A stretch of DNA of 36,140 nucleotides from Acidimicrobiaceae bacterium. Its GTDB lineage: Bacteria > Actinomycetota > Acidimicrobiia > Acidimicrobiales > RAAP-2. Numbering within the stretch: the first letter of the stretch is position 1; each line of letters begins with the position of its first letter. The notes beneath the pieces are model-generated. The model had not been told where the DNA came from and made no database searches. It worked only from the letters and a program-made list of their open reading frames with translations. Where the stretch lies: the NCBI GenBank assembly GCA_947447225.1, contig CANFJV010000001.1, forward strand, positions 65,471 to 101,610, written 5' to 3'. This document shows positions 1-36,140 of the stretch, piece by piece. The position numbers were made by a program, and so were the translations under genes.

Positions 1-32
1 TCATCTTGCTCTTCAGTGAAGACGAAGTTCAT
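1..32 (-). CDS. Acyl-CoA dehydrogenase, N-terminal fragment (cut by window edge)
   Basis: Read leftward from an ATG at 30-32, the first ten codons give MNFVFTEEQD and then run off the window. This is the usual opening of acyl-CoA dehydrogenases (an M-x-F-x-F-x-E-E-Q pattern), flavoenzymes that introduce the alpha,beta double bond in acyl-CoA oxidation. A weak AAGG ribosome site lies about 8 bases upstream of the ATG. The gene is divergent from the metallo-hydrolase at 165 and shares a control region with it that contains a perfect inverted repeat. The call rests on ten residues only, so the family is likely but not proven. Confidence 0.45.
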   Translation of the reverse strand, partial: MNFVFTEEQD

Positions 33-62
33 CGGGTAACCCTTCGTTGCTCGAATTGACCT

Positions 63-80
63 GAACGGCACTCACCGTTC
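63..80. promoter_or_regulatory. Inverted repeat in divergent promoter region (candidate operator)
   Basis: GAACGG, a 6-base spacer CACTCA, then CCGTTC form a perfect 6-6-6 inverted repeat, about 30 bases upstream of the leftward acyl-CoA dehydrogenase start and 85 bases upstream of the rightward hydrolase start. GAAC/GTTC arms are common in TetR-type operators of lipid genes, but the spacing does not match the KstR consensus found elsewhere in this window. The regulator is unknown. Confidence 0.35.
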
Positions 81-164
81 CGTCGAAAGTTCTACCAGCC
101 TAGCCGACCGCGTTGCGCAGTCTTTTTGGAAGACTCGCCGCCGCTTCGGTGGAAAGATTGTGCC

Positions 165-779
165 ATGGCACTTCAACTCCTCTATGACGATGCTCGCGTT
201 GAGGTCCACCAGGTCGTCGTTGGCCCAGTCGACAACAACGTCAACATCATTCGATGCAAACGCACCGGTGCTGGTCTACTCATTGATGCGGCCAATGAGC
301 ATGACCTGTTGCTCGAGTTGTGCCAGCAATTTGGGGTCACCAAGGTCATTGAGACCCATGGCCACTGGGATCACATCCAAGCAGTCGAACCCCTCCGAGC
401 GGCGGGGATTGAAGTAGCTGTGACCAAACAGGACGCAGCCATGTTGCCGTCGTATGACCTCATCATCGACGATGATGCCGCCATTTACGTTGGCGATCTG
501 TTGATTTCGACCATCGCCACTCCCGGCCATACGCCAGGTTCGATTTGCTTCAAAGTGGAAGGGACTGATTTGTTATTCACTGGCGATACGTTGTTCCCGG
601 GTGGTCCGGGCAATACCTTTGGCGATGCCGATGCCTTCACCCAGATTCTCCACTCCATTGAGGAGCGCCTGTTCAAAAAGTTCGATGCCGACACGGTGGT
701 CTTGCCGGGTCATGGATCAGCCACCACCCTTGGGGCAGAGCGCCCGTTCTTCGATGAATGGGCAGCGCGAGGTTGGTAG
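165..779 (+). CDS. Metallo-beta-lactamase-fold hydrolase (GloB-like)
   Basis: A 204-residue MBL-fold metallohydrolase of the glyoxalase II-like group, expected to be cytoplasmic. The metal-binding H-x-H-x-D-H motif is seen as THGHWDH about 65 residues in, followed by GHTPGS, GDTLF and a C-terminal PGHG, which supply the remaining histidine and aspartate ligands of a dinuclear site. The ATG at 165 is chosen because GGAAAG at 151-156 is well spaced before it; an in-frame TTG at 126 lacks such a site. It lies 45 bases upstream of sufC and could be co-transcribed with it. Glyoxalase II and persulfide dioxygenase members are alike at this level, so the substrate is not assigned. A thiol or persulfide substrate would fit the neighbouring sulfur-mobilising genes, but that is only an inference. 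Confidence 0.8.
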   Translation: MALQLLYDDARVEVHQVVVGPVDNNVNIIRCKRTGAGLLIDAANEHDLLLELCQQFGVTKVIETHGHWDHIQAVEPLRAAGIEVAVTKQDAAMLPSYDLIIDDDAAIYVGDLLISTIATPGHTPGSICFKVEGTDLLFTGDTLFPGGPGNTFGDADAFTQILHSIEERLFKKFDADTVVLPGHGSATTLGAERPFFDEWAARGW

Positions 780-824
780 TTTTCGCCTGCGGCGAATTGT
801 TGACCTCGCCACTAGGATTTCAAC

Positions 825-1586
825 GTGGCAACTGAACCAAGCACCCCAATCCTGCAACTTGTCGATCTCCATGCCACTGCCGGTGGAACCGAGATCCTGC
901 GTGGGGTTGACCTCTCCGTGGGCAAAGGTGAAATCCACGCCCTCCTTGGACCAAATGGCGCAGGAAAGTCAACCTTGGCCGGGATCATCATGGGTAATCC
1001 GCTCTATGAAGTGACGAGTGGTCAAGTGCTCCTTGACGGCGAAGACATCACCGATTGGAGCCCAGACGTTCGCGCCAAGGCCGGTGTCTTTTTGGCCTTC
1101 CAATACCCAGAGGCCATCGCTGGGGTCTCGGTGGTGCAATTCCTTCGTCAAGCAATGGCTGCACGCACTGGTGTGGAAGATCTCTCGGTCCTCGAAGTTC
1201 GCTTTGCCATGTCTGACTGGATGGAAAAACTCGGCATGGACAGTTCCTTTGCGGAGCGCCACTTGAATGATGGGTTCTCTGGCGGCGAGAAGAAGCGAAA
1301 CGAGATCTTGCAAATGGCGCTGCTTGAGCCTCGTCTCGCCGTGCTTGATGAGACGGACTCAGGCCTTGACATCGATGCGCTTCGCATCGTGGCAAAAGGT
1401 GTCCGCACGGTGCGCGAAACCCACCAAGAACTCGGATGCCTCGTCATCACGCACTACCAAAAGCTCATGGACGAACTCCAACCAAGCCACGTGCACTTGC
1501 TCATTGATGGCCACATTGTTGAACATGGCGACATGGCACTAGCCGAAAAGATCGCCGCCAACGGCTACGAACAGTGGAAGCAGTGA
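825..1586 (+). CDS. sufC: Fe-S assembly ATPase SufC (copy 1, canonical)
   Basis: A 253-residue ABC-type ATPase of the SUF complex, which drives conformational change in the SufBD scaffold during Fe-S cluster assembly. Visible motifs are Walker A GPNGAGKST, a Q-loop in LAFQYPEAIAGV, the signature FSGGEKKRNEILQMALLEP, Walker B LAVLDETDSGLDIDAL with the catalytic Glu, and the H-loop VITHYQK. All match textbook SufC. The start is a GTG with AGGA seven bases upstream. The gene overlaps the start of sufS, so the two are translationally coupled. A second sufC sits at 5745-6497 in the sufD operon; this copy is the more canonical of the two and lies with the cysteine desulfurase instead of the scaffold genes. 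Confidence 0.93.
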   Translation: MATEPSTPILQLVDLHATAGGTEILRGVDLSVGKGEIHALLGPNGAGKSTLAGIIMGNPLYEVTSGQVLLDGEDITDWSPDVRAKAGVFLAFQYPEAIAGVSVVQFLRQAMAARTGVEDLSVLEVRFAMSDWMEKLGMDSSFAERHLNDGFSGGEKKRNEILQMALLEPRLAVLDETDSGLDIDALRIVAKGVRTVRETHQELGCLVITHYQKLMDELQPSHVHLLIDGHIVEHGDMALAEKIAANGYEQWKQ

Positions 1587-2818
1587 GCGACCTCAACGTT
1601 GCCGCTGTTCGGGAAGACTTCCCGATCTTGCAGCAAACTCCACGCGGCGTTCGCATGGTGTATCTCGACTCTGGCGCCTCCGCCTTGCCGCCGCATGGTG
1701 TGGTTGAAGCAATGTCGACCTACCAAGAAACAACCCACGCCAATGTGCACCGTGGTGTCTACGCAACCGCCGAGCGAGCCACGTTTCTTTATGAAAAAGC
1801 GCGACTCGACGTCGGCACCTTTGTCTCCGCTTCCCACCCGGCTGACGAAATCGTCTTCACCAAAAACTGCACCGAAGCGTTCAATTTGCTGGCACAAAGC
1901 TGGGGTGAGGCGAACCTCGGCGAAGGTGACGTTGTGGTCTTAAGCGAAATGGAACACCACGCCAACATTGTGCCGTGGCAGCAACTCCAGGCCCGAAAGG
2001 GTTTCACCATCAAGTTCTTAGGGATCACCGAAGACCGCACCCTTGACCTCTCGAATCTCGATGAACTCCTTGATGGGGCCAAGTTGCTCTCGATTACGGC
2101 AACGTCCAATGTGCTTGGGACCATCAACCCCATCAAGGAACTCAGTGCTCGAGCTCACGCTGCCGGGGCACTCATTGCGGTCGATGGTGCACAAGCAGTA
2201 CCTCACGAAACCGTCGACGTTACTGATCTCAATCTCGACTTCTTGGCCTTTAGCCCGCACAAGGTTTACGGCCCAACGGGCATTGGCGTGCTGTATGCCA
2301 AGCGCGAGCACTTGGCCGACATGCCGCCATTTCTCGGCGGTGGCGGGATGATTAAAGACGTACGCCTTGATGGCTTCTTGCCAGCCGATGGACCACAGCG
2401 CTTTGAAGCAGGTACGCCACCAATTGCCGAGGCCGTCGGACTTTCTGCTGCCCTTGCGTATGTCTCATCCCTTGGCCTTGACGCCATTTCGGCACATCAC
2501 CGTCGCTTGACCTCGTATGCCTTGGCTGCAATAGAAGAGCAATTAGCAGGCAAGGTCACGGTGCAAGGACCAGTTGACTCACCTCAGCGTGCTGGGGTGT
2601 TGAGTCTGACGGTTGATGGGGTGCACGCACATGACATTGCGCAGGTGCTCGACACCTATGGGGTGTGCGTCCGACCAGGCCATCACTGCGCCAAGCCGCT
2701 GATGCGCCGGTTGGGCGTCAACGCAACCGCTCGGGCGAGTTTTGGCATCTACAACGACGTTGATGACATTGACACGATGATTGAGGCACTGCATGCCACG
2801 ATCAAGATGTTTGCGTAA
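1583..2818 (+). CDS. sufS: Cysteine desulfurase SufS
   Basis: A PLP-dependent group II cysteine desulfurase of about 411 residues that takes sulfur from cysteine as a persulfide for Fe-S assembly. The PLP lysine is in AFSPHKVYGPTG (about residue 227), the PLP-phosphate region includes the SNVLGTINP and DGAQAVPH blocks, and the catalytic cysteine is in RPGHHCAKPLMRR near residue 369. The GTG at 1583 is preferred because it gives a four-base GTGA overlap with the sufC stop and an N-terminus MSDLNVAAVREDFPIL typical of the family; a GTG at 1574 would add three residues. It is followed 12 bases later by sufU, its usual sulfur acceptor in Gram-positive bacteria. Confidence 0.93.
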   Translation: MSDLNVAAVREDFPILQQTPRGVRMVYLDSGASALPPHGVVEAMSTYQETTHANVHRGVYATAERATFLYEKARLDVGTFVSASHPADEIVFTKNCTEAFNLLAQSWGEANLGEGDVVVLSEMEHHANIVPWQQLQARKGFTIKFLGITEDRTLDLSNLDELLDGAKLLSITATSNVLGTINPIKELSARAHAAGALIAVDGAQAVPHETVDVTDLNLDFLAFSPHKVYGPTGIGVLYAKREHLADMPPFLGGGGMIKDVRLDGFLPADGPQRFEAGTPPIAEAVGLSAALAYVSSLGLDAISAHHRRLTSYALAAIEEQLAGKVTVQGPVDSPQRAGVLSLTVDGVHAHDIAQVLDTYGVCVRPGHHCAKPLMRRLGVNATARASFGIYNDVDDIDTMIEALHATIKMFA

Positions 2819-2830
2819 GGAGAACGCGCC

Positions 2831-3295
2831 ATGGCTGACTTAGAAGAGCTCTACCGAGAGATCATCTTGGATCACTATCGCAATCCACGAAACCGTGGAG
2901 AGTTGGAGCCGCCAGCAACAAGGACCGAAGGCTTTAACCCCTTGTGCGGCGACGAAATCGTGTTGTCGCTCCTCGTCGAAGCTGACCGCATTGTCGACGT
3001 TAAGATTGCTGGGTCGGGCTGCTCAATCAGTCAGAGTTCTGGGTCGCTGATGTCAGCTGCCATCAAGGGAAAAACCGTCGAAGAAGCACGTGCGCTCATT
3101 GGCACGTTCAAACAAATGTTGTCACTTGGCGACAACGACGAAGTTGCAAGTGATGCCGAGCCGGCGCCGATCAACTTGCGCTCGCTTGGTGAACTCGCAG
3201 CCTTGCAAGGCGTTGCGAAGTTCCCGGTTCGCATCAAGTGCGCAACGCTGTCATGGAACACCTTGGCCCAAGGACTCGACGAGTCTGGCAACTAG
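2831..3295 (+). CDS. sufU: Sulfur-transfer protein SufU (Zn-dependent)
   Basis: A 154-residue IscU-like protein of the SufU type that accepts persulfide from SufS. The three conserved cysteines are at 39 (PLCGDE), 64 (GSGCSIS) and 137 (RIKCATLSW), with Asp41 as the fourth zinc ligand. The insertion between the second and third cysteines that separates SufU from IscU is present. AAGGAG lies well placed before the ATG. It is the last gene of the rightward run and is followed by a GC-rich hairpin. In many actinobacteria sufT follows; here the next gene is an unrelated, convergent pentapeptide protein. Confidence 0.92.
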   Translation: MADLEELYREIILDHYRNPRNRGELEPPATRTEGFNPLCGDEIVLSLLVEADRIVDVKIAGSGCSISQSSGSLMSAAIKGKTVEEARALIGTFKQMLSLGDNDEVASDAEPAPINLRSLGELAALQGVAKFPVRIKCATLSWNTLAQGLDESGN

Positions 3296-3309
3296 TACCA
3301 AACGAACAT

Positions 3310-3333
3310 CGGGTGCCGCCGAAGCAGCACCCG
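3310..3333 (+). terminator. Hairpin between convergent genes (candidate terminator)
   Basis: CGGGTGC at 3310-3316 pairs with GCACCCG at 3327-3333 across a 10-base loop, just after the sufU stop and before the convergent pentapeptide gene stop. There is no U-tract, which is common for actinobacterial terminators. A second short palindrome, CAACTCGAGTTG, follows at 3344-3355. Either could serve both strands. Confidence 0.45.
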
Positions 3334-3357
3334 ACGCAACGTTCAACTCGAGTTGGT

Positions 3358-4632
3358 CTATTCCGGGCAGTCGCCGCCACTTCCGTAGAGCTCGCCGTTT
3401 GAGCACCGGGTTGACGACGAATACGTCGCACCCTTGTCGAGGTCATGGCTTCCTTGGAGATTTGCGCCCGAGAAGTTCGTGTTCGTCACTGTTGCCCCCG
3501 TCAAAAATACTGAGGCCAAGTTCGCCCGAGAGAAGTTCGCATCGGAAAGAATCGCATTCGACAAATTCGCACCAGCGAGTTGCACACCGTTGGCCTTCAC
3601 CCCGGACAAATCAACGCCACGAAGGTCGGCGCCACGAAGGTTCACCCCGCGGAGATTGACGCCAACACCTACGAAGCCGCCGTTCACAAAACCCCACTTG
3701 TCAGGAATTGAGGCAGGTGTACCAGTCAGCTGCGAGGAGACAATGCCATACAAGTTCACCTTCGCAAACTCAACGCCGGACACGTCAATACCGCTAAACG
3801 TTGCCTTCGAAAGGTCCGCACCTGGACCAACGAGGAATCCGCCAACGAGCTTCCACTTGCCTGGAAGACCAGCTGGTGTACCCGTGATGCCACCGGATCG
3901 CACGTCTTTCAGGTCAGCCCAGGTGAAGTCAGCATCGGCCAAATTGAGGTCGCCAAGGTTTGCAGAGGTCAAGATTGCGCCACGGAGGTTGGCGCCGGGT
4001 CCAACGAGATAGCCGCCAACGAGCTTCCACTCATTCGGAAACGATGCTGGGGTTCCAACAATGGATCCAGAAGAAAGTCCAACCACTTTGGCCGTGGCCA
4101 GAATGGTCCCGTCGAGGGTGGCTCCTTCGATCGTTGCCTCGGAGAGGTTGGCGTTGGCAAGGTTCGCACCAGACAGGTCAGCGCCCCTCAAGTTCGCTCG
4201 CGCAAGGTCAAGGCCACTCAAATTCGCACCGGCCAACTTTGCCCCGGTGAGATTGGCTCCCGGCCCAATCAGATAACCCTTGCGAAGCGCCCAGTTCGTC
4301 GGCAAGCCACTCGGCACGCCGGTAATCGTGCCGGACTGCACGCCGGTCAAGTCCGCGAACGACAAGTTCGCCTTGACGATCGTCGTGCCCTTGAAGTTCG
4401 CTCCTCGCAGGTTGGCGCCGCGAAGGTTTGCACCGGTCAAGTTCGATCCAGGAGCAATGCAGTAACCGCGAACGATTTGGCCCTTGCACTTCGACGTGAT
4501 CGCACCGGGACTCGACGATTCCGAAGAAGATCCAGCAATGATTGCGACCGTGATGCCAACCGCGACGACTGCGCCGCCGAGCGCACCGAGTAGCAAGTGA
4601 TGACGGCGCGCCTGTTCATAAGATTTCGTCAC
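3358..4632 (-). CDS. Membrane-anchored pentapeptide-repeat protein with interspersed W-modules
   Basis: A 424-residue protein with a single N-terminal membrane segment (about residues 13-33) and an extracytoplasmic repeat region. Runs of A(N/D)LxG pentapeptides predict a right-handed beta-helix. They are interrupted four times, at about residues 100, 188, 246 and 299, by a module of the form SGxITGTPxxLPxxWxLVxGYLVGPGANL; a degenerate version opens the domain at 50-65. Cysteines occur only at 49, 58, 410 and 422, flanking the repeat domain, where they could form capping disulfides outside the cell. The start is GTG at 4632 with AAGGA upstream. It is divergent from the PrsW-like protease. Pentapeptide proteins include gyrase mimics, but the export signal argues against that here. 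Function is unknown. Confidence 0.85.
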   Translation of the reverse strand: MTKSYEQARRHHLLLGALGGAVVAVGITVAIIAGSSSESSSPGAITSKCKGQIVRGYCIAPGSNLTGANLRGANLRGANFKGTTIVKANLSFADLTGVQSGTITGVPSGLPTNWALRKGYLIGPGANLTGAKLAGANLSGLDLARANLRGADLSGANLANANLSEATIEGATLDGTILATAKVVGLSSGSIVGTPASFPNEWKLVGGYLVGPGANLRGAILTSANLGDLNLADADFTWADLKDVRSGGITGTPAGLPGKWKLVGGFLVGPGADLSKATFSGIDVSGVEFAKVNLYGIVSSQLTGTPASIPDKWGFVNGGFVGVGVNLRGVNLRGADLRGVDLSGVKANGVQLAGANLSNAILSDANFSRANLASVFLTGATVTNTNFSGANLQGSHDLDKGATYSSSTRCSNGELYGSGGDCPE

Positions 4633-4728
4633 AATGGATCCTTCTTGGCGTCACATGGCGCCGTCAATGATTTAACGAATTAGATTCTACCGGAGCAGGT
4701 CGCAAAAGTTATGGCAAGGAGTACAACG

Positions 4729-5727
4729 ATGTCGAGCGTCGCATCGATCGTTGCCACGTTGATTCCGCTGTGCATTGTGCTTGGATCTGCGGTTCTTGCA
4801 AAGAGTCTGCGCCGCCTGAGCTGGCTGTTGGTGCTCAACATTGGCTGGGGCATGGTCGCGACGTATCTGGTCATCTGGCCAAATGATTTTTTTGTACGCG
4901 CCGTAGGGCTCTCCCTCGCTCTGACGATTTGGATTCCCCTCATTGAAGAAACCGCGAAGTCGCTTCCCCTTCTTTGGCTGACGAGCACGCGACGCTGTCA
5001 GTGGTACGTCGATGGTGCGATCCTTGGCACTGCCTGTGGCGCAGGATTTGCAATCCGAGAAACCTGGTTCGACCTCGGTGGCCAGTCAGGAGATTTCGTC
5101 GGTCTTCTCATCGCTCGGACGACGTCGACCAATCTGCTGCACATGGGTACCTGCACGATCATCGGCGCCGCCTACGCCTTGGCTGCGCGACGCCCCATCA
5201 AAAGTCGCATTGCCGTCTCGCTCGCCGGCTTAGTGGTTGCCGCCTCGGTGCATGGTGCCTTCAATCAGATCCAACAACATGTTGAGGGCTCGGTCGGCAC
5301 GACGCTTGTTGGCATTGCCATCATCGTCACCACTCGTGGCGTTGTTGCCCTTGGATTCCCAATCTCTCGCTACTGGGTTCGCCAAGACTTAGAACGAGAA
5401 GGCGCTACCCCACACGAAGAACATGTCTTGGCCGGTGGCCACGGCACCGCACGGGTCCTTGACGACTTCAGCCATCAATTTGGTCCAGAAGCAGCACAAA
5501 CGCTGTATGAACTCATCAATGCGCAACGAGCACTTGGCATTGCCCGCCATGGTGGCCATGACGCCAACCGAGTGGCGTTACTCAAGCGCGAGGTTGACCG
5601 TTTGAAAAATGACTTAGGTCCCTCTGGTCTTCTTTGGCTTCGCGCCACCACCGATACCAGTCCCCCGCCGGCGTTTTGGCATCACATGCACCATCTCCAC
5701 GTAACGGCACAGGCCTCGTCGAACTAA
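4729..5727 (+). CDS. PrsW-family intramembrane metalloprotease
   Basis: A polytopic membrane protein of 332 residues with about seven predicted membrane segments and a roughly 110-residue cytosolic tail containing a charged, coiled-coil-like stretch. Residues of the PrsW family are visible: IEETAK (Glu73-Glu74), GFAIRE (Glu111), LLHMG (His138) and VHGAFN (His175, Asn179), the expected metal-binding and catalytic positions within membrane helices. PrsW in Bacillus cleaves the anti-sigma factor RsiW, but most family members have unknown substrates. The ATG at 4729 is chosen because AAGGAG at 4716-4721 lies seven bases upstream; the ATG at 4711 lacks a site. No sigma or anti-sigma factor is encoded nearby, so the substrate cannot be inferred. 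Confidence 0.85.
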   Translation: MSSVASIVATLIPLCIVLGSAVLAKSLRRLSWLLVLNIGWGMVATYLVIWPNDFFVRAVGLSLALTIWIPLIEETAKSLPLLWLTSTRRCQWYVDGAILGTACGAGFAIRETWFDLGGQSGDFVGLLIARTTSTNLLHMGTCTIIGAAYALAARRPIKSRIAVSLAGLVVAASVHGAFNQIQQHVEGSVGTTLVGIAIIVTTRGVVALGFPISRYWVRQDLEREGATPHEEHVLAGGHGTARVLDDFSHQFGPEAAQTLYELINAQRALGIARHGGHDANRVALLKREVDRLKNDLGPSGLLWLRATTDTSPPPAFWHHMHHLHVTAQASSN

Positions 5728-5744
5728 CGCGGGCACTTGCGCCC

Positions 5745-6497
5745 TTACAGCGCGAAGGGGTCGTCTTGCGGCGTGCGGTAGCGGGCGTAACCATCAGCTT
5801 CGAGCACCGCGACAAGCTCTGGGCCACCTTCATCGACGAGTCGTCCGTCAACGAGCACGTGAATTCGGTCAGGGGTGAGGACGTCAAGCAAACGTCGAAA
5901 GTGCGTAATAGCCACAATCGACAGTTGCCAAGTTGGGTCAGCAACCGCTGCGCTCAAGTGCTTGCCAATGGCGCTCAAGGCATCAACGTCAAGCCCCGAG
6001 TCAATTTCATCGAGCAATGCCACAGGACTACGAAGCACTTCGAGTTGCACGATTTCACTTCGTTTGCGCTCACCACCAGAAAGTCCCACGTTGAGCGCCC
6101 GAGTGAGGAGCTGAGGGTTCAGTCCAATCGACTTCGCCGCAGTTTCCAACTGCTCTTCAATCGCTGAAGGATCTCCGTCGGGAAGAGCGGCGACGAGGGC
6201 ATCAAGCAGGCGAACGCCAGGGACTTCAAGGGGGTGTTGGAGGCCAAGGAACAATCCGGCTTGGGCTCGAGCAAAGGCAGGAAGGTTTGTCAGATCGACA
6301 CCATCGAGGGTGATGGAGCCTTTGGTGATGGTGGTGCCTGGTCGACCCATGATCGCGTGGGCAAGGGTTGACTTTCCCGCACCATTGGGCCCCATAAAGG
6401 CATGAATCTCACCTGGTGCCACGGCAAAGGAAATGCCGTGCAGAATTTCGCGTCCAGCAACTTCAGCATGGAGATCATTGACGACTAAGCGGCTCAT
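5745..6497 (-). CDS. sufC: Fe-S assembly ATPase SufC (copy 2, divergent)
   Basis: A 250-residue SufC-type ABC ATPase. It has Walker A GPNGAGKST, a Q-loop in GLQHPLEVPGV, signature LSGGERKRSEIVQLEVL, Walker B VALLDEIDSGLDVDAL and H-loop AITHFRR, so it should be catalytically competent. Compared with the copy at 825, the signature region and the helix after the Q-loop differ considerably, which suggests an old duplication or separate origin and not a recent copy. It overlaps the Rieske gene by four bases (ATGA) and is the last gene of the sufD operon, so it is the likely partner of SufD and SufB. Its stop is 17 bases from that of the convergent protease gene. Confidence 0.92.
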   Translation of the reverse strand: MSRLVVNDLHAEVAGREILHGISFAVAPGEIHAFMGPNGAGKSTLAHAIMGRPGTTITKGSITLDGVDLTNLPAFARAQAGLFLGLQHPLEVPGVRLLDALVAALPDGDPSAIEEQLETAAKSIGLNPQLLTRALNVGLSGGERKRSEIVQLEVLRSPVALLDEIDSGLDVDALSAIGKHLSAAVADPTWQLSIVAITHFRRLLDVLTPDRIHVLVDGRLVDEGGPELVAVLEADGYARYRTPQDDPFAL

Positions 6498-6808
6498 GGG
6501 AGTGTCACCACGACTGCGCCGCCGACAATGACAACGGGATAACTCGCTACTTTTTCCGTTGCAGGAAAGGTCATTGCCGCCCCAGTCGTTAAGTCAAAAC
6601 TTGCCCCATGTCGGGCGCATTCGATTTCGCAATTGTCAACGTCGACTTCACCGAGGGACAACGAGAAATCTTCGTGGCTGCATCGGTCGCCAATCGCGTA
6701 GACCGTGTCATTCACTCGAGCGAGCGCAATGCGGTGTCCGCCAACGTCAAAACGCTGCGCAGTACCGGGGGCAAGGTCGACGAGGGCACAAAGCGTGTGC
6801 TCACCCAT
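6494..6808 (-). CDS. Rieske-type [2Fe-2S] ferredoxin in the suf operon
   Basis: A 104-residue single-domain Rieske protein. Cluster ligands are clear: C43-S-H45 in DRCSHEDF and C64-A-R-H67 in IECARHGASFD. This is the non-haem-type dioxygenase ferredoxin pattern and it lacks the extra disulfide cysteines of the bc1 Rieske proteins. The start overlaps the end of sufD by eight bases and the stop overlaps the sufC start by four, so all three are translationally coupled. Such a Rieske gene between sufD and sufC is found in many actinobacterial suf operons; an electron-supply role in cluster assembly is presumed from context. Confidence 0.9.
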   Translation of the reverse strand: MGEHTLCALVDLAPGTAQRFDVGGHRIALARVNDTVYAIGDRCSHEDFSLSLGEVDVDNCEIECARHGASFDLTTGAAMTFPATEKVASYPVVIVGGAVVVTLP

Positions 6809-8060
6809 TGGACAACTCCACGTTCAGTGCCTTGGACAACTTGGACTTTAGGGTTGCTCGAACCAAGTTCGCCACGCTTTTCACCGGCAAGGCATCAAGG
6901 GCATCATCGAAGAAGCCCGAGACGAGCAGACGCTCGGCAACGTGTGGGGCAATGCCACGCGACTCCAAGTAGTAGCGCTGTTCTTCATCGACGGGACCAA
7001 CGGTTGAACCATGCGCACAACGCACGTCGTTTTCATGGATGTCGAGGTTGGGAACTGACTCGGCACTTGCATGCTCGCCAAGGACAAGATTGTGATTGTT
7101 TTGCACGGCATCGGAACGAACCGCTCCATTGCGCACCGCAATGGTTCCCGTGAACACCGAGGTCGACGAGTCAGCGACCGCACCTTTGCACAACAGGTCT
7201 GAATTGGTGTGCGGCGCAGCGTGGTCTTGCACCGTACGCACGTCGTGAACTTGGTGGTCAGTTCCAAGATAGAGCGAACGAAGCCGAGACGTCCCACCAG
7301 GTGATGTGATGGTGACTTCGGTGTGGACGCGGTCATAGGCCGCACCAAGGCCAACGGAGAAACTCTCGAGGGTGGCGTCACGACCAACGGTCGCCAATTG
7401 ATGCGCCAAGTGCCACGCTGAGCTATCGGCAAGTTGCACGGCAACATGACGGAGATGCGCACCGTCCGCAACCGTCAACTCTGTCGTTGACAGCGTGAGC
7501 GTGTCGCCACCGCCAATCACGAGTTCGGCCACTTCAGCTTGCGCGCCGACACCAAGTCGAACATGCACCCATGGCGTCGTCAGGCCTTTGTGTTCAACCA
7601 ACTCAGAAACAATGACAATTGGACCCTCCACATTGGCATGGGGAGAAATGTCGATGACGATTGGTTGCGGGGAGTAAAGATCGTGCAGTGCATCGAGGCG
7701 ACTTGGCGCAGCCGAGGCAAGTGGCGTCACCACGGTTGAGTCGGTGACTTGCGTGGTCACGGTGACTTGAGCAGACAAGTTCGAAACATCAACGCCAACG
7801 ACGTGTCCGTCAATGAGTGAAATCACACATGCTGGCGTGGCCTCAAGCTGTGCGAGCAGCGCTTCGGTTGCTGTTCCTCGTGCAGGAGCGACCACGGCGT
7901 GAAAATGGCCAAGGTCCAAATCATTAATCGGCGAATAGCGCCAAAGTTCTTCGGTGGCCGAAGGCATAGGCAGCGTTTCGACTTGCGTGGCGGCGCGCTG
8001 GCGCAACTCCTGCAACCACGCAGGACCAGACTGAAGTGGTTGCGGCGTGGTCAAACTCAA
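6801..8060 (-). CDS. sufD: Fe-S scaffold protein SufD
   Basis: A 419-residue SufB/SufD-family protein. The family beta-helix core and C-terminal signature are visible: SDLLCKGAVADSSTSVFTG, GEHASAESVPNLDIHENDVRCAHGSTVGP and the ending DEEQRYYLESRGI. SufD pairs with SufB in the SufBC2D scaffold. The predicted start is a TTG at 8060 with AGAGG about ten bases upstream; no better in-frame start is present. The operon runs sufD, Rieske, sufC with overlaps. Unusually, sufB is not directly upstream but about 2.6 kb away behind three unrelated genes. The divergent neighbour at 8178 shares the 117-base promoter region. Confidence 0.9.
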   Translation of the reverse strand: MSLTTPQPLQSGPAWLQELRQRAATQVETLPMPSATEELWRYSPINDLDLGHFHAVVAPARGTATEALLAQLEATPACVISLIDGHVVGVDVSNLSAQVTVTTQVTDSTVVTPLASAAPSRLDALHDLYSPQPIVIDISPHANVEGPIVIVSELVEHKGLTTPWVHVRLGVGAQAEVAELVIGGGDTLTLSTTELTVADGAHLRHVAVQLADSSAWHLAHQLATVGRDATLESFSVGLGAAYDRVHTEVTITSPGGTSRLRSLYLGTDHQVHDVRTVQDHAAPHTNSDLLCKGAVADSSTSVFTGTIAVRNGAVRSDAVQNNHNLVLGEHASAESVPNLDIHENDVRCAHGSTVGPVDEEQRYYLESRGIAPHVAERLLVSGFFDDALDALPVKSVANLVRATLKSKLSKALNVELSNG

Positions 8061-8177
8061 CAGAAAACAGCCTCTCGCAAGAATTTTGGCAATTGGTGAA
8101 CAACAAGAGCGTAGCGGTCAGCAGCGAATCCACTGCCGTTCGCAAACATTGCTGTCGACACTCAATAGGCTAAAGCG

Positions 8178-9020
8178 ATGACCTCCATTTCGAGTTTTCA
8201 CTCCTCCGTTCTTTCCTTGACGTTGAAGAACCACGTCGCCACCTTGACCCTTGATCGCCCTGAGGCAAGAAATGCCATGGGTGAGGAGTTCTTCGCCGAT
8301 CTCGCCACCGCAGTCGCCGCGATTAACGCAGATCCAGAGGTGCGAGCAGTCGTCGTCGACGCTGCCGGCCCGCACTTTTCCGTAGGCCTTGATTTGAAGG
8401 CCGTCGCCCTCACCATGGGTGGAGGAAGTGGCGAGGGAAAGTCCTCACAGGCAACAAAAGCCATGAGATTTTTGGCCTCACTCAAGCCATGGCAGCAGTC
8501 CATCACCGCCATTGCAGAGAGCCCAAAACCATTCATTGCTGCCGTGCACGGCTACTGCATTGGTGGTGGTGTTGACCTGATTGCTGCTTGTGATGTTCGT
8601 TACGCCTCGACTGATGCCATCTTCTCTGTGCGAGAAGCAAAGGTGGCCATCGTGGCGGACCTTGGAAGCTTGCAGCGACTACCCCGGCTCATTGGCGCCG
8701 GCCACGTCTCCGAACTTGCGTTGAGTGGCAAGGATATTTCTGCCGCTCGAGCCGAGGCAATTGGCCTCATCAATGAAGTTGGCGACACCAAAGAACAAGC
8801 ACGTGCACTGGCGTACGCGCTGGCAGAAGAGATCGCCGCAAACTCCCCACTCGTTGTTGCCGGCACGAAAGCGGTATTGGCCGCTGGTGACGACATGACC
8901 GTCGCCCAAGGACTTGACTACGTCGCAGTGTGGAACGCCGGTGCACTGCAGTCCCAGGATCTTGTTGAGGCAATGACCGCGTTCATGGAGAAGCGGCCAC
9001 CAACTTTTACTGGCAACTAA
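8178..9020 (+). CDS. Crotonase-family protein, delta(3,5)-delta(2,4)-dienoyl-CoA isomerase-like
   Basis: A 280-residue crotonase-fold enzyme acting on acyl-CoA. The oxyanion-hole regions (FSVGLDLKA and VHGYCIGGGVDL) are intact. Asp133 in GGVDLI, Glu153 in VREAKV and Asp161 in VADLGSLQRLP match the three acidic residues of mammalian ECH1 (dienoyl-CoA isomerase), including the eight-residue spacing of the last two. This supports isomerisation of 3,5-dienoyl-CoA from unsaturated fatty acids over simple hydration. The gene sits alone between divergent sufD and a convergent small gene, so neighbours add no pathway evidence. Confidence 0.85.
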   Translation: MTSISSFHSSVLSLTLKNHVATLTLDRPEARNAMGEEFFADLATAVAAINADPEVRAVVVDAAGPHFSVGLDLKAVALTMGGGSGEGKSSQATKAMRFLASLKPWQQSITAIAESPKPFIAAVHGYCIGGGVDLIAACDVRYASTDAIFSVREAKVAIVADLGSLQRLPRLIGAGHVSELALSGKDISAARAEAIGLINEVGDTKEQARALAYALAEEIAANSPLVVAGTKAVLAAGDDMTVAQGLDYVAVWNAGALQSQDLVEAMTAFMEKRPPTFTGN

Positions 9021-9024
9021 GGCG

Positions 9025-9354
9025 TCAACTGCGCCGAAAGAACCGACGCCAAGATTTTGGCGCTTCTGCCTTTGCTCGTTCTTCGACCAATGCCTTGGTG
9101 GCATCAGCAACGATGTCTTCAGCCGCATCAAGGAGAGCGCCAATCGAGCCAGGTTCTGCTTCTGGTGGTGGCGTTACCGGCGTTGGAATCAAGCTGCCAT
9201 GACTCCAGCCAACATCAGCAAAGCGCGGCGCAAACGACGCGCAGCCAGGCGGGCAACGCCATGGGGCTTCTGGAGCCAAATCGAGCGAACAATACCGAGC
9301 GGCTTCGCCGTTGTCATAGGTTCTCGACTGGAAGTGCTTGCACTGCTCGTTCAT
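9025..9354 (-). CDS. Small cysteine-rich protein of unknown function
   Basis: A 109-residue protein (111 if the GTG at 9360 is used). Residues 1-45 hold four cysteines (EQCKHF, ARYCSL, WRCPPGCASF) with spacing that suggests a small metal-binding or Fe-S fold. The middle is proline-rich and the C-terminus is a basic, charged helix ending SWRRFFRRS. I do not recognise a named family. It is convergent with the crotonase gene (four bases between stops) and divergent from the LtrA gene. The coding call rests on codon structure and the Cys pattern; there is no strong ribosome site. Confidence 0.6.
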   Translation of the reverse strand: MNEQCKHFQSRTYDNGEAARYCSLDLAPEAPWRCPPGCASFAPRFADVGWSHGSLIPTPVTPPPEAEPGSIGALLDAAEDIVADATKALVEERAKAEAPKSWRRFFRRS

Positions 9355-9456
9355 TCCCACGAAGCAATTCTAGAGAGTCGATGCCGACAAGAACAGAGGG
9401 GCAAATACTTGAGGTCTACAGTGGGGCGTCCCTAGAGATCACGAGTCAGTTTTCGA

Positions 9457-10644
9457 ATGCCTACGCGAGCACGACGTCATCATGACCATCACTCACCGCT
9501 TGCCATTGCTTCTATGGCCAAGTGGTTGGAAGTGTTCTATGACCTTGTCTTTGTTGCCGCAATTTTGCTGTTCACCTCGGCGGCAATGCACGAACATGGC
9601 GGCGGCGTTTTGTGGATTGTCTCGGTATTCTCACTCGCCTGGTGGATTTGGTTTGAGACCACGGTGGCGGCGAACCAGTTCCACTTAGTTGACTTCGCCC
9701 ACCGGTTGCTCTTGCTCGCTCAGATGGTCATCATTGTGCTGATGGCCATGGAGGCCCGTCTCACCGTTGCCAAAGAATCCACCTACATCGTTGGTGAATA
9801 TGCGCTCTTGCTCTTCACCGTTGCAATCATTGGTTGGCGAGCGTCGCGGGCACGAGATGCTCAAGAAGCCGCCTATGGCGCCTCAATGGCCAAATCCAAC
9901 GTCCTTGGTGCAGTGGGCTTCCTTGCTGCATGCTTCGCACCAGAAGTTGGTCGCCTCGTAATCGGCGCGGTGGTGATGGCCCTGCTCGTGACAGCGTCTA
10001 TGCGGCGACTCAAGGCACTCGAGCCATTCTCCGCGGTGCACGAAGAGCACCTCGTTGAGCGCATGGCTGCGTTCACGCTGATTGTGTGTGGTGAGACCTT
10101 CATCAAAGTCGCGATCACCGTGAGTCATGCCTCACTTGGCTCCGTGGACCTTGTGTCAATGGTGGTCGACTTCTTCCTAGTTCTTGCCATCTTTTCGAGC
10201 TACTTCGGCGACTTTCCCTCCGCGGGACTCAATCAACGACGACTTGGTCTTTGGACGGGCTTGCATCTTGTTGCGCAAATTGCCATTGCCTCAACCGCGG
10301 CAGGCATTACCAAGGTGGTCGTCAACGACTTGTCCGACACGATTCCCGACGATGAAATCTTGTTACTGACCGCGCCGTTTGTGATCTTGCTCATCGCCTT
10401 CGCCGGCCTTGACCTTTGCACCAGACGGCGACCAATCGGTGCGCTTCTTCGCGTTCGATTGCTCGGCGCACTCGCCTACGGCGTTGTTGGTGTTGCGGCG
10501 TGGAAAATTCCCTTCGTGCACTACGTCGAAGCGATTCCCTTGCTGGCCGTTGTCGCCATCATCGAAGCAGTTGCGGTTGGTCGAGTCGAAGCTACGACCA
10601 CCGTGTTTCGAGCTGAACAACTTGAAACGGGTCTCCCCGTCTAA
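9457..10644 (+). CDS. Low-temperature-requirement A (LtrA) family membrane protein
   Basis: A 395-residue polytopic membrane protein. The LtrA hallmark WLEVFYDLVFVAAI follows a short basic/His-rich leader, and the second conserved block HLVERMAAFTLIVCGETF lies near the middle. About ten hydrophobic segments follow. LtrA was named from a Listeria mutant unable to grow in the cold; the biochemical function is unknown. No clear ribosome site precedes the ATG at 9457; an ATG at 9514, just before the WLEVFYDL block, is an alternative. The gene is convergent with sufB and separates it from the rest of the suf genes. Confidence 0.85.
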   Translation: MPTRARRHHDHHSPLAIASMAKWLEVFYDLVFVAAILLFTSAAMHEHGGGVLWIVSVFSLAWWIWFETTVAANQFHLVDFAHRLLLLAQMVIIVLMAMEARLTVAKESTYIVGEYALLLFTVAIIGWRASRARDAQEAAYGASMAKSNVLGAVGFLAACFAPEVGRLVIGAVVMALLVTASMRRLKALEPFSAVHEEHLVERMAAFTLIVCGETFIKVAITVSHASLGSVDLVSMVVDFFLVLAIFSSYFGDFPSAGLNQRRLGLWTGLHLVAQIAIASTAAGITKVVVNDLSDTIPDDEILLLTAPFVILLIAFAGLDLCTRRRPIGALLRVRLLGALAYGVVGVAAWKIPFVHYVEAIPLLAVVAIIEAVAVGRVEATTTVFRAEQLETGLPV

Positions 10645-10652
10645 GTCGTGTG

Positions 10653-12053
10653 TTAGCCGATTGAACCTTCCATTTGGAGTTCAATGAGACGGCTCCACTC
10701 CACCGCGTATTCCATTGGCAGTGTGCGAGTAATTGGTTCAATGAAGCCATTGACGATCATGCCCATGGCCTGTGCTTCAGAAAGTCCTCGGCTCATGAGA
10801 TAGAAGAGTTGGTCATCACCAATTTTTGACACGGTGGCTTCGTGGCCAATCCGAGCATCTCGCTCCAGCACTTCCATGTAGGGCTTGGTCTCCGAGATGG
10901 ACCGGTCGTCGAGCAAGAGTGCATCGCAGCGCACAAACGACTTTGCCCCTTTGGCGCCTTCATTCACGTGAACAAGGCCACGGTACGTGGTGTTACCGCC
11001 GTCTTTGCTAATCGACTTGCTGACGATTGTTGAGGTGGTCTCTGGCGCAGCGTGCACCATTTTGGCGCCGGCGTCTTGTTGTTGACCAGGGCCGGCATAG
11101 GCGACCGACAGCACTTCACCTGAGGCCTTTGGTCCCATGAGGTACACACTTGGGTACTTCATGGTGAGGCGTGAACCAATGTTGCCGTCAATCCACTCAA
11201 CGTGGGCCTCGGCTTCTGCTCGAGCACGCTTGGTGACCAAGTTGTAGACGTTGTTCGACCAATTTTGAATGGTCGTGTAGGTGATGCGGCTGCCGGGAAG
11301 CGCAACGAGCTCCACCACGGCGGAGTGCAACGAGTCGGTTGAGTAGACCGGAGCCGAGCAGCCTTCGACGTAGTGCACTTGGGAGCCTTCATCGGCGATG
11401 ATGAGCGTTCGCTCGAACTGGCCCATGTTCTCGGCATTGATGCGAAAATATGCTTGGAGGGGCTGATCGACCTTGACCCCTGGTGGCACATAGATAAAGG
11501 ATCCACCCGACCAGACCGCTGAGTTGAGGGCGGCAAATTTGTTGTCGTTCGGCGGAATAATCGTGCCGAACCACTTGCGAACAAGTTCTGGGTACTCACG
11601 AATGGCAGTGTCCATGTCGCAGAACAGCACGCCAAGACGCTCTAAGTCTTCGCGGTTGCGGTGAAAGACCACTTCTGATTCATATTGAGCGGTAACGCCG
11701 GCCAAGTACTTCCGCTCAGCTTCAGGAATGCCTAGACGCTCATAGGTGTTCTTGATCGCATCGGGCAGATCATTCCAGTCGTCGACTTGCCCGCCGGTTG
11801 GCTTGATGTAGTAGTAGATGTCGTCAAAATCGAGATCCGGCATCTTGGCGGCAAACCATTCGAGCATGGGCTTGCGCTGAAAGCGCTTGAGCGCACCAAG
11901 GCGAAAATCGAGCATCCACTGCGGCTCTTTCTTCATCGCCGACATTTCCCGAACGATTTCTTCAGATAAGCCCTTGCGCGGCTTGAACACGTAGTCTTCT
12001 TCGTCTGACCACCCAAGCTGGTATTTGCCGAGGTCGAGGTCGTCGATCGCCAT
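10653..12053 (-). CDS. sufB: Fe-S scaffold protein SufB
   Basis: A 466-residue SufB, the main scaffold on which Fe-S clusters form with SufC and SufD. Family blocks are evident: [59 protein letters not shown] and the C-terminal [19 protein letters not shown]. The ATG at 12053 is chosen because GGAG lies six bases upstream; a GTG at 12068 would add five residues without a ribosome site. It stands as a single-gene unit, divergent from the peptidase at 12173, with two perfect inverted repeats in the shared promoter region. Confidence 0.95.
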
Positions 12054-12077
12054 CGTGGTCTCCGTCACTACATATCA

Positions 12078-12090
12078 CCGGATACTCCGG
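12078..12090. promoter_or_regulatory. Inverted repeat upstream of sufB
   Basis: CCGGATACTCCGG is a perfect 5-3-5 inverted repeat starting 25 bases upstream of the sufB ATG. Its place fits an operator or a leader hairpin. No SufR or IscR gene is in the window to link it to. Confidence 0.3.
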
Positions 12091-12128
12091 GGAAGAGGGT
12101 TTCTCCAATGGCCATAGTAGCAACTCCC

Positions 12129-12141
12129 CTTGGTGACCAAG
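12129..12141. promoter_or_regulatory. Second inverted repeat in the sufB/peptidase promoter region
   Basis: CTTGGTGACCAAG is a perfect 6-1-6 inverted repeat midway between the divergent starts of sufB and the peptidase, about 75 bases from sufB. Together with the repeat at 12078 it suggests regulated transcription, possibly by an iron-sulfur sensing repressor; that link is inference. Confidence 0.3.
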
Positions 12142-12172
12142 CGGCGAAAACAACAATGCACGAAGAAGAACA

Positions 12173-14317
12173 ATGCTCTGGCAGGCTAACTGCGTGCCAA
12201 CTCCACCACTTGCCCGCCGCGCGCCGTTTGAACTTTCCAACCACGGGGTAACCCGAATTGATCCCTACTACTGGATGGGTGAAAAAGACAACGAGGAAGT
12301 CCTCGCTCATCTTTCAGCCGAGAACGCCTTTTTCGATGAGCAACTCGCACAACACGGCGAGCTCACCGAGACCATCTACAACGAATATTTGACTCGGATT
12401 GTGCAAAGCGACCTCTCCGTGCCCGTTCGCCGAGGAACGTACTGGTATTACGTGCGCACGGTTGAGGGTCTGTCGTATCCGATCTTCGCCCGCCGGCTCG
12501 CGAAAGGAAGTGAAGGTCCACCAAATCTTCACGACAATGCCGGCGAAGAAGTGGTGTTCGATGAAAACCTTGAGGCAGCTGGCCACGACTTCTTTTCGGC
12601 CGGCAACTTGGCGGTTAGCCCCGATCACGAGTTGTTGGCCTTTGCCACCGATACTGAAGGCGATGAGCGCTACGTATTGCGCTTTCGCCAAATTGCGACC
12701 GGTGAAGTGCTCGGGGCCACGATTGCCGACACCTACTACGGCTTCGCCTGGAGCGATGATGCGTCGTTCGTCTTCTACACCCGTGTCGATGAAGCAATGC
12801 GACCCCACCAGGTCTGGCGTCACAAGGTCGGCGATACCGCAGTAGGTGACGAACTCATCTTGCAAGAAGATGACGAGCGCTTCTCACTTTCTCTCGGCAC
12901 CAGCCGGGACCGCCGAGCCATCGTCATTCACTTAGGGTCAAAGACCTCATCGGAATGCTGGCTGCTTGACCCGGCCAAGCCAACCGAAGCCCCAGTGTTA
13001 GTTGAGCCACGTTGCAAGGGTCGCGAATATGCCGTTGATCACCATCGTGGAAGCGACGGCACGGACCGCCTGTTGATCCTCACCAATGATCAAGGTGCCG
13101 ACTTTCGCCTCGTCATGCGAGCGCGCGAAGGAGGAGAACCGGTTGAACTCATTGCGCATCGCCCAGGAACGCGCCTTGACGACCTCGACAGCTTTTCTGG
13201 GTTCTTGGCGGTCACCGAGCGCTTAGAGGGGGCACAGCGAGTTCGCATCATTGAGCTCGAGGGCGGAGTTCCCTCGCCAGAGGACTTTGCCAAAAGTTGG
13301 CTGATTGACGCCATTGATGCACCATCGACGACCTGGGTTGGCGAAAACCCAGAATTTGGAACAACCACGCTCCGTTTTGGTCAAACCTCAATGGTGGAGC
13401 CAAGTGCAGTAGTGGCCCTTGACATCTCCACGAGATCACTCTCGGTACTCAAACAACAGGAAGTACTAGGAGGATTCGACCGCTCGTTGTACGCCACTGC
13501 CAAGATTTCCGCGACTGCGCTCGATGGCACGCTGGTGCCCATGAGCTTGGTCTGGCGGAAGGACCTTGCGGGTCGCTCGAATGGTCCAGCACCAACGGTG
13601 TTGTATGGCTACGGGTCCTACGAGTCCTGCGAGGACCCAACCTTTTCACCGTTTCGCTTGTCACTTCTCAACCGTGGTGTGATCTTTGCGTTGGCTCATG
13701 TCCGTGGCGGCGGCGAACTCGGCCGAGCATGGTACGAAGACGGAAAATTCCTCAACAAGGTGAACTCGTTTACCGACTTTCTCGCCTGCGCACATGCGCT
13801 TGTTGAGGGTGGCTGGTCAGACCCTGATCGCCTTATCGCTCGAGGTGGATCAGCGGGCGGCCTCCTCGTTGGCGCGTCGATGAACTTCGAGCCAACAACT
13901 TTTGCTGGCATTGTGGCCGAGGTGCCCTTTGTGGATTGCCTCACGACCATGCTCGATGCCTCGCTGCCACTGACCGTTGGCGAATACGAAGAATGGGGCA
14001 ATCCATCTGCGGACCCAGAGGTCTTTCGCGCAATGCTCGCCTACAGCCCTTATGACAATGTGACCGGTGTCGATGCGCGCGGCAACGCCATTTGCTACCC
14101 GGATCTCTACGTCACCGCAGGCTTGAATGACTCACGAGTTGGCTATTTCGAACCGGCCAAATGGGTGGCCAAGATTCGCCACCTCAGCCCACAGACCAAC
14201 GTGGTGTTTCACACCGATCTCGGTGCGGGCCACGGTGGACCGTCTGGGCGTTATGAAAGCTGGCGAGATGAAGCCAAGGTGGCAACGTTCATCCTCACCA
14301 CGCTTGGCTGCAATTAG
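12173..14317 (+). CDS. Oligopeptidase B-like prolyl oligopeptidase family serine peptidase (S9A)
   Basis: A 714-residue cytoplasmic peptidase with an N-terminal seven-bladed propeller and a C-terminal alpha/beta-hydrolase domain. The opening DPYYWMGEKDNEEVLAHL is typical of oligopeptidase B. The triad is visible as Ser560 in RGGSAGGLLVG, Asp653 in GLNDSRV and His687 in GAGHGGPSG. YGYGSYE and AHVRGGGELGRAWYEDGK are other family blocks. Oligopeptidase B cleaves short peptides after basic residues. The ATG at 12173 has a poor ribosome site; GTG at 12194 (VPTPPLARR) would give a more typical N-terminus. The stop overlaps that of the convergent gene by four bases. Confidence 0.9.
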   Translation: MLWQANCVPTPPLARRAPFELSNHGVTRIDPYYWMGEKDNEEVLAHLSAENAFFDEQLAQHGELTETIYNEYLTRIVQSDLSVPVRRGTYWYYVRTVEGLSYPIFARRLAKGSEGPPNLHDNAGEEVVFDENLEAAGHDFFSAGNLAVSPDHELLAFATDTEGDERYVLRFRQIATGEVLGATIADTYYGFAWSDDASFVFYTRVDEAMRPHQVWRHKVGDTAVGDELILQEDDERFSLSLGTSRDRRAIVIHLGSKTSSECWLLDPAKPTEAPVLVEPRCKGREYAVDHHRGSDGTDRLLILTNDQGADFRLVMRAREGGEPVELIAHRPGTRLDDLDSFSGFLAVTERLEGAQRVRIIELEGGVPSPEDFAKSWLIDAIDAPSTTWVGENPEFGTTTLRFGQTSMVEPSAVVALDISTRSLSVLKQQEVLGGFDRSLYATAKISATALDGTLVPMSLVWRKDLAGRSNGPAPTVLYGYGSYESCEDPTFSPFRLSLLNRGVIFALAHVRGGGELGRAWYEDGKFLNKVNSFTDFLACAHALVEGGWSDPDRLIARGGSAGGLLVGASMNFEPTTFAGIVAEVPFVDCLTTMLDASLPLTVGEYEEWGNPSADPEVFRAMLAYSPYDNVTGVDARGNAICYPDLYVTAGLNDSRVGYFEPAKWVAKIRHLSPQTNVVFHTDLGAGHGGPSGRYESWRDEAKVATFILTTLGCN

Positions 14318-15213
14318 GGAAGCACCTGGGTGCTCAACACATTGTCAGGAAGGGTGGTTGACGTCGTCGTGGTTGTCACCTGCTGAGGGCTCTCAAAGGT
14401 GAGGACGGTCGGTGATCCAGCCACGGGCAGTTGCAGTGGAACTCCATCGAGCAGAACAAGGGTGCCGGCGAGCGAACCAAGTGACACGGTGACCGGTTCG
14501 TTGAGTGTCAGCACCTTTTTTACCCCTCCACCAACCGTTTCTGCATATGGCGTGGTCTTTGAAACAAGGCCTTCAACTTGCACCCAACAATTCAGCGCAG
14601 GCGTCACGGTCACGGTGTAGTCGGTGCCAACCGTTGCATAGGTGGCAACGCCTGGACCTTGGCTTATTGGAGGTGACGCCGGCGGAAGCGTCGTTGACGT
14701 GGTTGACGTTGTCGTCGTGGCAATGGTTACCGGTGTTTGCGAGGGTTGACGATTTTCGAAGATGGCGCCGACAATGACAAAGAGCGCAATTGCGGCTCCG
14801 GCAATGAACAGGCCAACGGGCCGACGTCGACCGAATCCTCCGCTCATGTGGTTAATGGCCCAGTCGTTCTCTCGACGACGGTCGCTTTGTTGGAGCATGG
14901 ACACCTGCGGTGGGCGCACTTCATCAAAGACATAAATCGGTTGGCCATCAGCATCGAGCTCCACATGGCCACCGTCAAATTCCGACTCGAGTCTCGGCCG
15001 GGCAACACCGGCTTCATGCGCTGGCGCTGCTTCTCCTTCACCAAAGACTCGCAAGTGATGCTCTGCCGTTGTGTGCTGCATGGCTGCCAGTGTTGACAGG
15101 GCGTGGCGGTAGTCACTGATTGAGGACAGCTCTGCGCTGTGACGGCGCTGTCGTATCCACGCGGCGAGTGCGACAAGCACCACAATGGCTAAAAGGAGAA
15201 GGAGTGCAGTCAT
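14314..15213 (-). CDS. Membrane protein with RodZ-type C-terminal (DUF4115-like) domain
   Basis: A 299-residue protein with two membrane segments: an N-terminal helix (residues 3-20) and another near 135-153. Between them is a charged cytoplasmic or linker stretch. A Thr/Ser/Pro-rich linker (ATTTTSTTSTTLPP) leads to a beta-rich domain with NCWVQVEG, VLTLNEPVTVSLG and LVLLDGVPLQL, which resembles the extracytoplasmic C-terminal domain of RodZ. A second Thr-rich stretch lies at the end. The helix-turn-helix of true RodZ is missing, so a cell-shape role is not claimed. Thr-rich linkers of this form recur in this genome (see 28849). Confidence 0.7.
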   Translation of the reverse strand: MTALLLLLAIVVLVALAAWIRQRRHSAELSSISDYRHALSTLAAMQHTTAEHHLRVFGEGEAAPAHEAGVARPRLESEFDGGHVELDADGQPIYVFDEVRPPQVSMLQQSDRRRENDWAINHMSGGFGRRRPVGLFIAGAAIALFVIVGAIFENRQPSQTPVTIATTTTSTTSTTLPPASPPISQGPGVATYATVGTDYTVTVTPALNCWVQVEGLVSKTTPYAETVGGGVKKVLTLNEPVTVSLGSLAGTLVLLDGVPLQLPVAGSPTVLTFESPQQVTTTTTSTTLPDNVLSTQVLP

Positions 15214-15271
15214 AGCAAAAGTCGAGCGAACCCTCGTTCGCCAGCCTTACTACGGTACCGCGCTGAGTTCG

Positions 15272-15775
15272 CTAGTAAGAAAACTCGCCGAATCCACCGC
15301 GAAAATATAAAAGCGGCGCTCCATGAGCACTCGCAAGACCAACCACCGCGCCAACCACCGAAAAATGATCGCCTGCTGCAATTGCCGAGCTCAAGGTGCA
15401 GTCAATCTGGGCCAAGGTGCCATGAAGTCGTGGTGCGCCGGAGACCCCAAGGTCATACCCCACTCCGGCAAATTTGTCGGCGCCAGACTTCGCAAACGCT
15501 CGAGCGAGTGGTTCTTGTTCTGCCCCCAACACATTGACGGTGAAGGAACCGACCTCGGCAATGAGTGGCCACGTTGAAGAAGAGGTTGCTGGTGCAATCC
15601 AAATGAGTGGTGGCTCGAGCGACAGCGCACTAAAGGACTGGCAGGTAAATCCGACTGGGCCGTCGTTACCCATCGCAGTCACAATGGTGATGCCGGTGGC
15701 AAAGTGCCCAAGGACGCTTCGATAGTGCGCCGAATCAATTGCCTCAGGTCCTGCGGAGTCTCGTTGGTCAGCCAC
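15272..15775 (-). CDS. Flavin reductase-like FMN-binding protein
   Basis: A 167-residue protein of the flavin reductase-like split-barrel family. Visible family blocks are YRSVLGHFATGITIVTA near the N-terminus, GPVGFTCQSFSALSLEPPLIWIAP, the SSTWPLI segment and the C-terminal HGAPLLYFRGGFGEFS. Such proteins supply reduced FMN/FAD to two-component monooxygenases or act alone. GTG is the start, preceded by AGGGTGGAG. It is divergent from the epoxide hydrolase-like gene. No partner monooxygenase is encoded in the window. Confidence 0.85.
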   Translation of the reverse strand: MADQRDSAGPEAIDSAHYRSVLGHFATGITIVTAMGNDGPVGFTCQSFSALSLEPPLIWIAPATSSSTWPLIAEVGSFTVNVLGAEQEPLARAFAKSGADKFAGVGYDLGVSGAPRLHGTLAQIDCTLSSAIAAGDHFSVVGAVVGLASAHGAPLLYFRGGFGEFSY

Positions 15776-15813
15776 GTCTCCACCCTAGTGACGTCGACGG
15801 TTAGGTTTGTGCT

Positions 15814-16686
15814 GTGGACTACCAGTACATCGAAGCCAATGACGTGCAATTTGCCTATCTTGAGGCCGGACCGAAGGACGGGCCACTCGCCTTGTTGTTC
15901 CACGGCTTTCCTGACAGCCCGTATACCTGGCGGCACTTGATGCCAGAGTTAGCGGCTCGGGGCTATCACGCAGTTGCTCCCGCACAGCGTGGCTACGCCC
16001 CAACAGCGGTACCAGCCAACAAGCGCTATCAGTTGGGCCAATTGGGCCTCGATGCCAATGCACTCCATGCAGCCCTCGGTGGTGGCGATGACGCCGTCAT
16101 TGTTGGCCATGACTGGGGTGCAATGACGACCTACACCGCGGTCAATTTAGAGCCCGACCGTTGGCGACGAGCAGTGACGGCCAACGTGCCCCCTCTTGCC
16201 TCGGTGGCGTCGGCATTTTTTGATGTCGATCAACTGAAGCGCAGTTGGTACATGTTCTTCTTCCAGAACCCCTTGTCGGAGATGGTTGTTCCGATGAACG
16301 ACTTTGCCTTCATTGAACGGCTTTGGGCCGACTGGAGCCCGGGCTACGACGCGAGTGATGACCTTGTGCACATCAAAGCCGCGCTCGCCGGCGATGACCA
16401 CACCTTGGCGGCACTGTCGTATTACCGAGCGATGTTCGACCCGGCCTATCAGGACGTGGACTTAGCCGATGCCCAAGCAGCCTCCGCTGCTGCAACGACC
16501 ATCCCTACGCTTTACCTGCATGGTCGAGATGACGGCTGCTTTGCCCTATCAATCGTGACCGATCCTTTGGCACACTTGGCACCTGGTTCACGCTTTGAAG
16601 TCATTGACGATGCAGGTCACTTCTTGCAACTGCAACAACCGGCACGGGTCAACAAACTGATTTGCGACTTCTTCGACGAGCACTGA
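15814..16686 (+). CDS. Alpha/beta hydrolase, epoxide hydrolase-like
   Basis: A 290-residue alpha/beta hydrolase. The nucleophile is Asp100 in VGHDWGAM, as in epoxide hydrolases and haloalkane dehalogenases, and not serine. HGFPDSPYTWRH supplies the HGxP oxyanion motif and DAGHFLQLQQP the catalytic histidine. The Tyr-bearing lid region (WYMFFFQNP, and SYYRAMF) fits epoxide hydrolase, which opens epoxides to diols. The start is GTG at 15814 with AGG eight bases upstream. It is divergent from the flavin reductase gene; a monooxygenase/epoxide link between the two is possible but unproven. Confidence 0.85.
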   Translation: MDYQYIEANDVQFAYLEAGPKDGPLALLFHGFPDSPYTWRHLMPELAARGYHAVAPAQRGYAPTAVPANKRYQLGQLGLDANALHAALGGGDDAVIVGHDWGAMTTYTAVNLEPDRWRRAVTANVPPLASVASAFFDVDQLKRSWYMFFFQNPLSEMVVPMNDFAFIERLWADWSPGYDASDDLVHIKAALAGDDHTLAALSYYRAMFDPAYQDVDLADAQAASAAATTIPTLYLHGRDDGCFALSIVTDPLAHLAPGSRFEVIDDAGHFLQLQQPARVNKLICDFFDEH

Positions 16687-16690
16687 GGCG

Positions 16691-17551
16691 TTAGCCGAGG
16701 GAGTAGTTCGCCGCATGGCGAGTAATGAGGCCCTCATCAATCAAGGCCACGACAATGGCTCGTACCTTGGCTTCGTCCTCCCAGCCCGTCACGTCGTGAA
16801 GCTGGCGAAAGGTCGCAGACCCTTGGCGAAGTCGTTCGACGACTCGCCCTCGCGCTTGACGAGCCGAACCCTCAAAGCGACCTTGTGGGCGTGAGGTTCC
16901 CGCAGTTGACAGTGCCGGGTCAATGAGGGCTCCTGACCGCTTCCAGGCACACCGTCGTCGAAGCGGACAGGCGTCACATTGTGGATTTCTTGCGGTGCAA
17001 AGCGTTGCCCCAACGTCAATGATGGCCTGGTTGAACGACCACCCAGACCCTGCGGGCACCATGGCAGAAACCACCTGCCAACCATGAGTTGCGGTCGTTG
17101 GTGCGCCAAGCACTGCTCGAGCCATCACTCGAGCAACATTGGTGTCATAGACCGCAACATCTCGCTCAAAGGCAAACGCCTCAATGGCTGCCGCCGTATA
17201 GGGGCCGATTCCAGGAAGCGACCGCAAATCGTCATTTGATGAGGGAACGACGCCACTAAATCGCTCGACAATGGCTTCGGCTGCGGCGTGCAGGCGCACG
17301 GCTCGAGCGTTATAGCCAAGTCCCGACCACAGCGCAATCACGCCACCTTTGCCGAGCTCAACCGTTGCTGTTGGCGAAGACAGTGCACTCGTGAGCGAGG
17401 CGTATCGCTCCGCAACTCGCGGCGCTTGGGTCTGCTGGAGGGCTACTTCGGCGACGAGGATGTGCCAAGGGTCACGCGTGTCGCGCCACGGCAGTGCTCG
17501 TAGGTTCCTACTTCCCCACTCGTCAATGGTGCGCCCAACTGCTTGGAGCAC
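16691..17551 (-). CDS. mutY: A/G-specific adenine glycosylase MutY
   Basis: A DNA repair enzyme that removes adenine mispaired with 8-oxoguanine. The catalytic Glu is in EVALQQTQAPRV, the helix-hairpin-helix is SLPGIGPYTAAAI, the catalytic Asp lies in AVYDTNVARVMAR, and the [4Fe-4S] loop is C-x6-C-x2-C-x5-C (CTARNPQCDACPLRRRC). About 286 residues if GTG 17551 is the start; GTG 17608 would overlap the upstream gene by 41 bases. Neither has a good ribosome site. The C-terminal part is short and lacks a clear NUDIX-like 8-oxoG recognition domain; instead a winged-helix-like tail is present. It is the last gene of a three-gene leftward operon. Its Fe-S cluster depends on a system such as SUF. Confidence 0.88.
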   Translation of the reverse strand: MLQAVGRTIDEWGSRNLRALPWRDTRDPWHILVAEVALQQTQAPRVAERYASLTSALSSPTATVELGKGGVIALWSGLGYNARAVRLHAAAEAIVERFSGVVPSSNDDLRSLPGIGPYTAAAIEAFAFERDVAVYDTNVARVMARAVLGAPTTATHGWQVVSAMVPAGSGWSFNQAIIDVGATLCTARNPQCDACPLRRRCAWKRSGALIDPALSTAGTSRPQGRFEGSARQARGRVVERLRQGSATFRQLHDVTGWEDEAKVRAIVVALIDEGLITRHAANYSLG

Positions 17552-17567
17552 CGCTTTGCGAGGAAGC

Positions 17568-18068
17568 TCAGGCGTCGTAAGGGAAACGGCGCGCTGGGGC
17601 GAACTCACGACGCCACACCAAGACTTTGCGACGGAAGAAGCACACTTCGACACCATGCTGGTTGTAGCCACGGGTCTCTACGGTCACGACGCCACGGTCT
17701 GGTTTTGAGTTTGACGCAACTTTGTCGGTCACTTCAGTCACCGCGTAGATCGTGTCGCCATGGAAGGTGGGGTTCTTGTGCTGCAAGGTCTCAATTTCCA
17801 AGTTCGCAATGGCCGAACCCGACACATCAGGAACACTCATGCCAAGTACGAGTGAGTACACGAGGTTGCCAACGACAACATTTTTACCCTGGGGCGTGTC
17901 TTGTTCGGCAAACCACGCATTGGTGTGCAGGGGGTGGTGATTCATCGTGATCATGCAAAACAGGTGATCATCAGCCTCGGTGATGGTTTTACCGGGCCAG
18001 TGGCGATACACATCGCCGATTTCAAAGTCTTCAAAACTCCGGCCGAAAGGGCGGTCAAGGGTAGACAT
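17568..18068 (-). CDS. MaoC-family hydratase, ethylmalonyl-CoA-pathway type
   Basis: A 166-residue hotdog-fold hydratase. The sequence DDHLFCMITMNHHPLHTN with His48, then GKNVVVGNLVYSLVLGMSVPDVSG, NPTFHGDTIY and ETRGYNQHGVEV closely match the MaoC protein that, as I recall, sits beside ccr and the methylsuccinyl-CoA dehydrogenase gene in Streptomyces. A mesaconyl-CoA hydratase-like role is inferred. The usual SGDxNPxH motif reads TMNHHPLH, with Asn for Asp. ATG 18068 has GAGGAG six bases upstream; a longer frame to 18140 would overlap the previous gene. Upstream neighbour ends 13 bases away, so they are co-transcribed. Confidence 0.85.
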   Translation of the reverse strand: MSTLDRPFGRSFEDFEIGDVYRHWPGKTITEADDHLFCMITMNHHPLHTNAWFAEQDTPQGKNVVVGNLVYSLVLGMSVPDVSGSAIANLEIETLQHKNPTFHGDTIYAVTEVTDKVASNSKPDRGVVTVETRGYNQHGVEVCFFRRKVLVWRREFAPARRFPYDA

Positions 18069-18081
18069 GCGAACTCCTCGT

Positions 18082-18510
18082 TCAGTTGGCAACAGCAGGG
18101 CGGGTAGCGAAGGGCAAGATACCGCCTGGCAATGGCTCACCGTTGACGGTCAAGCGCCACACAAAGCGTGAGTCGGGCTCAAGGGGAAGTGGTGGGACAT
18201 TGACCGCCAAGCACACGTCAACTGGCACACCGTTAGCGCCTTCGGGATTCTCTGCAAGTTCAATGTCGCCCATAACTTCAACGGGTCGAAGCCCTTCGGC
18301 GGAGTTCAAAATCACTGGCTTGCCGTCAGCATCTTCCAAGAAAATTTCCCAGTGGTAGAAGCGGGCATCTGCGCTGTAAGGAATGGCCATCTTGAGCGCA
18401 ATCGCCGATGGTGCAGGGTCAGGTCCAGTGAGCGACCAGCCGCCACCCAAAATGAAGAGCTTTCCCTCAGACACAAGGGCACTATCGCAAAGCAACATGG
18501 TGATATCCAT
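18082..18510 (-). CDS. Conserved hypothetical protein (DUF6941-like)
   Basis: A 142-residue protein starting MDITMLLCDSALVSEGKLFILGGGWS. This opening and the later PLPLEPDSRFVWRLTVNGE pattern resemble the DUF6941 family of small beta-rich actinobacterial proteins; the match is from memory and moderate. No membrane segments or catalytic motifs are evident. The frame remains open further upstream, but residues there are low-complexity His/Gln/Arg and overlap the divergent methyltransferase, so ATG 18510 is chosen. First gene of the operon with the MaoC hydratase and mutY. Confidence 0.65.
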   Translation of the reverse strand: MDITMLLCDSALVSEGKLFILGGGWSLTGPDPAPSAIALKMAIPYSADARFYHWEIFLEDADGKPVILNSAEGLRPVEVMGDIELAENPEGANGVPVDVCLAVNVPPLPLEPDSRFVWRLTVNGEPLPGGILPFATRPAVAN

Positions 18511-18557
18511 ACCCCAACGGTATCGGGCGCGGCAGTCCCTCATGGCAGACTGAACTC

Positions 18558-19208
18558 GTGAGCGGATTTCGTGGCCTTCGTGATGATGTGTACCGTCGCC
18601 CGCTTGCGACTGCTCTTGACCGCATTGAACTCGGTGAAGGCTGGACCTGTGTCGATGTTGGTGCTGGTGGTGGTGAAGTTTCCATTGCCTTGGCTGAAGT
18701 CGTTGGTGCAACTGGGCGAATCTTTGCGGTCGACAATGACCCGGCCTCAAGAGATGAAGTCGCGAGCCAAGCAGCAAAATTTGCTCAAGTGTTCGCTATT
18801 ACCCAAGCTGGAGAAGAACTTTCACTCCCCATGGCGGTCGACCTTGCGTTTTGTCGATTTCTTCTCCTGCATGTCGTTGACCCAACTCGAGTGTTGAAGA
18901 AAATGGCCGCAGCACTCAAGCCTGGTGGGTCGCTCGTCGTGCAAGAGCCCATTACGTCAGCTGGGCGCATCAACGGCGAGCCGTTCTCCTACCCAGATGC
19001 TCGTCACCCTGATATTGGTGCGTTTTTGCCAGCCCTCGTCCGAGAAGCCGGCCTAGAGGTCATTGATGCCTGGGCAGAAGCTCCGGCTGGTTCCGGCGAT
19101 GGGCCCGTAGCGAAATACCTCGAAGAATTGACCGGAGTCCACCCCGGTGATGATTCCATTGTCCTTCCGCCGCTCGTGACCGTCGTGGCAAAGAAGTCGA
19201 GCCGATAG
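18558..19208 (+). CDS. Class I SAM-dependent methyltransferase
   Basis: A 216-residue Rossmann-fold methyltransferase. The SAM-binding motif I is CVDVGAGGGEVSIAL (about residues 31-45), followed by the acidic loop IFAVDNDP and motif LKPGGSLVVQEP. Starts at GTG 18558, 47 bases from the divergent DUF6941-like gene. The substrate is not predictable. Its stop is nine bases before the acyl-CoA dehydrogenase ATG, so the two are probably co-transcribed; a hairpin spans that junction. Confidence 0.82.
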   Translation: MSGFRGLRDDVYRRPLATALDRIELGEGWTCVDVGAGGGEVSIALAEVVGATGRIFAVDNDPASRDEVASQAAKFAQVFAITQAGEELSLPMAVDLAFCRFLLLHVVDPTRVLKKMAAALKPGGSLVVQEPITSAGRINGEPFSYPDARHPDIGAFLPALVREAGLEVIDAWAEAPAGSGDGPVAKYLEELTGVHPGDDSIVLPPLVTVVAKKSSR

Positions 19209-19228
19209 ATTCAGTCCATGACTGAATC
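19208..19228 (+). promoter_or_regulatory. Perfect inverted repeat enclosing the start codon of the acyl-CoA dehydrogenase gene
   Basis: GATTCAGT (19208-19215) and ACTGAATC (19221-19228) are exact reverse complements separated by CCATG. The ATG start codon at 19218 lies in this five-base loop, and there is no Shine-Dalgarno sequence before it. As RNA it is an eight-base-pair hairpin presenting the start codon; as DNA it could be an operator. It also touches the last base of the upstream stop codon. Confidence 0.5.
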
Positions 19229-20828
19229 CGTCGATCTCACCACTGCTGCTCAAGCCATTGCTCTTGCCCAAAGCGTCGTTGACACGGGGTTTGTGACCCT
19301 GAAGGCCGCAGGTGGTGCAGACATCCACCAAGTCGTTGCCTACGACCTCTCCCACGGAGCTTCTGCGCTGGCAACGGCGAAGTCGATGCTCGACTACGGC
19401 GCAAAGGGCCCAGCTGAAGCGAAGTTGGCTGCTGCATTTATTGCCGACGCCGTGGCTGAACTTGGCGCAAAGTTGGTGGGCCGCGAGGCGCTCTTTGGCG
19501 CAGAGCCCAACTGGTCGGCACCAGTTGCTGGATTCTTATCGACCTATCGCGACCCGAACTTCTTGGCATCGCTCGCAAAAGAGCAGGGGCCTCGTCACCT
19601 CGACGCCGACTTCGAACTCGTGGGTGAGACGTTCCACCGTTTCGCTGAAGAGCAGATTCGCCCACACGCCGAACACGTGCACCGCACCAATGCAGACGTT
19701 CCTGAAGCCCTCATTGCCGGTTTGGCTGAGCTTGGCGGCTTTGGACTTTCGGTTCCCGAAGAGTACGAAGGTTTCGCCACTGGTGGCGAGTCGGACTACA
19801 TGGGCATGTGTGTGGCCACCGAAGAATTGACTTGGGGATCGCTCGCAATTGGTGGCGCCATGATTACCCGACCCGAGATCATCTGCCGCTCGCTGATGGC
19901 CGGTGGCACCGAAGAACAGCGTCAGTACTGGCTTCCAAAGTTGTCGACTACTGAGGAAATGGCCGCCATTGCCGTCACTGAGCCTGACTTCGGTTCAGAT
20001 GTCGCTGGAGTTTCCACCATGGCCACTCGGACCACTGGTGGCTGGCTGATCACCGGAACGAAGACCTGGTGCACCTTTGCTGCGCGCGCCACCGTGTTGC
20101 TGCTCCTTGCTCGCACCGATTCTGACCGCAGCAAGGGTCACCGTGGTCTCACGCAATTCCTCGTACCAAAGCCAATCACCGACAGCCATGGCTTTGTCTT
20201 GACCCAAGACGCTGCAGCCGAAGGGCGAAGCGACGACAACGGCAAGATCGAGGGTCGACCAATCGACACCATTGGCTATCGAGGCATGCACTCGTATGAA
20301 CTCAGCTTTGAGAATTGGTTTGTTGCCGACGAACACGTCATTGGCGGCGAAGAGGGCGTCGGCAAGGGCTTTTACTCACAGATGGCCGGCTTTGAAAATG
20401 GTCGAATCCAAACGGCCGCTCGTGCCGTTGGCCTCATGCAGGCTGCCTATGAAGCCGCCTATGACTACGCCGAAAACCGCAAGGTGTTTGGTTCGTCAAT
20501 CCTTGAGTATCAGTTGACGCAAGTGAAGCTCGGTCGCATGACCGCCATCATTCAGGCCTGTCGCCAGTACTCCTACGAAGTGGCAAAGCTCATGGCCAAA
20601 GGTGAAGGAACCCTTGAAGCCTCAATGGCCAAGGCCTATGTCTGCAAAGCAGCCGAGTGGGTTACCCGTGAGGCCATGCAAATTCACGGTGGCATGGGCT
20701 ATGCCGAAGAATACGCCGTGAGCCGCTACTTCGTCGATGCCCGAGTGCTCTCCATCTTTGAAGGTGCCGATGAAACACTGTGCATCAAGGTGATTGCCCG
20801 ACGCATGCTGGAGCAACTCGGCGCTTAG
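19218..20828 (+). CDS. mcd: Acyl-CoA dehydrogenase with N-terminal extension, (2S)-methylsuccinyl-CoA dehydrogenase-like
   Basis: A 536-residue flavoprotein. The first ~125 residues form a helical extension absent from ordinary acyl-CoA dehydrogenases (about 380 residues); such an extension is known for methylsuccinyl-CoA dehydrogenase, which makes mesaconyl-CoA in the ethylmalonyl-CoA pathway. The core shows AVTEPDFGSDVAG and the TKTWCTFAARA flavin region, YAENRKVFGSSILEYQ, QIHGGMGYAEEY, and a general-base Glu515 in IFEGADETL. With the MaoC hydratase at 17568 it covers two successive steps of that pathway. Crotonyl-CoA carboxylase/reductase and ethylmalonyl-CoA mutase are not in the window, so the symbol is probable, not certain. 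No ribosome site is seen; the start lies in a hairpin. Confidence 0.78.
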   Translation: MTESVDLTTAAQAIALAQSVVDTGFVTLKAAGGADIHQVVAYDLSHGASALATAKSMLDYGAKGPAEAKLAAAFIADAVAELGAKLVGREALFGAEPNWSAPVAGFLSTYRDPNFLASLAKEQGPRHLDADFELVGETFHRFAEEQIRPHAEHVHRTNADVPEALIAGLAELGGFGLSVPEEYEGFATGGESDYMGMCVATEELTWGSLAIGGAMITRPEIICRSLMAGGTEEQRQYWLPKLSTTEEMAAIAVTEPDFGSDVAGVSTMATRTTGGWLITGTKTWCTFAARATVLLLLARTDSDRSKGHRGLTQFLVPKPITDSHGFVLTQDAAAEGRSDDNGKIEGRPIDTIGYRGMHSYELSFENWFVADEHVIGGEEGVGKGFYSQMAGFENGRIQTAARAVGLMQAAYEAAYDYAENRKVFGSSILEYQLTQVKLGRMTAIIQACRQYSYEVAKLMAKGEGTLEASMAKAYVCKAAEWVTREAMQIHGGMGYAEEYAVSRYFVDARVLSIFEGADETLCIKVIARRMLEQLGA

Positions 20829-20836
20829 GCCGTAAA

Positions 20837-20967
20837 GCCCTGCGAGAGCGATTCCTGAGGCGAATCTCTCCGACAGGTTCTGCGTTGTCGGAATCGGGCA
20901 AATGCTCGAGCCGAACTGGTGATTCATGCAACACTCAGGCAAATTTCCTCGGATTTGTGCCTCGTGT
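20837..20967 (+). promoter_or_regulatory. Structured leader upstream of NlpC/P60 gene (candidate riboswitch)
   Basis: The 155-base gap before the NlpC/P60 gene can fold. GCCC (20837-20840) pairs with GGGC (20896-20899), enclosing two arms: GAGAG-CG-ATTC/GAATCTCTC (20844-20870) and CCGACA/TGTCGG (20870-20891), a three-way junction. A third hairpin (20931-20967; ACAC..AGGCAAAT with ATTT..GCCT..GTGT) ends nine bases before the ribosome site. In actinobacteria, cell-wall NlpC/P60 and Rpf genes often carry the cyclic-di-AMP ydaO-yuaA riboswitch, but I could not match that consensus base by base. Confidence 0.35.
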
Positions 20968-20983
20968 GAGAGACTAAAGGACC

Positions 20984-22123
20984 ATGTTGACTCCAAAGAT
21001 TTCAACGTCGAAGATCTTGACGAGAACACAACAACACCTCCTCCGGGCCATCCGGCTTGGCATTGCTCCGCTTCTCGTTGCCTCGACCGTTGTCGCAAGT
21101 GGGTTCAGTTCTCAGCCCGCAAGTGCGTCTCCGGTTGGCAGCCTGCAAGCACAAGCCCAGCAACTCGCCGCCCAAGTGGCTTCTGCAAACGCAAAGATCT
21201 CGGCCCTCGCCGAGGCCTATAACGGTGCGCTGTATGAAAAGCAGCAACTCGATGCCCAAATTGCCCAAACCGAGAAGCAAATCGCAAGTGACCGTCAAGC
21301 CGTAACTGCGAACCAGCTTTTACTGCAAAAAGCGGCCATCAATGCCTACGTCAACAACGGAGCAAACGGCGCCAGTGCGAGTTTGTTCACCTCGGCCGAT
21401 AACTCCGCTGTTGCCGCATCGGTGTACCACCAAGTTGCGGCAAACAACGTGGCTGATGCAGTCGCTGGGTTCACGACGGCCGTTGATCAATTGAACGTTC
21501 GTCAGTCAACGCTTGCTGCTCAGCGCGCCCAAGCCTCGGCGAAGATGAGTGCAGCAAACGCAGCTCGCAGCCAAGCCAACCAACTCTCCGCCGATCTCAG
21601 CGCACAACTCGCTGGTGTCAAAGGTCAACTCGCCGCTGCGCTCGCTGCCGAACAAGCAGCGCAAGCAGCAGCAGCCGCGGCCGCTGCCCGACGTCAGTTG
21701 GAAAATGCGGGAAGTGGCTCTGGTGGCTACGGCGGCTCCAACCAGACCCCCATCATTCCCCCACCATCTTCGGGCCATGGCAGCTCGGTTGCCTCCGCGG
21801 CTGAGGCCTACCTTGGTGTTCCTTATGTCTGGGGTGGCGTTTCGCCGAACGGCATGGACTGCTCAGGGCTCATTGTGTTGGCATTCAGCGCCGTTGGGAT
21901 TTCCATGCCGCATTATTCCGGTGCGCAATATGCGATCGGCACCCCAGTGCCTGTGAGCAACCTTCAGCCCGGCGACTTGCTCTTTTATGGACCAGGCGGC
22001 AGTGAGCACGTCTCGATCTACTTGGGAGGCGGCATGATGGTCGAAGCGCCACACACCGGTGCCGTGGTGTGGAACTCCCCAGTTCGCTTTGGCTACGACT
22101 TCGCTGGCGCACGTCGTATCTAG
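20984..22123 (+). CDS. Secreted NlpC/P60 peptidoglycan endopeptidase (RipA-like)
   Basis: A 379-residue exported cell-wall hydrolase. A signal peptide ends near the PASA-SP site (about residue 49). Residues 50-240 are a long Ala/Gln-rich coiled coil, and a Gly/Pro-rich linker leads to a C-terminal NlpC/P60 domain from about 270. The catalytic residues are Cys293 in NGMDCSGLI, His342 in EHVSIYLG and His357 in EAPHTG. Such enzymes cut the D-Glu to diamino-acid bond of peptidoglycan stems during division. AAAGGA precedes the ATG closely. A structured leader upstream suggests RNA-level control. The next gene, an Lgt-like protein, starts 27 bases later and may be co-transcribed. Confidence 0.9.
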   Translation: MLTPKISTSKILTRTQQHLLRAIRLGIAPLLVASTVVASGFSSQPASASPVGSLQAQAQQLAAQVASANAKISALAEAYNGALYEKQQLDAQIAQTEKQIASDRQAVTANQLLLQKAAINAYVNNGANGASASLFTSADNSAVAASVYHQVAANNVADAVAGFTTAVDQLNVRQSTLAAQRAQASAKMSAANAARSQANQLSADLSAQLAGVKGQLAAALAAEQAAQAAAAAAAARRQLENAGSGSGGYGGSNQTPIIPPPSSGHGSSVASAAEAYLGVPYVWGGVSPNGMDCSGLIVLAFSAVGISMPHYSGAQYAIGTPVPVSNLQPGDLLFYGPGGSEHVSIYLGGGMMVEAPHTGAVVWNSPVRFGYDFAGARRI

Positions 22124-22150
22124 CGCCTTTTCGACTGAGACCTCCTTTCC

Positions 22151-22975
22151 ATGGAGCCAATTCCAGTCATCATTCACCTAGGACCGCTGTCGGTTCACAC
22201 CTCTGGCATTGGCCTTGCCCTCACGTTTGCCTTCGCTGCCCACTACTTCACGAAACGGCTCGACCAAGCGCAGCTTCCAACTGACTGGGTGACGACCTTC
22301 GTCATCAAAATCGTTCTTGCTGCACTCATTGGTGCTCGCGCCATGCATGTTCTGGCCAATGTCGACTACTACCGAGATCATCTCGGTGAGATCTTCTCCA
22401 TTTGGCATGGAGGGCTCTCCAGCTTTGGCGGGCTGCTGATTGCGGTTCCTTTCGGTCTCCTCTCCGCCAGAAAAGCCTGTCCGGAACTTTCGACGCTTCG
22501 AGGCCTCGACCTCGTCGTCCCTGTACTGCTCGCTTCTTGGGCGGTCGGACGAGTCCTTGGACCACAGCTCATGATTGCCGGGGGTGGCCACCCTTCCACC
22601 GCATGGTTTGCCATGCACTACGCCGGACAAGTAGGTGGCCGAGTTCCCGTTCCACTCATCCAAGCAGCCGAAGACGCGCTGGCCTTTGGTGTCGCGATTG
22701 TCCTTGAACGTCGCCTCAAAAAAAGCGATCTCGCCCAGCGAACTGGCACCCACCCCGCAGGTGCGGTAACGGCACTTTCCATGGTGCTATGGGGAATAAG
22801 CCGGAGTGTGGATGAGTATTACCTGCTCGAAGGCGGAGCCAATATTGGCTCCGCCCTCGTAATTACGGCAGGATGTTTCCTCATTGTTGGCGGCGTGATC
22901 TTGGCCTTTTTTACAAGACGACGCTGGAACCGCGCACGCGTTGCGCTACTCCATGAGGATGCTGAAACGAACTAA
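22151..22975 (+). CDS. Lgt-like membrane protein lacking key catalytic residues
   Basis: A 274-residue, about seven-helix membrane protein of the prolipoprotein diacylglyceryl transferase family. The family pattern GARAMHVLANVDYYRDHLGEI...WHGGLSSFGG is clear. However the signature G-R-x-x-N-F-x-N-x-E of Lgt reads VGRVLGPQLMIAGGG: the essential Asn (N146 in E. coli) is Gly and Glu151 is Ile, while Arg134, Gly145 and the R-x3-E pair (Arg218, Glu222, in SRSVDEYY) remain. The His of SFHGG is also changed (SSFGG). It may be a paralogue with another activity. The stop overlaps that of the convergent SDR gene by four bases. Confidence 0.75.
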   Translation: MEPIPVIIHLGPLSVHTSGIGLALTFAFAAHYFTKRLDQAQLPTDWVTTFVIKIVLAALIGARAMHVLANVDYYRDHLGEIFSIWHGGLSSFGGLLIAVPFGLLSARKACPELSTLRGLDLVVPVLLASWAVGRVLGPQLMIAGGGHPSTAWFAMHYAGQVGGRVPVPLIQAAEDALAFGVAIVLERRLKKSDLAQRTGTHPAGAVTALSMVLWGISRSVDEYYLLEGGANIGSALVITAGCFLIVGGVILAFFTRRRWNRARVALLHEDAETN

Positions 22976-23880
22976 GCGTTTGGCTTCTCCTTGGCCGCTG
23001 CGGCCAAACGGTATTCCTCAAGCTTGTCAATGATGCCGAGGCGCTCAACGCCAACTTCACCATCGATCCGTGCGGCAATCTCTTCTGGCGTCCAACGTTC
23101 TTCGGCGAACATTGAGCGAACTTCAACCGGCTGGTTCCACACCGAGATGCGCTTGTCGACGACGGTGTACACCTGGCCAGTGATGTGCTTGGCCTTGTCT
23201 GACAACAAGTACACGACCATTGGCGCAATGTCTTCTGGGTCGCCCATTTCGGCGAGATCCATTGGCACATTGGCCGACATGCGAGTGCGAGCAACTGGGG
23301 CAATGGCATTCGAGGTGATGTTGTAGCGATACAGACCAGCTGCCGCTGAACGCACGAGCGAGACAATGCCACCTTTGGCAGCGGCGTAGTTGGCTTGGGC
23401 AACAGAGCCAGCAAAGGCTCCAGAGGTAAAGCCAATGAGGGCTCCGCCGCCTTCTTGCTTGCGCATCACAGCCGCAGCATTGCGGAACAAGGTGAAGTGG
23501 CCCTTTAAGTGGACAGCAATGACCGCATCCCACTCGTCTTCTGCCATGTTGAACAACATGCGCTCACGCAAAATGCCAGCCACGCACACGACGCCGTCAA
23601 TGCGACCCCACTGAGCAACCGCAGCCTCGACTACATGGCTGCCACCTTCCATGGTGGACACGTCATCAGCAACCGCAATCGCTTCGCCGCCACCAGCAAT
23701 AATCTCTGCGACGACCGCATCGGCAACCGCCGACGAAGGGTCTTCGCCGGCCATGCCGACGCCATAGTCAGCAACAACGACCTTGCCACCTTCAGCGGCA
23801 ACGGCAAGTGCAATTGCCCGACCAATTCCATTACCGGCGCCGGTAATTGCGACGACCTTGCCTTCGAGGAAGTTCCCCAT
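22972..23880 (-). CDS. Short-chain dehydrogenase/reductase, hydroxyacyl-CoA dehydrogenase-like
   Basis: A 302-residue SDR. The NAD-binding motif TGAGNGIGR is at about residues 14-22, CVAG replaces the NNAG motif, and the catalytic Ser and Tyr-x3-Lys are in GFTSGAFAGSVAQANYAAAKGG. The sequence resembles the SDR domain of peroxisomal-type multifunctional 3-hydroxyacyl-CoA dehydrogenases and mycobacterial SDRs of lipid catabolism. ATG 23880 has AAGGAG nine bases upstream. A KstR-like box lies 61 bases upstream, in the region shared with the divergent acyl-CoA ligase, so both are probably controlled together. Confidence 0.85.
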   Translation of the reverse strand: MGNFLEGKVVAITGAGNGIGRAIALAVAAEGGKVVVADYGVGMAGEDPSSAVADAVVAEIIAGGGEAIAVADDVSTMEGGSHVVEAAVAQWGRIDGVVCVAGILRERMLFNMAEDEWDAVIAVHLKGHFTLFRNAAAVMRKQEGGGALIGFTSGAFAGSVAQANYAAAKGGIVSLVRSAAAGLYRYNITSNAIAPVARTRMSANVPMDLAEMGDPEDIAPMVVYLLSDKAKHITGQVYTVVDKRISVWNQPVEVRSMFAEERWTPEEIAARIDGEVGVERLGIIDKLEEYRLAAAAKEKPNA

Positions 23881-23940
23881 GGGTTGTTCTCCTTCACGAG
23901 TGCGAACGTGGGTCAGAATAGTCTGTCTCCGCAGATGCGG

Positions 23941-23954
23941 TAGAACCTGTTCTA
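23941..23954. promoter_or_regulatory. KstR-like operator in SDR/acyl-CoA ligase promoter region
   Basis: TAGAACCTGTTCTA is a perfect 6-2-6 palindrome and matches the published KstR consensus TnnAACnnGTTnnA at every fixed position. KstR is the TetR-type repressor of sterol catabolism in mycobacteria and rhodococci. It lies between the divergent starts at 23880 and 24001, where binding would block both promoters. Confidence 0.75.
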
Positions 23955-24000
23955 GCAAGTTGGTAATTCAGCCCACGAGGCTGACAGAAAGTGAGACACC

Positions 24001-25554
24001 ATGGGCGATCTTGGATTTTGGGCACTAGCGCAACAAGAGCCAGAACACTTGGCACTCGTGACGCCTGATGGAGAAGAGCTGACGGCAGGAACCTTGCTCG
24101 GCCGGGCCAACCAAGTCGTCCACGCGCTTCGTGGTTTTGGGCTGAAGCCAGGCGATGTCGTCGCCACCTTGCTGCCAAACAGTGTGGAATACCTCGAGAT
24201 TTACTTGGCCTGTTTGCAAGCGGGCTGGTACCTCGTGCCGATCAATCACCACTTGGTTGGACCAGAGGTTGGCTACATCGTTGGTGACTCTGGCGCCAAG
24301 GTCTTCATTGCTCACGAGCGGTTCGAAGACGCCGCCCTCATCGCTGCAGAAGAAGCAGAAATTGCTTCGAGCACCTGCTTGTCTGTTGGCGAGATCATTG
24401 GTTTTAACGACTACACCAGACTTCGCAATAACCAACCAACCACGCTGCCCGAAGACCGAACCTTGGGCGACGTCATGAACTACACCTCGGGCACGACTGG
24501 TAAGCCAAAGGGCGTCTACCGCAAGTTGCTCGGCGTCACCCCAGAACAAGGCGCACTCGCTTTGGTCGGAATCTTGTTCTTGTTCGGCGTTCAGCCGCAA
24601 GACGACAACGTGCACATCATTGGCTCGCCGCTGTACCACACTGCCGTAACTCGTTTTGGTGGTGCGTCTATCCACATGGGCCACACCATTGTCCTCATGG
24701 ACAAGTGGACTCCAGAGAAGATGCTGCAACTCATTGAGCAGTACAACGTGACAACCAGTCACATGGTTCCAACGCAATTCCACCGACTCTTGGAACTCGA
24801 TGAAGCCACAAGGGCAAAGTACGACGTGTCGAGTCTTCGCCACATGATTCACGCCGCGGCGCCGTGTCCTGTTGACACCAAGCGCAAGATGATCGAATGG
24901 TGGGGCGACTCCATTGATGAGTACTACGCCGCATCAGAAGGCGGCGGTTCTGTGGTCAACGCCAAAGAGTGGATGCAAAAGCCAGGAACGGTCGGTAAGG
25001 CATGGCCGAACTCAGAACTTGCGATCTTTGACGATGAGGGGAATCGCTTGGAAACCCCAGGTGCAATTGGCACGGTCTACATGGCCATGGCGAACTCCTC
25101 TTTTGAGTACCACAAGGACAAAGAAAAGACCGAGAAGAACCGCGTTGGCAACTTCTTCACCGTTGGTGACATTGGCTACTTGGACGAAGACGGTTTCTTA
25201 TTTTTGTGTGACCGCAAGTCCGACATGATCATCTCTGGTGGCGCCAACATCTACCCGGCGGAAATTGAAGCGGTGATGCAAGGCCACCCAAAGATCTATG
25301 ACGTCGCGGTCTTTGGCATCCCAGATGAAGACTGGGGCGAGCGCGTCCACGCCGTCGTCCAGCCAGCCGAAGGCATTGTTGGCGATGCAGCGCTGCGCGA
25401 CGAATTGCTTGCCTACTGCGCCGACAAGTTGGCCAAGTTCAAGACACCAAAGGCAATTGACTTCAAGGCCGAACTCCCCCGCGACGAATCAGGCAAGCTC
25501 TACAAGCGAAAGCTCCGTGACCCATTCTGGGAAGGTCGCGAGAAGGCCATCTAA
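24001..25554 (+). CDS. Acyl-CoA synthetase (AMP-binding, FadD type)
   Basis: A 517-residue ligase that activates a carboxylic acid to its CoA thioester via acyl-adenylate. The P-loop-like motif YTSGTTGKPKG is at residues 161-171. The later blocks EYYAASEGGG, GDIGYLDEDGFLFLCDRKSDMIISGGANIYPAEIE and the C-terminal lysine region DESGKLYKRKLRD are complete. Its length and the EYYAASEG motif resemble the FadD4/FadD17-like mycobacterial ligases used on lipid or steroid acids; the substrate is not certain. Downstream the SRPBCC gene starts at the stop (TAATG). The KstR-like box at 23941 supports a sterol or related substrate. Confidence 0.9.
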   Translation: MGDLGFWALAQQEPEHLALVTPDGEELTAGTLLGRANQVVHALRGFGLKPGDVVATLLPNSVEYLEIYLACLQAGWYLVPINHHLVGPEVGYIVGDSGAKVFIAHERFEDAALIAAEEAEIASSTCLSVGEIIGFNDYTRLRNNQPTTLPEDRTLGDVMNYTSGTTGKPKGVYRKLLGVTPEQGALALVGILFLFGVQPQDDNVHIIGSPLYHTAVTRFGGASIHMGHTIVLMDKWTPEKMLQLIEQYNVTTSHMVPTQFHRLLELDEATRAKYDVSSLRHMIHAAAPCPVDTKRKMIEWWGDSIDEYYAASEGGGSVVNAKEWMQKPGTVGKAWPNSELAIFDDEGNRLETPGAIGTVYMAMANSSFEYHKDKEKTEKNRVGNFFTVGDIGYLDEDGFLFLCDRKSDMIISGGANIYPAEIEAVMQGHPKIYDVAVFGIPDEDWGERVHAVVQPAEGIVGDAALRDELLAYCADKLAKFKTPKAIDFKAELPRDESGKLYKRKLRDPFWEGREKAI

Positions 25555-25991
25555 TGGCGACCAAAGCCCGTAGCTTCACGATCACCGCGGAAACTACTGC
25601 CTCAACCGATCACGTCTTTGCGTTGATCGCTGACGCCACGACGTGGACCACATGGACACCCATTCGCTCCGTCGAGCGCGCCAACTTGGCTCCCGATGGG
25701 ACCGAACAAGTTGGGACACTTCGAAGTTTTCACATAGGTGTCGGCAAGTCTTTGGAAGAAGTAACTGGACTTTTTCCTGGCAAGCGCATCACCTACTCGC
25801 TTCGAAAGGGAATGCCCATCTCCAACCACGTGGCCTCGATTGAACTTGAGCCGCGTGAGTCTGGATGTGTCATCACTTGGTACGAAGGCTTTACGCCAGC
25901 CATTGCCGGCACAGGAGCCTTCTTTGCGTGGTTTCTCCATGCCTTTATTGCCAAGTGCATGGACGGACTGGTCAAAAAAGCTGAGGCTTAA
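25554..25991 (+). CDS. SRPBCC (polyketide cyclase/START-like) protein
   Basis: A 145-residue protein of the SRPBCC helix-grip fold, which binds hydrophobic ligands. The pattern is typical: an opening strand SFTITAETTAST, DHVFALIADATTWTTWTP, central antiparallel strands and a long C-terminal helix AWFLHAFIAKCMDGLVKKAEA. Its ATG overlaps the ligase stop by one base, so translation is coupled and a role linked to the ligase product is likely. The activity cannot be predicted. Its stop overlaps that of the convergent thioesterase by four bases. Confidence 0.75.
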   Translation: MATKARSFTITAETTASTDHVFALIADATTWTTWTPIRSVERANLAPDGTEQVGTLRSFHIGVGKSLEEVTGLFPGKRITYSLRKGMPISNHVASIELEPRESGCVITWYEGFTPAIAGTGAFFAWFLHAFIAKCMDGLVKKAEA

Positions 25992-26752
25992 CCTTCGGCG
26001 TCTTCTGGACGAAGACCATTATGGGCTCGACCATCGACATAGCTTGCGAGTTCTTCGTCGAGAACCCCACCGCCAACATTTGCTGCATTGCTTGCCACAA
26101 TGCCAAGCATCTGTGCTGGTGGCACTTCAATAAAGAGCCCCTCAGCGCGAGCGGTCACCACGCCGCCATATGAAATGGTGGCAATGGTGGTGATCTTTCG
26201 TCCTTCTTGGCGGATGAAGCGAGCTTCAAGATCGAGATCTGTCAACAACGGTGTGGGCTTTTCATAACGAACCGTCAACGTTCCCGTCATGCCAGCATGG
26301 CCAGAGATGATGTTGGCATTGCCAAGGAGCTCATCAAACAGCAATGACACCACTCCACCGTGCACACAGGTTGGTGGACCCTCATAGGCAAGTGGGACAT
26401 TGGCGAGACCACGAATAATGGGCTGGCCATCATCAGTGGTATCTGCCCAGTAGCGAACTGGCACCGAAAGTGGGTTGGCGTGCCCAGCCATTGGCGAGGT
26501 CCAGAAATAGTCCTGTGGGTGACCTTCTGCCACTGGGTGGCCACGTGGGCGACGACCCGGTGCAGCTGCAGCATCGAGCACTGGGGCCAAATCTTCGAGG
26601 ACTTGGGCGGCCTTTGCCAGTGCTTCGTCATCAATGAGACGACCAACACTCAAGTCGATGAGTACTCGTATCGCTGCGGCGAACCGATTTTGTGCCGATG
26701 GCCGTACTGACAGTGGCTCTTCATCTCGGCCCGCGGCCGGAGTCATGGTCAT
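25988..26752 (-). CDS. PaaI-type hotdog thioesterase
   Basis: A 254-residue protein. The C-terminal ~150 residues form a hotdog domain with the PaaI/YiiD-type block PPTCVHGGVVSLLFDELLGNAN, which contains the His and Asp/Glu used for thioester hydrolysis, and GTLTVRYEKPTPL after it. The first ~90 residues are an extension of unknown role. It starts with an ATGA overlap on the stop of the upstream enoyl-CoA hydratase and is the third gene of the thiolase operon. A job in releasing CoA or hydrolysing dead-end acyl-CoA during lipid breakdown is inferred. Confidence 0.8.
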   Translation of the reverse strand: MTMTPAAGRDEEPLSVRPSAQNRFAAAIRVLIDLSVGRLIDDEALAKAAQVLEDLAPVLDAAAAPGRRPRGHPVAEGHPQDYFWTSPMAGHANPLSVPVRYWADTTDDGQPIIRGLANVPLAYEGPPTCVHGGVVSLLFDELLGNANIISGHAGMTGTLTVRYEKPTPLLTDLDLEARFIRQEGRKITTIATISYGGVVTARAEGLFIEVPPAQMLGIVASNAANVGGGVLDEELASYVDGRAHNGLRPEDAEG

Positions 26753-27546
26753 TGCTTTTTAAAGTTCGGCTTGCGCTTTTCTGCGAATGCCAACATGCCT
26801 TCCTTGGAGTCTTCCGTCGCAAAAATCGGCCAGCCGAAGTCGAGTTCAGCGGCAAGACCATCGACTTCGCTCAATCCTTCAGAGTGCGTCACTGAGGCCA
26901 GGACTGCTTCAACCGAAAGCGGGGCATTTGCCGCAATCATCTCGGCCAATTCCATCGCCTTTGCCAATGCGGAGCCATCAGGCACGACGTGACCAATGAG
27001 CCCGACGTCTTTTGCCTCTTGAGCCGAGACATGGCGGCCAGTCAGCAGCATGTCCATCGCCACCGTGTACGGGATCTGACGACGAAGTCGCACGGTCGAA
27101 CCGCCAAGGGGGAACAAACCTCTTGCCACTTCAGTCACGCCGAACACAGCGGACTCGCCAGCCACACGGATGTGCGTTGCCTGGAGAATTTCCGTACCAC
27201 CAGCCAACGCAAACCCTTCGACTGCGGCGATAAGTGGCTTTTTCAGGCTGTAGTGACGAAGGAGCGCCTTCCAGTGCAGGTCGGGGTCTTCAGCCATCCG
27301 CTGCTGATAGATCGCATCTTCAGGGTTGTCAGAACGCTTGAGGTCCATTCCTGAACAAAACGTGCCACCAGCACCGGTCAAAATCGCGCAGCGAATGTCA
27401 TCGTTGGTGTCGATTTCCGTCCATGCATCAACCATTCCGACCAGCATCGGGACGCTCAACGCGTTCTTCTTCTCCGGACGATTCATCGTCACGATGGCGA
27501 CACTGCCGACGACGTCAAAAGTGAGATTCTCGGTACCAATTGCCAT
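26749..27546 (-). CDS. Enoyl-CoA hydratase (crotonase family)
   Basis: A 265-residue crotonase that hydrates 2-enoyl-CoA. It has the oxyanion blocks TFCSGMDLK and VEGFALAGGTEIL, with Glu in GGTEIL and a second acidic residue in GVTEVARGLFPLGG, the two catalytic glutamate positions of enoyl-CoA hydratase. The start ATG 27546 gives MAIGTENLTFDVVGSVAIV; a longer frame to 27636 would overlap the thiolase gene. It begins four bases after the thiolase stop and overlaps the thioesterase gene, so the three form one operon (thiolase, hydratase, thioesterase). Confidence 0.88.
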   Translation of the reverse strand: MAIGTENLTFDVVGSVAIVTMNRPEKKNALSVPMLVGMVDAWTEIDTNDDIRCAILTGAGGTFCSGMDLKRSDNPEDAIYQQRMAEDPDLHWKALLRHYSLKKPLIAAVEGFALAGGTEILQATHIRVAGESAVFGVTEVARGLFPLGGSTVRLRRQIPYTVAMDMLLTGRHVSAQEAKDVGLIGHVVPDGSALAKAMELAEMIAANAPLSVEAVLASVTHSEGLSEVDGLAAELDFGWPIFATEDSKEGMLAFAEKRKPNFKKQ

Positions 27547-27550
27547 GAGA

Positions 27551-30099
<2,549 letters not shown>

Positions 30100-30104
30100 C
30101 CAAG

Positions 30105-30138
30105 ATCCAAAAAACCAGTAATTACAGGGGTTTTGGAT
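30105..30138 (+). terminator. Hairpin after the secreted protein gene
   Basis: ATCCAAAAAACC (30105-30116) pairs with GGTTTTGGAT (30129-30138), ten base pairs with two bulged A, six bases after the stop codon. No U-run follows. A Rho-independent-like terminator is likely. Confidence 0.55.
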
Positions 30139-30359
30139 GCCGTGTGACACCCTCACGGTATCTTGTGATTGTTGGTTGCATCACGGATTCGAGCGGAGTG
30201 CTCGAGTGCTCGCGCTCTTCTCAAGCGGAGACTCTGACTCTGTCGACCGAGAAGTGACGAACAACGCTCACCGCAGTCATGTTCGTGCATGGCGCGAAGA
30301 GCCTTGGCCGCAGCAACCCCGCAGAAGCGGGACATCGGCCGATTGGAAGGAGCAACATC
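30139..30359. other. Non-coding stretch before the VWA gene
   Basis: No convincing gene is seen in these 221 bases. A GC hairpin CCCGC-AGAA-GCGGG at 30318-30331 lies 15 bases before the VWA ribosome site and may be part of its leader. The rest presumably contains the promoter; no clear -35/-10 pair stands out. Confidence 0.4.
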
Positions 30360-31052
30360 TTGACCACTGCAAACCCAACACCAACCCCAAACCTCCACAT
30401 CACGTTTTTGCTCGATCGATCAGGATCCATGGAATCCATTGCCTCTGACGTCATTGGCGGATTCAACCGTTTCTTGGCCGACCAACAAGGTGAAGGCAAC
30501 GATGCCGCAATGACCCTTGTCCAGTTCGACAGTCAAGACGACCACGAAGTGCTCACCGATGGCTTGCCCATCGCCACCGTCAAGCCGTTGAGCCCTGCAA
30601 CCTTCCAACCACGTGGGTCAACGCCACTGTTCGATGCAATTGGAAAGGTCTTGGATCGCGCAACTGTTCGGGTGGATGCTCGAGCAAAAGCCAACCTCCC
30701 GGTCGAAGAGCAGCTCGTCGTACTGTTCACCGATGGTGAGGAGAACGTGAGCCGTACGTTCACGGCACCGGCGATCAAAGCCCTCATCAAGGCGAAGGAA
30801 GACTTGGGTTGGAGCTTTATGTTCCTCGGCGCCAACCAAGATGCGTTTGCCTCTGGCGAGCGACTCGGCGTTGCTCCTGGCAACATCTCAAACTTCATGG
30901 CGGACGACATTGGCAGCGAGCGGGCCTTTGCCGACCTTTCTGATGCGGTGAAGTTCAAGCGCTCGAATATGCGCAACCGAGTGGCGTATTCCAAGGCGGA
31001 ATTGTTCACCGAGCGCAGTGCGGAAGAAGACTTCCAGCGTCGAAGCGAGTAG
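30360..31052 (+). CDS. von Willebrand factor A domain protein
   Basis: A 230-residue, apparently cytoplasmic single VWA domain. The MIDAS metal site is complete: DRSGSM (Asp19, Ser21, Ser23), Thr in RGSTPLFDAI and Asp in LFTDGEEN. The C-terminus is a charged helix. The TTG at 30360 is taken as start because AAGGAG at 30347-30352 is spaced seven bases ahead; an ATG at 30279 would add 27 residues of non-conserved sequence with no site. No AAA ATPase partner lies beside it, so the binding partner is unknown. A very strong hairpin ends the transcript. Confidence 0.82.
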   Translation: MTTANPTPTPNLHITFLLDRSGSMESIASDVIGGFNRFLADQQGEGNDAAMTLVQFDSQDDHEVLTDGLPIATVKPLSPATFQPRGSTPLFDAIGKVLDRATVRVDARAKANLPVEEQLVVLFTDGEENVSRTFTAPAIKALIKAKEDLGWSFMFLGANQDAFASGERLGVAPGNISNFMADDIGSERAFADLSDAVKFKRSNMRNRVAYSKAELFTERSAEEDFQRRSE

Positions 31053-31076
31053 GCGCAAACAGCAACTCGACGTCGA

Positions 31077-31111
31077 CACCACCCCCGGACCCTGGATGTC
31101 CGGGGGTGGTG
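31077..31111 (+). terminator. Strong 14-bp hairpin terminator
   Basis: CACCACCCCCGGAC (31077-31090) and GTCCGGGGGTGGTG (31098-31111) pair perfectly over 14 base pairs with a seven-base loop, 25 bases after the VWA stop. There is no U-tract, as in many actinobacterial terminators. It separates the VWA gene from the hydrolase at 31150. Confidence 0.75.
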
Positions 31112-31149
31112 CGCGATCTACCATGGGCGAAATCTTCCGAGGAGAAACC

Positions 31150-32043
31150 ATGGAACCTTTGCCGTTCACTGAAGGCTTTGCCCCGTTTGGACCACTTGAG
31201 ACGTGGTATCGCATTACCGGTGATCTTGAGAGTGAGATTCCCCCACTCGTTGTGGTCCACGGTGGGCCAGGTATGAGCCATGACTATCTCGTGAGCCTTG
31301 CTGAACTGAGCCGCGACGGTCGTCCCGTCATTCACTACGACCAAGTCGGTGGTGGCCGATCAACGCACGCTCCCGAGAAAGATCCTCAATTCTGGACGCC
31401 AAAACTCTTCGTTGATGAACTCGACAACTTGCTGTATTTCCTTGGTATCGCTGATGAGTTTGACCTACTTGGACAGTCCTGGGGCGGCATGCTGGCGGCC
31501 GAATATGCCGTGACGAAGCCTCGAGGACTGCGCCGACTGATCATCTCGAATTCACCAGCGTCGATGCCGCTGTGGATCGAGGCAGCCAACGAGTTGCGAA
31601 GCAACCTGCCAGCTGACGTTCGAGCAACCCTGTTCACCCACGAGCAAGACGGAACGACCGACCACCCGAACTACCTCGCGGCAACCCAAGAGTTCTATGA
31701 CCGACACGTTTGCCGAGTCATTCCCAATCCGCCAGAGCTCACTGCGACGACCGAGCAGATGTTGGACGACCCAACGGTGTATTTCACGATGAATGGGCCA
31801 AATGAGTTCCACTGCATTGGCTCGCTCAAGGATTGGACGATCATCGATCGCCTGCACCAGATCACCGTGCCGACACTCGTATTGTCCGGTGCTTTCGACG
31901 AGGCGCAGCCACGTTGCGTTGAGCCCTACGTAAGCGAAATCGCACAATCGACCTGGGTGGTGTTCGAGGCCTCGAGTCACACGCCATTTTTGGAAGAACC
32001 CGAGGCATATCTGGCGACCGTCAGCGAGTTCTTGGCGGACTGA
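31150..32043 (+). CDS. Proline iminopeptidase-family alpha/beta hydrolase
   Basis: A 297-residue serine hydrolase. VVVHGGPGMSHDYL is the HGGP oxyanion motif, YDQVGGGRS follows as in proline iminopeptidases, and the nucleophile Ser110 is in LGQSWGGMLAAEYA. Catalytic Asp and His are in GAFDEAQP and SSHTPFLEEP. The family removes N-terminal proline or other residues from short peptides. ATG 31150 has GAGGAG five bases upstream; the longer frame from 31018 would run through the terminator hairpin. Together with the peptidase at 12173 it fits peptide turnover, but they are not linked. Confidence 0.85.
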   Translation: MEPLPFTEGFAPFGPLETWYRITGDLESEIPPLVVVHGGPGMSHDYLVSLAELSRDGRPVIHYDQVGGGRSTHAPEKDPQFWTPKLFVDELDNLLYFLGIADEFDLLGQSWGGMLAAEYAVTKPRGLRRLIISNSPASMPLWIEAANELRSNLPADVRATLFTHEQDGTTDHPNYLAATQEFYDRHVCRVIPNPPELTATTEQMLDDPTVYFTMNGPNEFHCIGSLKDWTIIDRLHQITVPTLVLSGAFDEAQPRCVEPYVSEIAQSTWVVFEASSHTPFLEEPEAYLATVSEFLAD

Positions 32044-32103
32044 GCCGCATTCGACGCGGCATTGCAACATCTGGCACAGTGAGATGGAGTACGAGGGGGA
32101 ACT

Positions 32104-32901
32104 ATGCAGGATTATCCAGTCAAGGTCGGCTCCATGTTGTTCACAATGGTCGACCCAAATGTCGGTCACGAAGTCGCCTACAACAATTGGTACGAGCGTG
32201 ACCACTTCTATGGCGGTTGCATGATTGGCCCTTGGATTCTGGCTGGAAGCCGCTGGGTCTCCCCACGTCAACTGAAGGACCTGCGCTTTCCCGCTACGTC
32301 GCCTTTCGCAGAACCCATTGATGCTGGCAGCTACGTTGCCATCTACTTTGTTCACGCCGGACACGTGAAGGACCACTTTGATTGGGCCGGCAAGCAAGTG
32401 GTCGAACTGTACAAAGACGGTCGAGGATTTGCCGAGCGGAGTCACGCCCACACCTGTCTGTATGACTTTGCTGACGCGGTCTATGCCGAAGGAGAAACGG
32501 TCTCCATCGAGCTCGCTCTCGATCACCGCTACAAAGGCCTCGTTACGGTCGTGACCGAACCAACGGGCGACACGACCGATGAGGAACACCTGTCTGCAGT
32601 CCAAGGGACCCTCGCTGGGACCCTGTTTGAAGACAAGTCGGTTCGCATTGTTTCGTCCTGGAGGCTTCGTGGGGCAGGTGTGCAAGGTGAAGGCGCTCCC
32701 ATGAAGCTCGGCACTGACGGTGGCAGTCAGCGTCGGCTTGTCAATCTCGTTTTTGTTGATGGTGTTGAAGGTTCAACGTGGGAAACCGTGACGCGAGCTG
32801 CAGCCGCCCTCAATGCGGCGGGCAAGGCAACGGTCACCTTTGCCTCCCCGTGGTATCCAACGAACATCGGGACCAACGACTACACCGACCAGCTCTGGTA
32901 A
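32104..32901 (+). CDS. Conserved hypothetical protein, EthD-like motif
   Basis: A 265-residue protein with a strong ribosome site (GAGGGGG). I do not recognise a named family. The segment YNNWYERDHFYGGCMIGPWILAGSRW resembles the N-W-Y-x-x-x-H motif of EthD/dimeric alpha-beta barrel proteins, and a second strand-rich half (VNLVFVDGVEGSTWETV) may be a repeat of the same fold. No signal or membrane segment. It lies 60 bases after the iminopeptidase-like gene and could share its transcript. A hairpin follows the stop. Confidence 0.65.
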   Translation: MQDYPVKVGSMLFTMVDPNVGHEVAYNNWYERDHFYGGCMIGPWILAGSRWVSPRQLKDLRFPATSPFAEPIDAGSYVAIYFVHAGHVKDHFDWAGKQVVELYKDGRGFAERSHAHTCLYDFADAVYAEGETVSIELALDHRYKGLVTVVTEPTGDTTDEEHLSAVQGTLAGTLFEDKSVRIVSSWRLRGAGVQGEGAPMKLGTDGGSQRRLVNLVFVDGVEGSTWETVTRAAAALNAAGKATVTFASPWYPTNIGTNDYTDQLW

Positions 32902-32925
32902 GCACGAGCTGGATCAAAATCGTTG

Positions 32926-32944
32926 GACGAAATTTGGTTTCGTC
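32926..32944 (+). terminator. Hairpin after the hypothetical gene
   Basis: GACGAAA (32926-32932) pairs with TTTCGTC (32938-32944) around a TTTGG loop, 25 bases after the stop codon. Seven base pairs, no U-run; a modest terminator candidate. Confidence 0.45.
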
Positions 32945-33277
32945 AAGGTTTGCGGAGCTATAGCAAGTTTCTATGCAGTGGCGCCACCCATGTCGGAGTT
33001 TGTCCACCTTCGCCGGTTCGTTGACACTGCACGACCTTGAGTTTCGGAGTGGTCATGACCGAGGTGGTGAGGTTGTTAAAAAGTGGACCATTCGATCAAT
33101 GCTGCAGGCAACGTACGGCTTCATCAAAGGACTCAATCTCCGACCTGCGGGTTCTGATTGCCATCAATGGCTCAAAGGAGCAAAGAGGCGCACCTTGCAA
33201 ATGTGGTGTGCGGTGACGTTCAGATGAACTTCAGCGCGCGGCCGGAGGCGGAGGCGAAGAGTCGCTAAGTTTTCTTC
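32945..33277. other. Long intergenic stretch with only weak small ORFs
   Basis: 333 bases without a convincing gene. The best small frame is 33055-33216 (+): ATG with GGAG five bases upstream, 53 residues, four Cys (CC and C-K-C near the end), but it uses TTA, AGG and AGA codons that are rare in its neighbours. A 14-codon ORF at 33224-33268 just precedes the GT87 start and might be a leader peptide. I see no tRNA-like or riboswitch fold. Confidence 0.35.
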
Positions 33278-34627
33278 GTGGCCCGTGAACTGCTCAAACG
33301 CACCAAGACCACGGCCTTTCACGCGGCGACAGCGGTGGCAAACCGCCGGCCCGCACTCATCGCTCTGCTCATTGTTGGCGTTGCATTGCTCGCCTTCACC
33401 ACCTGGGCAACTGGCAATGTCCACGGCTTTCGACCGTGGTTCTTTGAGGAAAAGTATGACAATGCCTTTGAGGATCTCTTGGCCCGAAATCGTCAAATCC
33501 GCATCCTTCAAGACACTGGGAATATCTACGAGCCCTTTGGATCAGAAGCTTTCACCTATCCCCCTGGGGCAATCTTCATCTTCTATTGGACGACGTGGCT
33601 ACCAACAGAACATGTCCCCTACGCCTGGACCGCGCTCACATTATTTTCAATGGTGGCGGTGTTTGCCATTGTCCTTCGTGCAAGTAGTCGCGCAAGGGGT
33701 CTCGCCCTTTGGACCCTTGCTTGTTGGCTCACCATGGCAACCGTGGCGGTGTACCCGCCATTTATTGAAGTTTTGGAATGGGGTCAACTTGCCCCAATGC
33801 TCTTGGCCCTCATTGCCATTGATGAGCTTCTGCTCAAAGGTCCTGGGCGAGGAATCGCGGTGGGCATTGCAAGTGTAATCAAGCTCTACCCACTGCTGTT
33901 CGTCGTGGCATGGGCGTTTCGCCGACAATGGGGAGCGGTTGCCACCGCACTGATCACCTTTGCCACGTGCACGGCCATTGCCGCACTGGCCTGGCCAACA
34001 AGTGCAGTCAGCTTCTTCGTTGACCTCATGTGGAATGGCCAGGACATTGCACACTTGGCGTCAAACCACGCGACGGTGGTGTCGAGTCAGTCGATTGCTT
34101 CAATGCTCAATCGACCTCCCATTGCCCTTGATCCAAACAACCAAATCCCTGCCACAATCGTGGCGGCGATTGTTGCCTGCTTGGGTCTCATTGGCGCCCA
34201 CCGACTTTGGAAGAACAAGCAAACCGTCAGCACAATGGTGGTTCTCATTGCCGTGTCATCACTGTGTAGCCCGGTGGCATGGGATCACTATTTCTGCTTT
34301 GCCCCACTGCTGTGGTGGGTTGCCGCCGAGTGCGCGCCTCGAAGTCGATTGCGACACGCAAGTGTCGTCGCAGGGCTCATCTTGCTTATTCCTTGGAACT
34401 TTTGGCGCAGGGGCAAGCCCATCGACGCGTGGACTACGACCTACGAATTCATCACCCGAAACGCGATTGGCTTCGCGGTGCTCAGTGTGGTCGTCGCTGC
34501 CGCCCTTGATGCGTGGAGACCTCGAACGACGCACGTTTTGCCTGGAGAGCCTGAGGCTGCGTTGCGCCATGCTGAACAAAACTGCAGCGAACCTGCGAAA
34601 GATGGCGCTGACCACCACGCGGACTGA
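33278..34627 (+). CDS. GT87 (DUF2029) membrane mannosyltransferase-like protein
   Basis: A 449-residue polytopic protein with about ten membrane segments. Family features of GT87 alpha-1,2-mannosyltransferases that use polyprenyl-phosphate-mannose are visible: IYEPFGSEAFTYPPGAIF in the first loop, VLEWGQLAPMLLALIAID, a GIASVIKLYPLLFVV block and SLCSPVAWDHYF. In mycobacteria such enzymes decorate lipomannan and arabinogalactan; the acceptor here is unknown. Starts at GTG 33278 with no clear ribosome site; an in-frame stop at 33266 rules out an earlier start. The polar tail after residue 420 is not conserved. Confidence 0.83.
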   Translation: MARELLKRTKTTAFHAATAVANRRPALIALLIVGVALLAFTTWATGNVHGFRPWFFEEKYDNAFEDLLARNRQIRILQDTGNIYEPFGSEAFTYPPGAIFIFYWTTWLPTEHVPYAWTALTLFSMVAVFAIVLRASSRARGLALWTLACWLTMATVAVYPPFIEVLEWGQLAPMLLALIAIDELLLKGPGRGIAVGIASVIKLYPLLFVVAWAFRRQWGAVATALITFATCTAIAALAWPTSAVSFFVDLMWNGQDIAHLASNHATVVSSQSIASMLNRPPIALDPNNQIPATIVAAIVACLGLIGAHRLWKNKQTVSTMVVLIAVSSLCSPVAWDHYFCFAPLLWWVAAECAPRSRLRHASVVAGLILLIPWNFWRRGKPIDAWTTTYEFITRNAIGFAVLSVVVAAALDAWRPRTTHVLPGEPEAALRHAEQNCSEPAKDGADHHAD

Positions 34628-34705
34628 TGCTCGGGGTTGCGTTCGAGAACTTGAGCAGCCACTGCGGAGATTCTTGAAGAAACCACGACCACCATCCATA
34701 CAAAA

Positions 34706-34720
34706 ACATGCGTTGCATGT
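34706..34720. promoter_or_regulatory. Inverted repeat upstream of the membrane protein gene
   Basis: ACATGCGTTGCATGT is a perfect 6-3-6 inverted repeat, 35 bases upstream of the start at 34756. Position fits an operator. No regulator is identified. Confidence 0.3.
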
Positions 34721-34755
34721 AACCATGAGTGGTGTTCTCCAAGAAAGTGAGCGAC

Positions 34756-35583
34756 ATGTCGAACAATCGAACACCATCTGCCGCCAGCACGCCGGTTCTT
34801 GTATCGGCGATGGTTGGCTTTTCCCTCTGGGGAGTTGGTTGGCTACTTCTCATTGTCGATCGAATGTCCCACCTTGGCTGGGGGCTCGAAGTAGCCGGGC
34901 CACTCCTTGTTGCGTTTGCCATCATTGGCTTTACTGAGCATCTGGTCCGTCGCATTGGGAAGCCCGCCGTCGCCTTTGCAGCGGTTGGCGCCCTTGTCGG
35001 AGCAATTTCGACGCTCCCCTATGCCATTTCCCCATCAAATCTCTCAAGCGTCAGCGGACTTCGCTTTGGCTACTGTGCCTATGGGATTGGACTTCTCTGC
35101 GGGTTTGTCGCGCTGTCATTTGTCGCTGTTGCCCTCGGCAAGCAACTCCTTGCCGCAGACAAGTTGTGCCCGGCCGGTTGCGCCTGTGGCGAGCGGATCC
35201 ATGCCTCAATCGGCTCGACCTCTCTTGCCGCCGTCGGGTTTCTCATCTGGGGACTTGGATTTCTCGATCTCTATGATCTGCCGAATGGATCCAGCTACGG
35301 ATGGATCTTGGCAACGGTTGGCACCGCAATGGTCACCATTGCCCTTGCGAACCATGTCCTACACCTCACAGGTCGATTCGGCGCACTAGCGGCCTGGATT
35401 GGAATTGGGAGTGCTGCAATTTGGTCAGTGGGTTACTTACTCGAAGCCATTAATCCAACCGCCGGGTTCCAATCATCGTGGTACTCAGACCTCTTTGGCT
35501 GCTACGGAGCAGGGCACTTGCTGAGCGCCCTCAGTATTGCGCTGGTGCTCGCCCACAAGGCAAAGACTTCACGCGTCGCCTGA
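34756..35583 (+). CDS. Multi-pass membrane protein of unknown function
   Basis: A 275-residue protein with about seven to eight hydrophobic segments, starting MSNNRTPSAASTP. Two similar halves each open with an F-x-I/L-W-G-x-G-x-L motif (FSLWGVGWLL near residue 22 and FLIWGLGFLD near 175), suggesting an internal duplication. A Cys cluster KLCPAGCACGE lies in the loop between halves. I do not recognise a family. ATG 34756 is preferred over 34729 since it follows a purine-rich AAGAAAGTGAG. The GT87 stop is 128 bases upstream. Confidence 0.6.
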   Translation: MSNNRTPSAASTPVLVSAMVGFSLWGVGWLLLIVDRMSHLGWGLEVAGPLLVAFAIIGFTEHLVRRIGKPAVAFAAVGALVGAISTLPYAISPSNLSSVSGLRFGYCAYGIGLLCGFVALSFVAVALGKQLLAADKLCPAGCACGERIHASIGSTSLAAVGFLIWGLGFLDLYDLPNGSSYGWILATVGTAMVTIALANHVLHLTGRFGALAAWIGIGSAAIWSVGYLLEAINPTAGFQSSWYSDLFGCYGAGHLLSALSIALVLAHKAKTSRVA

Positions 35584-35932
35584 GATCTCAGTCACGGCAA
35601 CCACCACTCGAATAGATCTTCTGGAGATCGACGCCGCACTTCGTTGCCACTCGTGCCCAATTGCTTGCGCGCACTGGCGCCATCACCATGGTGGCTGCTT
35701 TGTTCGTCAACCTCCCGAGTTGACCGCGAAGCGTCCAGACCAAGCGGAAAGCTTGTGCCTATTGCTCAGGTCGGCAACGCCTCGACTGCGGGCTTCTTCG
35801 TTGGTTGTTGTTTCCCAGGGCGCCAGCGCTGGCCAAATGAGTAACAAAACCCAGTGAAGGTCAGAGCCTCCAACTTTCCCAGTGCGATTCATTCCAAGGA
35901 CGAATGGCGAAATCAAGGATGAAAACCTTGCG
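35584..35932. other. Poorly coding stretch before the right-edge remnant
   Basis: Open frames exist on both strands but none gives a recognisable protein, a ribosome site and normal codon use together. The + strand frames are Ser/Arg/Cys-rich and read as shadows. Sequence composition is less regular than in the rest of the window, which fits decayed DNA beside the pseudogene that follows. Confidence 0.4.
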
Positions 35933-36139
35933 TTAGCGCCCAAGCCCGAAATCTTTGTTGACACCCCTTGACTCGAGAAGTTCACGCAAGAGAAATTCAA
36001 CACGCGGAAGAATGAGTCGCTGAGGGTAGTACTGCTCAAGGAGATCGAGTCCCTCAACAACGGTCGTGAAGCCACACAAGTTCTAGAGGAACTTGATGTC
36101 ATCAAGGTCGCACTCAACTCTCGAAGCAAGAAGTTTCAT
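35933..36139 (-). pseudogene. Leftward gene remnant with in-frame amber stop (DUF6036/nucleotidyltransferase-like C-terminus)
   Basis: Read leftward, the frame gives MKLLASRVECDLDDIKFL, then TAG at 36085-36083, and continues in the same frame as NLCGFTTVVEGLDLLEQYYP, QRLILPRVEFLLRELLESRG and a TAA at 35935-35933. The pattern K-L-L-A-S-R...D-L-D-D-I-K-F-L...YYP...R-V-x-F-L-L-x-E-L is that of the C-terminal part of DUF6036/AbiEii-type nucleotidyltransferase proteins (from memory). Continuity across the TAG in one frame, with conserved spacing, argues for a disrupted gene and not chance. The 5' part lies beyond the window, so an unbroken upstream portion cannot be judged. Confidence 0.6.
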
Positions 36140-36140
36140 C

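Follow-up and report, generated by a model that had tools for sequence, protein, structure and literature searches.

A predicted KstR-type operator between divergent lipid-catabolism genes of an aquatic Acidimicrobiaceae bacterium

KstR and sterol catabolism

In mycobacteria, KstR switches the breakdown of cholesterol on and off. Regulation by KstR is already known (PMC1995591, PMC3068626), and the closest described system is the mycobacterial KstR regulon (Rv3574 / MSMEG_6042), in which a TetR regulator uses the operator TAGAAC(N2)GTTCTA at intergenic sites between divergent lipid genes. The mycobacterial regulator is autoregulated, its targets include fadA5, echA19, igr-type genes and a steroid C26-hydroxylase P450, and KstR shifts the Rv3520c/Rv3521 site of M. 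tuberculosis in vitro in gel-shift assays (PMC1995591). Two other systems enter the comparison: the KstR2 regulon, concerned with HIP and ring C/D degradation, and the degraders of the 9,10-seco pathway covered by genome surveys (PMC4810484, PMC5790920), in which the side chain is removed by a P450 and beta-oxidation. The main text of either survey makes no mention of Acidimicrobiia, and a search for KstR together with Acidimicrobi-, covering part of the literature, found no report.

The locus described here shares with the mycobacterial regulon its operator, its intergenic sites between divergent lipid genes, a homologous TetR protein and the targets just named, and with the seco-pathway degraders the same route of side-chain removal. 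The regulatory system is a known one, met here in a new lineage and somewhat rewired.

The operator and its neighbourhood

The window, that is, the whole stretch of 36,140 nt that was analysed, comes from a small, uncultured, aquatic bacterium. Its relevant features are as follows.

22972..23880, minus strand: SDR-family dehydrogenase, related to MFE-2 / 17beta-HSD4 hydroxyacyl-CoA dehydrogenases
23941..23954, no strand: KstR-type operator TAGAACCTGTTCTA, perfect inverted repeat TAGAAC-CT-GTTCTA
24001..25554, plus strand: FadD-type acyl-CoA ligase; top family match NF038341 FadD4, 448 bits, below the cut-off of 850
25554..25991, plus strand: SRPBCC / polyketide_cyc2 protein (PF10604, 8e-18)
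25988..26752, minus strand: conserved protein of 254 aa, encoded after echA19; resembles hot-dog thioesterases by eye only
26749..27546, minus strand: EchA19-like enoyl-CoA hydratase, next gene after fadA5; inferred start
27551..28723, minus strand: FadA5-type steroid 3-ketoacyl-CoA thiolase; GTG start at 28723 inferred
28756..28769, no strand: second KstR-type palindrome GAGAACGTGTTCTC, 32 nt ahead of the fadA5 start codon

The original prediction placed a perfect KstR consensus box between divergent SDR and acyl-CoA ligase genes, and this description is exact. The 14-bp palindrome TAGAAC(N2)GTTCTA, with its core TnnAACnnGTTnnA, is matched at every position at 23941-23954, inside a 120-nt gap, 60 nt from the SDR ATG at 23880 on the minus strand and 46 nt from the ligase ATG at 24001 on the plus strand. 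All 14 letters are identical to those of the KstR-bound Rv3520c/Rv3521 site of M. tuberculosis (PMC1995591). Within the window TAGAACCTGTTCTA is the sole match to TNNAACNNGTTNNA, with 0.43 expected from shuffling. A scan of the intergenic region for sigma-70-type promoters gave no match.

Whether the motif simply occurs at chance frequency in non-lipid genes, a concern raised with the original prediction, depends on how it is defined. Pattern searches of the 2.04-Mb assembly, which is 91% complete, found 20 sites for the loose consensus TnnAACnnGTTnnA, and base composition alone predicts about 16; its frequency is thus at chance genome-wide, and a match to it alone is weak evidence. In contrast, there are two copies of the full inverted repeat TAGAACnnGTTCTA where 0.06 is expected (P ~0.002), and across the family the full box lies upstream of lipid genes, mostly those for the sterol side chain.

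The SDR scores 259 bits against NF005861, below the cut-off of 373, and its top PDB match is the (3R)-hydroxyacyl-CoA dehydrogenase 2et6 (8e-71). For the ligase, a search of solved structures gave no match at the threshold set and a search for plasmid relatives gave no informative annotation; its orthologues are syntenic with the SDR, echA19 and fadA5 genes. The start of the SRPBCC gene overlaps the ligase stop and the two are probably co-transcribed, the SRPBCC protein being poorly conserved among relatives.

The second palindrome lies some 5 kb to the right of the first. GAGAACGTGTTCTC retains the core and inner positions and has both outermost bases changed, giving two mismatches to the palindrome; in most family members the full TAGAACnnGTTCTA is found upstream of fadA5. 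The FadA5-type protein scores 653 bits against NF005889 (steroid 3-ketoacyl-CoA thiolase, cut-off 515) and has PDB matches to FadA5 structures at 2e-156, the next family following at 3e-71. The hydratase falls below the cut-off for EchA19 (NF051848, 359 bits, cut-off 400) and exceeds that for NF005864 (390 bits, cut-off 316). The 254-aa protein has no match in NCBIfam or Pfam, and is syntenic across the family together with the SDR, ligase, EchA19 and FadA5 genes. As judged from these homologies, the predicted ligase, hydratase, hydroxyacyl-CoA-dehydrogenase-type SDR and thiolase together cover most steps of a single round of beta-oxidation.

Conservation of the operator

Ligase orthologues with genomes come mostly from MAGs of Acidimicrobiaceae or Acidimicrobiales, recovered from lake, bog and palsa sites. 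For the 36 with at least 70% identity and enough upstream DNA, the 250 nt before the start were scanned. All 36 have a site upstream of the ligase that departs from the palindrome at no more than one of its 12 positions, at distances of 10-217 nt from the start; random windows of 250 nt drawn from these loci show such agreement in about 1% of cases. Retention of the motif while its spacing drifts gives it the look of an operator. The box is intergenic, upstream of lipid-catabolism genes and conserved between species, and among remoter ligase homologues, in Catenulispora, Actinosynnema, Nonomuraea and Streptosporangiaceae MAGs, recognisable boxes are often kept.

The KstR homologue and its association with the box

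A KstR-family TetR protein, which the original prediction had proposed to look for, is encoded on the minus strand of contig 38 (L017:1114-1698). It is the one clear KstR homologue among the 17 TetR genes of the genome, exceeding the others as a KstR match by 80 bits. Its best PDB matches are M. tuberculosis KstR (1.1e-30, 36% identity over 183 residues), with an unrelated TetR family next at 8.7e-9. The protein has a TetR N-terminal domain with a KstR-like DNA-binding helix region and a KstR-type C-terminal domain, TetR_C_20. Against the NCBIfam KstR equivalog NF033703 it scores 150 bits, short of the cut-off of 280, the next best family reaching 44 bits; it is therefore named here a KstR homologue predicted to work like KstR, rather than a member of the equivalog.

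The gene is unlinked to the regulon genes and no box accompanies it in this genome (locus L051), so that the autoregulation known from mycobacteria, by a box at the promoter of the regulator gene, is not seen. Among kstR loci of the family the box is close to the gene in 2 of 30.

Co-occurrence was scored in 120 genomes of the family, 36 of which have the KstR homologue and 38 the full palindrome. Both are found in 33 genomes and neither in 79; three have the homologue only and five the box only (Fisher P 8e-21). Because the genomes are related, the count by genus is the fairer one: nine genera have both, ten neither, and one and one have a single partner (P 3e-4). In one genus both states occur, box and homologue switching together (G002 without, G022 with). 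Four of the five box-only genomes are assemblies estimated to be 64-89% complete. Since the full inverted repeat is conserved in relatives and its presence goes with that of a KstR homologue, it stands well above chance, and the 14-mer between the two fat-degradation genes is almost certainly a genuine binding site for a relative of KstR. The original suggestion of KstR-type control in an acidimicrobial genome thereby gains good support from a homologue at 1e-30 to KstR and from a full box that is both conserved and above chance, although the control itself is predicted from these comparisons.

The predicted regulon

The 120 genomes contain 66 full palindromes, the majority of them upstream of sterol side-chain genes. 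Behind them are fadA5 (28), the SDR/ligase pair (15), other acyl-CoA dehydrogenases (8), the igr-type operon (2), whiB/GDPD-etf (2), ribD (2) and a nitronate-monooxygenase-type gene (1); among palindromes first left unassigned, three lie upstream of a lumazine-synthase-like (ribH) gene, its protein read by eye.

In the genome studied here, contig 77 carries TAGAACCTGTTACA upstream of an operon for an acyl-CoA dehydrogenase, a ChsH2-like protein, a second acyl-CoA dehydrogenase, a ChsH1-like protein and Ltp2 (4e-177), a set of genes that matches the mycobacterial igr operon; the gene diverging from it encodes an F420 enzyme of the Rv3520c family. On contig 48, TAGAACACGTTGTT lies about 70 nt upstream of a CYP142-type steroid C26-monooxygenase gene (1e-126). 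The boxes at fadA5, CYP142 and the igr-type operon each have two mismatches to the palindrome. The only other full TAGAACnnGTTCTA of the genome is on contig 28 (L046:10290-10303), between whiB and GDPD-etfB-etfA, an arrangement found likewise in a congener (G049, L191).

Contig 12 (L251:13902-18709) encodes an SDR-echA20-ipdA-ipdB-ipdC-like series of genes for degrading steroid rings C and D (IpdB match 3.5e-79) that resembles the mycobacterial KstR2-controlled one; no KstR box is found there. The KstR2 site is ANCAAGNNCTTGNT, and this motif has no good match near the ipd run. Contig 114 (L253:616-3551) has two tandem genes for FAD proteins, again with no KstR box nearby, whose nearest solved relative is the 3-ketosteroid delta4-(5alpha)-dehydrogenase 4at0. 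In light of FadA5, EchA19, CYP142, the igr-type operon and IpdB, the pathway is assigned to sterols; the boxes accompany the side-chain genes fadA5, echA19, the C26-P450 and the igr-type operon.

The ring A/B genes fared otherwise. Rings A and B are opened by KshA and HsaC, which work ahead of the ipdAB-type steps of rings C and D. Of the ring-degradation genes sought following the original prediction (kshA, hsaC and kstD), KshA (PF19298) was not found in this 91% complete genome or in four congeners. HsaC (TIGR03213) gave only a weak half-length match in this genome, to a protein far from HsaC in the PDB, and no match above the cut-off in the four congeners. A canonical delta1-KstD was rejected, the PF00890 matches being the two tandem contig 114 proteins, which are closest to the delta4-(5alpha)-dehydrogenase. 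Elsewhere in the family a strong KshA match occurs in 9 of the 36 KstR-positive genomes and in none of the KstR-negative ones, and no KstR box is near KshA in those nine.

A further gene group deserves mention. On contig 73 (L252:5890-9004) a TetR gene adjoins genes for a glyoxalase/extradiol-dioxygenase-type protein, an SDR and an FAD monooxygenase, and a dioxygenase match related to the contig 73 protein is present in three congeners. These may possibly be unrecognised ring-opening enzymes or belong to an unrelated aromatic pathway.

Proposed mechanism and alternatives

The box, the regulator homologue, their conservation and co-occurrence, and target genes identified by homology are matters of observation, and the reading that we regard as very likely is that the 14-mer is an operator for the contig-38 KstR-like repressor, through which sterol side-chain genes are induced as a set. 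A repressor dimer bound to the inverted repeat would shut off the SDR and FadD promoters, which diverge on either side of it. As mycobacterial KstR is released by a sterol-derived acyl-CoA, of the 3-oxocholestenoyl-CoA type, a ligand of this kind would likewise release the repressor here. The same protein would act at fadA5-echA19, at CYP142 on contig 48, at the igr-type operon on contig 77 and at whiB / GDPD-etfBA on contig 28, so that the genes for beta-oxidation of the sterol side chain would be induced together and growth on sterols could follow.

That the 14-mer is a palindrome arisen by chance and without function would accord with the chance-level frequency of the loose consensus (20 sites against about 16), but retention of the box in 36 of 36 orthologues despite its shifting position, and its association with KstR across 120 genomes, make this scarcely credible, and for the full box the comparative data led to its rejection. 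A conserved operator might instead be bound by a different TetR protein, the KstR homologue travelling with the gene set for another reason. The 17 TetR genes, the homologue's lack of linkage to the regulon and of a box of its own, and the five genomes with a box and no detected homologue would all fit; this is nevertheless very improbable, since the homologue has the KstR-like helix region and no other TetR protein of the genome comes near, and box presence tracks the homologue across the family, four of the five exceptions being incomplete assemblies.

More weight, though the reading is still unlikely, attaches to a real operator and a real KstR homologue serving the degradation of a lipid other than a sterol: a different acyl-CoA, polycyclic or of the branched isoprenoid type, for instance the side chain of a bile acid or hopanoid. 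Failure to detect KshA and HsaC in five of five genomes of the genus, the strong KshA match in only a quarter of KstR-positive family genomes (9/36), and FadD and KstR scores below the curated cut-offs are in its favour. Against it, the CYP142-type steroid C26-monooxygenase, a FadA5 above the steroid-thiolase cut-off and Ltp2/ChsH2, and likewise the relatives of 3-ketosteroid delta4-(5alpha)-dehydrogenase and IpdB, indicate steroids that carry an alkyl side chain.

Departures from the mycobacterial regulon

Compared with the mycobacterial regulon, the regulator here is unlinked and has no box of its own, there are few boxes per genome, kshA and hsaC were not found, and etfBA (in relatives, riboflavin genes) stands behind boxes. 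The lack of autoregulation, the non-detection of KshA and HsaC and the drawing in of flavin and electron-transfer genes are leads toward a variant, not proof of one. Our tentative reading, for which the odds are somewhat against, is that small-genome Acidimicrobiales have a rewired, non-autoregulated KstR-type sterol regulon that couples side-chain removal to flavin and electron-transfer supply (etfBA; in relatives ribD or ribH), with KshA and HsaC missing. If so, either the cells export partly degraded steroids or unrecognised enzymes open the A and B rings, and enzymes of the latter kind would feed the encoded ipdAB-type ring C/D pathway.

Freshwater is rich in sterols of algal and other eukaryotic origin, and the combination of KstR box, KstR, FadA5, CYP142 and igr-type operon predicts sterol turnover by widespread uncultured actinobacteria. 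With KshA and HsaC undetected in the genus, surveys keyed on these two proteins, as genome surveys of steroid degraders have been, would miss it; the box and fadA5 may serve as markers for finding sterol-degrading Acidimicrobiia.

Related arrangements in other genomes

Full palindromes of relatives lie upstream of ribD in two genomes (L189 and L269, box at 1501) and of ribH in three (L262, L263 and L264, box at 1501). Sterol catabolism uses many FAD enzymes, and the supply of flavin may be coupled to it.

The nearest plasmid relative of the SDR, at 66% identity, is encoded on the conjugative plasmid plas2 of Prescottella equi (L291:3522-8712), where genes for a P450, a thiolase, an SDR and an enoyl-CoA hydratase follow one another, apparently as a mobile module for lipid or steroid side chains. 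In two Myxococcota MAGs a TnnAACnnGTTnnA site is found upstream of a ligase homologue (TAGAACGCGTTGCA and TAGAACATGTTTCA), the box lying 116 nt before the ligase start in L097 and 44 nt in L101 (MAGs Kofleriaceae; Myxococcales UBA2376); these sites could reflect transfer of the regulated unit, or chance.
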